Source of the DNA: Endozoicomonas numazuensis
GTDB lineage: Bacteria; Pseudomonadota; Gammaproteobacteria; Pseudomonadales; Endozoicomonadaceae
Length of the DNA stretch: 64,000 nt
Assembly: GCF_000722635.1 (NCBI RefSeq)
Contig: NZ_JOKH01000002.1
Span: forward strand, 180,731-244,730
Direction: 5' to 3'
Part shown: positions 1 to 64,000 of the stretch, in pieces
Position numbering within the stretch: position 1 is the first letter of the stretch
How the letters are laid out: each line of letters starts with the position of its first letter
The notes under the pieces: model-generated
Databases searched by the model: none
Told to the model about the DNA's origin: nothing
The model's input: only the letters and a program-made list of their open reading frames with translations
Made by a program: the position numbers and the translations under genes

Positions 1-748
1 TTTCCTTCCAGGGCCACACTTTACTGAGAGCCCCCAACATTAATCCTGTTAAGAGCGACAAAGCCAGATCACGATGATGTTTTAACAGCCATGAAAGCAC
101 ATGGGAAAAAGTCAGCAAACCCACAATGCATCCCGATCCAAAAACAGACAGCACCAGGACATCCAAACCTTTCACGGCAGCCAAAACTGCGGGATACAAT
201 CCCATCAGCAGTAAGATAAAACTACCGGAAATGCCCGGTAAGATCATGGCTGAGATAGCAATACATCCAGCGAAGAACAGCATCAGATAGGACGGTGTCA
301 AAGCAGTAGGCGTCAACGTTCCTATAAAATAGGAAAAACCACAACCCAAAACAAGAAGTATCACTGATGTAACACTCCAATGTTTAATCTGTTTGAGCAT
401 GTGAACGCCGGAAATCAAAATCAAACCAAAGAAGAAGGACCAGATCAACTCAGGATAATTATCCAATAAGAATGTGATGAGATGAGCAAAACTCAAAATA
501 CTAAGGAGTATTCCTCCAAACAACAAAACCAGAAAAGTGCCATCAATATGCTTCCAGCAAGCAGCCACACCTTCTGATTTGAGCCTCATCAGCAATGCAG
601 GATTTATGCTCTTCAAAGCATTAAGCAGGCGATCATAGATACCGGTAATAAACGCAATCGTTCCGCCTGAAACACCGGGAACCACATCAGCAGCCCCCAT
701 AGCCATTCCCCTGAGCAAAAAGCCCAGACCTTCTTTCATTTTCGACAT
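1..748 (-). CDS. DUF368 (PopT-type) membrane protein, truncated by window edge
   Basis: The frame is open from an ATG at 748 to base 1, so only about 249 N-terminal residues are visible. The N-terminus carries the DUF368 signature GMAMGAADVVPGVSGGT, and a second related LPGISGS motif lies near residue 175. This matches the internal duplication of the family. Several hydrophobic helices follow each motif. DUF368 proteins (PopT) are inner-membrane proteins linked to flipping undecaprenyl phosphate back to the cytoplasmic face for envelope synthesis; that role is family knowledge. The gene follows pcm by 106 bases on the same strand and may be read through from the surE-pcm operon. An AGG lies about ten bases before the ATG; an in-frame ATG at 739 has no better site. 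Confidence 0.9.
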   Translation of the reverse strand, partial: MSKMKEGLGFLLRGMAMGAADVVPGVSGGTIAFITGIYDRLLNALKSINPALLMRLKSEGVAACWKHIDGTFLVLLFGGILLSILSFAHLITFLLDNYPELIWSFFFGLILISGVHMLKQIKHWSVTSVILLVLGCGFSYFIGTLTPTALTPSYLMLFFAGCIAISAMILPGISGSFILLLMGLYPAVLAAVKGLDVLVLSVFGSGCIVGLLTFSHVLSWLLKHHRDLALSLLTGLMLGALSKVWPWKE

Positions 749-854
749 GATCCAACCTGTCTTATTCTGTTAAGGAAATAATCAGAGCAATACATCTGCC
801 AACCCTTTCAAACGTATCTGACAGACTCCCAGCCTTTATAGACCCCGGACTGCA

Positions 855-1523
855 TTACTTCTGTATCCCATCCAGTAATGGCACAAAACGCACTGCTTCA
901 AGAACCTCTCTCTTGAAGGTATCTCCCTGGCGGGTAATCAGCAACAAATCCTGAACGCCCCGATCACCAACAGGAATGACAAGTCGCCCATTATTTTCAG
1001 ACATTTGCTGCAAAAGCTCTTCCGGCATCTGGTCAGGTGCTGCCGTCACAATAATCCCATCAAATGGCCCCATAACTGGCCAGCCCATCGCACCATCACT
1101 GAGCTTTAGCTGAGCATTTCGAATATTAAGCGTTCTTAATCGTTTTTTAGCTCGCTCATTAAGCGCTTTAATACGCTCAACGGAATAAACTTTTTTTACC
1201 AAAGGAGAAAGGACAGCGGTCTGGTACCCAGAGCCAGTACCAATTTCAAGCACCCTGCCCAGAGGACCTGCAGCCATAAGCGCCTCAGTCATTCTAGCCA
1301 CGATATAAGGCTGAGACAGCGTCTGACCAAACCCTATTGGCAAGGCAGTGTCTTCATAGGCTCTGTGAGAAAGCGCCTCATCCACAAACAGATGCCTGGG
1401 AGCATTTCGAATCACTTCCAAAACAGCAGGTGATTTTATCCCTTGCTCCTTGAGTCTTTGAATCAGTCTATCCCGGGTTCTCCGAGAGGTCATTCCAATA
1501 CCATCAATATCAACATCTTTCAT
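855..1523 (-). CDS. pcm: Protein-L-isoaspartate O-methyltransferase
   Basis: SAM-dependent repair enzyme that methylates L-isoaspartyl residues in damaged proteins in the cytoplasm. The SAM-binding motif [13 protein letters not shown], the upstream [17 protein letters not shown] segment and the [13 protein letters not shown] segment are typical of Pcm. The start at 1523 gives 222 residues and lies one base after the surE stop (TGA-C-ATG). A longer frame begins at 1565 inside surE, and a shorter one at the [10 protein letters not shown] methionine (1493), where many homologues start. The surE-pcm pair is the conserved gammaproteobacterial arrangement, so translational coupling to surE is likely. 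The nlpD-rpoS genes that follow pcm in E. coli are absent; a DUF368 gene is there instead. Confidence 0.95.
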
Positions 1524-1524
1524 G

Positions 1525-2268
1525 TCAACTGCCCAGCCATTCACTGAGCTGAGACAGAGTTGCATGATGAGTCTGGTCGTACTGGAGCGGAGTTACAGAA
1601 ACAAACCCCTTCTCAATTGCATGAAAATCAGTACCTTCACCTGCATCCTGCTCTTTGCCAACAGGAGCAATCCAATACGCAGGCTTCCCCCTGGGATCCA
1701 TAACCTTAACTGGCTTTTCAGGTCGTTCTCTATGACCCAAACGAGTGACTGCCACACCTTTTATTTGTTCATAGGACATATCGGGCACATTAATATTCAA
1801 TATGGTTCCTGCTGGCAGAGATAAGTCCTTTAGTCTGAGAACTAAATCCCTGACAACACGCCCTGCCGCTTGAAAACCCTGCTCCCCTTTCCCACAGGCA
1901 GACACTGCAATAGCAGGCATGCCCATAAAACGACCTTCCAGAGCAGCACCTACGGTCCCTGAATAAAGAACATCATCCCCAAGATTGGCACCGTGATTAA
2001 TACCAGAAACAACAATATCAGGCTCACTTTCCAATAATGCATTAACAGCCAGATGCACGCAGTCTGCCGGTGTACCATCAACACTGTGAAAGCCACTGGG
2101 ATGCTCCGTTACCCGCAGAGGGCGATCAAGAGTCAATGAACTGCTCAGGCCCGAACTGTTTCTGTCAGGCGCAAAGACAATTCTTTCACCCACACCTTCC
2201 AAAGAGTTATGCAGCGTTGCCAGCCCCATGGCAGCAACACCATCATCATTACTTAGCAGTATTCTCAT
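1525..2268 (-). CDS. surE: 5'/3'-nucleotidase SurE
   Basis: Metal-dependent phosphatase acting on nucleoside monophosphates, a stress-survival protein. The N-terminus [10 protein letters not shown] holds the metal-binding Asp pair (D8, D9). The [11 protein letters not shown] loop and the [21 protein letters not shown] segment complete the active site. The length of 247 residues is normal for the family. The start overlaps the last 20 bases of truD and the stop is one base before the pcm start, so truD-surE-pcm appear translationally coupled. The order ispD-ispF-truD-surE-pcm matches E. coli. Confidence 0.96.
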
Positions 2269-3307
2269 CCAACCGTCCTTCTATACACTCTAAAATCTCC
2301 CTCAATACTGCGGTTGCAAAGCAGCCTTTTGGCAAAGAAAATTCAAGCTGTATATCACTTTCTGACAACCAGTCCCAAGTCATGGAAGCCGGGATCAACC
2401 GAATTGCCCTTCTTTCTTGCTTCAAGCCTTCTTTCTCCAAGCCTTCACACAACAACAGATTTCGACCTGCAACTTCTTCTTCCATCTTTCTGCAAACTGA
2501 ATCTGAAAGCAACTCCCCTCTGCCCCACATGGGAGCCGTCAGAGAAACCTCTCCAACCTCTATTCTTGCCATTAGATCCTGATCATGATCACGAAGAATC
2601 AGACTACCACTGTCTTGAAAGCCAGGAACATCACCCTCAAGATAACGAGTCCACACCTGTTGTGATACTCGTTCTGACAGCACCTGATTAAAGAGCCAGG
2701 ATCGAGCTGCAGACAAATAGATCGAGCGTTTGTTTCTGTGGGCTTTAAAGCTGCCAGAAAACATCAACATGGCTCGCTCAACATTGATGCCCTCATGACC
2801 AAATCGCTGTCCACCAAAATAATTGGGCACTCCCTGGCTGGCAACCAGCTTTAAACGCTCTTCTAACAACTCATGACTGACAGTGAGCCCCCTTAGCGTA
2901 ATGATAAATCGATTACCCTTTAACGCACCGGTTTTTAACTTTTTACCATGGCGGGTAGCAGCAAGAATCTCTAAAGACTCATTATTCAGACCGGCCCACT
3001 CAGGTGAGTCCTGCCCAGGCAACCAAACACTAAACCACTGACGTGTAATCCCATATCTATCCTTGCGGCCCGCATAACTCACGGAAGAGCGCTTAACACC
3101 CGCAAACCTGGCCAGCTGTCCTGCCACCCAATCTGTGTTTTCACCTGTTTTTTGAACATTGATATATGAATGCTCACCTTCACCATCAGGTATGAAAGGC
3201 AATTCTTCTTCAACAATGAAATCATCAGGTACAGCTTTGAATGAGCATTGTCCCAGAGGACCACCCCAGGCATAAGCCCAGGCTGAGGTATAAGAAACTT
3301 GATTCAT
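2249..3307 (-). CDS. truD: tRNA pseudouridine(13) synthase TruD
   Basis: Isomerises U13 of tRNA(Glu) to pseudouridine. The catalytic motif AGRKDRYGITRQ places the nucleophile at D83. The VPNYFGGQRFG motif and a long inserted TRUD domain follow, and 352 residues is the usual length. The 3' end overlaps surE by 20 bases. Upstream, a 312-base spacer containing a decayed repeat separates truD from ispF, which are adjacent in many relatives. No strong ribosome site is visible before the ATG. Confidence 0.96.
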   Translation of the reverse strand: MNQVSYTSAWAYAWGGPLGQCSFKAVPDDFIVEEELPFIPDGEGEHSYINVQKTGENTDWVAGQLARFAGVKRSSVSYAGRKDRYGITRQWFSVWLPGQDSPEWAGLNNESLEILAATRHGKKLKTGALKGNRFIITLRGLTVSHELLEERLKLVASQGVPNYFGGQRFGHEGINVERAMLMFSGSFKAHRNKRSIYLSAARSWLFNQVLSERVSQQVWTRYLEGDVPGFQDSGSLILRDHDQDLMARIEVGEVSLTAPMWGRGELLSDSVCRKMEEEVAGRNLLLCEGLEKEGLKQERRAIRLIPASMTWDWLSESDIQLEFSLPKGCFATAVLREILECIEGRLDENTAK

Positions 3308-3619
3308 TAAACAATAATCTTTTAAGAGAAACGCGTGCTAATCCACATAGACATTTGGATGAAATAAATCAGAAAACCCAGATTCCCCTAAAGTCCTCAG
3401 AAACCGAAATAGCCATGAAACTGTCGGGCCGAAGCTTTAGAGAATAGAATTCAGTAGATCGTTTGCAGCCTTGGAAACGGGGCAGTCCACGTTAAATTTG
3501 TGTAAAAGTTGGCTAAATCAAGCCATTTAACAAAAAAACAGCCTCTTTTACTGGGCTTCAGACAGATATCATCTTAATTCCAGCAAGATTCTGGATACCA
3601 TTAAAAATAACCAACATTA
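3308..3619. other. truD-ispF spacer, 312 bases, no gene
   Basis: No supported coding region. The spacer contains a decayed family A repeat end (see 3418-3460) and otherwise AT-rich sequence. No clear terminator or promoter was found. The usually compact ispF-truD junction seems to have been opened by repeat insertion. Confidence 0.6.
3418..3460. repeat. Decayed family A (MITE-like) repeat end
   Basis: The stretch with AAGCTTT, then GAG, AT and AATTCAGTAGA aligns with one end of the complete copy at 38282-38447 (read on its reverse strand), at about three quarters identity over 42 bases by eye. It also resembles the left part of the copy at 48508-48671. The rest of the element cannot be followed with confidence. 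Confidence 0.5.
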
Positions 3620-4126
3620 TTACAGGGTATTCAGCTGCTGAGAAGTTCCCAGAAGAGCGACAGCATGGACAGCGATTCCTTCCTTTCGCCCGGTATAACC
3701 CAACTTTTCTGTCGTTGTAGCTTTTACATTGACGGCCCCGGTCTCAACCTGTAGATCCTTGGCAATATTTCCACGCATTACTGGAATGTGAGGAGCCATT
3801 TTCGGTGCCTGAGCAACAATCGTGCTATCGAGATTAATAACCTGATACCCATTCTCATGAATTAATGCCACCACATGCCTCAGCAACTGTCGGCTATCGA
3901 TACCTTTATATCGGGAGTCTGTATCGGAAAAATGCTGTCCAATATCACCCAGTGCCGCAGCACCCAGTAACGCATCACAGACTGCATGCAGGAGAACATC
4001 ACCATCAGAGTGAGCTAACAACCCGTAATCGTAATCTATGCTGACTCCACCCAATATCACTTTACTGTCTGCTAAAGCTTCATCTGAAAATCGATGAACA
4101 TCAAAGCCATGACCTATTCTCATCAT
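3620..4126 (-). CDS. ispF: 2-C-methyl-D-erythritol 2,4-cyclodiphosphate synthase
   Basis: MEP-pathway enzyme that cyclises CDP-methylerythritol 2-phosphate with loss of CMP. The N-terminal GHGFDVHRF supplies metal ligands D9 and H11. The [20 protein letters not shown] segment supplies the third His, and [15 protein letters not shown] is the C-terminal signature. Length 168 is slightly above the usual 156-160. The ATG overlaps the ispD stop in an ATGA arrangement, so the two are translationally coupled. With ispD, dxr and uppS it puts four isoprenoid or undecaprenyl genes in this window. Confidence 0.97.
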
Positions 4127-4857
4127 ACTGTCTCAATCAGTTTGGCTTGCTGTTGAATATAAAGGGCTGCAAGCGCAAGGTCTGCCCCTCGGGTCACTTT
4201 GATATTATCGCCATGCCCCTCAACCATAAGAGGCTTGAATCCTGAATGCTCAATAGCACTGGCCTCATCGGTAACCGGCATCTCATCATCAAGCGCTTTT
4301 TTCAAGGCATCATAAAGCAACTTCATTCGAAACATTTGTGGTGTCAAAGCATGCCAGAGCGCATCCCTGTCCACTGTCTCTGTGACTTCACCTACTGACG
4401 AAGTTCGCTTCATGGTATCTCTTACCGGTATCCCCAGAAGACCACCCACTGTATGATCAGACAACTGTTTGACCAACCACTCAAGATCTGCGTGACGAAT
4501 GCATGGGCGCGCAACATCATGAACCATAACCCAATCTTCCGCATCTGCCAGTTCTGATAATGCCTTCAGTCCATTTAACACGGAGTGGTAGCGCTCGCTG
4601 CCTCCCTGAACCAGTAAAATCCGCGAATCTCTAAGCAACTCTATATCGGTGTAATACTCATCCTCTGCACCGATTACAACAATCAACTTCTCCAGAACAG
4701 TAAAATCCAGAAGGCGCTCCAGAGTATGCTCCATCAAGGTCCGACCATGGATTTCAAGATACTGTTTGGGAATATCGCTCTGCATACGACGACCTACGCC
4801 TGCAGCAGGAACAATTGCCCAAAAACGGGGTTGATGAGAATTTCTCGCAGTACTCAC
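4123..4857 (-). CDS. ispD: 2-C-methyl-D-erythritol 4-phosphate cytidylyltransferase
   Basis: Transfers CMP from CTP to methylerythritol 4-phosphate, the third MEP-pathway step. The nucleotidyltransferase loop PAAGVGRRM (residues 17-25) and following K31 bind CTP, and [11 protein letters not shown] carries the conserved metal-binding Asp. Length 244 is typical. The stop overlaps ispF by four bases. The 282-base spacer upstream, before ftsB, holds no gene; ftsB-ispD are usually closer together, so ispD may have its own promoter, though none is clear by eye. Confidence 0.96.
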
Positions 4858-5139
4858 ATTGCCACCTACGAAAGATCATTAGAAACCTGTATCTGACAGG
4901 CTATGAATCAAAGAGCCAAAGTCGGAAATACCGCTTACCCCGAACTATAAAAATAGCTGTAAAGAACAGAATAGCGGTAATTTCTCAGAACTCTGATCAA
5001 GAAATATACCTCAACACTCTACTTATTAAATTAACACTACTGTTCCATTTAATAGACATGATTATTCTGACTTCAAACTGACTTTCATTCGGTTGGCCGT
5101 TTGTAAAAACGAGACACGCCCCCGTAAATACAGGAACTG

Positions 5140-5412
5140 TCAGTCGTAAATCAGATAATAGGTTTCATCTTTTTTGATCATACCTAAATCGAGACGGGCC
5201 TGCTCTTCCAGTGTCTGCAAACCATTCTGTAACTCAATAACCTCAGTAGCAAGCAGATGATTACGGCGATACAACCGATCGTTTTCCCGATCTTGCTGAG
5301 TAATCTGACTTTTAATGGCTACCATCTCTGCCACACTACCCTCCCCCATCCAGAGTTGGACCTGAAGGGCTACCAATGCCAATAGCAGTAATGTATGCAC
5401 CAGCTTTCGCAT
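5140..5412 (-). CDS. ftsB: Cell division protein FtsB
   Basis: Small bitopic inner-membrane protein of the FtsQLB divisome complex. Residues 4-22 form one transmembrane helix. A coiled coil rich in Gln, Asn, Glu and Arg follows to about residue 70. The EEQARLDLGMIKKDETYYLI tail matches the FtsB C-terminus. The start at 5412 gives 90 residues and has GAGTGG about ten bases upstream; a GTG three codons earlier lacks a ribosome site. It lies downstream of eno, beyond the eno terminator, in the conserved eno-ftsB-ispD order. Confidence 0.93.
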   Translation of the reverse strand: MRKLVHTLLLLALVALQVQLWMGEGSVAEMVAIKSQITQQDRENDRLYRRNHLLATEVIELQNGLQTLEEQARLDLGMIKKDETYYLIYD

Positions 5413-5620
5413 CTGAACCACTCATTATTTTAAGTAGATGAGTCTATCAAAGCTTGAAAAGTGTGCCCACGGGGAAAGCATAAAAAACAAAGATATTTGA
5501 ACAAACAGAAACTATTGAAGAACAAATGGCAGCTTTTCCAACACCTCAGAAAATACTCTACTTCAAGCATTCTCGTTCCAAGATAATGCACCCCAAGGTT
5601 TCCTGACAGATTCCAACCCT

Positions 5621-5653
5621 AAAAAAAGGGAGACTTCATCAGCCTCCCTTTTT
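5621..5653 (-). terminator. Rho-independent terminator of eno
   Basis: Read on the minus strand, AAAAAGGGAG pairs with CTCCCTTTTT across a short loop, followed by a run of T. It starts about 24 bases after the eno stop codon. Confidence 0.85.
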
Positions 5654-5676
5654 CAGAACATTATACAGCTAACCTA

Positions 5677-7654
<1,978 letters not shown>

Positions 7655-8244
7655 CTATTGACGATTGACTGTAATATTCAATTCCCGATCAACCATGACC
7701 CCAAATCCTGCTTTCTTTGCACCTTCTGCTGTCGCCCTGACACACGCCGAGTCAAAACAACCCACAGGCATAACATCAACCACCCCCTCTCTCTGCAAGA
7801 ACGGTTTTAGCCTGCCGGGTATGGCTTCAGCCACATCCCAGGATTTAGCAATATTCAACGGCTCGAACGAGTCATAACTGTCTTTCAAGAAGTAATGGTA
7901 AGATCGCTTAGCCTTCAGAGCTACCAACAGCTCTGGAAGGGTTTTACCCTTATCCATAGCAAAATTAACATTAACAAAAACCACCCAGTCATTGCTTAAA
8001 AGCAGAGTTGCCAGCCTGACCTGCTCTGATAACACTCTTTCTACCTCTACCGGGTCAAATTGCTGATCTTTAAATCCGGTTTGCATATCAATAAAAAAAT
8101 GGCCACTTTTCCATTCTTTCTTGACAGCAGACCTTCAATATAAGCAATCGTGTCATTCACTCCCGCCCTGCCCAGACTCGGAAAAACCAATAGAATTAAG
8201 AAAATAATGCGAACAACGACTGAAAACTGAATAGAAAATGTCAT
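7655..8244 (-). pseudogene. Exported isochorismatase-family hydrolase, frameshifted
   Basis: Two overlapping minus frames together make one protein. The first starts at an ATG at 8244 and encodes a signal peptide (hydrophobic VRIIFLILLVF, then SLGRA as likely cleavage site). It runs into NDTIAYIEGLLSRKNGKVAIF. The second resumes with IDMQTGF, the classic isochorismatase (V/I)DMQ.GF motif, and ends with PVGCFDSACVRATAEGAKKAGF, which contains the Cys-centred family motif. The switch falls in a run of seven T (minus strand, about 8090-8097). One extra T would restore a continuous frame of about 196 residues. Substrate is unknown, and export of this family is itself unusual. It sits in the insert between kdsA and eno. 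A sequencing error in the homopolymer cannot be excluded. Confidence 0.7.
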
Positions 8245-8287
8245 AACACGACTCTTGCCACAAGGCAAAGTATCCGACAACGGACAA

Positions 8288-8982
8288 ATCGGGATAGGGC
8301 GTAGCCTCACGGCTACGCTCCTCCCACAACACCCAGCATACGGTCCGTACTGGGCGTTTCGGCCAGTTAAGCGACCAACAACCTGATCAAACCTTCTTCA
8401 GGTTATTGGGATGAGCGATGCGTGCCATCAGGCTTGTATCGCTTGCCGGGCTTTCGTAATCCTGTGATGCCGACACAACCTCAGCCCTCATAACGTCGCA
8501 GCCTCCGGTTCCGCCGTGACCACTTGGCATGAGTTCCAGTGTTTGCTGGATTTGTCTGCGTCCGGTGTATCGAATAACAGAAACTATTCACCACTCTGTA
8601 CCGTTCAGGCCTTCACTGACATTCGCCAGCTACTATGCCGTCTGCTGACTTCTGTATGGCGATCAGACCACCTTACGATAGCCTCAGTCCGAAATATCAG
8701 ACACCACACAGACCTCCCGAGGTAAGTCACACCGCCTTCGCCGCACAACCGCCAGATCTACTGCCTGAGTGTCCGGATGAGTATGGACTTCGTCATCATA
8801 CGCTGACTCGTCCTCACGCAGACAGCCTCATATCTGATTTCTGTTCGTCGGCTCGCGGTTTTGCTCCACACTGCCTTCAGCCTGCACCTCACGATACAAA
8901 CCTTGTGCTTCGCTAGTCCTTCGCCCTCATCTGGCTGGACAGGGGACTTTCACCCCCAAGCTGTGTGACATGCTCGGCACAC
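8288..8982 (-). ncRNA. ORF-less group II intron
   Basis: Read on the minus strand, the element opens with GTGTGCC, matching the group II 5' consensus GUGYG. It continues with domain I-like blocks (GGGGGTGAAAGTCCCC, GGCGAAGGACTAGC, GCACAAGG, GAGCAAAACC, GACGAACAGAAA). It closes with GTACGGACCGTATGCTGGG, GTTGTGGGAGG, an extended hairpin (CGTAGCCgtgaGGCTACG) and CCCTATCCCGAT, a typical 3' end. At about 695 bases there is no room for the reverse transcriptase/maturase normally in domain IV, and no frame encodes one. The 5' end lies one base past the kdsA terminator hairpin, the favoured target of group IIC introns; subclass C is inferred. Splicing or mobility would need a maturase from elsewhere. 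Confidence 0.8.
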
Positions 8983-8983
8983 G

Positions 8984-9020
8984 TATAAAAAAACCGCCAT
9001 ATTATGGCGGTTTTTTTATA
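8984..9020. terminator. kdsA terminator, perfect 18-bp inverted repeat
   Basis: Bases 8984-9001 and 9003-9020 are exact reverse complements around a single central base. The core is ACCGCCATA paired with TATGGCGGT, flanked by A7 and T7 tracts. It would terminate in either direction, begins 24 bases after the kdsA stop, and abuts the group II intron. Confidence 0.9.
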
Positions 9021-9043
9021 CTGCTGATGATGTCAAACCAGAA

Positions 9044-11581
<2,538 letters not shown>

Positions 11582-11678
11582 TCAAGATGGGAGATCAGGA
11601 TACCAAAACCGCCGCTAAACGTAAAACACATACTGTAAAAATGCTCAGAAAATTTAGTTATGGCACCGCTTTGCGATT

Positions 11679-13088
11679 TCAAAAACCTGGCTTCCAAGAC
11701 AATTTTTTGCCCAAATGGGGCTCACAGGCATAATGCTCTGTTACAAAAATCCCTGGTAATGCTATCAGCTCATTACCATGAAAAATAAAAGGTATAACAT
11801 CCCTGACCCAAGGTGGAACCTTGTACTCCTGCAGCCATCGTTTGATACTTTTACGACCTGCACGCCCCTTCACTGCCACCTTCATTCCTGCTGGCACCTG
11901 AGACCTGAAAAGAATGCGGACTGCGCCACCCGGCAATCTCACTTCCCCTCCATTGATCACAGACAAACGTCCGCCGGAAAAAGGCAACTCATAGGCTTGA
12001 TCTTGATCCCAGCTCCATTTCAGCTCGCTCCTTTCCTTGTGTTCGAACTGACAAATGAGTACCAACTTGCCTGCAAAACGGCGTAACTGATGATCTTCAA
12101 ACTGCACCACAGGTTCCGCATCAGGACTCGCATCCATCACATCCGAGAAAACACTGTTCAGAAGAACCCGATCAGGCATTTTCAAATGATTGGCAGCCAA
12201 CCAATAGCGTAAAACCCTCTGGGCAGATGCCCTATCAATACTACTCAGCGAAGCTACATCAATAACACTGCAGCCGCCCCAAAGAGTATTAGGAGGCGCC
12301 TCAATAACCTTCTCAGCCATCTCTTTTGTTTGCTGAAACAGTAGCTGATTAACCTCTGAGACATCTTCTGAAAACTGAGCCAGACGAGATGATACTCCCG
12401 GCCAGGCAGCCTCAATTTGTGGCATCAGGTTATGTCTGAGAAAATTACGCCGAAAACGCTGATCTTGATTGGATTCATCTTCAACAAACTTCAATCCAAC
12501 ATTTTCAGCATAATTTTCAACAACCTGGCGAGTTATACTCAGCAAAGGTCTGAATAAAACTCCGCTGCCCAGTTCTCTTGAAACGGGCATTCCTGCGACA
12601 CCGTCCAACCCACTGCCTCGAAGCAGCCTGAAGAGAACAGTTTCTGCCTGGTCATCCTGATGATGCCCCATGACCAAACATCCACCTTCGGGCAAACATC
12701 CTTCAAAAGCGGTATAGCGAGCCTCACGGGCTTGACGCTCCAGATCTGAAGAGTGCTCTAAAGACACTCTGACGACCTGCAGTGGAACCTCCCATTGCTG
12801 ACAAACAGAAAGACAGTGATCTGCCCATGAATCAGCATTGCCGCTCAATCCATGATGCACATGTATGGCTGAGAGAGACTCTATTTCACCTTTATCCCTC
12901 AGACACACCAACAAATGAAGCAAAACCGTCGAGTCAACACCACCACTAAAGGCCATCACAACCGGCCTGCCTGCAACCTTTTCCATTTGCTCAGACAGAT
13001 GCTTTTTTAACGCGAAAAATCTTTCACCCCTGGACGGAATGAAAGATTTTTTCAATCGCTTCTCATACTCGAATGACTGATCCGTCAT
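11679..13088 (-). CDS. tilS: tRNA(Ile)-lysidine synthase
   Basis: Attaches lysine to C34 of the CAU-anticodon isoleucine tRNA so that it reads AUA. The PP-loop ATPase motif AFSGGVDSTVLLHLL lies near residues 46-60, and MGHHQDDQAETVLFRLLRGSGLDG is the second family signature. A long C-terminal region contains the TilS substrate-binding domains, ending in the RSIKRWLQEYKVPPW-like segment. Length 469 is slightly longer than the E. coli enzyme. The start codon overlaps the accA stop by one base (TGATG), giving tight coupling; accA-tilS adjacency is common in gammaproteobacteria. Confidence 0.95.
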   Translation of the reverse strand: MTDQSFEYEKRLKKSFIPSRGERFFALKKHLSEQMEKVAGRPVVMAFSGGVDSTVLLHLLVCLRDKGEIESLSAIHVHHGLSGNADSWADHCLSVCQQWEVPLQVVRVSLEHSSDLERQAREARYTAFEGCLPEGGCLVMGHHQDDQAETVLFRLLRGSGLDGVAGMPVSRELGSGVLFRPLLSITRQVVENYAENVGLKFVEDESNQDQRFRRNFLRHNLMPQIEAAWPGVSSRLAQFSEDVSEVNQLLFQQTKEMAEKVIEAPPNTLWGGCSVIDVASLSSIDRASAQRVLRYWLAANHLKMPDRVLLNSVFSDVMDASPDAEPVVQFEDHQLRRFAGKLVLICQFEHKERSELKWSWDQDQAYELPFSGGRLSVINGGEVRLPGGAVRILFRSQVPAGMKVAVKGRAGRKSIKRWLQEYKVPPWVRDVIPFIFHGNELIALPGIFVTEHYACEPHLGKKLSWKPGF

Positions 13089-14038
13089 CAGACAGAGCCG
13101 TAATCCCTGATCCGCTTGTAACGACTTTCAATGAGTGTATCGGCATCCATGGACTCAAGCTTCTGAAGCTCTTCTTCCAGGGCCACACCCAGTGAAGCTG
13201 CCATCACTTCGGGATGACTGTGAGCGCCACCCAGAGGCTCAGAAACCAGCCGATCAACCAGTTCCAATTCTTTAAGACGTGTGGCCGTCACACCCATAGC
13301 TTCTGCAGCAGTGGATGCATACTCAGATTTTTTCCAGAGAATCGAGGCACAACCTTCTGGGGAAATCACGGAGTAAATTGAGTTCTGCAACATTAGTAGC
13401 TTGTCACAAACACCAATGGCCAGCGCTCCACCGGAACCGCCTTCACCAATAACCGTAGAAATGATGGGCACTTTAAGACGGGACATAACGGCCAGATTAT
13501 AGGCAATCGCTTCACTCTGACCTCGCTCTTCTGCGCCAATACCCGGATAAGCGCCCGGAGTATCAATAAAGGTCATGATGGGCATCTTGAATCGCTCCGC
13601 CATTTCCATAAGGCGACAAGCCTTACGGTAACCTTCAGGCTTGGGCATACCAAAGTTACGGAGTACTTTTTCCTTGATTTCACGGCCTTTCTGATGACCA
13701 ATAATCATTACAGGGCGACCATTGAATCGAGCAATACCACCGACAATAGATGGATCATCAGCAAAATGCCGGTCACCATGCAGCTCATCAAACTCTGTAA
13801 ACAGGTACTGAATATAGTCCAGAGTATAAGGACGACGAGGGTGCCTGGAGAGCTGAGCCACCTGCCAGGCAGAAAGATCAGAAAAAATTTGCTCAGTCAG
13901 GGTTTTGCACTTGTCCTGCAGTCGGCTAATTTCATCAGTAATATTCAGTTCGGCATCGCTACTGACCAGTCTCAGCTCTTCGATCTTTGCTTCCAACTCA
14001 GCGATCGGCTGTTCAAAATCCAGATAGTTCGGGTTCAT
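13088..14038 (-). CDS. accA: Acetyl-CoA carboxylase carboxyltransferase subunit alpha
   Basis: Alpha subunit of the carboxyltransferase that makes malonyl-CoA, the first committed step of fatty acid synthesis. [18 protein letters not shown] at the N-terminus, [20 protein letters not shown] and [14 protein letters not shown] are diagnostic. The ATG at 14038 gives 316 residues and matches the E. coli start region; a GTG three codons earlier is less likely. It overlaps tilS by one base. A 336-base gene-free spacer separates it from dnaE, which is upstream in the transcript. Confidence 0.97.
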
Positions 14039-14374
14039 AGATTCCACTTCAAGAGTTCAGCATCAGCAACACAATGACAACAGGGCAGCGGAATTCTCTG
14101 GAATTAAACAGCCCACCCCAAAAAACCTGACCTGACTCATCGCATTGAAGCCACCTGAGTATTCCCAGAAGGCCTCAGGCGCTAAATAATCAAAAATGCC
14201 TTCAGTGAGCCTGCCGGACTTACGCCAATTTCGGCCTGCAGACTCAAGCGAAAGAAAAGCAGTTTTCAATGGCAACCATAAAGCCACCTTTTCGAAAGCT
14301 ACTTTTCAGATAAATTTGTCAAGAAAAATACGTAAAAGCGACCGATATGTCGAGTTAAAAAGCGTAAGCGTCCG
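14039..14374. other. dnaE-accA spacer with decayed family A repeat
   Basis: The spacer has no supported gene; a 74-codon minus frame (14063-14287) lacks a ribosome site and family resemblance. Bases 14207-14248 (GAGCCTG, CGGA, then CAATTTCGGCCT) align with the end of the family A repeat at 38282, and TCGAAAGCT near 14297 recalls its other end. The element is degraded. No clear terminator was seen after dnaE. Confidence 0.5.
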
Positions 14375-17300
14375 TTACTGATACTCTACCTTGGCAGATT
14401 CCTTGCCCAGCCATTGCCTTAAATCCAGCACCAATTCATCACTGGGACTGACATTCCACTGTTCTCCTAACTGAAGACTGGCAGAGGCATCTTCTCGGGA
14501 ATAATTGACCTGTACCGGTAAACGACCCGGGTGTTGACCCAGCAACGTGGACATCTTCGAATGGAAGCTTTTATCTATCTGCAGACTATTGAGATTCACC
14601 TGCAGCCTGCGGGCATAGTAGCTTCGGGCATCGATAAGGTTAAGCGCTTTCTTGGCTCTAACCTTCAGACTCCCAGAGTAATCGTCAAAGCTAACTTCGC
14701 CTTCAAAGACAATCACCGTATCCAATTTAATCAAAGCCTGACACTGCTCATAGACATCTGCAAAGATAGAAACCTCAATCCGGGCGGTACGATCATCTAA
14801 TGTAACAAAGCACATTTTATCGCCACGCTTGTTTTTCATGGTTCTCATGGCCACAACCAATCCTGCAATGTTCTGGCTTTCACCTCTTGCAGGTTGGAGA
14901 TCCCGGATACGATTTCGTATAAAGTGGCGAATTTCCTGCTCATACTCATCGATAGGATGACCCGTCAGATAAAGACCCAGCGTGTCTTTTTCACCGCTCA
15001 GCCTGACTTTGTCGGTCCATTCCTCAACGCGGCCATACTTGTCATAGACATTCTCTTCACCCGCTGGCACCAATGCACCGAATAAATCACCGTGCCCGGA
15101 ATCTAAACTTTTTGCTGCCTGATCAGCCGCTTTAATCGCTTCAGGCTGACTGGATTCCAATACAGCACGATTAAAGTTATATCGGGACTTTTTACCCGGT
15201 ACCGGGCCTAACAAGTCTACTGCGCCTGATCGAATCAGAGCTTCGAGAACCCGTTTATTGATACTCTTGGCATCAACCCGCTCACAGAAATCAAACAGAT
15301 CCTTGAAAGCACCTCCTGACTTTCTGGCCTCAACGATTGACTCAATAGGGCCCTCTCCTACCCCTTTAATGGCACCCAAGCCATAAACAATATGCCCATC
15401 ATCGTTAACACCGAACATATAGTCACCGCTGTTTACATCCGGCGGCAATACTGTGAGCTCCATCTCTCGGCACTCTTCTATGAACGTCACAACCTTATCG
15501 GTATTCTGCATATCTGAACTCATTACTGCTGCCATGAATTCAGCAGGATAATGAGCCTTCAACCAAAGAGTCTGATAAGAGACCAGAGCATAGGCCGCTG
15601 AGTGAGACTTGTTAAAACCATACCCGGCAAACTTTTCAACCAGGTCAAAGATTTTCATGGCCAGCTCGCCATCAATCCCCTGGCTTATAGCCCCCTCTTC
15701 AAAGATCGACCTTTGTTTGGCCATCTCTTCCGGTTTTTTCTTACCCATGGCACGACGCAACATATCCGCCCCACCCAGGGTATAGCCTGCCAACACCTGG
15801 GCAATCTGCATAACCTGCTCCTGATACAGGATAATGCCGTAGGTGGGCTGCAAGATCGGCTGAAGCCACTCATGCTGATACTGAGCATCCGGGTAAGAAA
15901 GCTCTTCACGACCATGCTTTCGATTGATGAAGTTATCTACCATGCCTGACTGCAAGGGGCCAGGACGGAACAGAGCCACCAGAGCGATAATATCTTCAAA
16001 ACAGTCGGGCTGAAGACGCTTGATCAGGTCTTTCATACCCCTGGACTCGAGCTGGAATACAGCGGTAGTCTCAGCTCGCTTCAACATGTCGTAGGAGTAC
16101 TTGTCCTCGAGATCAATCATCATGATATCGAGTTCATCCTCACCGCGCTGCTGACGGCGAGGGTTGATCATTTTCAGCGCCCAATCAATGATGGTCAGTG
16201 TTCTCAGCCCCAGGAAGTCAAACTTCACCAGACCTGCAGACTCCACATCATTCTTATCAAACTGAGTAACAACACTACCACCGCTCTCATCACAATAAAG
16301 CGGGGCAAAATCTGTCAGTTTGGTGGGTGCTATAACAACGCCACCGGCATGCTTACCGACGTTCCGGGTAACCCCTTCAAGTTTGAGGGCCATCTCCCAG
16401 ATTTCTTTACCATCCTCATCGACCTCAAGGAAATCCCTGATCATGGCCTCTTGCTCAAACGCCTTGCTCAGAGTCATGCCAATTTCGAAAGGAATCATTT
16501 TCGAGAGCCGATCTGCCAGTCCGTAGGACTTGCCCTGAACCCTGGCAACATCTCTGACCACCGCTTTAGCGGCCATGGTTCCGAAAGTGATAATCTGGGA
16601 TACCGCATCACGGCCATAGGTTCGAGCCACGTAATCGATGACCTTGTCACGCCCATCCATACAAAAATCGACATCAAAGTCAGGCATGGATACCCGTTCA
16701 GGATTCAAGAATCGCTCAAACAGAAGATCGTATTGAATGGGATCAAGGTCGGTAATCTTTTGCGCATAAGCCACCAGAGAGCCCGCACCGGAACCACGAC
16801 CAGGCCCTACTGGAATCCCGTTATTCTTTGACCACTGGATAAAGTCCATTACGATCAGAAAATAACCCGGAAATCCCATTTGCAGAATAATGTCCAGCTC
16901 GAAGTCCAGTCGATCACGATAAATCTTCTCTTTACTGGCGTATTCCGGATCCGCAGGATCCAAAATAGACTGAAGGCGATCCGACAATCCGTCATGGGAA
17001 AACTTTCTGAAGAAATCATCCATTGTCATCCCGTCAGGGATAGGGAATTCCGGTAAAAAATACTCCCCCAGGTGAACATAAACCGAACAGCGTCGGGCGA
17101 TTTCAACTGAATTCTCAAGCGCTTCCGGGATATCAGAGAAGAGTTCGCACATCTCTTCTTCCGATTTCAGATACTGCTCTTCGCTATAACGTTTGACCCG
17201 TCGCGGATCATCCAGAGCCGAACTTTCACCAATACAGACTCGAGCTTCATGAGCCTCAAAGTCTTCTCTCTTGATAAACATGACATCATTGGTCGCCACA

Positions 17301-17884
17301 ACCGGGCAAGCATATCGCTCAGCAAGGGCGACAGAACCATGAAGACAGGCCTCATCACCTGCCCGGGAAGTTCTGTGAAGCTCAAGGTAATACCTGCCCG
17401 GAAAAGCCTCCATCCATTCAGTCAACAATTCTCCAGCCAGCTCCTCATTGCCACTGAGAATCGCCTGCCCCACATCACCCTCTTTAGCACCGGAAAGGGC
17501 TATCAAACCTTCAGATTTCTCCTTCACCCACTCTCTTTTAACAATTGCTTTTCCATGAACCTGATTCTCCAGAAAAGACTGGGAAATCAGCTCTGTGAGG
17601 TTTCTATATCCTTTTGCATTCATAGAAAGCAACACAAGTCTGACTGGCTCTTGTGCCGGATCAGAATGGGTGACCCAGAGATCAGCACCACTGATAGGCT
17701 TGATGCCCGCACCCTGAGCACCGTTATAAAATTTTACCAGTGAGCAGAGGTTTGACTGATCAGTAACAGCCACTGCAGGAATCCCCTGGTCTGCAACTGT
17801 CTTGATCAAAGGTTTGATGCGAACCAGACCATCGCTCAGGGAAAATTCTGAATGGAGTCTCAGGTGTATGAAACGTGCAGGCAT
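14375..17884 (-). CDS. dnaE: DNA polymerase III subunit alpha
   Basis: Catalytic subunit of the replicative polymerase. The PHP domain starts at once with [15 protein letters not shown]. The polymerase core holds [13 protein letters not shown], with the catalytic aspartates in PDFDVDF (about residues 400-406). The helix-hairpin-helix region, the OB-fold ([26 protein letters not shown]) and a C-terminal tau-binding region follow. Length 1169 is close to the E. coli enzyme (1160). The order rnhB-dnaE-accA is the conserved gammaproteobacterial one. The 207-base spacer to rnhB contains a possible weak terminator, so dnaE may also have its own promoter. Confidence 0.98.
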
Positions 17885-18018
17885 GAGAGAAGGTAGACCA
17901 ACTAAAGGGAATCCTTAATTTTAACAACAGAGCTCCGAAATCTGCCAGCCCTGTGTTTCCAAGAAAGGATATTTAAACAGTAAACAACCATAAATCATGA
18001 TTACCAACCCATAAGAAA

Positions 18019-18052
18019 GCCCTGCTGGAATAAAAAACCATTAAAACAGGGC
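18019..18052 (-). terminator. Possible weak terminator after rnhB
   Basis: GCCCTG at 18019-18024 pairs with CAGGGC at 18047-18052 around an AT-rich loop of 22 bases. On the minus strand TTTCTTA follows. The stem is short and the loop long, so it may only attenuate reading into dnaE. Confidence 0.35.
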
Positions 18053-18091
18053 CCAAAGGAAGAAATTCATACTAAAAAACCGGGTATCAAC

Positions 18092-18718
18092 TTATGAATG
18101 TTCCACAGAAGCAGCCAACAATGCTTCACGCACCGGCTTGAATGATCGACGATGAATAGGCGTTGCTCCCAACTTTTTCAGCGCATCCATATGGACCTTG
18201 GTAGGATAACCTTTATGACCACCTATCCCATAGCCAGGGTACAACTTCTCCAGCTCAACCATTTCGCGATCACGAGTAACTTTTGCAAGGATTGATGCCG
18301 CACCAATTTCAGCTACACGGCCATCCCCTTTTATTACGGCTTCAGCAGGGCAAGGGAGATCAGGACAGCGATTCCCATCGATTAACGCCAAATCAGGTTT
18401 TATAGAGAGCCCCGCAACAGCCCTTTGCATAGCAAGCATGGTGGCATGGAGAATATTGAGTTCATCAATTTCGTCGACTTCCGCTCTCCCTAGTGACCAC
18501 GACAGCGCCTTCTCTTTAATTTCATCAAAGAGCTCATCTCGCCTTTTTTCAGACAGCTTCTTGGAATCATTCAAACCCGCTATGGGGTTTTCCGGATCCA
18601 GTATCACGGCGGCTGTTACGACCGGCCCACAAAGCGGACCACGACCTACTTCATCGACACCACATACCCGGGAAAAAGCTTCGGGGACAGCAAACAAATC
18701 CATTTCATTTTGTTGCAT
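18092..18718 (-). CDS. rnhB: Ribonuclease HII
   Basis: Cleaves the RNA strand of RNA-DNA hybrids and excises misincorporated ribonucleotides. The catalytic motif [14 protein letters not shown] supplies the first Asp-Glu pair. [12 protein letters not shown] and the [14 protein letters not shown] segment supply the remaining acidic residues. Length 208 is typical. The ATG at 18718 sits inside the last 14 bases of lpxB and is preceded by GGAAAG at good spacing, which favours it over the in-frame ATG five codons later. Confidence 0.97.
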
Positions 18719-19862
18719 CGTACTTTCCTACTACTGACATAATCGCCTGATACGCCAGAGCACTGGCATCTCGCTTAAGCGTTTTATGAATCTCTGTAAA
18801 TTCCTGAACCAGATGACTTCGCCACTCCTCATCATCAAGCGCTCTGGACATGGCCTCATAAAGCTTTTCCGGAGTTGCATCATTCTGCAACAACTCGGGC
18901 ACACAGGGCTTACTTGCCAATAAATTAGGCAGACCAACATGCTCGACCTTTACCAGACGGCTGAGTATTGAGTAACTCAGGGAGGCCATTCGGTAACTGA
19001 TCACCATAGGTCTTTTATGCAAGGCTGCTTCTAGCGTTGCTGTTCCCGATGCAATCAAAATAGCATTCGCTGCAGCCATCATCTGTGAGGCTTTACCCAC
19101 AGCAACCGTCACATCCAAATCCGAATAACTTTCCAGCATGGGTAACAGCTGTAATTTTCGTTTTTCACTGGCACAGGGCATCAGAAATCGAATGTCAGGA
19201 TGATCTTTCTTCAATAAACGTGCTGTTTGCAAAAACAGATCACCCAAACGAGCCACTTCAGCTTTACGACTGCCGGGTAATAACGCAACAATTGCCCCCT
19301 TCTCCTCAATACCAAGGGAGCGACGGGCCTCTGAAGAATCCGGACTCCATGCCACCTGATCAGCCAGAGGATGACCGACAAAAGTGACTGGAACGCCATG
19401 CCCCTGATAATAATCAGCCTCAAAGGGCAGCAATGCCAGCATATGATCAACTGAGCGCCTTATTTTTTTCAGGCGTCCCTCTCTCCATGCCCAGACCTGC
19501 GGACTCACATAATGAACAGTGGGAATCTGATTGGATTTCAGGAATTTTTCTAAAGGAAGGTTAAAGTCAGGTGCATCTATTCCAATAAAGACATCCGGCT
19601 TTTCAGACACAAAGGCTTCTTTAAGCTGTTTACGAATGCCAAGCAGTTCTTTCAGCCGGCCCAGAACCTCAACAAGCCCCATCACCGAAAGTCTTTCCAT
19701 AGGAAAAAGACTTTCAAACCCCTCAGCTATCATCATCGGGCCACCGATACCGTAGCACCGGGCATCAGGATGATGGACTTTGATCTCCCTGATCAGGGCT
19801 GCTCCCAGGATATCACCAGAGGCCTCCCCGGCCACCAGAGCAAATGACAGTGTTCTGGACAT
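18705..19862 (-). CDS. lpxB: Lipid-A-disaccharide synthase
   Basis: Peripheral membrane glycosyltransferase (family GT19) that joins UDP-2,3-diacylglucosamine to lipid X, giving the tetraacyl disaccharide of lipid [50 protein letters not shown] and LPGSRKAEV are diagnostic. Length 385 is typical. It overlaps rnhB by 14 bases downstream. A 121-base spacer separates it from lpxA, wider than in E. coli, where the genes abut. Confidence 0.97.
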
Positions 19863-19983
19863 TCCTATTTATTCACCTTTGAAGAGGCAGGACACCCCTG
19901 CAACTACCACCAGTGAACCGCTGGAAAAGTCGAAAGTAAAGACGGGATCAGAGGTGGCAGACAGGAAGAAGTGATTGAATCGA

Positions 19984-20799
19984 TCAGCGAGTGATGCCGC
20001 GAGTTGACGCTCTGAGAGAATCAATCAACAGCTCAATCTCAGGCTGTTTTTCCATAGACTCAAGTCGACCAAGCGCTTCGCTGGTTCGCAAGCCTTGTCT
20101 ATAGATCAACTTATAGCACTGTCGCAATTCACGAATCAGCTCCGGGCTATAACCACGACGCCTCATTCCCTCAAAATTCATACCGTGCGCCTTGGCCGGA
20201 TTACCACTGACCATAACAAATGCAGGTACATCTTTAAATATGGCGGTATGAGCAGCGCTCATACTGTAATCACCAATGACACAGAATTGATGAACCGTAG
20301 TAAATCCACCAAGAATAACGCCGTCTCCAACTCTCACATGCCCTGCTAGAGTCGCGTTATTGGCCATGATAATGTTGCTGCCGACAATGCAGTCATGAGC
20401 AACGTGAACATAGGCCATCAACAGATTGTTACTGCCTATTTTGGTGATCGAAGTATCCTGAGTGGTACCACGATGAATCGTGCAACCTTCCCGGATAACA
20501 TTATTGTCGCCAATCTCGAGCCAGGTAGTCTCTCCCGCATACTTCAGATCCTGACAATCTTCACCGACGCTAGCGAACTGAAATATACGGTTATTTCTGC
20601 CAATTCTGGTATGCCCTTTGATGACTACATGAGCATTAATTTCTGTTCCAGAGTCAATTTCAACATTTGCGCCAATAACGGCATAGGGTCCGACCTTTAC
20701 GTCCGGCGCCAGGACAGCACTCGGATCGATGATTGCTGTTGGATGAATCAATTCATCACGAACAACATTTGATTCTTGGCTGGAACGGGAATCAATCAA
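19984..20799 (-). CDS. lpxA: Acyl-ACP--UDP-N-acetylglucosamine O-acyltransferase
   Basis: First enzyme of lipid A synthesis, adding a 3-hydroxyacyl chain to UDP-GlcNAc. It is a left-handed beta-helix of hexapeptide repeats. MAYVHVAHDCIVG holds the catalytic His, and the C-terminal helical domain includes GMRRRGYSPELIRELRQCYKLIY. The start is a TTG at 20799 with AGGAA eight bases upstream, two bases after the fabZ stop. The N-terminal extension of about 15 residues accounts for the 271-residue length against 262 in E. coli; a shorter start cannot be excluded. Confidence 0.95.
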   Translation of the reverse strand: MIDSRSSQESNVVRDELIHPTAIIDPSAVLAPDVKVGPYAVIGANVEIDSGTEINAHVVIKGHTRIGRNNRIFQFASVGEDCQDLKYAGETTWLEIGDNNVIREGCTIHRGTTQDTSITKIGSNNLLMAYVHVAHDCIVGSNIIMANNATLAGHVRVGDGVILGGFTTVHQFCVIGDYSMSAAHTAIFKDVPAFVMVSGNPAKAHGMNFEGMRRRGYSPELIRELRQCYKLIYRQGLRTSEALGRLESMEKQPEIELLIDSLRASTRGITR

Positions 20800-20801
20800 G
20801 A

Positions 20802-21242
20802 CTATAGTTCCTTTCTTGCACAGGTTATTTCAGCAGAGCAAGCTATCTTACCATCAACCTGTCCTTCACAGGAAAATTTCCAGATATTTCTTTTCATGGC
20901 TACGAACTCAGCCCTGAGTATTACCTGGTCACCAGGGACAACAGGGCGACGAAAGCGGACTTTATCAGCACCTGCAAAGTAGTAGATACTATTGTCTTCT
21001 TCCTGTCTCACCTTCATCTGATAACCAAGAATACCTGCAGCCTGAGCCATAGACTCAATCAACAAAACACCTGGCATAACAGGGTGATCAGGAAAGTGCC
21101 CGGTAAATTGAGGTTCATTAGCCGTAATATTTTTGAGGCATTCAATGATGTTTTTCTCAAGATCCACAGCTATCACTCTGTCGACCAGAAGAAAGGGATA
21201 GCGATGAGCCAAAATAGACTGGATCTCCTCAATATTGATCAT
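20802..21242 (-). CDS. fabZ: 3-hydroxyacyl-ACP dehydratase FabZ
   Basis: Dehydrates 3-hydroxyacyl-ACP in fatty acid elongation and competes with LpxA for 3-hydroxymyristoyl-ACP. The hot-dog fold signature [11 protein letters not shown] is followed by [20 protein letters not shown], which carries the catalytic His and Glu. The start at MINIEEI (21242) gives 146 residues as in the family. The open frame extends 25 codons further to 21317, but that extension has no family resemblance. The stop is two bases before the lpxA TTG. Confidence 0.96.
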
Positions 21243-21409
21243 GCAACTGAACTCAACAAGGTTATCAGTAAAGATTCGAAAATCATCAACCACAGGCGTA
21301 ATGCTGGCATTGAACACTCACCTCAATACAACAAAAGGCTGGTAATCCAGCCTTTAAGTACTATGAACCTATTGAACAGAACGAACAAACGAGTTCAAAA
21401 TACACTCTG

Positions 21410-22438
21410 CTAATCATCAAGCCGACGCTCACATTGCTTCAGCCGTTTAGCCATATCATCCAGCTTCCTGAAGCGCACAGCGTTCTTACGCCACTCACCC
21501 GCTTCCATAATTCCAGTTCCAGAAGCATAAGCACCGGGCCGAGTGATTGACTTGGTCACCATCGCCATACCTGACAAATGGACGTGATCAGCAATAGTGA
21601 TATGGCCTGCAAGCCCGGCAGCACCCGCAATAGTGCAATATTCACCCACTTTTGTACTTCCGGAGATACCCACATTAGCTGCAATGGCCGTATGCTTACC
21701 AATTACAACATTATGTGCCACCTGAACAAGGTTATCGATCCTGACGCCATCATGAATAACCGTGTCGCCCAGCGCGCCACGATCAATACAGGTACAGGAA
21801 CCAATCTCCACGTCATTACCAATAACGACACCACCTATCTGGGCAATTTTGTGCCACTGACCATCGGAACGGGCATTACCAAAACCATCTGCACCAATAA
21901 CAGCATTGGCATGAATAATACTGCGCTCCCCCATGAAGACACCGTGGCACACAGTAACATTCCGACAGATATGGCTGCCTGCCCCGATCACAGAATCATG
22001 CCCGATAATCGCACCGGCATCTATTCTGACATTTTCAGAAACCTGTACTCCAGACTCAACCACTACCCCTGGACCAATAGCAGCGGTAGGATGAATCTGA
22101 GCATCTGGAGCAATCACTGCGGTTGGGTGTACACCTTCTGGCTGCCCCATATCTCCATCAAACAGATGAGAGAGAGTGGCATACCCCAAATAAGGGTTTT
22201 CGAGAATCAATGCATTTCCAGTCCAGGCTTCTGCCTGAACCGGAGTCAAAATGACCGCACTGGCCCCCGTACTTTCCAGATAACGCGCATAAGCAGGATT
22301 AGCCAGGAAAGCCAGCTCTCCGGTTATCGCGTCCTGTAAGGTATTTAAACCAGAGATCTGCTCCCCTGCATCACCCTTAAGCTCAGCACCTACCTTGTCA
22401 GCCAGTTCAGACAAGGTATAGGAAAAAGACTGCATCAT
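21410..22438 (-). CDS. lpxD: UDP-3-O-(3-hydroxymyristoyl)glucosamine N-acyltransferase
   Basis: Third lipid A step, adding the N-linked 3-hydroxyacyl chain. The N-terminal uridine-binding domain includes SGLNTLQDAITGELAFL. A long hexapeptide-repeat beta-helix follows, with the catalytic-His segment NLVQVAHNVVIG and IGADGFGNA. Length 342 is typical, and the C-terminal helix RKLDDMAKRLKQCERRL is of the usual kind. It starts three bases after the skp stop. The 167 bases to fabZ hold no gene. Confidence 0.97.
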   Translation of the reverse strand: MMQSFSYTLSELADKVGAELKGDAGEQISGLNTLQDAITGELAFLANPAYARYLESTGASAVILTPVQAEAWTGNALILENPYLGYATLSHLFDGDMGQPEGVHPTAVIAPDAQIHPTAAIGPGVVVESGVQVSENVRIDAGAIIGHDSVIGAGSHICRNVTVCHGVFMGERSIIHANAVIGADGFGNARSDGQWHKIAQIGGVVIGNDVEIGSCTCIDRGALGDTVIHDGVRIDNLVQVAHNVVIGKHTAIAANVGISGSTKVGEYCTIAGAAGLAGHITIADHVHLSGMAMVTKSITRPGAYASGTGIMEAGEWRKNAVRFRKLDDMAKRLKQCERRLDD

Positions 22439-22441
22439 CGA

Positions 22442-22945
22442 TTACTTCAACTTGTTCATACGCTCAATCACCTTTCTGGTGATATCAAATTCAGGTTTAA
22501 CAAAACGAACCGCGCCACGCTCCAGCACCAGATCATAGTTCAGTTCTTTAGAAACCTCATCAATGGCTTTTTCAAGCTTTGGTCTCATCTTGCCCAGCTC
22601 AGCCTGATCAGAACGAGCTTTCTCACCTCTCAACTGACGATCTTGCAGCTGAAGGTCTTCAAACTTACGCTTGATTTCAAGCTGACGGTTCTCGCGCTGT
22701 CCGTCTGTCAGTGTTGGACCATCTTTCTTAAGCTTTTGTTCCAGTCCTTTAATATCATCTTGAAGCGCTTTTAATTGCTTTATTTTTGGAGCAAACATCT
22801 TCTCAGCTTCTTTGGCATACTTTTTGGCAGAGTCTGACTCCAGTACAGCCATTTCTGAGTCGACTACTGCAATCTTTTGTGCCTGAGCCAGTGGAGATAA
22901 TAGCAACAGAGCTACAAACGCCAGTTTGATCGATTTCAAGTTCAT
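22442..22945 (-). CDS. skp: Periplasmic chaperone Skp/OmpH
   Basis: Periplasmic holdase for unfolded outer-membrane proteins, trimeric with coiled-coil tentacles. A signal peptide (KSIKLAFVALLLLSPLAQAQ) precedes KIAVVDSEMAVLESDSAKKY. A charged coiled coil of about 80 residues follows, then the YDLVLERGAVRFV segment typical of OmpH. The start is uncertain. The ATG at 22945 is only one base from AGGAG, whereas the TTG two codons on (22939) is seven bases from it and would begin the signal peptide at KSIKL. Upstream bamA and downstream lpxD match the usual order. Confidence 0.92.
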   Translation of the reverse strand: MNLKSIKLAFVALLLLSPLAQAQKIAVVDSEMAVLESDSAKKYAKEAEKMFAPKIKQLKALQDDIKGLEQKLKKDGPTLTDGQRENRQLEIKRKFEDLQLQDRQLRGEKARSDQAELGKMRPKLEKAIDEVSKELNYDLVLERGAVRFVKPEFDITRKVIERMNKLK

Positions 22946-23289
22946 TCTCCTGAATAAAAAATGTAAAGTCCAAGCCTGAGCATACAACTATAAGCCAGAA
23001 ACCACCTAAAGCCTGAAACACCCACCTATGTGCTTGAGGTATCTTCGGAGTTCCCACTCAGCAGCACGCGAGATTGGCCTCATTATAATGAAAAGACACT
23101 ATATCGCATCTATTTAATGCTGCACTGCCTTTAAAGAATCCGTAAACATTGAACCCTTCCACCTGATAACCCAAAGCTGACTCATTACCATAAATAGCAC
23201 TAAAGTCCAAAAGCTCTGAATCAAGAGAGAAATCAAGGGGAAGCAAAACAAGTGCTGACCAGGATAGACCTGGCCAGCATTGATGCTTT
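22946..23289. other. bamA-skp spacer, 344 bases
   Basis: No gene supported; a 62-codon minus frame at 23058-23246 lacks support. The bamA-proximal end holds the hairpin described at 23239-23279. The remainder presumably carries a promoter for skp-lpxD-fabZ-lpxA, not identified by eye. Confidence 0.5.
23239..23279 (-). terminator. Candidate terminator after bamA
   Basis: On the minus strand TGCTGGCCAGG (23279-23269) pairs with CCTGGTCAGCA (23263-23253) through a five-base loop, with one G-T mismatch-type pair, followed by CTTGTTTTG. The stem is strong and the T tract imperfect. Confidence 0.6.
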
Positions 23290-25605
23290 TTAGAAAGGTG
23301 TACCCAGAGAGAACTGGAATACCTGAGTCTGATCTTCGCCTTTCGGATTCAGAGCTTTGGCCAGACTGAAAGTCAAAGGACCCAGCGGAGTAATCCAGGT
23401 CAGGCCAATACCAGCACTGTAACGTAGCTCTGCGAAATCAGGGTTTGAACAGTCCTTGATATCGCCACTGGGGCAGCTGGTATCAAAAACATTACCAAAA
23501 TCAAAGAACAAGCTGGTTCTTAGTGAACGCTGATCTTTTACGAAAGGTAATGGGAAGAGAATTTCAGCGGTACCCTCAATAACAAGGTCACCACCGATAG
23601 AGTTATAGTCACTATCATTCTTCTCCTTAGCTTTTGGTCCCAGAGAGTTATCCTTGTAGCCCCGGACAGAACCAAAACCACCGGCGTAAAAATGCTCAAA
23701 GAATGGGATATCGGTTGTATCACCATAAGCACCGATATAACCAATTCGTGTCGACACTCGTCCGGTTAATGACTGAGTAATAGGCTGAAAGTACTGACCA
23801 CGATAAACCAGCTTATAGAAACTGACATCTGAACCAGGAATAGTCACCTGAGCAGATGCACTCTGCGAGTAACCACGTGTGGGCAACAAACCCCGGTTAA
23901 GCTCACTCTCAGACCAGCCCAGTGTAGCCTTCAGATTGGTGAAGTTATCGCCATTATTCTTCAGATAATCCAGAATGTAATCCGGTGTATCAGTACCCGT
24001 TTTAATACTGGTAGCGTCCACACCTAATCCCATACTGATGGACTGCGTTTCTGAAATCGGGTAGCCAAAGTTGACATTAGCACCGGTAGTATCAGCAGCG
24101 TAGTTTGAAATATCAGTATTGCTGTAATCGTATGAACGGTGAAATACGCTAAACCCACGACTCACACCATCTACCGTGTAATAAGGGTCGGTGAAGCTGA
24201 AATTATAGAGCTGACTGACATCACTCTTGTTGAGTCCAACCGAAACCTTGTTACCTGTTCCAAGGAAGTTATTCTGACTCACAGAGCCACCCAACAACAG
24301 ACCATCGGATTGAGAGTAACCAACACTAGCAGTAATACTGCCAGAAGGCTGTTCTTCAACGGTATAATTCACATCAATCTGATCACTGGTTCCAGGAACC
24401 GGCGGCGTTTCCACATTAACTTCTTTGAAGTAACCCAGCCGCTCTAGACGTACTTTAGACTGCTCAATTTTCTGACTGTTTGCAGAGGCTCCTTCCATCT
24501 GACGCATTTCACGACGCAGAACCTCATCTTCCGTTTTCGTGTTACCAGAGAAATTAATTCTACGAACATAAGCACGTTTGCCAGGATCAACAAAGAATGT
24601 CAGCGAGACGGTTTTCTTTTCATGATCCGGAGTAGGAATACCTGTTACGTTGGCAAAGGTATAACCTTCATTACCCAAACGTCTGCTAAGAATTTCTTCG
24701 GTCGTCGTAATAACCCTGCGGGAAAAGACTTGCTCAGGCTTGGCCAACAATAATCTTTCCGCTTCATCTTCAGGGATTATCAGATCACCCGCCAGCTTAA
24801 CATCGCTAACCGTATATTTATCACCTTCATCAATGTTGACTGTGATAAACACGCTCTGCTTGTCAGGACTGATTGAAACCTGAGTAGAACGAATACTGAA
24901 ATTAATATAACCACGATCAAGATAATAAGAGCGCAAGCGCTCCAGATCACCTGACAGTTTTTCTCTGGAATATTTGTCGCTGGAGCCAAAAAAGGAGAAC
25001 CACCCGGACTCTTTCAGCTCAAACAGATCAACCACATCTTCCTGAGGAAACACAGAATTACCAACAACATTAATATGCTGAATGGTGGCAACCTTGCCTT
25101 CTTTAACATTAATGGTCAGTTTGATTCGGTTACGAGGCTGGGCTTCAACGTCAGCAGTAATACTGGCTCCATATCGCCCCTGGGCAACGTACTGACGCTC
25201 CAGTTCAAGACGAATGGCCTCTAAAGTAGCCTGCTGAAATATCTCGCCCTCAGCCAGACCTGATTTACTCAAGCCCTGTTTGAGATCTTCAGTTTTGATC
25301 GCCTTGTTACCTTTAATAACGATCTCACTGATGGAGGGACGCTCAATAACCGAAATAACCAGAATATCTCCATCTCTGGCCATTTGAATATCTTTGAAAT
25401 ACCCTGTCTGAAACAGGGATTTAGCTGCACTGGAAATCTGCACGGATTCAATATCATCTCCCACCTCAATGGGTAATGAATTAAATACCGTTCCGGCTGA
25501 AACCCTCTGCAGGCCATCAATCCGGATATCAGACACTACAAAAGCGTTGGCGCCTGACGCATAGGCCATTGAGCCAATCAGCAGAGACAACAGTGATCGC
25601 TTCAT
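23290..25605 (-). CDS. bamA: Outer membrane protein assembly factor BamA
   Basis: Omp85-family core of the BAM complex, which inserts beta-barrel proteins into the outer membrane. A signal peptide (MKRSLLSLLIGSMAYASGANA) is followed by five POTRA domains to about residue 420. A 16-strand barrel follows, with the conserved GGFGSVRGYKDNSLGP loop (VRGF/Y motif) and a C-terminal Phe as in outer-membrane beta signals. The ATG at 25605 gives 771 residues; the open frame extends 16 codons upstream but would bury the signal peptide. It follows rseP by 47 bases and precedes the chaperone skp. Confidence 0.97.
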   Translation of the reverse strand: MKRSLLSLLIGSMAYASGANAFVVSDIRIDGLQRVSAGTVFNSLPIEVGDDIESVQISSAAKSLFQTGYFKDIQMARDGDILVISVIERPSISEIVIKGNKAIKTEDLKQGLSKSGLAEGEIFQQATLEAIRLELERQYVAQGRYGASITADVEAQPRNRIKLTINVKEGKVATIQHINVVGNSVFPQEDVVDLFELKESGWFSFFGSSDKYSREKLSGDLERLRSYYLDRGYINFSIRSTQVSISPDKQSVFITVNIDEGDKYTVSDVKLAGDLIIPEDEAERLLLAKPEQVFSRRVITTTEEILSRRLGNEGYTFANVTGIPTPDHEKKTVSLTFFVDPGKRAYVRRINFSGNTKTEDEVLRREMRQMEGASANSQKIEQSKVRLERLGYFKEVNVETPPVPGTSDQIDVNYTVEEQPSGSITASVGYSQSDGLLLGGSVSQNNFLGTGNKVSVGLNKSDVSQLYNFSFTDPYYTVDGVSRGFSVFHRSYDYSNTDISNYAADTTGANVNFGYPISETQSISMGLGVDATSIKTGTDTPDYILDYLKNNGDNFTNLKATLGWSESELNRGLLPTRGYSQSASAQVTIPGSDVSFYKLVYRGQYFQPITQSLTGRVSTRIGYIGAYGDTTDIPFFEHFYAGGFGSVRGYKDNSLGPKAKEKNDSDYNSIGGDLVIEGTAEILFPLPFVKDQRSLRTSLFFDFGNVFDTSCPSGDIKDCSNPDFAELRYSAGIGLTWITPLGPLTFSLAKALNPKGEDQTQVFQFSLGTPF

Positions 25606-25652
25606 GGAATCCGTTCTTAGTCCGTGTTCATCTTTTACTCTGGGTAGTAGCA

Positions 25653-27029
25653 TCAGAAAAGCCGGCTTATGTCGTTATAAAGAGCCAGTATCATCACACT
25701 GACCACCAGAGTCACCCCAATTTTCAGCCCAACCATCTGGGCCTTTTCAGATAGAGGTTTACCCCTAACCCACTCCACCAGATAGAACAACAGATGTCCT
25801 CCATCCAGAACAGGAATGGGCAGCAAATTCAAAACCCCGAGACTGACGCTCAACATAGACAGGAAGTAGAGAAAATTCTCCAATCCTGATTGCAGGGACG
25901 CGCCAGCCACTTTAGCAATGGTAATGGGACCGCTCAAGTTTTTTACCGAAACCAGTCCCACCACCATTTTCCACAGCGACTCAAGAGTCAATCCCGTCAA
26001 GGCTGACGTTGCCTGTACGGCTTTGGGAACTGCGGACAAAGGATCAAACTGCAACGTCCTGGTCATATCGTCAGGCCAGGAGACAGATTGCACTCCTGCA
26101 CCAATATAACCCACTCGCTGACCTTCCACCTCTTTATCACCCGGCGTAAGGGTCAGTCTTTGGACACTGCCGTCCCGTTCAATTTCTATTTGTAAGACTT
26201 TACCAGGATGACTACGAATCAGATTAACCCAAGCCAACCAATCCTGTACAGGCTCACCATTTGTCTTGAGTATCTTGTCACCTGACTGCAGACCTGACTG
26301 CTCAGCTGCACCGCCTGCAACAACCTGACCTACGATAGCAGGTATCTGAGGCGAATAAGGAACTAACCCCAGTGATTTAACCGGATTCAACCCCTCATCA
26401 CCCACCAGCCAGTTATCCAAAGACAACTGTCTGATCACTTCAGAGCCTTCAGGCTTGACACCAGGCACTCCAGGCCTGACTGTGACATCTACGGTGCGAC
26501 TGTCACCGATAAACGACAATAGCTCCATATTAACCTGTTGCCAGCCAGGCGTTTCGGTTGAGTCAATCCTTACAATTTCATCACCGGGTTGAATACCTGC
26601 CAGAGCTGCCGGAGAATCAGGTAATACTGTTTCTACCTGAGGCAAAACGGTTTTCACACCGAGCACGTACATCAACCAGAGAGCCGCTATAGCCAACAGA
26701 AAGTTTGCAATAGGACCTGCCGCCACAATCGCTATACGAGAAAGAACGGGTTTACTGTTAAAAGCAAACTGTTTCTCGGATTCAGCTACTGGCCCTTCCC
26801 GCTCGTCCAGCATCTTGACGTAACCACCCAGTGGGATGGCTGCAATAACGTATTCTGTTCCCTGACGGTCAGTTCTTTTCCACAGAGGCTTACCAAAACC
26901 CACCGAGAAACGCAGCACTTTGACACCGCAACGGCGAGCCACCCAAAAGTGGCCAAACTCATGGATACTGACAAGAATACCCAGCGTTATGACAAAGGCC
27001 AGAAAAGTCTGCAAAGTTCCAATTATCAT
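25653..27029 (-). CDS. rseP: RseP site-2 zinc metalloprotease
   Basis: Inner-membrane intramembrane protease that cleaves RseA to release sigma-E and clears signal-peptide remnants. HEFGH at residues 23-27 binds zinc within the first transmembrane segment, and LDGGH near residue 403 supplies the third ligand. Two PDZ domains (about residues 120-190 and 215-300) lie between membrane segments. Length 458 is typical. Its product controls the envelope stress response that monitors the Bam pathway encoded just downstream. Confidence 0.97.
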   Translation of the reverse strand: MIIGTLQTFLAFVITLGILVSIHEFGHFWVARRCGVKVLRFSVGFGKPLWKRTDRQGTEYVIAAIPLGGYVKMLDEREGPVAESEKQFAFNSKPVLSRIAIVAAGPIANFLLAIAALWLMYVLGVKTVLPQVETVLPDSPAALAGIQPGDEIVRIDSTETPGWQQVNMELLSFIGDSRTVDVTVRPGVPGVKPEGSEVIRQLSLDNWLVGDEGLNPVKSLGLVPYSPQIPAIVGQVVAGGAAEQSGLQSGDKILKTNGEPVQDWLAWVNLIRSHPGKVLQIEIERDGSVQRLTLTPGDKEVEGQRVGYIGAGVQSVSWPDDMTRTLQFDPLSAVPKAVQATSALTGLTLESLWKMVVGLVSVKNLSGPITIAKVAGASLQSGLENFLYFLSMLSVSLGVLNLLPIPVLDGGHLLFYLVEWVRGKPLSEKAQMVGLKIGVTLVVSVMILALYNDISRLF

Positions 27030-27155
27030 TTCGGGCTACCCAACCTCCGGTATACCTGCCTGTCTACCTTGACTCTGCAATGCCACAGCAGTGAATGACA
27101 GTATTTTATGATTCAAAGTAAGACTGTAAATAGAATATCGCCAGAATGACAGTGA

Positions 27156-27161
27156 ATTATA
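27156..27161 (-). promoter_or_regulatory. Possible -10 box before rseP
   Basis: TATAAT on the minus strand lies about 127 bases before the rseP start in the dxr-rseP spacer. No good -35 is visible at 17 bases, so this is only a candidate. Confidence 0.25.
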
Positions 27162-27182
27162 TGCCTTTCCATCTTACGAGCT

Positions 27183-28370
27183 TCACGCTGTCTTATGCCA
27201 TTGCTCAATCTTGGCCCTGGCCTGCAACCTTGCTCTTCGATCAGCGTCTAACACCTGTTCTATATCACCCGCACTGTTAACCTGAAGCGCCTGCAATGTT
27301 GCATCAATAACATCAGGGATACGATCAAAGCGCAGGTGATCCCCTAAAAAGGCCTCAACAGCCGCCTCATTGGCAGCATTCAGCATTGCAGCAGCAGTGC
27401 CCCCTGTAGAAGCAGCGTCCTGTGCGAGTTGCAGGCATCTGAAACGCTGCATACAAGGCTTCTGAAAATCCAGTCTTCCGACATCAGCCAGAGAAAGCGG
27501 CGCAACACCCGACTGTATACGCTCAGGCCAAGCCAGCGCATGGGCAATCGGAGTTCTCATATCCGGATTACCCATCTGCGCCAAAACAGAGCCATCTTCG
27601 TAATCAACCAGAGAGTGAATAATACTCTGGGGATGGATCACGACCTCAACCTGAGAAGGACTAGCCCCAAACAGCCAACAGGCCTCAATAAACTCCAAGC
27701 CTTTATTCATCATCGTGGCCGAGTCCACGGAAATCTTTCGGCCCATACTCCAGTTGGGGTGTGCACAGGCTTGTGCCGGTGTCACCATAGGGAGAGTATC
27801 CACTGGCACATCCCTGAAAGGTCCACCCGAAGCCGTGAGCAAAATTCTTCTAACCCCTACCCTGTCAAGTCCTTCACGATAACCATGAGGCAGACACTGG
27901 AAGATAGCATTATGCTCACTATCAATAGGAAGCAACTGAGCCCCGGACTCTTTCACCGAGTCCATAAAAAGTGCACCGGTCATTACCAGAGCCTCTTTAT
28001 TGGCCAGCAAAACTTTCTTTCCTGCTTTAACCGCCGCCAGTGTCGGTAACAGACCTGCTGCCCCGACAATAGCCGCCATCACCACATCAACCTCTGAATC
28101 AGCTGACACCTGGGCTACAGAGCGGGCACCACCGAGCACTTCGGTTTTAAAACCTTCAGCCTTGACTGAATCCCTTAACTGATCTGCAGCAACAGGATCC
28201 GACATCACAGCAAAGTCAGGCTTGAATGTCCTGACTTGCTCTAACATGACATCATGACTGCGACAGGCCACCAGAGATCTGACTCTGTATCGATCACTGT
28301 TTCGAGCAATTACATCAAGAGTACTTTTTCCGATTGACCCGGTTGAACCCAGAACACATACCTGTTGCAT
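27183..28370 (-). CDS. dxr: 1-deoxy-D-xylulose-5-phosphate reductoisomerase
   Basis: Converts DXP to methylerythritol 4-phosphate with NADPH, the first committed MEP-pathway step; its product is used by IspD. The Rossmann motif [13 protein letters not shown] begins at residue 8. [15 protein letters not shown] and [21 protein letters not shown] form the metal and substrate site. Length 395 is normal. It starts two bases after the cdsA stop, within a cdsA-dxr-rseP-bamA transcript typical of the group. Confidence 0.97.
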
Positions 28371-28372
28371 GC

Positions 28373-29173
28373 TTAACTCCCAGCGACAATCAGAGCCAGT
28401 GTGAAAACCGGAATGGCTGCTGTCAGACTATCTATTCTATCCAGTACACCACCATGGCCCGGTAGCAGGTTACTACTGTCTTTAATGCCGCGCTCACGCT
28501 TGAGCATACTCTCAAAAAGATCACCCAAAACAGACACGAGGACAACAGCCACCGAAAGCAGCAAGAGCCCCATTCCCCGGGCAAATGACAAATCATGATA
28601 AAGACCAACACAAGCGGCCACTAACAGTGACATCAGCAAGCCACCCACCAAACCTTCAATGGTCTTCTTGGGACTCACGCGCTCAGCCAATTTGTGCCGA
28701 CCGAGATTTTTACCTGCAAAATATGCCCCAACGTCAGCAGCCCACACCAGCAGGAAAACCAACATAATGGTCCAACCCTGCTGATCATGAAATTTGAGTT
28801 TGGACAAAGCAAACCAGGCAGGCACAAGGGTCAACAAACCCATTACCAGCCTAAGCAATCGACTATGGCAGAATTTTGCGGATACTGGATAACCTTTCAC
28901 CAGAGCAAATGCAATCAACCACCAGACAATCGAAACAGCCAACAATAAATAAGCGGATACACCTTGGACAAACCAACAGGCAACACCTGTCAATACTGCA
29001 TAACCCAACCGAGTAACGGCATCTTCGAAACCGGAAAGATTAGCCCACTCCCAAGCTGCCAGCATGATAACCAGAGCAATCAGAACTGAAAAAGCGGTAG
29101 GGGGAAGAAAGATAACACTGGCCAGGGCCAATGGTGCCAACACCACGGCCGTGAGAATTCTCTGTTTTAACAC
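28373..29173 (-). CDS. cdsA: Phosphatidate cytidylyltransferase
   Basis: Integral membrane enzyme making CDP-diacylglycerol from phosphatidic acid and CTP. About eight hydrophobic helices precede the C-terminal family signature [21 protein letters not shown] plus VLDRIDS, with the catalytic acidic residues in KD and DRIDS. Length 266 is typical. It overlaps uppS by seven bases and leads directly into dxr. Confidence 0.97.
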
Positions 29174-29946
29174 GTAGCCTCAGCCTCCAACTGCTCGCTG
29201 GTTTTGCCAAACCGTCTCTGACGATTGACATAAGCCAGGAGCGCACACTCAAACTCCTTACGGTCGAAATCCGGCCACAAGGTTTTGGTAAAATAAAATT
29301 CGCTGTAGGCACACTGCCATAAAAGGAAATTACTGATACGCTGCTCACCACTGGTTCTGATAAGAAGGTCTGGCTCAGGCAAACCTGCCGTCGTTAGATT
29401 CTGGCCGATTAATGACTCATTAACCTGGTCTGCGGATATCTCACCCTGCTCTACCATTTTAGCCACTTTGCGAGCAGACTGAGCAATATCCCACATTCCT
29501 CCGTAATTGGCAGCAATCACCAGAGTCACTTTCGCCTCATCGGCAGTCAAAGCTTCTGCTTCTGCAATATGCTCTTGAATTGTCGGACTGAAACGACTTA
29601 CGTCGCCTATAATCCTGAGCCTGATATTATTCTTTTTGAGCTTGCGAGTTTCTCTGCGAAGCGTCCTCAGGAAAAGCTCCATCAAACCATCCACTTCACT
29701 CTTGGGACGGTTCCAGTTTTCACTGCTGAAAGCAAACAGAGTAAGTACCTCAACACCGACTTCCCCACAAGCTTCTACTACTTCCCTGACGGCCTTTACA
29801 CCCGCTCGATGACCAGCAAGACTGGGAAGCAATCGCCGTTTCGCCCAGCGGTTATTTCCATCCAGAATGATGGCCACATGGCGAGGCAACTTCTTGACCG
29901 GTATTCCCTCTAAGCTGCCGTTTTCCTCTTGCGATTTCATGGCCAT
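29167..29946 (-). CDS. uppS: Undecaprenyl diphosphate synthase
   Basis: Cis-prenyltransferase that makes the C55 carrier for peptidoglycan and O-antigen. AIILDGNNRWAKRR places the metal-binding Asp at residue 29; the usual DGNGRWA reads DGNNRWA here. FAFSSENWNRP and LIRTSGEQRISNFLLWQ are the other signatures. Length 259 is typical. Start choices are 29946 or two codons later; neither has a strong ribosome site. The 281-base spacer to frr is gene-free, so a promoter may lie there. It supplies the lipid that the DUF368 protein at the left edge probably recycles. Confidence 0.96.
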   Translation of the reverse strand: MAMKSQEENGSLEGIPVKKLPRHVAIILDGNNRWAKRRLLPSLAGHRAGVKAVREVVEACGEVGVEVLTLFAFSSENWNRPKSEVDGLMELFLRTLRRETRKLKKNNIRLRIIGDVSRFSPTIQEHIAEAEALTADEAKVTLVIAANYGGMWDIAQSARKVAKMVEQGEISADQVNESLIGQNLTTAGLPEPDLLIRTSGEQRISNFLLWQCAYSEFYFTKTLWPDFDRKEFECALLAYVNRQRRFGKTSEQLEAEATC

Positions 29947-30227
29947 TCACTATTTTGTTGATCTGAAAAAAACAATCTTTTTTACAACACCTTGCAGGAG
30001 CTCACAGCAAATTGCAAGCTCACACAAGGGGCTATTATCAATGCTTTCAGGCCTGTTTTTACGGAGAAACCAGAGACATGGAAAAGACAGCATCCCCGCT
30101 CAAAAAAGCATCAAGAAAAGCATCAAACAGCCATAAGCCTGAAGTACAGCCATACCTTCAAACAATGAACCCACTGCTACATTGGCATGGCTGTAATTTC
30201 ATAACAAATCAATAGAAGACGAAGTCC

Positions 30228-30785
30228 TTAGACTTCCATCAGATCTTTCTCTTTGGTGGCCAGCGCTGCATCAACAGCAGCAATAAACTTGTCCGTTACT
30301 TTCTGGATATCATCCTGTGCACGACGCTCATCGTCCTCACTGATTTCCTTTTCCTTTTCCAGTTCCTTAACGTCAGCCAGTGCGTCACGACGAATATTGC
30401 GGATAGCAACTTTGGCATTCTCAGCTTCCTGACGAGCCTGACGACTGTATCCCTTACGGGTTTCTTCTGTCAGAGCAGGCAGCGGTATACGAATCACCTC
30501 ACCTGCAGTAGAAGGATTAAGACCCAGGTCTGACTTCAGAATCGCTTTTTCCACATCAGGAACCATCTGCCTTTCCCAAACGCGAACAGCCAGAGTTCTG
30601 GCATCTTCTGTAGAAATATTAGCGACCTGACTCAGTGGAGTGTCGGAGCCATAGTATGACACCTTGACGCTATCCAGCAGACTCGGATGAGCACGACCCG
30701 TACGAATTTTCGCAAACGCCCCACTCAGAGAGTCAACACTCTTATTCATGCGATCTTGCGCATCTTGCTTAATTTCTTCAATCAT
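30228..30785 (-). CDS. frr: Ribosome recycling factor
   Basis: Releases ribosomes from mRNA after termination, together with [29 protein letters not shown] and the helix [31 protein letters not shown] are standard; 185 residues is the standard length. The ATG lies within the last eight bases of pyrH, so the two are translationally coupled. The order pyrH-frr-uppS is conserved. Confidence 0.98.
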
Positions 30786-31518
30786 TTACCACCCCACTCA
30801 CCAGTGTTCCTTCTTCGCCACCTACCACCGTATTGAGCAGAGCACCGGATTTATTCATATTGAAAACCCGAACAGGCATCTGCTGATCCCGGACCAGGCA
30901 GATTGCAGTCAAATCCATAACGCCAAGCTTACGCTCAAGCACATCATCATAGGTCAGGGATTCGAATTTTACTGCATCAGGATGTTTGACAGGATCCTTG
31001 TCATAAATACCGTCAACCTTGGTTGCTTTCAGAACAACATCCGCGTCTACCTCTATGCCACGAAGACAGGCAGCTGAATCTGTTGTAAAGAAAGGGTTAC
31101 CGGTACCTGCAGAAAAGATCACTACATCACCACCGTTAAGGTAGCGCATTGCACGACGATGGTCATAGTGCTCTACAACACCATCCATCGGAATGGAAGA
31201 CATAACACGGGTATTGATATTTGAACGCTCAAGAGCATCACGCATAGCCAGAGCATTCATGACAGTTGCCAGCATACCCATATGGTCGCCAGTCACACGG
31301 TCAAGACCAGCAGCACTTAATGCCGCTCCACGAAAGAGGTTTCCGCCACCGATTACGATACCAACCTGAACGCCGATACCTACCAGCTGGCCGATCTCCA
31401 GGGCCATTCTGTCAAGAACACTGGGATCAATGCCAAAGCCACCTTCTCCTTGAAGGGCCTCACCACTGAGTTTAAGCAGAATGCGCTTGTATTTCGGTTG
31501 TCGATCATTTGCCGGCAT
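30778..31518 (-). CDS. pyrH: UMP kinase
   Basis: Phosphorylates UMP to UDP, feeding pyrG and UDP-sugar synthesis, and is allosterically tuned by GTP and [25 protein letters not shown] and [11 protein letters not shown] are the amino-acid-kinase-fold signatures, and [17 protein letters not shown]-like sequence is present. Length 246 is typical. It ends inside frr. A 261-base spacer to tsf contains a short CCTGAC/GTCAGG hairpin but no gene. Confidence 0.97.
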
Positions 31519-31779
31519 TTTCAGCTTTCCGATTCAGAGTTAGGCGAAGAAGCGCCTGCCCCCGACAGCCTGCCGACTCAGCCCACGCTCTGATAAACGA
31601 GCTTCAAACACTATATGCTGCTGATCTCAGCGAACTGAATCAACAACCTTGCATTAGTGAATTACTCTCAGACACCAGAACATAAGTTAAACCTGCAGGC
31701 TTGTCAGGCAAACGTCAAAGCGCTTACCTGACTAATAGGTCAGGCACCATCCATTAACCAGTAATAACCAGTATCAGGA

Positions 31780-32640
31780 TTAGAGTCCAGCCTGAGCGCG
31801 AACTTCAGCAGCGAAGTCCACCTCTTCTTTCTCGATACCTTCACCGACTTCGTAACGAACAAAGCTGGTGATGACAGCGTCAGCTTTCTTGGCCAGAGCG
31901 CCGACTTTAACATCAGGATCTTTAACGAAAGGCTGTTCTGTCAGGCTGTTTTCAGCCAGGAACTTGTTGATACGGCCTACAATCATCTTCTCGATGATTT
32001 CAGCCGGCTTGCCAGACTGCTCTGCCTGAGCTTTGAAGATTTCCTTCTCTTTCTCAACCAGATCAGCAGGCATTTGATCTTTGTTAACCACTTGAGGGTT
32101 AACAGCTGCAACGTGCATAGCTACATCACGAGCCAGTTCGGAGTTACCACCGTCCAGGCTAACCAGCACAGCAATACGCTTGTTACCGTGAACGTAAGCG
32201 TCAATAACGCCACCTTCTACGATACTAATACGACGAACATCGATGTTTTCACCGATTTTCTGTACCAGTGCCAGACGAGCTTCTTCCAGCTCACCTTCCA
32301 TCAGCTTGGCTACGTCAGCTTCCTTACGATCAAAAGCAGCGTCCACTACTCTTTGAACGTAACCCAGGAAGTTGTCGTCACGAGCAACAAAGTCGGTCTC
32401 GGAATTCACTTCAACCATAACACCAAAGCTGCCATCTTCTGCAACTTTAGTAGCGACAATACCTTCAGCGGCAGTACGACCTGCTTTCTTGGCGGCTTTA
32501 GCCTGACCTGACTTACGCAGCTCTTCAATCGCCTTTTCGATATCGCCTTCTGAAGCAACCAGAGCCTTCTTGCATTCCATCATGCCCAGGCTAGTGCGCT
32601 CACGCAGTTCCTTAACCAGTGCTGCAGTAATTGCTGCCAT
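31780..32640 (-). CDS. tsf: Translation elongation factor Ts
   Basis: Nucleotide exchange factor for EF-Tu. [26 protein letters not shown] is the N-terminal UBA-like domain, and [16 protein letters not shown] is the core signature. The ATG at 32640 gives 286 residues with AGAGGAA upstream. The open frame continues 23 codons further, but that part is not family-like. It is cotranscribed with rpsB, with a strong hairpin in between. Confidence 0.97.
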
Positions 32641-32786
32641 GGTGGGTTCCTCTCGCAAATATTCAATAAGGGGTTCAGGACAGCCTTGAGCCTTCTTGCA
32701 CTGCCTCAAGCCTTATAAAGAAGCTTGTGCATACTGAAGCTCTTGTCAATGACTATCCCAATATGACAAACGCTCTTTTAAATCTG

Positions 32787-32812
32787 AAAAAAGGGGGCCA
32801 GGCCCCCTTTTC
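32787..32812 (-). terminator. rpsB-tsf intergenic terminator/attenuator
   Basis: A G5CC-loop-GGC5 type stem (AAGGGGGCC / GGCCCCCTT) with a T-rich tail on the minus strand, about 17 bases after the rpsB stop. Partial termination would lower tsf relative to rpsB, as is known for this operon. Confidence 0.8.
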
Positions 32813-32828
32813 ACAACGATTCAGAAGA

Positions 32829-33662
32829 TTAAGCTTCTTTAGCTTCTTCCTGACCGTCATCAGCCTTGGTTTCAGCTGCTGCTGCTTCTACAACTGCAAC
32901 TTCAACTTCAACTTCAACTTCTGCTTCTGCTTCTGCTTCAACTTCAACTTCTACGAACTCGCTTTCAGCGCCAGTATTGGCAGCTGCACGACCTTCGAGA
33001 ATGACATCAGCAGCAGCTTTGATGTAGAGCTGAATGGCGCGAATCGCATCATCGTTACCTGGGATAACGTAATCAACACCTTCAGGGCTGGAGTTGGTGT
33101 CAACGATACCGATGACAGGGATACCCAGCTTGTTAGCTTCCTGAATAGCGATGCGCTCGTGCTCAACATCGATAACAAACAGTGCGTCTGGCAGACCACC
33201 CATTTCCTTGATACCACCCAGAGAGCGATCCAGTTTTTCCAGATCACGACGGCGCATCAGGGCTTCTTTCTTGGTCAGCTTTTCGAAAGTACCATCTTCT
33301 GCCTGAACTTCAAGATCACGCAGACGACGTACAGACTGACGAATGGTCTTGTAGTTGGTCAGCATACCACCCAACCAGCGGTGAGCCACAAAAGGCATAG
33401 AGCAGCGAGCTGCTTCTTCACGGATGATTTTACCGGCAGCACGCTTGGTACCAACGAACAGAATCTTGTTCTTACTTTCGGCCAGCTTGTGAACGAAGCT
33501 CATCGCTTCGTTAAAGGCAGGCATGGTGTGCTCAAGGTTGATAATATGAATCTTGTTGCGCGCACCAAAGATAAATTTGTTCATCTTTGGGTTCCAGAAA
33601 CGAGTCTGGTGACCAAAGTGCACGCCCGCCTTGAGCATGTCACGCATGGTGACTTGAGCCAT
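32829..33662 (-). CDS. rpsB: 30S ribosomal protein S2
   Basis: Small-subunit protein S2. The N-terminus [38 protein letters not shown] and [17 protein letters not shown] are diagnostic. AGGAGA lies six bases before the ATG. Length 277 exceeds the E. coli protein (241) because of an acidic C-terminal tail made of alternating Glu-Val and Glu-Ala, encoded by in-frame hexanucleotide repeats (about 32895-32953). It is divergent from map, as in E. coli. Confidence 0.98.
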
Positions 33663-33840
33663 GAGAATTCTCCTGTTATAGGGTTAGGCCTCCACACACC
33701 CCATGAATTCGACCCGATGATCAACTTTCGCTGATAGCGCCCGGGCACCCTGAATCATGTGTCGGTGCATGTGAGTTCTGTTTAAAAAATAATATAAAAA
33801 CCACGCATTCAGGAAAGCCTGAGCACGAGGACGCGGATTT
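33663..33840 (-). promoter_or_regulatory. Probable rpsB leader (S2 autoregulation region)
   Basis: In E. coli the rpsB-tsf operon is repressed by S2 through its long 5' leader (the t44 RNA region). Here the matching stretch is GC-richer than its surroundings and can form several short hairpins, for example around CCCGGGCGC and CACATG repeats. I infer a leader from position and do not claim a proven structure. Confidence 0.35.
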
Positions 33841-34538
33841 ATACCACAACTAGACTATTTTTCAAAGCTGACAAGCATCATTTTCAGAAGAATCATGGGC
33901 ACAATTAGACTAAGGAGTAGCCCCAAAATAACTTCCTTATTCAAATCTGCTCAAAATCCGTTCGGGCCGAGCTTGTCAAAGCCCAATGCCATCACCCTTC
34001 GACAGGCTCAGGGCGAACGGAGTCCAGGTGAAAATCGGGAAGTTATTTTGGGACAAATCCTAAAGGCACTATCAACATCGAATAACTGTTTCAGAATCAG
34101 ATCCCATTCAGATCATAAGCCCCCATGAAATGGCCACTTCTGATATAAATGAAACCAACCCGTCGCATTCTCCATACCTATAGCCATCATGATTATTCAG
34201 GTACAAAAGTCCATAGTTAGCATAATCACATGTGATTCATGGATACCGGATTTATCATAACTCGCACCATCACAGTACCCGCCCCTCTATCTGTACTCTT
34301 AATATCATTTATGAATTTTGCGAAGCGCCCTACCCCCTAAAAACTTCTCTAAACAGTACTATGCCCAACTCACCGTTCTTTTCTGATAGAATTTAAGCAA
34401 GTGCATCCGTAAAGCCCGGGGAAAACAGCCGAAGTAAACCGTCATAGTGATTGAAGCCGCTTTTTATACTTCTGGTATTAAAGACTTGTCACCATGAAAA
34501 ACACTCAGCATTTTCCTGGCCTCACATAGAACATTGAA
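33841..34538. other. rpsB/map divergent spacer
   Basis: The full spacer between the divergent starts is 876 bases. It holds the rpsB leader, the family B element at 33911-34064 and AT-rich DNA with the map promoter. TAGAAT near 34387 is a possible -10 for map. No gene is supported. Confidence 0.5.
33911..34064. repeat. Family B MITE-like element, copy 1
   Basis: The ends are inverted copies: TAAGGA then CCCAAAATAACTTCC on the left, and the reverse complement of TTTAGGA then CCCAAAATAACTTCC on the right. The middle carries a hairpin built from TTCGGGCCGAGCTTGTC and GACAGGCTCAGGGCGAA, a widespread bacterial repeat motif. The copy at 49649-49795 is the same element in the opposite orientation. 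It encodes nothing. Confidence 0.75.
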
Positions 34539-35339
34539 ATGAACGTTACGATCAAAACCCCTGAAGATATTGAGAAAATGCGTGTCGCCGGCAAACTGGC
34601 GGCTGAAGTACTGGAGATGATTACTCCCCATGTTAAGCCCGGTATAACCACTGGCGAACTGGATCGTATCTGCCACGATTACATCGTTAATGAGCAGCAG
34701 GCGATACCCGCCCCTCTCAATTATGGTGCAGCACCTGGCCGCCCCGGGTTTCCAAAGTCCATCTGCACATCATTAAACCATGTTGTCTGTCATGGTATCC
34801 CCAACGACAAGAAGGCACTGAAAAGCGGCGATATGCTGAACATCGATGTCACCGTTATCAAAGATGGTTACCACGGTGACACCAGTAAGATGTTTCTGGT
34901 TGGCAGCTCACAACCTTTTGCTGAAAAGCTGGTTAAAGTAACCCAGGAATGCATGTACAAAGGCATTGAGATCGTCAAACCCGGAGTAAGACTGAGCGAC
35001 ATTGGCCGGGTTATCGCCCAGCACGCCCATGCCAATCACTACTCGGTAGTAGAAGAATACTGCGGCCACGGTATCGGAAAAGTCTTCCACGAAGATCCTC
35101 AGGTACTCCACTACGAAGGCTATGGCGACCACAACGACTGCGTTTTGCAGGAAGGCATGACGTTCACCATCGAACCGATGATTAACGCCGGTAAGAAATT
35201 CACTAAATTACTGGGCGATGGCTGGACGGTCGTCACCAAGGATCGCCGACCTTCTGCTCAGTGGGAACACACCATTCTTGTTACCTCTGACGGAGTCGAG
35301 ATACTGACCCTCAGAAGCGAAGAAACCTTCCCTTCCTGA
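34539..35339 (+). CDS. map: Methionine aminopeptidase, type I
   Basis: Removes the initiator Met from nascent proteins. It has the pita-bread fold with the five metal ligands in NIDVTV, GDTSKMF, CGHGIG, TIEPM and QWEHT, and the catalytic-His region is present. Length 266 is typical of the type I enzyme. It is divergent from rpsB, and glnD follows 97 bases downstream beyond a terminator, the same neighbourhood as E. coli. Confidence 0.97.
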   Translation: MNVTIKTPEDIEKMRVAGKLAAEVLEMITPHVKPGITTGELDRICHDYIVNEQQAIPAPLNYGAAPGRPGFPKSICTSLNHVVCHGIPNDKKALKSGDMLNIDVTVIKDGYHGDTSKMFLVGSSQPFAEKLVKVTQECMYKGIEIVKPGVRLSDIGRVIAQHAHANHYSVVEEYCGHGIGKVFHEDPQVLHYEGYGDHNDCVLQEGMTFTIEPMINAGKKFTKLLGDGWTVVTKDRRPSAQWEHTILVTSDGVEILTLRSEETFPS

Positions 35340-35343
35340 TCTT

Positions 35344-35388
35344 AAATGGCTCGCCCATCTTATCGACAGAGCGCGCGGGCCATTTTTT
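35344..35388 (+). terminator. Rho-independent terminator of map
   Basis: AAATGGC-CGC pairs with GCG-GGCCATTT over a loop of about 20 bases, followed by T6, beginning four bases after the map stop. Confidence 0.75.
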
Positions 35389-35436
35389 AGCGATGGAATG
35401 CGATAAAAAAACCAGTTTCACACAAGCCAGACCATT

Positions 35437-38154
35437 ATGAATCATGCAAGCCCACAGATCCCCAATCAATTTAAAGTCAAATTGTTTGACAAAAGCGCCT
35501 TTGTTACCGCCCTCAAATCACAACCAGCCATCCCTCTCTATAAAAACACCATCCATACCGGCAAAGAAACTCTGAATCAATGGTTCAAGGAAGAAGCCAG
35601 TATTGATGAACTGGTTTACAGTCACACCTGGCTCATTGACCAAATCATTATTACTGCATGGGAACAACTCCCCTGGAACCACTCAGAATCCATCAGCTTG
35701 CTGGCAGTAGGCGGATATGGTCGGGGAGAACTGCATCCGGGCTCTGACATTGACATTCTGATTCTACTGGCCAGCGATGAATATCAGCTTCACCAGACGG
35801 AAATTGAAGCTTTCTTAACCACCCTGTGGGATATCGGCCTTAAAGTTGGCTCCAGCGTTCGCTCCATAACAGAATGCTCTGAACAGGCCAGAGATGATCT
35901 GACCATCATCACCAACCTGATGGAAGCTCGCCCGCTCTCAGACCCTGACAACCTGAACCAACGGCTTCAGGAAAAAATCAATGTCAGTCAAATGTGGCCC
36001 AGCAAACACTATTTAAAGGCCAAGTTTGACGAACAAAAAGCACGTCATAAAAAGTACGCAGACACAGAATACAGTCTGGAGCCCAATGTAAAAGGCTCTC
36101 CCGGCGGAATCCGCGATCTGCATATGCTGGGCTGGGCTGCACGACGCCACTTTGGTACCCGCGATCCAATCAAACTCATGGCTCTTAATTTTCTGACAGA
36201 AGCCGAATATGATCAGCTGATTCGCTGCCGTGAATTTTTATGGAAGGTACGCTGGGCTCTTCACACGCTCACAAACAGAGGTGAAGACAGGCTGCTGTTT
36301 GACTACCAGCGCTCACTGGCAGAGCAATTTGGCTATCAGGATCACCCGGGGTCAATGGCAGTAGAACAGTTCATGCAGAGCTACTTCCGTACCGTACTCA
36401 TCGTCGCTCAACTTAAAGACCTGATTCTTCAGAACTTTGATGACAAAATCCTGAATGCCGACACACCACAAACCATCATACCCATCAATGAACGGTTTCA
36501 AATACACAATCAGTACATTGAAGCCACTCACGATCAGGTCTTTACCGAACACCCACCCGCCATTCTGGAAATGTTTGTTCTTATGACCCGCAACCCGGAT
36601 ATTCTCGGACCCCGTGCCGAGACCATCCGCCTGCTACGGGATATACGACACACCGTCGACAACCAGTTCAGAAAAGACCCAAGGTGCGCTAAATTATTCC
36701 TTCAACTGCTGCAAGCCCCCTATGGCTTGACCATAAGCCTTCGAAGAATGGCCCGTTATGGCATTCTTGGTCGTTACTTGCCAGAGTTTGGTCGAATTAT
36801 CGGACAGATGCAGTTTGATCTGTTCCACACTTATACAGTGGATGCTCATACCCTGTTACTGATCAAGCACCTGCGTAGCTTCCGGTACGAAGAAAATAAA
36901 CAACGATACCCTATTGCCTCCAGCATTATCGACGACATCAAGAAACCTGAATTACTGTATGTTGCCGGCCTTTATCACGACATTGGCAAGGGACGAGGCG
37001 GTGATCATTCTCAGCTGGGAGCAGTGGATGCTGAAGTATTTTGTCGTCGTCATGGCCTGAGACGCGTAGACACAAAATTAATTGTCTGGCTGGTTCGAGA
37101 GCACCTTACCCTGTCTGTCACTGCCCAGAAAAAAGACCTTTCTGACCCAGAAGTCATCCATGATTTCGCTCGAAAAGTAGGTAATCTGAACAACCTGAAT
37201 CATCTTTACCTGTTGACCGTCGCTGACATCAATGCCACCAATCCAGAACTGTGGAACGGCTGGCGCTCTTCACTCCTGCAGCAGCTCTATAGCCAGACTC
37301 GTCAGGTTCTTGAATACGGAATAGAGAACATGCCAGACAGCGATGAAAGGATTCAGGACATTCAGCAAGAAACCCTTGAGCTACTGGATGTTAATAACCT
37401 CAACCTTCAGTCCGTCCATTCACTCTGGGATACACTGGACGACGATTATTTTTCTCGACACGACCCCCATGAAATTGCCTGGCATACTCAGGGCATACTG
37501 GCTCATAAAGGGCAGGAACCTTTAATTCTGACACGGGAAACAGACACGGACAGGGAACACAGCGGATCACAGATATTTATCTACACCCCTGATCGACCCA
37601 ACCTGTTTGCCGCTACTGTAGCGGGTCTGGACTCTCTTCATCTGAGCATTCAAGATGCCAGAATCATCACCTCAAGCGACCAGTTCAGTCTCGACACTTA
37701 TACCGTTCTGGAAGAAGATGGCTCTGCCATAGGGGACCATGAATCGAGAATTCTGCAGATCCATCAGTATCTGCAACAAATCCTCAGCGACCCCAATCAA
37801 ATGCCCGTAGCGGCCCAGCGACGCACTCCACGGCAGCTGAGACACTTTGCTAATAAACCTCTGATCACAATCAGTAATCTACCGGGCATCAAAAAAACTT
37901 TACTGGAAATCAAGGCGACTGACAGACCGGGTCTACTGGCTACGGTAGTAAGAAAGTTTGTAGATCTGGAACTACAGGTACATAACGCCAAAGTAGCCAC
38001 CTTTGGTGAAAAGCTCGAAGACAGTTTCTTTATCACCGACAAACACAATCAGCCTATCAGCGATCCTGATGTGGCTGAGCATATCTGCAACACTCTAAAA
38101 CAGATACTGCAACAGGCATCCGAACAGGATGTCATCCGATTCCAGAAATCTTAA
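35437..38154 (+). CDS. glnD: Bifunctional uridylyltransferase/uridylyl-removing enzyme GlnD
   Basis: Primary nitrogen sensor that uridylylates or deuridylylates the PII protein according to glutamine. The nucleotidyltransferase motif GGYGRGELHPGSDID (residues 92-106) has catalytic D104 and D106. The HD hydrolase motif YHDIGKGRGGDHS includes H514-D515. Two C-terminal ACT domains follow, near residues 705 (DRPNLFAATVAGLDSLHL) and 828 (DRPGLLATVVRKFVDLEL). Length 905 is normal. No PII (glnB) gene lies in this window. Confidence 0.97.
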   Translation: MNHASPQIPNQFKVKLFDKSAFVTALKSQPAIPLYKNTIHTGKETLNQWFKEEASIDELVYSHTWLIDQIIITAWEQLPWNHSESISLLAVGGYGRGELHPGSDIDILILLASDEYQLHQTEIEAFLTTLWDIGLKVGSSVRSITECSEQARDDLTIITNLMEARPLSDPDNLNQRLQEKINVSQMWPSKHYLKAKFDEQKARHKKYADTEYSLEPNVKGSPGGIRDLHMLGWAARRHFGTRDPIKLMALNFLTEAEYDQLIRCREFLWKVRWALHTLTNRGEDRLLFDYQRSLAEQFGYQDHPGSMAVEQFMQSYFRTVLIVAQLKDLILQNFDDKILNADTPQTIIPINERFQIHNQYIEATHDQVFTEHPPAILEMFVLMTRNPDILGPRAETIRLLRDIRHTVDNQFRKDPRCAKLFLQLLQAPYGLTISLRRMARYGILGRYLPEFGRIIGQMQFDLFHTYTVDAHTLLLIKHLRSFRYEENKQRYPIASSIIDDIKKPELLYVAGLYHDIGKGRGGDHSQLGAVDAEVFCRRHGLRRVDTKLIVWLVREHLTLSVTAQKKDLSDPEVIHDFARKVGNLNNLNHLYLLTVADINATNPELWNGWRSSLLQQLYSQTRQVLEYGIENMPDSDERIQDIQQETLELLDVNNLNLQSVHSLWDTLDDDYFSRHDPHEIAWHTQGILAHKGQEPLILTRETDTDREHSGSQIFIYTPDRPNLFAATVAGLDSLHLSIQDARIITSSDQFSLDTYTVLEEDGSAIGDHESRILQIHQYLQQILSDPNQMPVAAQRRTPRQLRHFANKPLITISNLPGIKKTLLEIKATDRPGLLATVVRKFVDLELQVHNAKVATFGEKLEDSFFITDKHNQPISDPDVAEHICNTLKQILQQASEQDVIRFQKS

Positions 38155-38194
38155 AAACTGAAAATGACTGGTCAGCTCTAAGGAAGGTGCGAAC

Positions 38195-38240
38195 ATGAGT
38201 CTGTCGAAGTGCATTACCAGCATCCTTCGGCAGGCTCAGA
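38195..38240. repeat. Remnant of the family B hairpin core
   Basis: TGAGTCTGTCGAAG pairs imperfectly with CCTTCGGCAGGCTCA, the same inverted core found inside the family B elements at 33.9 and 49.7 kb. The outer inverted ends are not recognisable. Confidence 0.5.
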
Positions 38241-38281
38241 ATAAGCAGACGTGTATAGGGTAATTAACGCTTGCCTGCACC

Positions 38282-38447
38282 AGGAGCCTGTCGGATTTAA
38301 GACAATTTCGGCCTTAAATCCAGAAAGAGCGGCCATCTTCTCCATTGAATTTGTTTAAAATAAGTCAACCATTCGCACAAATCCAACGAAAAAGCTGACT
38401 CACTCTACTGAATTTCATGCTCGAAAGCTTAAGTCTGACAGGTTCCT
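38282..38447. repeat. Family A MITE-like element, copy 1 (166 bp)
   Basis: The ends are inverted: AGGAGCCTGTCGGATTTAAG at the left, and AGGAACCTGTCAGACTTAAG on the reverse strand at the right. The interior, read on the reverse strand, shares AAATTCAGTAGA, TTTGTGCGAAT, CAAATTCA and CTTTCTGGATTT with the copy at 48508-48671. No open frame; transposase not present. It lies in the 386-base glnD-corA spacer, which has no other gene. Confidence 0.8.
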
Positions 38448-38540
38448 GGAGCCCTATACTTTCTGGACTAAGGTACATTGATCTGTACAATAGGATACCC
38501 TTCCCCGAAGAACCAGAATTGCTATCAGGGTCTGTATTCT

Positions 38541-39494
38541 ATGATCAACGCCTATCACCGTAATACCGAGCAGTATTGCATCACCCGCATACAAACTGAT
38601 ATGGCGCTCCCTGAAAACACCCTATGGCTTGATCTTGTTGAGCTTGAAGACAGCGAAGACGAATGGCTTAAGCAGGAGTGCCCGGGATTTATTGAAGACG
38701 AAGACGCACTGTACAAGATTGAAGCTTCATCACGTTTTTTCGAGAGTGAAACCGGCTTTCATATCCGTTCTATATTCCCCCATCAGGCTGGTCAAGAGTT
38801 TCGTAGCATCAATGTTGCATTCAACCTGCGCGACGATCAACTGGTCACCCTGCAGGATGAGCCCACTGCACTGTTTCGATTAATGAGAAACTACCTGAAA
38901 CTGCAGCACATCAAGGCAAGAACCCCTATCGATATTCTGATCGCTTTGTTTGACGCCAAGGTGCAGTTTCTGGCCGATACTCTGGAAGAAGTTTACGAAA
39001 CACTGGAAGCCACCAGTCAACACGCACTGTCTGATGATAATACCGAAGTGGATGATCTTCTTAAAAATATCACGCTGCAGGAAGATATAAACGGCAAGGT
39101 GCGTCTGAATTTGCTGGATAGCCAGCGCTGCCTTAGATACATCCTGAAAAACTGCCGCCATAAACTCGATGATGGTCAGGTTGATCAGGTTCGGGACATA
39201 CTGCGTGACATTGATTCACTGACCCCTCACACCGGTTTTCTCTTTGATAAAATCAACTTTCTGATGGATGCCACCATGGGCTTTATCAATCTGGAACAGA
39301 ATAATATTATCAAGATATTTTCCGTAGCCGCTGTCATGTTCCTGCCGCCAACCCTGATCGCAAGCATCTATGGCATGAACTTCAAGGTCATGCCCGAGCT
39401 CACCACCAGCTGGGGGTACCCGCTGGCGCTGGTACTAATGCTAACCAGTGCTCTGGGAACCTATTTATTCTTTAAACGAAAAGGCTGGCTATAA
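38541..39494 (+). CDS. corA: Magnesium/cobalt transporter CorA
   Basis: Pentameric inner-membrane Mg2+ channel. A long cytoplasmic helical N-domain (LWLDLVELEDSEDEWL, RSINVAFNLRDDQLVTL) leads to two C-terminal transmembrane helices, with the selectivity motif YGMNFKVMPEL between them. The start at 38541 gives 317 residues, matching E. coli CorA (316). The frame is open 21 codons further upstream without family resemblance, so I prefer the internal ATG, which has AGGGT upstream. It stands alone between repeat-rich DNA and a deacylase gene. Confidence 0.93.
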   Translation: MINAYHRNTEQYCITRIQTDMALPENTLWLDLVELEDSEDEWLKQECPGFIEDEDALYKIEASSRFFESETGFHIRSIFPHQAGQEFRSINVAFNLRDDQLVTLQDEPTALFRLMRNYLKLQHIKARTPIDILIALFDAKVQFLADTLEEVYETLEATSQHALSDDNTEVDDLLKNITLQEDINGKVRLNLLDSQRCLRYILKNCRHKLDDGQVDQVRDILRDIDSLTPHTGFLFDKINFLMDATMGFINLEQNNIIKIFSVAAVMFLPPTLIASIYGMNFKVMPELTTSWGYPLALVLMLTSALGTYLFFKRKGWL

Positions 39495-39666
39495 TACTCA
39501 GGTCTCAAGAACTATTGAGGCTTTATTTCCATGTCTCCGTCATGCTTTATAAGCGTCTGAGAGTACAAACAAAGCCTCAACGGTTCCTGGCAGCCATCGG
39601 CTCTCCGTTAGCTGCCCCTTCTTTCTCCTAAGCGGGAATAAGCTATTTTCTGCGGAGACCGGCGCC

Positions 39667-40161
39667 ATGAGCATAGCACCCAAAATCGATCGTTATCTTC
39701 AGACCCATAACCTCTCTTTCGACACCATTTCTCACCCTCCCAGTCGCAGCTCTGTTCAGAGCGCCATTGCCGCTCAGATTCCATTAAGCAATGTGGCTAA
39801 GGCTGTGATTCTAAAAGACGATACAGACAACTATCTGATGGCCATAGTACCAGCCTCGAGTCGTCTACAAATGAAGCAAATGCAGGAGATTACTGATTGC
39901 CAACTGAAACTGGCCAGTGAAAAAGAATTGAGCCAGCACTTCAGAGACTGCCAGAAGGGCGCTGTCCCTCCTATTGGAGAGGCCTATGATATGGATATGA
40001 TTTGGGACAATAAACTCAGTCTGCTACCCGACGTCTATATTGAAGCAGGCGATCATGAAACCATGATCCACCTCTCTAAAGAGGCTTTTCAGCATATTCT
40101 TGCCAATCACCCCCACGACGATCTATGCGTCACGCCTCATAAAGATAAAGACGATTTATAA
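39667..40161 (+). CDS. YbaK/EbsC-family aminoacyl-tRNA deacylase
   Basis: Stand-alone editing-domain protein of the YbaK/ProRS-INS family, which hydrolyses mischarged aminoacyl-tRNAs. AIAAQIPLSNVAKAVILKDD carries the conserved Lys of this fold, and VPPIGEAYDMDMIWD matches the GAVPPfG region. Length 164 fits. The particular amino acid edited cannot be read from sequence. A 10-bp inverted repeat (TTGAGGCTTT and AAAGCCTCAA) lies upstream, at about 39510-39580. The gene converges with the histidine kinase gene on minus. Confidence 0.85.
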   Translation: MSIAPKIDRYLQTHNLSFDTISHPPSRSSVQSAIAAQIPLSNVAKAVILKDDTDNYLMAIVPASSRLQMKQMQEITDCQLKLASEKELSQHFRDCQKGAVPPIGEAYDMDMIWDNKLSLLPDVYIEAGDHETMIHLSKEAFQHILANHPHDDLCVTPHKDKDDL

Positions 40162-40203
40162 CAGATGAAAGCCTGCCTCCTCTGTGGCAGGCTTCCAACC
40201 CCA

Positions 40204-41559
40204 TTAATGAAAGGTCAGCTTAACGGTAAAAGTTTGTCTATTTCGCACAAAACTGACTCCGGCACCGTGCAGATCAGCCACCACTTTAACCAGCGACATT
40301 CCCAGCCCATGCCCGGGTGTTGTACGACTCTGGTCCAACCTGTAGAGCCGCTGAAACACCTTGTCCTGCTCTGCCTCTGGAATGCCTTTTCCCTGGTCGA
40401 TCACTGATACCGAACTCTGATCAATTATAACTTTAACTTCGCTACCTTCTGGCGAATATTTGATCGCATTTTCGACCAGATTAAACAAAATCCTGAACAG
40501 CAACTGGTGATTCCCCTGCACAACCAGAGCTTGCTCTACTTTCAGCGACAATGTCTGCTCACGCACTTCAGCCAGAGGTTCAGCCAACTCAATAACTTCA
40601 GAAGTGATCTTTGAAAGATCGCATTGGACAAACTCAAGATCCCCCTGACCGTACTCCAACTTTGTCAGCTCCAGCATGGCATTAAAGGTATGCAAAATAG
40701 TCGCAAGCTCTGCCTGAGCCCCCAGAATATCTTCAGCATCGGCACTACCCTTGCGCAAATATCCATCCAGTTTAATGCTTAACCGGGACAGAGGCGTTCT
40801 GAGATCATGAGCAATACTGCTGGTGACCGATGCAATGGCCTCAACAGAAGCTTCAATCTGATCCAACATATGATTGATATGCCCTGCCAGCTCATCAAAC
40901 TCGTCACCTTGCTGCGTGACAGGCACCCTGGCAGCCAGCTCACCATCCCCTACTTGTGCAGTGACCTGATTGATAGTATTGAGACGAGCCAATACCTTCC
41001 TGGAAAACAGAAACCCGGTAATTAAACCGACTAATAAAACCAGCACCATGGCGGCGTATAGCGCCAGAGTGAACCGAGAAACAAAAAGGTTAAAATCTGA
41101 AGAGTTATAGGCCAGAACCAAAGCCCCCCAGCGACTATTGATTCGGCTGCCTCTGACCCTCTGAAATCGGCCATCCTCCAGAACAGAGTCACCCAGTATC
41201 CAGAAGCTGCCCATGGAGGGTGACAATGGCACTGTCTCTGGCAGATAGTTAAGGTTACCCAGATAACCATCCGAACTTTTCAGCACAACCAATACCTGAC
41301 GATTGTCTTCAGCCAGCTGCTCTACTGCCAGCCGGAACTCTTGCTCGGTACTGCTTTTGGCTAGAGATGACAGGGAATTAAGCTGTTCCTGAACAAATTG
41401 ATCCTGACGCTTTTCGTAAAAACCCAGACTAAAGTCTTTCACCAACCATAGCGCTGATCCACAAAGCACCAGAACAATAGCCGTATGCAACAAGGTATAA
41501 CGCAGTAATGAAGAGGCCTTGATACGACCCAGCAAATTAAGCCGACTCACGGAGCACAT
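40204..41559 (-). CDS. Sensor histidine kinase
   Basis: Membrane sensor kinase partnered with the adjacent regulator. There are two transmembrane helices (about residues 20-41 and 164-186) enclosing a periplasmic domain of about 120 residues. HAMP follows (about 187-240), then the HisKA box SSIAHDLRTPLSRL with phospho-acceptor H251. The ATPase domain has NLVENAIKYS (N box), IDQGKGIP (G1) and GHGLGMSLVK (G2). Its start overlaps the regulator gene by 23 bases. The signal is unknown; the PepSY gene in front suggests periplasmic sensing. Confidence 0.93.
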   Translation of the reverse strand: MCSVSRLNLLGRIKASSLLRYTLLHTAIVLVLCGSALWLVKDFSLGFYEKRQDQFVQEQLNSLSSLAKSSTEQEFRLAVEQLAEDNRQVLVVLKSSDGYLGNLNYLPETVPLSPSMGSFWILGDSVLEDGRFQRVRGSRINSRWGALVLAYNSSDFNLFVSRFTLALYAAMVLVLLVGLITGFLFSRKVLARLNTINQVTAQVGDGELAARVPVTQQGDEFDELAGHINHMLDQIEASVEAIASVTSSIAHDLRTPLSRLSIKLDGYLRKGSADAEDILGAQAELATILHTFNAMLELTKLEYGQGDLEFVQCDLSKITSEVIELAEPLAEVREQTLSLKVEQALVVQGNHQLLFRILFNLVENAIKYSPEGSEVKVIIDQSSVSVIDQGKGIPEAEQDKVFQRLYRLDQSRTTPGHGLGMSLVKVVADLHGAGVSFVRNRQTFTVKLTFH

Positions 41560-42214
41560 AGCCTGCCCCCCTCACAGTTTGAATCAGAGAAGCACCTCCT
41601 GCGGAATCCAGTTTCTTTCTTAACTTGGCGACATGAACATCAATAATATTACTGCCCGGATCAAAGTGATAATCCCACACAGATTCAAACAACATGGTTC
41701 TGGAAATCACCTGGTCTTTATGCTCCAGCAAAAAACGCAGAAGCTGAAATTCTCTCGGCTGCAAATCCACTTCAACCTGATTTTTTATTACCCGTCTGGA
41801 TAAAAGGTCCATTTCAAGATCAGAAATAATCAGACACGTCTCTGCTTCTTTAGCATGCCCTCTTCGGGTAAGAATCTCCGCCCGAACCAGAAGCTCTCCA
41901 AAAGAGAAAGGCTTGCAAAGATAATCATCCCCTCCCAGTTTCAGGCCTTTTATTCGTTCATCCACGCCATCCAGGGCACTGAGAATAATAACCGGTGTCA
42001 GGTTTTCAGCGGCACGCAGGGCTGCCAGCACTTTAAGCCCCTCCATCTGGGGCAACATCCGATCCAAAACAATAACATCGTAGTTTTCACCCGACGCCAG
42101 AAACAGACCGTCTCTGCCATTATCCGCAACATCCACTGTCCAGCCATGCTCCATAAACCCCTTAGCAATGTATTCACGGGTTGTCTGGTCATCCTCTACC
42201 ACTAACAGCTTCAT
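41537..42214 (-). CDS. OmpR-family response regulator
   Basis: DNA-binding regulator phosphorylated by the downstream kinase. The receiver domain begins MKLLVVEDD, with phospho-acceptor D51 in VIVLDRMLP and conserved Lys in CKPFSF. The C-terminal winged helix has LQPREFQLLRFLLEHKDQVISR and IDVHVAKLRKKLD. The ATG at 42214 gives 225 residues; the frame extends ten codons upstream without family match. Gene order PepSY - regulator - kinase suggests one operon. The palindrome at 42862-42899 upstream is a candidate site for it or another regulator. Confidence 0.94.
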   Translation of the reverse strand: MKLLVVEDDQTTREYIAKGFMEHGWTVDVADNGRDGLFLASGENYDVIVLDRMLPQMEGLKVLAALRAAENLTPVIILSALDGVDERIKGLKLGGDDYLCKPFSFGELLVRAEILTRRGHAKEAETCLIISDLEMDLLSRRVIKNQVEVDLQPREFQLLRFLLEHKDQVISRTMLFESVWDYHFDPGSNIIDVHVAKLRKKLDSAGGASLIQTVRGAGYVLRESA

Positions 42215-42269
42215 ATCATCACACCTGCAGACACTGTTCATCACTCATAACCGTTCAGTCAACGGTCCA

Positions 42270-42797
42270 TTATCGGGTCACGGGAATTGGCTTTCCTGAC
42301 TGGAGGTCAACAATCACTTTGCGCTCACCTTTGTCTGTCAGTAGCTCAATCTCAAAAAAGACAATACCTTTTTCCTGCTCCAGCTCAGCCTCCACCAGCT
42401 GTCCCGGCACAATTTTTTGTGCTTCATCGACTGCTTTTTTCAGTGTCATTCCACTGTTCATCAGTAACTGATATTTTTTACGCTTGAGTGCATTACTGGA
42501 TATAGCATCCTTTTCATCCAACCAGATCTTTCCGGAATCAGCATCCATAATCACTTCCAGCTCGACACTGTCCTGAGGATCAATAATGGTGAATTCATAC
42601 ACCATACTGCCGTCTTCATCATCAATTCCGAACTCACTCAGAAAACCCGAATAACGATCCGTAATTTTCTGAATGGCCTGCTCAGGCTTGATCTTCGCGT
42701 TCTCCAGAGCCAGCCTCAAAAGCACATCTTCCTGACCTGCCAGAGCAGCTGTTGATACCAGAAAAAGTCCAAGCACAGCCTCTTTTAACAGTTTCAT
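42270..42797 (-). CDS. Exported PepSY-domain protein
   Basis: Secreted protein with a signal peptide (MKLLKEAVLGLFLVSTAALA, cleavage likely after LAG or ALA) and two PepSY-type repeats. These include VELEVIMDADSGKIWLDEKDA and RKVIVDLQSGKPIPV. PepSY proteins often act beside two-component systems or peptidases as periplasmic inhibitors or sensors; that is family knowledge. It heads the operon, 55 bases before the regulator. The substrate or ligand cannot be told. Confidence 0.85.
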   Translation of the reverse strand: MKLLKEAVLGLFLVSTAALAGQEDVLLRLALENAKIKPEQAIQKITDRYSGFLSEFGIDDEDGSMVYEFTIIDPQDSVELEVIMDADSGKIWLDEKDAISSNALKRKKYQLLMNSGMTLKKAVDEAQKIVPGQLVEAELEQEKGIVFFEIELLTDKGERKVIVDLQSGKPIPVTR

Positions 42798-42861
42798 GAC
42801 CTCATACCTGTAAAAAATGAGCGAATAGCTGCAAAGATAGCCACTCTACAATGAAGCCCCA

Positions 42862-42899
42862 ATGAGCAAAAGATTAACAAAAGTTAATCTTTTGCTCAT
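42862..42899. promoter_or_regulatory. Perfect 17-bp-arm palindrome between divergent operons
   Basis: ATGAGCAAAAGATTAAC (42862-42878) and its exact reverse complement (42883-42899) flank AAAA. It lies 64 bases before the PepSY start and 244 bases before brnQ, where a terminator makes little sense, so an operator or a structured leader is more likely. The rest of the 346-base spacer (42798-43143) holds no gene. Confidence 0.7.
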
Positions 42900-43143
42900 A
42901 AATAAACTCTGACTCAATCGAACCCAATATTGAGCTGTGATACCCGCCATGGCACATTAGTTGTTCTATCTTTAATTTGCAGGATTTCAGGCCTAATCAC
43001 TGGAAAGCCAGCAGATCAGGCTACCACTTTCCAAAATTGAGTCCATACTTTCTATTTATTACAAAAATCGTTCATCACTCACAAATTGAATATGAACGTC
43101 TACTTCTGACCAGATAACATGACATCGAGGCAGAACCCTTCGC

Positions 43144-44481
43144 ATGAAGCAACGATTAAGCCTTCAGAATATTATTGGAATGAGTTTTATGACCTTTGCC
43201 CTGTTTCTGGGCGCAGGCAATCTCATCTTTCCTCCGTTGGCGGGACAGTTGGCAGGCACTCAGGTCTGGCTGGCAGCAGCTGGGTTTCTGATTACAGGAG
43301 TAGGCCTACCTTTATTGGCGGTCATAATGGTCTCCAGGGTTGGAGGGAGGTTTAATGACATCAGCCGAGAACTGCCTCGCAGCCTGATAGTACTGATGGG
43401 ATGCTGTATCTACACGATCGTCGTTCCCATTTACGGTGCGCCAAGAACCGGGCTTGTTGCTTATGAAATCGGAGTCATTCCCTTTCTTAAAGAGCCCGAT
43501 GCCATTTCAAGACTGATATACAGCATCACATTCTTTGGAATTTCCTGGTATCTCAGCCTTTACCCTGGAAAGTTGCTTGAATCTGTGGGCAAAATCATTA
43601 CTCCAGCTCTCATCCTGCTCCTGATCATTCTTGGCATTGCACCCATCATTTCCCCTTTGGGAGAAGCCGGTGAGCCTATGAACGATTATGCCGGAAATGC
43701 CTTCGTTAGAGGATTTCTGGAAGGCTATATGACCATGGATGCTCTCGCAGCGTTGCTATTTAGCATTGTCATTATCACCAATCTGAAATCTCACGGCATT
43801 ACCTCTCCCAACGCTCTGGTAAGACATTCGATTATTACAGGCTGTATTGCTGCTTGCGGACTGGCTCTGGTCTACCTTTCCCTGTTTAATCTGGGCACCA
43901 CGAGCCGCGACATCATTCAGCATCCTCAAAACGGTGGCCAAATCCTGTCCGCTTACGTCAGCAACCTGTTTGGCCACTATGGCAACGTTTTATTAGCAAC
44001 GGTGGTATCACTGGCCTGTCTGACCACCTCAATCGGTCTGATCACTGCTGCTTCAGAGTATTTTTGTGAGCTTTCCAAAAAACTAAATTATAAAGTCCTG
44101 GTCGCCGTTATCAGCATTTCCTGCATGATGTTTGCCAATCTTGGTCTCAACCAGATTATCGAACTCTTTATCCCTGTCCTTCTTATTCTGTACCCGGTTT
44201 GCATTGCCCTGATTTTACTGGGTCTGATCAGGGACCTTATGCCCAACCCTCAACTGGTTTACCGGGCAACCCTTTTTGTGACCTTTCTCCTCAGCCTTGT
44301 TGATGCCAGCAAAGGTCTGAACCACCCTCTTGCCGATGAGCTGCTTGAACCCTTCAAGGCACTGCCCGGGCATGACTTTAATCTCAGCTGGGTGATCCCT
44401 TTTGTCATCACAATTGCCCTGACCTGCCTGGCGGGTAGATTTACCCGTTCACCGTCGCCTGCTCATGAGGATCAGGCATGA
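43144..44481 (+). CDS. brnQ: Branched-chain amino acid transport carrier BrnQ
   Basis: Sodium-coupled carrier for Leu, Ile and Val (LIVCS family) with about twelve transmembrane helices. FMTFALFLGAGNLIFPPLAGQLAG near the N-terminus is the diagnostic segment, and the middle helices with FVRGFLEGYMTMDALAALLFS are typical. Length 445 is normal. It is transcribed away from the PepSY two-component operon. No terminator with a T tract was seen behind it. Confidence 0.94.
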   Translation: MKQRLSLQNIIGMSFMTFALFLGAGNLIFPPLAGQLAGTQVWLAAAGFLITGVGLPLLAVIMVSRVGGRFNDISRELPRSLIVLMGCCIYTIVVPIYGAPRTGLVAYEIGVIPFLKEPDAISRLIYSITFFGISWYLSLYPGKLLESVGKIITPALILLLIILGIAPIISPLGEAGEPMNDYAGNAFVRGFLEGYMTMDALAALLFSIVIITNLKSHGITSPNALVRHSIITGCIAACGLALVYLSLFNLGTTSRDIIQHPQNGGQILSAYVSNLFGHYGNVLLATVVSLACLTTSIGLITAASEYFCELSKKLNYKVLVAVISISCMMFANLGLNQIIELFIPVLLILYPVCIALILLGLIRDLMPNPQLVYRATLFVTFLLSLVDASKGLNHPLADELLEPFKALPGHDFNLSWVIPFVITIALTCLAGRFTRSPSPAHEDQA

Positions 44482-44833
44482 TAAAACTGCCGGGGTACTA
44501 CTTGAATTTTGCCCTGTTGCAATAATCGAGCGGAACCAAACCAGAACAACCTTCCGGAATCGTCTTTTGATTTAACTACGACGTTCATTAGTAGAGGCGT
44601 TCTCATATCGCTGCAACATAATGGGAATAGCAGATTCGGCATGACAACAAGAACAAAAATCAGGCGTTTCTGACATAATTTTGTGATGCATTTACATCCC
44701 ATACCACAATACGCCATATTCCCCCGCCAACCGCTTGGCAAGTGGATAAACATCAAGTAAGCTGCTCCGCTTGCGATAGACTATCGCGGCTACTACTCAC
44801 TCACTCATTTATGTATACATAAGCAGCTTACCC
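44482..44833. other. brnQ to lipoprotein spacer, 352 bases
   Basis: A 94-codon Cys-rich minus frame (44472-44756) has no ribosome site and no family I recognise, so it is not called. The right end carries two nested inverted repeats (see 44757-44831). Otherwise nothing is seen. Confidence 0.5.
44757..44831. promoter_or_regulatory. Nested inverted repeats before the retropepsin operon
   Basis: GTAAGCTGCT (44757-44766) is exactly repeated inverted at 44822-44831, ending two bases before the start codon. Between them, GCGATAG-A-CTATCGC (44773-44787) is a 15-base palindrome of operator type. There is no purine-rich ribosome site before the ATG, so folding of this leader could affect translation. 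Confidence 0.5.
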
Positions 44834-45988
44834 ATGACCCGTTTTCCGGCATTACCCGCGGTTATCCTGGCGATATCCGCTTTGACTGGCTGCCAGGTAC
44901 TGCAACAACCTGCCCAAACCACAGACAGTCAGAAGACTCCCCAAACAGAAACCGAGTCCCCCAAGCCAGAGCAGAAGCCAGGCGATGCGCAAGGTAACAA
45001 ACCTTCCACACCTTCTCGCCCGGACACCCTATCTGTTAAGCAGCAACTGGTTCAGACCCCTGCCCGAGTAGGAGGAAAACTGGTTCTTGGTTTTGCGGAA
45101 AAAGGCACTCTTACCGAATACGGTCTGGAACTGAATGCCAAGATCGATACCGGTGCAGGTCGGTCGTCCATTGACGCCAGAAACATTGAGAACTTTGAGC
45201 GAGATGGTAAAAAGTGGGTTCGCTTTGACCTGCCCAGAACCAGTAAAGGCAATGTAACTCTGGAATTACCTGTTAAAGACACCATCCTGATCAAGCGACC
45301 CGGTGGTGAAGAGTCTCAGGCTCGCTATATTGTCAACATGAATGTCAAAGTGGGTGACATCACCCAGAATCTTGATGTATCACTCAACGACAGAACGCGT
45401 TTTGAATTCCCTCTGCTGATAGGTCGTGACTTCCTCAAGGATATGGCCATTGCCGATGTTGGCAAGCAATATATTGCCTCCGAGAAAGTACTGGATACTG
45501 TGACTCGAAAGATTCCGGCAGATGACAACCTGAGCATCAAAGAACAGATCGACAAACCCGTCGACATCAGCGGACTGGCTCTGGTGGGCGAACTTGAACA
45601 AGTACATGTAAAAGGGTTCAAGAACACCTTCAAGGCGCGTATTGATACCGGAGCCAAAACCTCTTCCATCGATGCCAGAGACATTGAGTTTTTCGAAAAA
45701 GAAGGTACAGAATGGGTTCGCTTCAAAGTCGTACATGGCGATGAAAGCCAGGCTTTTGAACGTGAAGTTCACCGCGAGATTGAAATAAAACGTCATGGGG
45801 GCCTGGAAAACCAGGACCGTGTCACTGTCTTCATTCCCATTACACTTGGAAAAATTTCCAGGGATGTTGAGTTTACTCTGACAGATCGCGCCGGTTACGA
45901 ATATCCGATTCTGATTGGTGAAAGGTTCCTGAGCAATACGGCTCTGGTTGATGTTGCCCAGCAAAATATTGCTGAGTTAAAGAAGTGA
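44834..45988 (+). CDS. Lipoprotein with two retropepsin-like (ATP-dependent zinc protease family) domains
   Basis: The signal peptide ends in the lipobox LTGC with lipidated C20. A Pro/Gln/Thr-rich linker runs to about residue 65. Two homologous domains follow: KIDTGAGRSSIDARNIE with D105, and RIDTGAKTSSIDARDIE with D271. Each has a later FEFPLLIGRDFL or YEYPILIGERFL segment. DTGA is the aspartic protease motif, and this fold is annotated as RimB-like or ATP-dependent zinc protease (Pfam PF05618). Having two copies in one chain is notable, since an aspartic protease needs two Asp. Eight bases separate it from the next gene. Its substrate may be a Glu-modified peptide made by the ATP-grasp partner; this is inference. 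Confidence 0.85.
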   Translation: MTRFPALPAVILAISALTGCQVLQQPAQTTDSQKTPQTETESPKPEQKPGDAQGNKPSTPSRPDTLSVKQQLVQTPARVGGKLVLGFAEKGTLTEYGLELNAKIDTGAGRSSIDARNIENFERDGKKWVRFDLPRTSKGNVTLELPVKDTILIKRPGGEESQARYIVNMNVKVGDITQNLDVSLNDRTRFEFPLLIGRDFLKDMAIADVGKQYIASEKVLDTVTRKIPADDNLSIKEQIDKPVDISGLALVGELEQVHVKGFKNTFKARIDTGAKTSSIDARDIEFFEKEGTEWVRFKVVHGDESQAFEREVHREIEIKRHGGLENQDRVTVFIPITLGKISRDVEFTLTDRAGYEYPILIGERFLSNTALVDVAQQNIAELKK

Positions 45989-45996
45989 GGTTTTGA

Positions 45997-47538
45997 ATGA
46001 AAGGACGTTTTCAACTCAGTCTGGCTGTAATCATTCTGATTGCTGCAGGCTTGGGCCTGACTTTATATAAACATTTTGCCCTGGGTTTTCCACTCACCCG
46101 TGGTGAAACGACAACGGTCTGGAGTGTTGAGGCTGAGATCCAGTTCAAAGCCGACGGTGGCCCAGCCAAAGCAACCCTGACTCTGCCTGACCAACAGTCC
46201 GGTTTCCGCATATTAAATGAATCTTTTGCCTCACCTGGCTATGGCATCAACCAGTTTGATGATGATGGTCAGCGCCGCGCTGAATGGAGTATTCGCAAAG
46301 CCAGTGGCATGCAAAGTCTGTTTTATAAGGTTAGTTTGCACCCGGATCGCCAGCAGCTGGAACCACTGGCTGCTCCTGCTGAAGAAGACAACGGCACTCT
46401 AAAGGCCAAACCTTCACTGCCAGAACCTTATCAGACAGCAGCAGACTCCCTGCTTGATCGAGTCAAAGAACGCTCTGCTGACAGCCGAAGCTTTACCGGC
46501 ACTCTGATCAAGGAATTCATTGCAAAGCAGCCCAGCCAGAATACCAACATGCTCCTGAGCATGATTGATAGTCGCGCAGAGCTGACCAACCTGTTGATCG
46601 ACATGCTCTCCATGGCTGACATCCCGGCCCGTGTCGTACGCGGACTCTACCTCGAAGACGGCAGACGTCGTCAACCCATGGTAGAAATGCTGGAAGTGTA
46701 CACCAATGATGGCTGGGTTCTTTTTGACCCGGAAACCGGCGTATCCGGCAACCCTGAGAACTTTTTCCTCTGGCAGCGTGGCGGTAAGTCACTTCTGGAT
46801 GTAATGGGTGGCACAGCCTCTCGCGCTTCCTTCTCCATGATTTCCCAGAATGTTCCTTCACGGGATTTAGCCATTGAAACCTCCCGCGCAGACGATGCTG
46901 CCCTGGTAGACTTTTCAATCTACTCCCTGCCACTGGAAGTACAGAACGCCTTCAAAAGCATTTTGCTGATTCCCATCGGCACTCTGGTGGTTCTGATCAT
47001 GCGTATTCTGGTGGGCCTGAGAACTTCCGGCACCTTTATGCCAGTCCTGATCTCTGTTGCCTTCCTGGAAACCCAGTTACTGCCCGGTCTAGTCATTTTT
47101 GTCACGATTGTTTCCATTGGCCTCTGGATTCGCTCAATATTGAGTCAGCTCAATATGCTCCTTGTCGCCAGACTGGCGGCGGTCATTATCGTCGTCATCG
47201 GTATAATGGGTGCAATGAGTGTGCTCAGTTGGAAGATGGGGATTACCCAGGCTCTGACCGTCACCTTCTTCCCAATGATTATTCTCGCATGGACCATTGA
47301 AAGAATGTCCATCCTCTGGGAAGAAGAAGGCCCCAAAGATGTACTCATAGAAGGCTTTGGCAGCCTGCTGGTTGCTTCCATGAGCTATCTGCTGATGTCT
47401 AACCCAATGGTTGAACATCTGACCTATAACTTCCCTGAGTTACTCTTTACCGTTCTGGGCCTGACCTTAATGCTGGGTCAATATACGGGTTACCGTTTGC
47501 TGGAACTCCGCCGCTTCAAACCTCTGGTTGGAGGTTGA
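45997..47538 (+). CDS. Inactive transglutaminase fused to a multi-helix membrane domain
   Basis: An N-terminal membrane anchor is followed by a periplasmic transglutaminase-like domain. TNLLIDMLSMADIPARVVRG and DGWVLFDPETG align with the fold. The catalytic Cys position is occupied by a non-Cys residue and the usual His-Ala-Trp is replaced by MLEVY, so the triad is lost. The C-terminal half has about seven hydrophobic helices (from FKSILLIPIGTLVVLIMRI to LTLMLGQYTGYRLLELRRF). This matches the 7TM inactive-transglutaminase family, which is known to travel with a retropepsin and an ATP-grasp ligase. It probably binds peptides instead of crosslinking them. Confidence 0.88.
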   Translation: MKGRFQLSLAVIILIAAGLGLTLYKHFALGFPLTRGETTTVWSVEAEIQFKADGGPAKATLTLPDQQSGFRILNESFASPGYGINQFDDDGQRRAEWSIRKASGMQSLFYKVSLHPDRQQLEPLAAPAEEDNGTLKAKPSLPEPYQTAADSLLDRVKERSADSRSFTGTLIKEFIAKQPSQNTNMLLSMIDSRAELTNLLIDMLSMADIPARVVRGLYLEDGRRRQPMVEMLEVYTNDGWVLFDPETGVSGNPENFFLWQRGGKSLLDVMGGTASRASFSMISQNVPSRDLAIETSRADDAALVDFSIYSLPLEVQNAFKSILLIPIGTLVVLIMRILVGLRTSGTFMPVLISVAFLETQLLPGLVIFVTIVSIGLWIRSILSQLNMLLVARLAAVIIVVIGIMGAMSVLSWKMGITQALTVTFFPMIILAWTIERMSILWEEEGPKDVLIEGFGSLLVASMSYLLMSNPMVEHLTYNFPELLFTVLGLTLMLGQYTGYRLLELRRFKPLVGG

Positions 47539-47541
47539 ACC

Positions 47542-48540
47542 ATGGAGTTCATCAAACAGTTTTTCCGCAGTTTTGCCAGTCCTTCCAGTCTCCACGAGGC
47601 TGGAATACTGAGCATGAACATGCGCAATCTGGATTATGTGATTAAATATAATCCTCGCAAACTGCTACCCCAGGTGGACGATAAACTCACCACCAAACGG
47701 ATGGCAGAAAAAGCCGGTGTAGACGTCCCGAAATTACTGGGCGTTGTCGAATATCAACACGATATTAAAAACCTGGGCAACCTGCTTGGGCAGCATGACA
47801 GCTTTGTTATCAAACCGGCTCAGGGCAGTGGCGGTAAAGGTATTCTGGTTATTGTCGGTCGTGATGGTGAACGTTACGTCAAAGCCAGCGGAGACACACT
47901 GGAATTCGAAGACATCAATCGACATGTCTCCAACATTCTTGGCGGCCTTTACAGCCTTGGCGGCAAAAGTGATGTCGCTATGATCGAGAGCCTGATCGTG
48001 GCTGATCCGGTATTCGACGATTACAGCTTTGAAGGGGTGCCTGACATTCGCATGATTGTCTTTCGGGGCTTCCCAGTGATGGGGATGCTGCGTCTGGCGA
48101 CCCGCGCTTCCGATGGTAAAGCCAACCTTCACCAGGGAGCTGTTGGCGTAGGTCTGGACATTGCATCAGGCAAAAGTCTCAGAGCCGTTCAGTTTGACTT
48201 ACCCATTGAGAAACACCCAGATACGGGACACAACTTTGAAAAGTTGGAAGTCCCTCACTGGGACAAGTTGCTCAAGCTGACTTCCGCCTGTTACGACATG
48301 ACAGGACTGGGCTACCTGGGCGTCGACATTGTCCTGGATAAAGTCCACGGCCCACTAATCCTTGAGCTTAATGCCCGTCCAGGTCTGGCTATTCAGATTG
48401 CTAATGGCGCCGGGATTCAGCCCCGACTGGAGCTGATCGAATCCCTGCCACATTGGAACATCTCTATTGAAGAAAAAGTGGCTTTCTCAAAAGAGCGCTT
48501 TATCTCTAGGAGGCTGACCGAGAATAGTGGTCGAGCATAA
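47542..48540 (+). CDS. Alpha-L-glutamate ligase-like ATP-grasp protein
   Basis: RimK-related ATP-grasp ligase (TIGR02291-type). The ATP-binding loop is FVIKPAQGSGGKGILVI, and the metal/ATP site is LILELNARPGLAIQIAN. GVPDIRMIVFRGFPVMGMLRLATRASDG is the family's central segment. It starts three bases after the transglutaminase gene. The last 11 codons and the stop lie inside the family A repeat beginning at 48508, so the native C-terminus (after about SKERFIS) has probably been replaced. The conserved core is untouched, so activity is likely kept. It presumably adds Glu or a related amino acid to an unknown acceptor. Confidence 0.9.
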   Translation: MEFIKQFFRSFASPSSLHEAGILSMNMRNLDYVIKYNPRKLLPQVDDKLTTKRMAEKAGVDVPKLLGVVEYQHDIKNLGNLLGQHDSFVIKPAQGSGGKGILVIVGRDGERYVKASGDTLEFEDINRHVSNILGGLYSLGGKSDVAMIESLIVADPVFDDYSFEGVPDIRMIVFRGFPVMGMLRLATRASDGKANLHQGAVGVGLDIASGKSLRAVQFDLPIEKHPDTGHNFEKLEVPHWDKLLKLTSACYDMTGLGYLGVDIVLDKVHGPLILELNARPGLAIQIANGAGIQPRLELIESLPHWNISIEEKVAFSKERFISRRLTENSGRA

Positions 48541-48671
48541 AATTCAGTAGAACGAGGCCATTTTTTCGAGGTATTTGTGCGAATAGTGGGCCTATTCAAT
48601 CAAATTCATCGGAAAAAGGGGCCGTTCTTTCTGGATTTTAGGCCGACCTGTCTATTCTCGGACAGGCTCCT
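48508..48671. repeat. Family A MITE-like element, copy 2 (164 bp), overlapping a gene end
   Basis: The ends are inverted: AGGAGGCTGACCGAGAATAG at the left, and AGGAGCCTGTCCGAGAATAG on the reverse strand at the right, each flanked by CT so that CTAG reads at both junctions. The interior matches the copy at 38282-38447 in reverse orientation. The left end is read as coding sequence and supplies the stop of the ATP-grasp gene. Confidence 0.85.
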
Positions 48672-48689
48672 AGACCGTAATCCTTTTTT

Positions 48690-48724
48690 CATCAGGGCGT
48701 CATCGCCCTGATGCATCCTTTTTG
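48690..48724 (+). terminator. Rho-independent terminator of the retropepsin operon
   Basis: CATCAGGGCG pairs exactly with CGCCCTGATG through a TCAT loop, followed by CATCC and T5. It lies just beyond the repeat element and was presumably closer to the operon end before the insertion. Confidence 0.8.
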
Positions 48725-48748
48725 CATCTCACTTTGAGTCGTATTGAC

Positions 48749-49414
48749 ATGCCAAATATCGAACTGATCAGCTTCAAGCTCTGTCCGTTTGTTCAACGCT
48801 CTGTCATTACTCTTCTGGAAAAGAACATCCCATTTGATATTACCTATATCGACCTGGATGATAAGCCAGACTGGTTCCTGACTATCTCGCCCACGGGTAA
48901 AGTGCCGCTTTTAAGAATTGACCCGAATCAGATTCTCTTTGAGTCTGCGGTCATCAACGAGTATCTCGACGAAATTACACCGCCGTCATTGCACCCGATA
49001 GATCCATTTGAGAAAGCTCAGCATCGCGCCTGGATCGAGGTTGGCTCAAACCTCTTGATGACCAGTTATCGTTTCACTGTGGCTTCAGATCAAGAAAAAC
49101 AGGATCACCAAAGAGTGTTATTGATCAACCTGTTGAGAAAGCTGGAAGCAGAGTTAACCGGTAAAGTATTTTTCGATGGCAAACGTTTCACACTCGTGGA
49201 CGCTGCTATTGCCCCGGTCTTCCGCTGGATAGAAATTCTTGATCGACGACTGGCAACAGGTTTGTTAAATGAGGCCCCGGGACTGTCCCCCTGGAGTAGC
49301 AACCTGCTGAATCGCCCCTCAGTAAAAAATTCAGTGGTCAGTGACTTTGAAGCGTTATACATCAGCCGGCTGATTGATAGTGACTCCCAGTTGCGCTTCA
49401 ACCTGAACACCTGA
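48749..49414 (+). CDS. Glutathione S-transferase family protein
   Basis: Cytosolic GST-like protein. The N-terminal thioredoxin fold contains LISFKLCPFVQRSVITLLEK, with Cys-Pro at the active-site helix. The cis-Pro segment GKVPLLRID and the substrate segment LFESAVINEYLDE complete that domain. An all-helical C-terminal domain includes DGKRFTLVDAAIAPVFRWIE. At 221 residues it resembles omega/zeta-type or SspA-like GSTs. The start at 48749 is preferred; a TTG nine codons earlier overlaps the terminator T tract. It is a single gene with a terminator hairpin behind it. Substrate unknown. Confidence 0.87.
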   Translation: MPNIELISFKLCPFVQRSVITLLEKNIPFDITYIDLDDKPDWFLTISPTGKVPLLRIDPNQILFESAVINEYLDEITPPSLHPIDPFEKAQHRAWIEVGSNLLMTSYRFTVASDQEKQDHQRVLLINLLRKLEAELTGKVFFDGKRFTLVDAAIAPVFRWIEILDRRLATGLLNEAPGLSPWSSNLLNRPSVKNSVVSDFEALYISRLIDSDSQLRFNLNT

Positions 49415-49427
49415 CCCACACCCAAAA

Positions 49428-49458
49428 CAGGCAGTCAATCGTTACTGCCTGCTCTTCC
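49428..49458 (+). terminator. Possible terminator after the GST gene
   Basis: CAGGCAGT (49428-49435) pairs with ACTGCCTG (49444-49451) over an eight-base loop, followed by CTCTTCC. The T tract is weak. Confidence 0.45.
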
Positions 49459-49648
49459 ATACTGAACAATAAGTCGTTGCATCCCGCTCTTAATTCAAGG
49501 ATTTCACTCTCACTAAACACTTTGGTTTGAGTGAAAACGTATTTGAATACCATTTTATTTTTGAATGAACGACCCTGCCGTCTTGGCCTGCATACCTTCT
49601 CTGTGTCACAATCATTGACAGAATAATTATATTTCGACAAAGACCCCC

Positions 49649-49795
49649 TAAGGATTTGTCTTGAAATAACTTCCCGATTAAAACATGAACTCCGTTCACC
49701 CTGAGCCTGTCGAAGGGTGGTGGCTCTGGGCTTCGACAGGCTCAGCCCGAACGGGGGGGGTCAAATAAGGAAGTTATTTACGGATTATTCCTAAG
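49649..49795. repeat. Family B MITE-like element, copy 2
   Basis: The left end TAAGGATTTGTC..GAAATAACTTCCCGATT and right end (reverse strand) TTAGGAATAATCCGTAAATAACTTCC are imperfect inverted repeats that match the swapped ends of copy 1 at 33911-34064. The core hairpin CACCCTGAGCCTGTCGAAGG / CTTCGACAGGCTCAGCCCGA ends in a run of eight G (49755-49762). It fills most of the 424-base spacer between the GST and GGDEF genes, which has no other gene. Confidence 0.75.
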
Positions 49796-49838
49796 CAGCC
49801 GTGAGTAAAGAGAATCATGCCCCTCATTTGAGGAGAAT

Positions 49839-52031
49839 ATGATTTTTATAATAAAAAATGAAAAGCTGTATCAACGTCAAGGAGGACTGCCTGATTTGCA
49901 GGTTCCATTGACCTATTCATCCTGTTCTGCGAGAGCAGCCGTCTTCATCAGGGCTTTGCTGGTAACACTGCTGTCCATGCTTTTCGGCCAGACGACACTG
50001 GCTGCCCCTGTTGCTGAATCTTCGCCATCAGGATCCGTAGAGCTTTCCAGCTACCTCACCCCAGTGACCGCACCGGAAGCCATTCTGTCCGGAAAACAGC
50101 CCAATGCCACCGACCGCTGGTACAAGCTTCGTCTGACATTGAACCACTCTTTCAATTCCGACTGGTTACTGGTTTTCAGAAGAACACCCCACAACAAACT
50201 GGATATTTTCACTCCTTCTGCCAACGGCTACCGAATCACTTCACTGGGTACTGGCAGTCATAGCCGAAAATCAGATCCACGAGTACTGAAACTTAACCTG
50301 CCTGACGACAAGATACATGACCTTTATATACGGGTAGACAACTCAATACCTAACAGACTGAACCCAAGCCTGTGGCCCCAGTCACTCTACACTCTGGACG
50401 AGTACAGGAATCAGGCATTTTCAGCATCATTACTGGCTCTGCTGCTCCTTTTTCTGGTCAGCACAGCAGCTGTGATGATTTATACCAGACATCAATCCTA
50501 TCTGCTGCTTACTGCCCACCTGCTTGCAACAACCACTCTTGTCCTGATGTACCAGGGTGAAATTTTCCGGATGATCAATTGGTCCGGAGATCCCGGACTT
50601 TGGGTTTTAACCATGACGGTGATCAGTCTGGTCTCCGCTCTGGCGTGTTATAAAAATCTGGGATTACTGGCCCTGTATACCCCCAGAGCTGATCGACTGA
50701 TGCTCTGGCTCTGTTGTTTATCAGTCGGATTTGTTTTCAGTTTTTTCATGACTCATCAAATCCTGTTGCTGAACGCTGCCTTTTTAATGATTGCCCTGAC
50801 TGCTGCCCTATTAACCTCCAGCCTGCTGACCATCTTTGCTCAAGGGGTACGACCGGCCAAGCTGGCATTACCGGTCATGGCCACCCTGTCCCTTGCCCTG
50901 TTCAGTAGCTGGGTGTCAACGGAATGGCCCAGAGCCATTCCCAGCCAGGCAGAGCTGGCGCTGATCGCCCTGCAATCTCTATTGATTACAGGGCTTTATT
51001 GGGTTAACCGGAAACACAAACATCGCCAGGCTATTTCTATTAACCTGGTGACGACTCACAATGATAAACGACGGGTATTTGATTCAGCCCTGCGAAAACA
51101 CCTTCAGGCACCTGCGAACGCCCTGATGGATGAAAAAGCCATTCGTGAGCGTATTCTAGAAACACTCGATGCTGTGATGCCCGGCACCCCCTCGATGATT
51201 CTGGTCAAAAGAAAAAGTCACTGGGATATCGACAGTCACTACCCAAAGGCCGCCCAGATACTGAAAAGCAGCATTGACAGTATTGAAGAGGAGCTCATCA
51301 GCATTATCAGCTCTGACCAGGAACACCATGTCCGACTGGAGGACAGAAACGGGGTAAAATACTGGGTATTCCTGCTTCATACTGAGGAAAACCATCACAC
51401 CCTGCTGGTCGTTTCTCCAGGAAGTCAGCGTAAAAAGTCCTTAAAGTGGCAGCAAATCACAGACATCAGTACCCATGCCCGAACGCTGTTTCAGGCAAAC
51501 CAGCAAACTCGTTTCTGGAAGTTACAGGCCAGCCTGGATTCATTAACCGGTCTTCTGAATCGAAGAGCCTTTATGAATGAAGCGACTGAGATTGTTCATC
51601 GAAAAGATTCCGGACAGAGCCAGTCATGCCTGATTTTTATTGATATTGATGACTTCAAACAGATCAATGATCGCTTTGGTCACCCTGCAGGTGACAAAGT
51701 ACTCTCCGAGCTGGCCAATCGTATGCGAAAAGAACTGCGTCAGCAGGATCTCATCGCTCGTTATGGGGGTGAAGAGTTCGTTGTTCTCCTGCCACAAACC
51801 AACGCCGTACGAGGCGTGCAGATAGCCGAACGACTCAGAAACTCAGCCTCACTGTATCAAGGTGGGCCTGTCCCTCTCAGTATCAGTCTTGGCATTGCTG
51901 TCACCGGCCTGAATACTGACACTCTTGATAAACTTCTCCAGGAAGCAGACGACGCACTTTATGAAGCCAAACACTCTGGCAAGAACCGGGTCTGCAGGGC
52001 GCCCTCGTGTGAAGATATACGACTAGCATAA
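49839..52031 (+). CDS. Membrane diguanylate cyclase (7TMR-DISM plus GGDEF)
   Basis: Predicted c-di-GMP synthase. A hydrophobic leader (about residues 36-56) precedes a periplasmic beta-rich domain (about 65-180) of the DISM extracellular type. Seven or so transmembrane helices follow (about 190-390), then a GAF-like stretch and a C-terminal GGDEF domain. The signature is YGGEEF, with G643-G644-E645-E646-F647. The product-inhibition site RQQD (R634, D637) lies five residues before it, so both catalysis and feedback look intact. GGAG precedes the ATG at good spacing. Some 30 residues lie before the leader, so a later start is possible. No phosphodiesterase is nearby. Confidence 0.9.
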   Translation: MIFIIKNEKLYQRQGGLPDLQVPLTYSSCSARAAVFIRALLVTLLSMLFGQTTLAAPVAESSPSGSVELSSYLTPVTAPEAILSGKQPNATDRWYKLRLTLNHSFNSDWLLVFRRTPHNKLDIFTPSANGYRITSLGTGSHSRKSDPRVLKLNLPDDKIHDLYIRVDNSIPNRLNPSLWPQSLYTLDEYRNQAFSASLLALLLLFLVSTAAVMIYTRHQSYLLLTAHLLATTTLVLMYQGEIFRMINWSGDPGLWVLTMTVISLVSALACYKNLGLLALYTPRADRLMLWLCCLSVGFVFSFFMTHQILLLNAAFLMIALTAALLTSSLLTIFAQGVRPAKLALPVMATLSLALFSSWVSTEWPRAIPSQAELALIALQSLLITGLYWVNRKHKHRQAISINLVTTHNDKRRVFDSALRKHLQAPANALMDEKAIRERILETLDAVMPGTPSMILVKRKSHWDIDSHYPKAAQILKSSIDSIEEELISIISSDQEHHVRLEDRNGVKYWVFLLHTEENHHTLLVVSPGSQRKKSLKWQQITDISTHARTLFQANQQTRFWKLQASLDSLTGLLNRRAFMNEATEIVHRKDSGQSQSCLIFIDIDDFKQINDRFGHPAGDKVLSELANRMRKELRQQDLIARYGGEEFVVLLPQTNAVRGVQIAERLRNSASLYQGGPVPLSISLGIAVTGLNTDTLDKLLQEADDALYEAKHSGKNRVCRAPSCEDIRLA

Positions 52032-52281
52032 TTTAATAATTATTCAAACAAGCTCACATCCCTTGGGAAATGTAGCTTCCATAACAAATCGTCACTTGCA
52101 AGTTGAAATTTTGCCCAATACCATAAAGCATACATTCTGGTAAAAATAACGAAAAGCCGTGAAATCAAACGACTGTATTTTCACAGGCGAATAATAAAAC
52201 ACCAGAAATCAACTGGCCCCTGCCACACACTATAAATATAAAAAATCTAGTTCTTTTGCCATAACAATAGGGACATTTATC

Positions 52282-54414
52282 ATGGCTCTCCAACTTGTCA
52301 CCCGGCTGATCAAGGCCGCTGGAGACTTGATCAAGCTCAACAAACAAGCACTCAAGTTTATCTGTCTGGGTTTAGCGCTTTCTATCACGATTACGTTTAT
52401 TGCAGGTAAAGCCTACCAGTCCTGGGATAACGATCCCCAGCGAGGGGCTATAGGCATTGAAAACGGTGAATTTAATGAGAGCTACTCAACCCCTGTCTAC
52501 CTGAATCAGGGTTGGTCTGCTTCAGACAGCCTGTGGTACTACAACACAACTCAGGGTTCAGCACTGCTACCCTATGACTTTTACCTGTCCTTAGAACAGA
52601 AAAATTCTCAAGTGCCTGTTCGTGACAACATGAACATGGACAAATACCGTTACCTGCCTCAAAAACCGACTTTCTTTAATCCCGATGGACTGGCAGTCGG
52701 TTTTGTTAAGGAAACCTATCAAGGCAAGGAATACATGGGCTACACCTGTGCAGCCTGCCACACCTCCCAGGTGAACTTTCAGGGCAAAGGGATTCGAATT
52801 GATGGCGGACCTGCCATGGCAGATATGGTTGGCTTCCTGACCAGCCTGGAAGCCGCCATGAAACAGACAATCAATGAGAATGAAAAAAGAGAGCGCTTTG
52901 TCAAGAATGTGCTGGCTCTCAAAAATGATTATAAAAACGAAGAACAGGTCATGGCCGACCTGGAAAAGTGGACTGAAGCCACTCAGCTCTATAACACCAT
53001 TAACCACAGCAAGGTTAAGTACGGTCATGCCCGACTGGACGCTTTTGGCCGCATATACAACCGTGTACTTCAATACGTTCTGAGCAAAGAAAATGTTAAA
53101 GATGCTCTGATTGCTGTCACATCCCCCTCGGGCAGACACATACTGTCTCAACCTGAAGTGGACAAAGTACTGGAAGGCGTCAACGAAACCATTCTGGGCA
53201 ACGATGACTTCTCGTTGATCATCGAACGACTGATGTCAAAAGAGCCCGGGTATCCAGGCCTATCTGTTAAGGAAACGCTATACGTCAGAAATGCTCTCTT
53301 TAACGAGCCCAATGCACCGGTCAGTTACCCTTTCCTATGGGATATTGCTCAATCAGATTATGTACAGTGGAATGGTTTGGCAGGTAACAGCGGCCTCGGA
53401 CCACTGGGACGTAACACAGGAGAAGTCATTGGTGTGTTCGGAATTCTGGATTGGACAGCCACTGACACTGGCTTCAGCCTGTCTTCCCTGCTAACCGGAC
53501 AGGATCACAAACGCCAACACATTAATTTCAAATCGTCCATCAATCTCGTCAATCTGCAAAGACTGGAATCTCACCTTAAAAGTCTTCAGTCACCTCAGTG
53601 GCCTGAAGAGATTCTGGGTAGCATTGATCAGGAAAAAGCCGCTCGCGGCCAGCGCGTTTATACCCAGTATTGCCAGTCCTGCCACGAAGTTATTGATCGC
53701 AGCAACCTGGACAGAAAAGTCATCGCACAAATGTCCGGACTCGAACACATTGGCACCGACCCAGCTATGGCGGAAAACAGTGTTCTCTACAAAGGCAAGT
53801 CCGGTAATTTTGAACACACTTATCAGGACGTTGACGTAGGTACCGTTCTTATCACTGAAACTGCGCCGGTCGTACAGACGCTGACATCGGCAACAAAAGG
53901 CGTGGTAGCGACTCCGGATGCCGACAAATGGTGGATTCGCAGAGTGGCTGACTGGTTCTATACCGTAGGCCTTTCCTTCTTTAACAATGATATCAAGGCC
54001 AGCGTCAAGAATGGCAATTACAACCCTGACACCACGGCCAACCCCTATAACTCACTCCTGGCTTACAAAGCCAGACCCTTGAACGGAATCTGGGCAACCG
54101 CGCCTTATCTTCACAATGGCTCAGTACCCACACTGTATGACTTGTTATTACCCGTGAAGAGAGAAGGCGATCCGGATGAAGGTGCTTATCGCCCCGATAC
54201 CTTTATGGTGGGCAGCCGTGAATTTGATCCTGTCAGAGTCGGCTTCCGCTCCGAAGGCTATCAAGGTACACGCTTCATTACTCAGGGTCGCGGAAACCTG
54301 AATACGGGTCACGAATACGCAGCAGGCAGAACAGCACAAATGAACGGAACCGTTCTACCTGCACTGGATGACCAACAACGCTGGGATCTTATCGAGTACA
54401 TAAAAACTCTATAG
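52282..54414 (+). CDS. Diheme c-type cytochrome, RoxA/MauG superfamily (first of pair)
   Basis: Exported or membrane-anchored protein with one N-terminal hydrophobic segment (about residues 24-41). There are two covalent heme sites: CAACH (C156, C159, H160) and CQSCH (C464, C467, H468). The C-terminal segment WATAPYLHNGSVPTLYDLL is the hallmark of diheme peroxidase/RoxA-like proteins, and the long N-terminal heme domain resembles RoxA/RoxB rubber oxygenases. At 710 residues it is somewhat larger than RoxA. AGGGA lies eight bases before the ATG. The cytochrome P450 gene follows 88 bases later. Oxygenase and peroxidase functions are both possible; substrate unknown. Confidence 0.85.
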   Translation: MALQLVTRLIKAAGDLIKLNKQALKFICLGLALSITITFIAGKAYQSWDNDPQRGAIGIENGEFNESYSTPVYLNQGWSASDSLWYYNTTQGSALLPYDFYLSLEQKNSQVPVRDNMNMDKYRYLPQKPTFFNPDGLAVGFVKETYQGKEYMGYTCAACHTSQVNFQGKGIRIDGGPAMADMVGFLTSLEAAMKQTINENEKRERFVKNVLALKNDYKNEEQVMADLEKWTEATQLYNTINHSKVKYGHARLDAFGRIYNRVLQYVLSKENVKDALIAVTSPSGRHILSQPEVDKVLEGVNETILGNDDFSLIIERLMSKEPGYPGLSVKETLYVRNALFNEPNAPVSYPFLWDIAQSDYVQWNGLAGNSGLGPLGRNTGEVIGVFGILDWTATDTGFSLSSLLTGQDHKRQHINFKSSINLVNLQRLESHLKSLQSPQWPEEILGSIDQEKAARGQRVYTQYCQSCHEVIDRSNLDRKVIAQMSGLEHIGTDPAMAENSVLYKGKSGNFEHTYQDVDVGTVLITETAPVVQTLTSATKGVVATPDADKWWIRRVADWFYTVGLSFFNNDIKASVKNGNYNPDTTANPYNSLLAYKARPLNGIWATAPYLHNGSVPTLYDLLLPVKREGDPDEGAYRPDTFMVGSREFDPVRVGFRSEGYQGTRFITQGRGNLNTGHEYAAGRTAQMNGTVLPALDDQQRWDLIEYIKTL

Positions 54415-54502
54415 CCCGTCAAAGCGCTCAAAAACAAGATTTGTTAAAAGTGCCAGGACTGTTCAGTCAGCCCTGACACTGATTGTAAGAGAAAAGGACC
54501 TT

Positions 54503-55888
54503 ATGACCACACCCATCGCTGAAAGCAGCATTGCCAACCTGTTTTCCTCGAATAAAGATTATCTGGCCGAATACGACAGCCTGCCTGATGCTGAAAAGTA
54601 CCCTCAGGTCCTCAAGTGGATGAAGAGTGAGCCTCTACCATTTTTCGCACAACTCAGGACAGAACGCCCGATTCTGGTCACCCCGGAATGCACACTGGTA
54701 TCACATTTCACCGATGTGCGTGACATGCTGCAAATGCCAAAGATTTTTACGGTAGATCTCTATAAGCCAAAAATGGGCGTCACCGAAAAAGATCCCGGCT
54801 ACCTGATGGCACACGACGATGATGCCCTTCACTATCGTGAAAAATCCCTTATGCAGGGTATGCTGAATCGAAATGACCTGCCAGCCATTCGCAAGTTGAT
54901 AGCAGAATCCGGTGCTGACATTCTCAAGAATGCCAATAACCACATTGAGATCGTTAATCAATACTGTCGCATGGTCCCGGCCATACTGGTACAGGACTAT
55001 TTTGGCCTGGATGAAGTCGAAAAAGAGTCGCTGATCGAATGGTCTTTCTGGAACCAGTTTGATGTCTTCCATAACCAGCCTTTTGACCTGAACTCACCTG
55101 AGAAAAGCCAGCATATCGTCGATAAGCACAGCGAAGTCACCGTTAAATTACAGAGTTACATGACAAAAACCATGGTGCGTAAGCTGGCTATAGTGAAGTT
55201 GGATGAAACCAAGAACCTGCTCTTGATTGGCTGGCGTATTATCAAGGGTGTTATCAATAAACTCCTTGGAAAGAAAACGCCTGTTGCTAAAGACGACATT
55301 ATCAGTCGAATGCTGCGCAGTAGCTTTGCCGAGCAAGTCGACTTTGACCTGGTTCGCATAGGCGTCAATGCCGGCGGTTTGTTGATTGGTGCTATAGAAA
55401 CAACCTCACAGGCAGTGTCTCAAGTCATTGAATTCATTCTTGAGCGTCCAGAGCTGTTAAACAAGGCCAAAACCCTGGCGGCAGACTCCGACACCAAAGC
55501 GTTTGATGACCTCGTATGGGAAGCTCTGCGTTTTGTACCCATTAGTCCTTATATGTTCCGTCAGATGTCAGAAGATTATGAGCTGGCCAAGGGTACACCC
55601 CATGCTACTACAATCAAGAAAGGCACCAATGTTCTGGCTTTAACCCAGTCAGCTATGTTTGACCCATATGCCTACGACCAACCCGACACCTTCTCCCCGG
55701 GCAGAAACTTTTATCACAACTTTACCTTTGGCTTTGCTTCACACGACTGTCTGGGAAAATACATTGGTATGGAAATGATACCCGAAATGGTTAGGCAGGT
55801 TATGCTAATGCCTGGCATCAGCAGTGACGGAAGTATTGATTACAAGGACGGTCCATTCCCTGAACAGTACGAGCTTCAGTGGAAATAA
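54503..55888 (+). CDS. Cytochrome P450
   Basis: Heme-thiolate oxygenase. The heme loop FTFGFASHDCLGKYIG gives C416 as proximal ligand; the usual FGxGxHxC has Ala in place of the second Gly. The I-helix oxygen-activation motif GAIETT (E299-T300-T301) and the ExxR pair E340-R343 are present. No signal peptide or N-terminal anchor is seen, but a hydrophobic insertion near residues 235-260 (NLLLIGWRIIKGVINKLLG) may associate with membrane. AAAAGGA precedes the ATG. Its neighbours on both sides are diheme cytochromes of the same strand. No ferredoxin or reductase gene is present, so its electron donor is unclear, or it uses peroxide. Confidence 0.93.
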   Translation: MTTPIAESSIANLFSSNKDYLAEYDSLPDAEKYPQVLKWMKSEPLPFFAQLRTERPILVTPECTLVSHFTDVRDMLQMPKIFTVDLYKPKMGVTEKDPGYLMAHDDDALHYREKSLMQGMLNRNDLPAIRKLIAESGADILKNANNHIEIVNQYCRMVPAILVQDYFGLDEVEKESLIEWSFWNQFDVFHNQPFDLNSPEKSQHIVDKHSEVTVKLQSYMTKTMVRKLAIVKLDETKNLLLIGWRIIKGVINKLLGKKTPVAKDDIISRMLRSSFAEQVDFDLVRIGVNAGGLLIGAIETTSQAVSQVIEFILERPELLNKAKTLAADSDTKAFDDLVWEALRFVPISPYMFRQMSEDYELAKGTPHATTIKKGTNVLALTQSAMFDPYAYDQPDTFSPGRNFYHNFTFGFASHDCLGKYIGMEMIPEMVRQVMLMPGISSDGSIDYKDGPFPEQYELQWK

Positions 55889-55945
55889 CCCGACTTTGTT
55901 CATGCCGTATCACAGGGAAGTGATAGACAACGAGGATAATCAGGG

Positions 55946-57787
55946 ATGAAGCTTAATTTTTTCGGCATATTGATTCTGGCCATAGCCGCTGGCGCTTACT
56001 GGTTATTTAATGTCTATCTTGGCGGAGAACAGTTACACGCTCCTCCGCCTCCCCCTGTCGTACGTGACGTACCTGATGAATGGCCCGAAGCTCGACAAAA
56101 ACGACAGAGCGCTATTAATCAGCATCTGGATCAATACCAGGTAGCCTATCAACGCTTTGCCAATTTCCCGACCAGTGAAACCGACGGCATCCCCTTTATT
56201 ATCCTAAAACTGCTGCCTGTTGTTGCTCCTGAGTTCTGGGGTAAAGGCGATGACTTTCTTGAAGTCATGGGTCTCTTCCAGGATGAAAGACTGAAAGGCT
56301 CCCCCTTACCCCGAGGTATTGGCTTCAGTGGCTTATCTCGCACGGAACCCCTGGGTAATATCGATTATTCATCGTTTGCCTGCGGTGGATGCCATATTGG
56401 TCGGGTACGATTGCCTGACGGCTCTATTCAGTATTTGGATGGTGGCATTAATACCCAGTTCAACGTGATTGGTTTTAGAAAACGATTAACCCAGACACTC
56501 ACAAAGATCTATCAGGGCGAAACGGATCCGGAAAAGAAACAGACGATACTCACCGAAACCTTCTTGAATGCTCTGGAACAGAGTCAAACCAGCGACCCTC
56601 ATTTTTTCTATAAAAACTATCAGTTTGAGGGTCGTCACTTTGATGCAGAGTATGAAAAAGCCCAGATCACCCTATTCAGGCAGCAAGCTGCCACTGTGAT
56701 TCCTGATTTCGCCTCCCATGCAGAGCAGGTATACAAAGGCTGGGGCATTCTGGTGGATCGCCTCTACCCGGAAATTAAATCGGATATCATGTCCGGCTTT
56801 CCCGGAATGGAAGACGCTATAGCCTTTAATGCTGTTAACGCTTATTTCAATCTCCAACAGACTCCCGTTATCAGCTGGTTTGCACCTTTGGCCCTCCCCT
56901 CTGTTCCAGGGATTACCGACATCATGGCGGTCTGGTATCAGGATGCCCATGACCCACGCTGGAACGAAGAACAGTCGGACCTGATCAATGGTGGCGGTCA
57001 GTGGAATGGCCATATACCTCTGCCCATTTATAAGAACATCGCCGCCCAGCTGACCCTCGGGTTCGATAACATTGATATCAGGGTTTCAGCTTTTTCAGAA
57101 GAGCTATTAAAGAAACTTCCACCCGCGCCCTACCCTTTTGACGTGGATATTAGCCTGGCTAAAAAAGGTCAGAAACTGTTCACTGAAAATTGCGCCAGTT
57201 GCCACCAGCCCAATAATGGCAAAGTGTATAAGAGCCTTGGAACCAATATGGGACGGGCAAAAATTGCTGGGACTCTGATCACACTGGGAGCTAGAAGCAG
57301 CTTTACTTCCGATACCAACTGTTCCGTGACCACTGAGGTTGAAATGTACGGCAACACGGTAAAACCCTGTGCTGAATACAGAGGCGTTTCCTTAACTGGG
57401 AAAAGTCGTCTGGCCATGACCTCCCCCAAACTCCACGATGGCTATAATGCCCTGCCGCTGGTAGGAATATGGGCTCAGGCACCTTATCTTCACAATGGTT
57501 CTGTTCCTACCCTCTATCACTTGCTGATGCCAGGCACACGCCCTGACCGTTTTATGAAAGCACGCCTCGACTATGATCCGGTTAAAGTCGGATACTCCTG
57601 GCAGCCTGACCTGAAACCCTATCACGGCCAGGAAGAAGGCTACCTCTTCAAACCTGCCAGCTCCCCAGCCATCAGCAACAAGGGACACGATACTGACATT
57701 GTTGACGGTGAAAGAACTTACCGACTTGACTGGAGCAAGAATGAAGCAGGGGCGATGGCCATCATTGAGTATCTCAAGACACTTTGA
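55946..57787 (+). CDS. Diheme c-type cytochrome, RoxA/MauG superfamily (second of pair)
   Basis: An N-terminal hydrophobic segment (about residues 5-25) and a Pro-rich linker precede two heme sites: CGGCH (C146, C149, H150) and CASCH (C416, C419, H420). WAQAPYLHNGSVPTLYHLL matches the same motif in the first cytochrome, and both end in EYLKTL or EYIKTL. The chain is 613 residues and only distantly similar to the first over the rest, so this is an old duplication or two recruited paralogues. It starts 57 bases after the P450 stop and probably shares its transcript. Two extra Cys (NCSV and KPCAEY, near 458 and 476) could form a disulfide. Confidence 0.85.
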   Translation: MKLNFFGILILAIAAGAYWLFNVYLGGEQLHAPPPPPVVRDVPDEWPEARQKRQSAINQHLDQYQVAYQRFANFPTSETDGIPFIILKLLPVVAPEFWGKGDDFLEVMGLFQDERLKGSPLPRGIGFSGLSRTEPLGNIDYSSFACGGCHIGRVRLPDGSIQYLDGGINTQFNVIGFRKRLTQTLTKIYQGETDPEKKQTILTETFLNALEQSQTSDPHFFYKNYQFEGRHFDAEYEKAQITLFRQQAATVIPDFASHAEQVYKGWGILVDRLYPEIKSDIMSGFPGMEDAIAFNAVNAYFNLQQTPVISWFAPLALPSVPGITDIMAVWYQDAHDPRWNEEQSDLINGGGQWNGHIPLPIYKNIAAQLTLGFDNIDIRVSAFSEELLKKLPPAPYPFDVDISLAKKGQKLFTENCASCHQPNNGKVYKSLGTNMGRAKIAGTLITLGARSSFTSDTNCSVTTEVEMYGNTVKPCAEYRGVSLTGKSRLAMTSPKLHDGYNALPLVGIWAQAPYLHNGSVPTLYHLLMPGTRPDRFMKARLDYDPVKVGYSWQPDLKPYHGQEEGYLFKPASSPAISNKGHDTDIVDGERTYRLDWSKNEAGAMAIIEYLKTL

Positions 57788-57802
57788 ATGACTTCTGAGT
57801 AA

Positions 57803-57820
57803 GGGCAGCATAAGCTGCCC
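57803..57820 (+). terminator. Short hairpin after the cytochrome cluster
   Basis: GGGCAGC pairs exactly with GCTGCCC around ATAA, 16 bases after the stop. There is no T tract, so termination is only possible. Confidence 0.35.
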
Positions 57821-58046
57821 ATTACATAATGATGCACAGCCTCTCACCCATCCATCAGATAACAGACAGACCTTTCCAAGAGAAATCACCACCCTGTCGG
57901 ATAACAGGTATGCAGGGGAAAAATACTCTTTGCGACCCGCCCTTACAAAACACTTACTCTAAAGCGTAAATCTACATATACTGAACCGTCATCCAGAGAC
58001 TTTAAAATAACATTCTGATCTACCACACACAGCGAATTAAACAACA

Positions 58047-59951
58047 ATGCCCGCTCTGTTCAGTCGTCGGCGACAGCAACGGAATGACGATGACCTCCAG
58101 CTTGAAGAACGAGATTTAAGCTGGCTGGAAAAAGTCGCACGTGCTCCACATCAGGAGCCCTGGAGTGTCACCATATTACAGTACGCCTGGACCGCAGGCC
58201 CTGTAACGCTTCTGGCCGCTTTTGCTGGCTATTATATTGGCTACGGCACTATGATGCCGCTGGACAGAACCCTTTACTTCATTGGCTATTCCATTGTTGC
58301 CATTGGTATGGGTCTGTTCACCAAATTGATGTACAACGTGACACATGGGCGAAAAGTCAATAAAGACAAAAACAACCTCCTCAGTATCATAGACCGAATT
58401 CCTGAAATTATTTATATGGTCCGGGATCTGGCCCAGCGCAACATGGCTGAAGATGCACGACGCATTCATTCTGCTGGCATTCTGCTCCGAAAACTGGATC
58501 TTGGCCCTGAGTGGGTCTCTACCGCAGTAGAAGATATCACCGGCGATCCCAAGCTGGCCCGCAAAGCTGAACAGATTGAAATTTTTCGCCGGGCGGGTCT
58601 TTATCACAGAATGCGAGACATTGTTCATGAAGTGTCTGAAGAGACTGAGCGATATCATAAAGAACTCAAGGAGCTTCACCCCCGTATTGCCGAAGCCCTG
58701 AAAAGCCGACTTTCCGGTATTGTCGCAAGACCCCATGAAGGACAACCCAGAGAGCCTCTCTTTATTGAACGAATTCTTACCGCCAGTGAGCGAGACAATG
58801 AAGAATTAATGACACTCCACGATGTCGAAGAAATCCTGATACTGTGTTTTGAACTGATTTGCGGCCGGGAAATATCCTGGTTAAAAATAGAATATACCGG
58901 ACGCTGGGATCTGGCCAAGGCCCTGGACAAACTGGAAGAAGAACGCAATGATTTTCGTATCAGCCGGGCCAGGGTGTACTCCCGACTCAAGGCACTGACG
59001 ACCTGGCTGCATAATGTTGATGTCCAGAATGACATTATTACCGGTCACGGCCTCAGTCCTCAGAAGTTGCTGACTGCAGCCACTGAATCTCTCGACAACC
59101 TGAGCCTTCAGGTTCGACAGGCCAGAGACCTGACCCGTAAAACCGGCAAGCATGTCATGGCTCTGAACATCAAGCGCAAACAACTGGATAAAGCCATTCA
59201 GCTTTATAATGAAGCTCATCGCGCTTATCTCAAGCAGGGTCGTGACAGCGACAAACTCAAACGAGCCCTGAAGCACTGGCAAAAACTATCGACGCTTTAC
59301 CAGCAAAATCCGGCTGAAAACTTCAAGCGAAGCCTGACCATTTCAGAACAAAGCATTGAGCTGGATGATGACACCCGAATGGAAGTCGCCAACCGTCTGG
59401 AAGAGTTCCTGAAAGAATCCCGGTTACGCAGGGAAAGTTATCGAACCCACTCCCCTTTGTCGCCTGCCCAGAAAGATCTGACAGAAACTCGCGCCAGAGA
59501 AGTAGCCATCGAAGTGGCCACTATTCTTGACCCCTATATTCATCTGCATGACCCGCAAATTCAAAGAGCCATCGAAAGTTCCAATGCATCCAGTCTGGCT
59601 TTTCTTGAACCGGGCATGAGCGCCAAAACCAAGGCAACCCTGGGAGAAGCTCTGGCTGCGGATGTTGACAAAAATCTATCGGCCAGTGCAGAAAAGCTGG
59701 CTCAGAACCTGATTCGTTACTATCGAGTCCCTCTCAGTGAGCGAACCATCAATTTCCTGGTGCAAACCTATCAGGCTGATCTGGAAAGATTACAGTTTAT
59801 CGCCCAGTTCGAAAGCCCAATGAGTGCCCGCTATTCATTGGATAACATTTCCCCCATCGAAGTCCCACCCGCAAAAAACAATTGGCAAATTGACCTGTAT
59901 AACGCAAATAAAATCATCAGCAAATACAGCTCTGCTACTATTCATAGCTGA
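58047..59951 (+). CDS. Hypothetical membrane protein, two N-terminal helices and long helical domain
   Basis: I do not recognise a family. The first 35 residues are charged. Two transmembrane helices (about 46-68 and 76-95) are followed by some 540 residues of predominantly helical, charged sequence, with coiled-coil-like stretches (for example RARVYSRLKALTTWLHNVD and LDKAIQLYNEAHRAYLKQ). No catalytic motif stands out. It begins 259 bases after the second diheme cytochrome on the same strand, so it may or may not be linked to that cluster. Codon use looks like the neighbours, and the length makes a chance frame very unlikely. Confidence 0.85.
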   Translation: MPALFSRRRQQRNDDDLQLEERDLSWLEKVARAPHQEPWSVTILQYAWTAGPVTLLAAFAGYYIGYGTMMPLDRTLYFIGYSIVAIGMGLFTKLMYNVTHGRKVNKDKNNLLSIIDRIPEIIYMVRDLAQRNMAEDARRIHSAGILLRKLDLGPEWVSTAVEDITGDPKLARKAEQIEIFRRAGLYHRMRDIVHEVSEETERYHKELKELHPRIAEALKSRLSGIVARPHEGQPREPLFIERILTASERDNEELMTLHDVEEILILCFELICGREISWLKIEYTGRWDLAKALDKLEEERNDFRISRARVYSRLKALTTWLHNVDVQNDIITGHGLSPQKLLTAATESLDNLSLQVRQARDLTRKTGKHVMALNIKRKQLDKAIQLYNEAHRAYLKQGRDSDKLKRALKHWQKLSTLYQQNPAENFKRSLTISEQSIELDDDTRMEVANRLEEFLKESRLRRESYRTHSPLSPAQKDLTETRAREVAIEVATILDPYIHLHDPQIQRAIESSNASSLAFLEPGMSAKTKATLGEALAADVDKNLSASAEKLAQNLIRYYRVPLSERTINFLVQTYQADLERLQFIAQFESPMSARYSLDNISPIEVPPAKNNWQIDLYNANKIISKYSSATIHS

Positions 59952-60143
59952 CCAACTTCACTCGGCGACATTCAAACCAACCGGGTGATTTCTTTCCATT
60001 GACTGATCGAAAACACTGATAGGTAGTTATTACAGATATCAGTTTTTCTTATACCCTTTGTTCTAATTCATGAACAGATCGTTTCGTTTTTACACAGTAT
60101 ATCTATCTAATTTCTTACATATTAACCATTTTTTTCTCTGTTT

Positions 60144-60164
60144 ATCCCTTGCAAGACAAGGGAT
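60144..60164. promoter_or_regulatory. Palindrome upstream of the FNR-like box
   Basis: ATCCCTTG and CAAGGGAT are exact inverted copies around a five-base centre, 12 bases before the FNR-like box. It could be an operator or part of a terminator for the gene upstream. Confidence 0.4.
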
Positions 60165-60175
60165 TTCATGCGTTT

Positions 60176-60189
60176 TTGATAAAGGTCAA
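60176..60189. promoter_or_regulatory. FNR/ANR-like box for cydABX
   Basis: TTGAT-AAAG-GTCAA matches the FNR consensus TTGAT-N4-ATCAA at nine of ten positions. Oxygen-responsive control of cytochrome bd by FNR/ANR is well established, so the position fits. The downstream -10 is not obvious. Confidence 0.6.
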
Positions 60190-60451
60190 ATTTTGCGTCT
60201 TACCGAAGTTCAGATATGTAACAAATCGGGGTAACATATGCACAATCTGATTAACCAGCCATAGATTGATCCACACCCATCCAAGATCCGTATAAACGGA
60301 CTCATCGTCGCGCCTGCTATATACATACATTCCAAATGTATTTCTTATACTGAACGCGCGGGTACTGCAGTACAAAGGACCTCTGTGGCAGCACATTTAT
60401 TCTGATTTCCAGTACGGATCTGATTTCACACTGTCATTAACGAGGAGCACC

Positions 60452-62026
60452 ATGATTCCAGAAGAAATCATTGACCTATCGCGATTTCAATTCGCGATGA
60501 CGGCACTCTACCACTTCCTTTTTGTTCCACTCACCCTGGGCATGACTTTCATGCTGGCGATCATGGAGTCGGTCTATGTCATGACTGGCAAACAGGTCTA
60601 CAGGGATATGACCAGGTTCTGGGGGAAATTATTCGGCATTAACTTTGCACTCGGTGTAGCAACCGGGCTGACCATGGAATTCCAGTTCGGCACTAACTGG
60701 TCATTCTACTCCTACTATGTTGGGGACATCTTTGGCGCCCCGCTGGCCATTGAAGCCCTGATGGCCTTCTTCCTAGAGTCGACATTCGTCGGTATGTTCT
60801 TCTTTGGCTGGGACCGACTCAGCAAGGTCCAGCATCTGACCTGTACCTGGCTAATGGCCATTGGTACTAACCTGTCAGCCATGTGGATTCTGATTGCCAA
60901 CGCCTGGATGCAAAACCCGGTAGGCGCAGAGTTCAACTTTGAAACCATGCGCATGGAAATGACCAGCTTTGCAGACCTGATTCTGAATCCGGTTGCCCAG
61001 GTCAAATTCATTCACACCGTATCTGCTGGTTACACCACCGGAGCCATTTTTGTACTGTCTATCAGTGCCTGGTACCTGCTGAAAGGACGCGACATCGGTT
61101 TTGCCCGTCGCTCCTTTGCGGTAGCGGCTGGTTTTGGTTTGGCTGCCATTCTGTCCACTATTCTGCTGGGTGATGAGTCCGGTTATGAACTGGGCGATGT
61201 ACAGGAAGTTAAACTCGCAGCGATTGAAGCTGAATGGCAAACGGAACCTGCACCCGCCTCGTTTACTGTCATAGGCCTGCCGAATCAGGAAGAACAGAGA
61301 ACCGACTACGCAGTTAAAATCCCGTACGCCATGGGCATTATTGCGACCCGCTCTCTGGACACGGAAGTACTGGGCATCAAAGATTTGATCGACAACAAAG
61401 TTGAGAGAATCAACAGCGGTATTAAAGCTTACGAACTGCTTGATAAACTCAAGAACGGTCAAGACACCCCTGAAAACCGCCACGCCTTTGAAAAAGTGGT
61501 GGACGATCTGGGCTACGGTCTATTACTCAGCCGTTACACTGACGACATCCCTAACGCGACCCCGGAAATGATTCAACAGGCTGCTGAAGACGCCATCCCA
61601 ACTGTATGGCCTCTGTTCTTCGCTTTCAGAATCATGGTGGCCTGTGGTGTGCTGATGCTACTACTGTTTTTGGCTGCCTTCTACAAAACAGCTCGCAGAT
61701 CGGAATACAAGAGTCCAAAATTCCTTAAGCTCTGCTTCTTTGCCCTGCCTCTGCCATTTATTGCCAGTGAAATGGGCTGGTTTGTAGCCGAATTTGGACG
61801 TCAGCCATGGTCTATTTCCGGTATTTTACCCACCTACCTGTCAGCATCCACTCGAACCGAAATGGATCTCTGGATGAGTATCATCGGATTTGCAGCCTTC
61901 TATACCGTATTCCTGGTGATAGAAATGTACCTGATGATCAAATACGCCCGCAAAGGCCCCAGCAGCCTTCATACAGGTCGCTATCATTTTGAACGTAATC
62001 GCACCGGCGATATGGCTCAGGCATAA
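60452..62026 (+). CDS. cydA: Cytochrome bd ubiquinol oxidase subunit I
   Basis: Large subunit of the high-affinity quinol oxidase; carries hemes b558, b595 and d in the inner membrane. [19 protein letters not shown] includes the heme ligand H21, [22 protein letters not shown] is nearly identical to E. coli, and [12 protein letters not shown] is the late signature. The quinol loop is the long form (it contains [17 protein letters not shown]), as in E. coli. Length 524 against 522. GAGGAG precedes the ATG. It reads straight into cydB, 12 bases later. Confidence 0.98.
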
Positions 62027-62038
62027 CAGGAGGTCACT

Positions 62039-63172
62039 ATGGATTACGAAGTTCTCAAATTTATCTGGTGGGTTCTGATCGGTGTATTGTTCATAGGCTT
62101 TGCCATTATGGACGGTTACGATCTGGGCACCGCAAACCTGCTACCTTTCATGAGCAAAACCGACGACGAACGTCGCATCATGATTAATGCGGTAGCCCCC
62201 CACTGGGACGGCAATCAGGTTTGGCTGATTACTGCCGGCGGCGCACTCTTTGCTGCCTGGCCTATCGTATATGCCACTGCATTCTCTGGCTTTTACTGGG
62301 CCATGCTACTGGTATTGTTTTCATTAATCGGACGACCACTGGCTTTTGATTATCGTTCAAAGGTCAACCCGGAACACCGTAAATTCTGTGACTGGGGACT
62401 GTTTATCAGCGGTATCATTCCCTCTCTGGTCTTCGGTGTTGCCTTTGGCAACCTGTTCCTGGGCTTTGGCTTTGATCTGGACGACACCATGCGTTCAAGC
62501 TTCACTCAGGGCTTCTTCTCACTGCTGAACCCCTTTGCCTTGCTCTGTGGTGTTGTCAGCATTGCGATGCTGACCATGCAGGGAGCTGTTTGGCAAAGTA
62601 TGCGCTCCGGCTCCCCTATCAAGGAGCGCGCCGCCACAGTCTCTCGCTTATCAGCACTGGTCACCCTCGTGACATTTGCTCTTGCCGGTGTCTGGGTAGC
62701 GAACCTGCCAGGTTATGAAGTAGTCAGTGGTCTGGTGATTGACGGCCCTGCCAACCCTCTGAACAAAACCGTTCAAGTGGCAGACGCAGGTGCCTGGCTG
62801 ATTAACTACACCAAATACCCTATCATGCTGATTGCACCCATCATGGGCTTTGCTGGCGCTATCGGAGTTTTCCTGACAGCGAACAGCCGACTCCATGGTT
62901 TGACCTTTGCTTGCAGCTCCATGACTCAAGCAGGCGTTATCATGACAGCCGGGTTTTCACTGTTTCCGTTCATTCTGCCTTCCAGCACCAATCCAAGTGT
63001 CAGCCTGACCCTTTGGGATGCTGTTTCCAGTCATCTGACTCTGGGCATCATGACAGTGGTGGCGTTTATATTTGTGCCGACCATTTTGATCTATACCAGC
63101 TGGTGTTTCTACAAAATGTGGGGACGCATGACTGCAGAACACATTAACGAAAATTCTCACTCACTGTACTAA
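62039..63172 (+). CDS. cydB: Cytochrome bd ubiquinol oxidase subunit II
   Basis: Second membrane subunit of cytochrome bd. YEVLKFIWWVLIGVLFIGFAIMDGYDLG and VAPHWDGNQVWLITAGGALFAAWP are diagnostic. Length 377 is typical, with about nine helices. AGGAGG lies a few bases before the ATG, within the short cydA-cydB gap. The small subunit cydX follows 12 bases on. Confidence 0.98.
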   Translation: MDYEVLKFIWWVLIGVLFIGFAIMDGYDLGTANLLPFMSKTDDERRIMINAVAPHWDGNQVWLITAGGALFAAWPIVYATAFSGFYWAMLLVLFSLIGRPLAFDYRSKVNPEHRKFCDWGLFISGIIPSLVFGVAFGNLFLGFGFDLDDTMRSSFTQGFFSLLNPFALLCGVVSIAMLTMQGAVWQSMRSGSPIKERAATVSRLSALVTLVTFALAGVWVANLPGYEVVSGLVIDGPANPLNKTVQVADAGAWLINYTKYPIMLIAPIMGFAGAIGVFLTANSRLHGLTFACSSMTQAGVIMTAGFSLFPFILPSSTNPSVSLTLWDAVSSHLTLGIMTVVAFIFVPTILIYTSWCFYKMWGRMTAEHINENSHSLY

Positions 63173-63184
63173 GGAGGTCAGACT

Positions 63185-63307
63185 ATGTGGTATTTTGCTT
63201 GGATTCTCGGCGTATTGCTGGCCTGTGCCTTCGGCATCATCAATGTCATGTGGTATGAGTTTCATGAGATGGACTTCGACACGGATACCAACGACTTAGA
63301 GGATTGA
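63185..63307 (+). CDS. cydX: Cytochrome bd oxidase small subunit CydX
   Basis: A 40-residue single-helix protein starting MWYFAWILGVLLACAFGIIN, nearly identical to the E. coli CydX N-terminus (MWYFAWILGTLLACSFGV). It stabilises the hemes of the bd oxidase. AAGGAGG lies seven bases before the ATG, and it follows cydB by 12 bases. The acidic tail ending in TDTNDLED differs from E. coli, as is usual for this subunit. No ybgE gene follows. Confidence 0.95.
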   Translation: MWYFAWILGVLLACAFGIINVMWYEFHEMDFDTDTNDLED

Positions 63308-63316
63308 CGCTGGTCT

Positions 63317-63343
63317 TTGGGGACCAATTTTCCTGGTCCCCAA
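63317..63343 (+). terminator. Hairpin after cydX
   Basis: TTGGGGACCA pairs exactly with TGGTCCCCAA over seven bases, ten bases after the cydX stop. An A run, not a T run, follows, so it may stabilise the 3' end and not terminate by itself. Confidence 0.5.
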
Positions 63344-63448
63344 GCTCAAAAAATCGGGTTTAATCGTACCCAATGGTGAGCAAAAATTCCTTTCTGAAGG
63401 GCATTCCCTGCCCGACTATTTTTAGTCCCCAAAAACCTGATGCAAAAA

Positions 63449-63817
63449 CTATTGGATCAGCCAGTCTCTGGTCAAAGCGAACAGAGAGGATTTTAGCTGA
63501 TACAACTGTTCAATCATCAGGCTTGTTGGGAACAACTCCTCAGGCAACTGAATATTGATTCCCAGCCCCACAACATCTATCCCTGAACACCCGCAGCGTT
63601 TCACCAGATCAACCACCGCATCATGGTGATCGATATCCGGTGCGCCATCGGTAATCATCAGGATCAGACGCCTCTCGGCGTTTGACTGACAAATCTGATG
63701 CACTGTATGCCACAATCCTGAGGCCATGGGTGTTGAATCATGGCTATCCAAAGCAGAGAGTATTTCTGCAACTCCCAGGTCAGCCTCCTTGCCTGAAGAG
63801 GGTGTCTTAAAAGCCAA
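63449..63817 (-). pseudogene. C-terminal fragment of a CobT-like VWA-domain protein
   Basis: The 122-residue frame contains RRLILMITDGAPDIDHHDAV and GIDVVGLGI, then LKSSLFALTRDWLIQ at the end. These are the second half of a von Willebrand A domain of the type found at the C-terminus of CobT-related proteins. The MIDAS DxSxS motif that should come earlier is missing. The frame is closed by a TGA just upstream of its TTG start, and no ribosome site is seen. It is most likely the remnant of a larger gene whose 5' part was lost. It faces cydX tail to tail. Confidence 0.6.
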
Positions 63818-64000
63818 AATTCAAACCCAGTGAGGCGCTTTGCTCGGTGTAGAGTGACACTTCATTGGGACTCTTTCCCAGCTGTCCATTTTTTCTATAA
63901 ATGGGTGACACTTCTCAAACAACGCCCAGAGAAGCCAGTTGTACCATAAAATAGCGTAAATATTGGCCTTTACAGCCCTACTCAGGTTGTAAGCCAGCAA
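63818..64000. other. Right-edge segment, no gene recognised
   Basis: GTGACACTTC occurs twice as a direct repeat (about 63855 and 63905). The sequence may be the edge of an insertion element that truncated the VWA gene, but no inverted end or transposase is visible before the window stops. Confidence 0.35.

Follow-up and report, generated by a model that had tools for sequence, protein, structure and literature searches.

Heme oxygenases and P450s in described systems

Fungal DOX-CYP enzymes (linoleate diol, epoxy alcohol and allene oxide synthases) couple a heme dioxygenase to a P450 in one polypeptide, without a reductase, and in linoleate diol synthase the motif YRWH has been tied to a tyrosyl radical (PMC4496055). 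The RoxA-like diheme protein PA2077 of P. aeruginosa is described as an oleate 10S-dioxygenase, paired with PA2078 ('FadCcp', oleate 10S-dioxygenase/7,10-diol synthase) in an operon for which the available excerpts of the source mention no P450; PA2078 is reported to retain activity when either heme His is mutated (PMC4496055); heme chemistry therefore does not necessarily follow from a diheme scaffold. RoxA and RoxB, two different dihemes, act in synergy, and the excerpts at hand describe no P450 partner for them (PMC6311187). Hydroperoxide isomerases vary the acid-alcohol pair of the P450 I-helix, with 8R/9R-AOS keeping the Thr (PMC13049297). No diheme-P450, peroxidase-P450 or DyP-P450 pair was present among the matches listed in a literature search of open papers (titles and abstract openings).

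A diheme-P450-diheme cluster

In the window, i.e., the whole 64,000-nt stretch of DNA analysed here, three ORFs on the + strand, designated D1, P450 and D2, follow one another with gaps of 88 and 57 bases; the coordinates bear out the original prediction of a same-strand trio with this spacing. The genes and their motifs are as follows.

52282..54414, + strand: D1, 710 aa, diheme c-type cytochrome of the NF040606 family
52747..52761, + strand: D1 N-terminal heme motif CAACH (156-160); C156, C159 and H160 in 54/54 aligned D1 sequences
53365..53370, + strand: D1 Q362-W363, a QW pair; 54/54 aligned D1 sequences
53671..53685, + strand: D1 C-terminal heme motif CQSCH (464-468); C464, C467 and H468 in 54/54
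54103..54129, + strand: D1 MauG-type motif PYLHNGSVP (H611), PF21419, aligned to RoxA; H611 in 54/54
54310..54312, + strand: D1 H677 in GHE, aligned to RoxA H641; 54/54
54503..55888, + strand: P450, 461 aa, member of the peroxidase/oxygenase-linked clade
55397..55405, + strand: P450 I-helix E299-T300-T301 (GAIETTSQ); E299 in 66/66, T300 in 65/66, T301 in 66/66
55520..55531, + strand: P450 K-helix ExxR (EALR, 340-343); E340 and R343 in 66/66
55721..55756, + strand: P450 Cys loop FGFASHDCLG (C416); C416, H414 and G410 in 66/66
55946..57787, + strand: D2, 613 aa, second diheme c-type cytochrome, forming a separate family
56381..56395, + strand: D2 N-terminal heme motif CGGCH (146-150); C146, C149 and H150 invariant in 23 rows
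56999..57004, + strand: D2 Q352-W353, a QW pair as in D1; invariant in 23 rows
57191..57205, + strand: D2 C-terminal heme motif CASCH (416-420); C416, C419 and H420 invariant in 23 rows
57482..57508, + strand: D2 MauG-type motif PYLHNGSVP (H516), PF21419; H516 invariant in 23 rows
57686..57688, + strand: D2 H581 in GHD; invariant in 23 rows

Both flanking proteins match Pfam RoxA-like_Cyt-c with 67.9 bits (cut-off 26.7) and carry APYLHNGSVPTLY. D1 scores 613 bits against NCBIfam NF040606 ('di-heme-cytochrome C peroxidase'; curated cut-off 150), and D2 stays below this cut-off with 126.3 bits. Comparison of the two by hhalign gave nothing usable beyond the C-terminal 195 columns, and the equivalent of F317 was therefore left unplaced. 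The P450 scores 55.3 bits against Pfam p450 (cut-off 22.8) and combines the Cys-ligand loop, ExxR and P450 fold. Motifs and Pfam matches thus agree with the earlier description of two different dihemes flanking a P450 with intact I-helix, ExxR and Cys loop, and, as it also stated, the cluster has no neighbouring ferredoxin or reductase gene within the window. Promoter (7 sites versus 7.6 in shuffles) and terminator (8 versus 6.2) scans were uninformative.

D1 was assigned a RoxA-type fold; a Foldseek search with its model returned no match at E<=0.001. Its hydrophobic N-terminal helix, spanning residues 21-47 in the structure model, is read from the sequence as a putative membrane anchor, as is the hydrophobic N-terminal stretch of D2. 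RoxA H641 is described as a heme axial ligand (PMC6311187), and we propose that D1 H677 may serve as the second axial ligand of the C-terminal heme, with H581 as the candidate axial ligand of the C-terminal heme in D2. The P450 has no visible signal peptide and is accordingly taken as cytoplasmic.

Set beside PA2077/PA2078 by motif and published description, D1 and D2 likewise appear as paired, RoxA-like, predicted periplasmic dihemes with the PY(F/L)HNGSVP motif and a putative C-terminal axial His. The Gln-Trp pair of PA2077 (positions used: F301Q, W251; PMC4496055) has parallels in D1 (54/54) and D2 (23 rows), and Q362-W363 of D1 is its proposed equivalent, matched through published positions rather than an alignment. 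The heme motifs are 245/235 residues apart in PA2077/PA2078, versus 308 in D1 and 270 in D2. The likeness to RoxA lies in the fold of D1, whereas matches between RoxA/RoxB and D1/D2 cover only short stretches, mainly the C-terminal motif, and the NCBIfam RoxA/RoxB/RoxC models give 41.6/51.6/46.7 bits for D1 and 39.1/45.4/46.1 for D2, far below the cut-offs of 1000/900/900. A placement among ordinary cytochrome c peroxidases, named by the original prediction as evidence against itself, was not found: the D1/D2 matches listed at E<=0.001 include no Pfam CCP_MauG, and the RoxA-like D1 and D2 comprise 613-710 aa, compared with 35-40 kDa given for known Ccps (PMC4496055).

Pairing among close relatives

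The 65 loci compared were retrieved with exact peptide patterns taken from this P450, which restricts them to close relatives; 20 are titled Nitrosomonas and many are MAGs. In 57/65 loci no more than 600 bases separate D1 from the P450, a proximity that exceeds chance; this count includes one broken D1 (L030) and one cut by a contig end (L021), and two loci have too little upstream DNA for judging D1. A diheme gene of either type adjoins the P450 in 62/65. The exact D1-P450-D2 order is found in 6/65; the pairing is thus commonly kept, and the three-gene order that the original prediction proposed to look for occurs in few loci. All eight genomes without D1 beside the P450 (two on short contigs) carry an NF040606 gene over the cut-off elsewhere, and in 4/4 methanotrophs the divergent diheme adjoining the P450 itself passes this cut-off. 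The RoxA-like motif by itself carries little information, since PF21419 matches over the cut-off occur in 99/369 genomes of the window's class.

D2 is rarer, being found in 3/369 genomes of the class, all three also P450-positive, and in 21/50 P450-positive genomes (the search covered 50 of the 65, and a Methylobacter tundripaludum D2 split by a transposase is counted); in 10 of these 21 it occurs solely away from the P450. Genes around unlinked D2 vary from locus to locus (10 proteins scanned).

Partner exchange in the P450 clade

A phylum-wide search gave P450 matches in 13/398 genomes, and in 13/13 a heme partner was fused to the P450 or at most two genes away: a diheme in 4, DyP in 6 and a P450-DyP fusion in 3. 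The fusions (G572, G462, G598) all belong to one genus. One gene separates diheme from P450 in G568 and on Methylobacterium plasmids, and one (G660) or two (G754) genes lie between DyP and P450; the partner in G680 is under the Pfam cut-off (26.7 versus 27.5), and G193 and G409 are one genome in two samples, found at the same places. As a control, 0/39 loci around other P450s have such a partner (from 8 of the 13 genomes, the remaining 5 having no further P450); the control HMMs were made from the sequences of this analysis and detect the clade's partners by construction, very different peroxidases could escape them, and some stretches end at contig ends.

Of nine plasmid records, six were examined, NC_010510 and NZ_CP087107 were assessed by coordinates (diheme 1.4 kb upstream), and NZ_CP088281 was left out. 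In three rhizobial plasmids the gene next to the P450 encodes an An_peroxidase protein (two score 152.9 and 150.3 bits, cut-off 25; the third was assigned by 82% identity); the best matches among solved structures are prostaglandin G/H synthases (E 4.6e-53). LYRWH is kept in 3/3 of these cyclooxygenase-like proteins, and at the putative distal His position, placed by pairwise alignment, all three have Asp. In the DyP-linked P450 relatives Pro replaces the I-helix acid (9/9), and their DyP partners conserve the GxxDG Asp and the proximal-His motif (9/9).

In a quick tree comprising 18 of the 66 window-type rows, the 40 linked P450s group in a single clade (SH-aLRT 100); rows with a cyclooxygenase-like partner nest among the diheme-linked ones (95, 98), and the DyP group has support of 76. 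A number of control rows are long; L026 and L046, both labelled as diheme rows, carry their NF040606 gene at a site not adjacent to the P450; and FastTree grouped the fusions with the outgroup (0.648). The pairing is conserved within a single P450 clade, whose partners have switched between three unrelated heme-enzyme folds (RoxA-like diheme, cyclooxygenase-like and DyP) and are in some cases fused to the P450.

Possible function of the module

That relatives of this P450 in the genomes examined nearly always lie beside, or are fused to, a heme oxygenase or peroxidase suggests a two-enzyme bacterial pathway of lipid oxidation. We tentatively favour reading the cluster as a lipid-oxygenation module in which a heme oxygenase works together with a P450, as in the fungal oxylipin enzymes but in bacteria and without fusion. 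This reading draws on the conserved pairing, the single P450 clade with its exchanged partners, the oleate dioxygenase activity of the RoxA-like PA2077, and the finding that the P450 is the sole one in 12/15 genomes overall. D1, with D2 where present, would sit at the periplasmic side of the inner membrane and catalyse O2 addition to an unsaturated hydrophobic substrate, for which a fatty acid or fatty acyl chain is the likeliest candidate; the addition would occur at the N-terminal heme, the C-terminal heme having an axial His pair. Direct hand-over is not possible between dihemes expected in the periplasm and a cytoplasmic P450; a membrane-soluble oxygenated product, probably a hydroperoxide, may reach the P450, which could isomerise it, use it as oxidant, or hydroxylate the product again. 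We infer the substrate, the reaction with its hydroperoxide intermediate, the order of steps and the transfer across the membrane. Several points count against lipid oxygenation: D1-type genes also exist apart from the P450 (11/15 NF040606 loci of the class sample have none in the 6-16 kb covered), no substrate or product was found for any member of the P450 clade, PA2078 works with either heme His mutated, the window's P450 retains the acid-alcohol pair that known hydroperoxide isomerases vary, DyP enzymes normally consume H2O2, and the rhizobial cyclooxygenase-like proteins have Asp in place of the expected distal His.

Features in common with DOX-CYP include the neighbour of the rhizobial P450 relatives, which belongs to the same peroxidase-cyclooxygenase superfamily and carries YRWH, and the three P450-peroxidase fusions. 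In contrast to the fungal enzymes, the present system, known from sequence alone, is bacterial and mostly unfused: the window has separate genes and an unrelated c-type diheme partner, the fusions involve DyP rather than a cyclooxygenase-type domain, and the window's P450 retains the acid-alcohol pair. A P450 beside a dioxygenase without a redox partner is also the proposed likeness to plant CYP74, PGIS and TXS, with which no sequence kinship was shown; the altered pair of hydroperoxide-isomerising P450s (CYP74, PGIS, TXS, fungal LDS/AOS) is absent, E299 and T300 being kept in 66/66 and 65/66 sequences. In CYP152 peroxygenases Arg-Pro replaces this pair, unlike GAIETTSQ here.

It is quite possible that, more broadly, this is a distinct bacterial P450 lineage with a lasting heme oxygenase/peroxidase partner, exchanged at least twice among DyP, RoxA-like diheme and cyclooxygenase-like proteins (with fusion in one branch), and that each pair makes and processes lipid hydroperoxides in a widespread oxylipin-type pathway of ammonia oxidisers, methanotrophs, rhizobia and marine symbionts. 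If so, bacteria would follow the same sequence, dioxygenase first and P450 second, by which animals make prostaglandins and fungi make oxylipins, with the partner swapped between unrelated folds, which would point to a common substrate or product. This could be tested with few enzymes, and would give a function to the lone P450 of the tested Nitrosomonas genomes and to part of the family named 'di-heme-cytochrome C peroxidase'.

The retained acid-alcohol pair also fits an ordinary monooxygenase served by general ferredoxin and reductase, acting first or independently, whose hydroxylated product the partner then oxidises with O2 or peroxide. The top fold matches of the P450 model (CYP109, CYP134, CYP126, EryF and BioI structures) are reductase-dependent enzymes, and FNR-type FAD_binding_6 domains occur in 9/10 genomes tested; however, no ferredoxin or ferredoxin reductase was seen among the subset of neighbours scanned or annotated, and Pro in place of the acid in 9/9 DyP-linked members makes O2 activation there look impaired. 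We consider this explanation unlikely.

Somewhat less probable still is peroxide management without a common organic substrate: the partner would either clear the peroxide formed when the P450 is uncoupled, or provide or regulate the peroxide that the P450 uses. By family name, two of the three kinds of partner (DyP and NF040606) are peroxidases, and the DyP motifs are intact; however, the dihemes resemble RoxA rather than the short CcP type and are expected in the periplasm, the rhizobial partner without the expected distal His should be a poor peroxidase, and no such partner accompanies the other P450s of these genomes (0/39 loci).

The two-stage oxidation module of the original prediction holds as regards the conserved diheme-P450 pairing (62/65 loci), but a RoxA/RoxB-like attack at the cell surface on isoprenoids or other hydrophobic growth substrates, followed by cytoplasmic catabolic hydroxylation, now appears improbable. 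The RoxA fold of D1 and the presence of two different dihemes, recalling RoxA/RoxB synergy (PMC6311187), agree with it; against it, the RoxA/B/C models give 39-52 bits of 900-1000, and the module occurs in ammonia oxidisers and methanotrophs. The P450 is the sole one in 7/7 Nitrosomonas genomes tested, which speaks against rubber breakdown, and no catabolic gene family was prominent among the 20 neighbour proteins of the 65 loci covered by a Pfam scan. A MauG-like maturation of a protein partner by D1 or D2, with a regulatory or historical link to the P450, is very improbable despite the common PYLHNGSVP motif, as two replacements of the partner by unrelated oxidoreductases with the P450 lineage kept are hard to explain, the P450 is expected in a different compartment, and CCP_MauG is absent from the matches listed at E<=0.001.

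Other neighbouring genes

The largest other gene families around the 65 P450s reach 11 loci each, mostly in Nitrosomonas. As substrate hints, the 5'-nucleotidase and Mut7-C genes (11 loci each, Nitrosomonas-type) were rejected because they look like synteny, and an SDR family (L022, L045, L055) and an S1-domain protein (L034-L036) because three loci each are too few. Lipid genes occur nearby as single cases, namely an oleate hydratase (L209), patatin with FadL (L235) and MAPEG (L198).

The gene trio and its family assignment

Open reading frames for the three same-strand genes were found exactly where the original prediction had placed them, separated by 88 and 57 bases:

52282-54414, + strand: D1, diheme c-type cytochrome, open reading frame of 710 aa
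54503-55888, + strand: P450, open reading frame of 461 aa
55946-57787, + strand: D2, second diheme c-type cytochrome, open reading frame of 613 aa

The middle gene matches p450 in Pfam (55.3 bits, cut-off 22.8), and D1 and D2 each match RoxA-like_Cyt-c (67.9 bits, cut-off 26.7). Against the models of the rubber oxygenases RoxA, RoxB and RoxC, D1 and D2 reach only 39-52 bits (cut-offs 900-1000), over short stretches around the C-terminal motif. This RoxA-like motif is widespread, scoring above its cut-off in 99 of the 369 genomes sampled from the window's class. With 613 bits against a cut-off of 150, D1 belongs to the NCBIfam family NF040606, "di-heme-cytochrome C peroxidase"; D2, at 126 bits, falls narrowly short of it. 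The host genome (6.34 Mb, 31 contigs) contains P450 matches at five further places, and the closest named relative of the window P450 is that of Endozoicomonas arenosclerae (92%).

Conservation of the locus among close relatives

A P450 scan over genome contigs, in which 84,980 species are each represented by a single genome, yielded 65 loci, almost all proteobacterial by title (Endozoicomonas, Nitrosomonas, Methylobacter, Rheinheimera, Kiloniella, Zhongshania and others); one was a Verrucomicrobiaceae MAG. Partners were detected with HMMs built from sequences of this analysis. D1 was located on the same strand within 600 bases upstream of the P450 in 56 of the 65 loci and downstream in one, while D2 followed within 1,000 bases in 11. 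Some diheme gene adjoined the P450 in 62 loci and none in three. The exact order D1-P450-D2 occurred in six, of which four carry a second D2 copy. All eight genomes lacking D1 beside the P450 (two on short contigs) carried an NF040606 gene above cut-off, and the divergent diheme adjoining the P450 in four methanotrophs also passed it, giving 12 of 12. D2 was present in 21 of the 50 P450-positive genomes searched among the 65, in 10 of these only away from the P450.

An even sample of the window's class (369 genomes; E<=1e-60 for P450, E<=1e-20 for D2) contained the P450 in 4 genomes. D2 was present in 3 of these and in no other, and NF040606 passed its cut-off in 19, all 4 included. Within this sample, D2 is confined to P450 genomes, and the P450 to genomes with D1-type genes. 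The converse fails, as D1-type genes also occur without a P450 nearby: when 15 NF040606 loci from the sample were inspected, 14 in genomes that lack a window-type P450 and one in genome G071, no P450 was found within the fetched stretch at 11. A P450 of the wider clade described below was directly beside D1 in three (G141, G051, G295), and in G071 the P450 was convergent to D1.

No further gene family evidently travels with the D1-P450 pair, as judged by Pfam scanning of 20 neighbouring proteins and family clustering of the 65 loci, in which the largest non-P450, non-diheme families reached 11 loci each. The scanned neighbours were mixed: nucleotidase, Mut7-C, SDR, S1 protein, phospholipase C, histidine kinase, multicopper oxidase, peptidase, TonB receptor, Macro, PhoD-like, MnmE, MlaC, GDT1, LysR and ClpB, with four unmatched. 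No ferredoxin or ferredoxin reductase, both already remarked as absent from the window, was found among these 20 proteins, a subset of the neighbours in the 65 loci. A general electron supply is possible, since FNR-type flavin domains occur in 9 of 10 genomes tested.

Several local features were also recorded. Directly upstream of D1 lies a GGDEF diguanylate cyclase gene with a 7TMR-DISMED2 sensor (49839-52031), an order shared among the 65 loci only with the nearest relative, L012 (E. arenosclerae). A 634-aa open reading frame at 58047-59951, without a Pfam or NCBIfam match (E<=0.001), is 95% identical in L012. A glutathione S-transferase gene is situated two genes upstream of D1 (48722-49414), and another follows a DyP-P450 pair (L231, 6663-7457). 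In one MAG, D1 is split into three separate reading frames beside the P450 and two D2-type genes (L030, 2730-4987); the Methylobacter tundripaludum D2 is interrupted by a DDE transposase gene (L197, 6746-10121). An unlinked D2 is directly preceded by a gene of the MAPEG family of eicosanoid and glutathione enzymes (L198, 3353-3781).

A wider P450 clade with different heme partners

P450 relatives at 31-35% identity were found in nine plasmid records, six of which were examined, an unannotated one through its predicted ORFs. Two Methylobacterium plasmids carry a diheme gene, a regulator and the P450 in this order; the regulator is of helix-turn-helix type (L205, 6772-7911; L206, 6760-7899), with a weak PAS match in L205 (20.8 bits, cut-off 23.1). 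On a Bradyrhizobium plasmid the diheme gene lies 126 bases upstream of the P450, and an oleate hydratase gene about 3 kb upstream of the pair (L209, 1105-2865). On three rhizobial plasmids the P450 lacks a neighbouring diheme gene and is instead overlapped or directly followed by a gene for an animal-type heme peroxidase. Two of these three partners match An_peroxidase at 152.9 and 150.3 bits (cut-off 25), and prostaglandin G/H synthases head the list of solved relatives (E 4.6e-53). An Asp occupies the position, placed by pairwise alignment, where a distal His would be expected. LLYRWH is retained in all three partners, sharing YRWH with fungal linoleate-diol synthase, for which a passage of PMC4496055 gives it as the tyrosyl-radical motif.

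With a rhizobial P450 as query (E<=1e-30), 13 of 398 genomes across the phylum gave matches, and in each the P450 was either fused to a heme partner or separated from one by at most two genes. The partner is a diheme in four (the window's own genome, G445, G577, and G568 with one gene between) and DyP-type in six (directly adjacent in G671 and G641, adjacent in G323, overlapping in G680, with a patatin gene between in G660 and two genes between in G754). In three genomes, all of one genus, P450 and DyP are encoded together in one reading frame (1,408-1,456 aa). These fusions (L232, 3353-7579; L233, 5602-9837; L234, 5359-9729) have an N-terminal P450, long middle stretches without a Pfam match and a C-terminal DyP-type part. 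DyP calls exceeded the Pfam cut-off for at least one of the two DyP domains except in G680 (DyP_N 26.7, cut-off 27.5); a solved-structure search with three DyP partners returned DyP peroxidases (E 3.9e-51, 5.6e-30 and 9.8e-34), and the GxxDG Asp and proximal-His motif are retained in 9 of 9 DyP parts. In G660, a FadL-type porin adjoins the P450. Locus L235 (2842-7894) has DyP, patatin-like phospholipase, P450 and FadL/TodX-type porin genes in a row, possibly a set for lipid release, oxidation and transport.

As a control, all other P450s of the same 13 genomes were taken (39 loci, from the 8 genomes that have some), with flanks of about 6 kb, contig ends permitting, and scanned with local HMMs (E<=1e-4). 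No diheme, cyclooxygenase-like or DyP match appeared at any of the 39, while 18 of 18 clade loci run alongside had one. Since partners from the clade itself went into the HMMs, the positive side is not independent of them, and unusual peroxidases could escape in controls. A tree was built from 81 P450s: 40 linked to a heme partner, and 41 that were controls or other P450s of the window's own genome. Window-type sequences entered it with 18 of their 66 rows. The linked P450s grouped together in a single long-stemmed clade (SH-aLRT 100). Explaining the four partner labels takes three changes, the minimum possible; cyclooxygenase-linked rows are nested among diheme-linked rows (support 95 and 98), and the DyP group has support 76. 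One ancestral P450-partner pairing has thus been inherited, with the partner exchanged at least twice. Adjacency within the clade therefore does not represent many independent events, and the partner exchanges, rather than adjacency counts, are the informative ones.

Possible function and catalytic residues

The P450 is the constant member of the pair and the partner the variable one. The three partner folds have in common that heme enzymes of their type are known to attack hydrophobic molecules with unsaturated bonds: RoxA (PMC6311187) and the Pseudomonas aeruginosa oleate 10S-dioxygenase PA2077 (PMC4496055), cyclooxygenase-type dioxygenases, and the alkene-cleaving DyP on record (passages in PMC7181223 and PMC7866418). 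We tentatively regard as the most economical explanation a two-step oxygenation of a lipid by heme partner and P450, which would resemble the fungal dioxygenase-P450 enzymes apart from a swapped partner. The chief difficulty of two-step lipid oxygenation in the window's version is topology: since c-type dihemes are periplasmic and the P450 cytoplasmic, the product would have to cross the membrane or sit in it between the two. Breakdown of rubber or xenobiotics is disfavoured, by inference, by the autotrophic ammonia oxidisers: all 7 Nitrosomonas genomes checked, including two MAGs, have this P450 and no other, as do 12 of the 15 genomes when every genus tested is counted, and a lone P450 with a diheme partner in such organisms argues for a role in their own lipids or signals. 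Dioxygenase-P450 coupling is already known in fungi, plants and animals; no diheme-P450, peroxidase-P450 or DyP-P450 pair is described in the titles and abstract openings of open-access literature among the matches listed.

Across 66 aligned close P450s, E299, ExxR and Cys are invariant and T300 is present in 65. GAIETMSQ occurs in 3 of 3 cyclooxygenase-linked P450s, while Pro replaces the acid in 9 of 9 DyP-linked ones (e.g., GAIPTTSK; GFVPTN or GFAPTN in the fusions). These I-helix residues point, tentatively, to ordinary O2 chemistry in the window P450 and to use of peroxide by its DyP-linked relatives. The window P450 model (pLDDT 84.9) has its best structure matches in CYP109, CYP134, CYP126, EryF and BioI.
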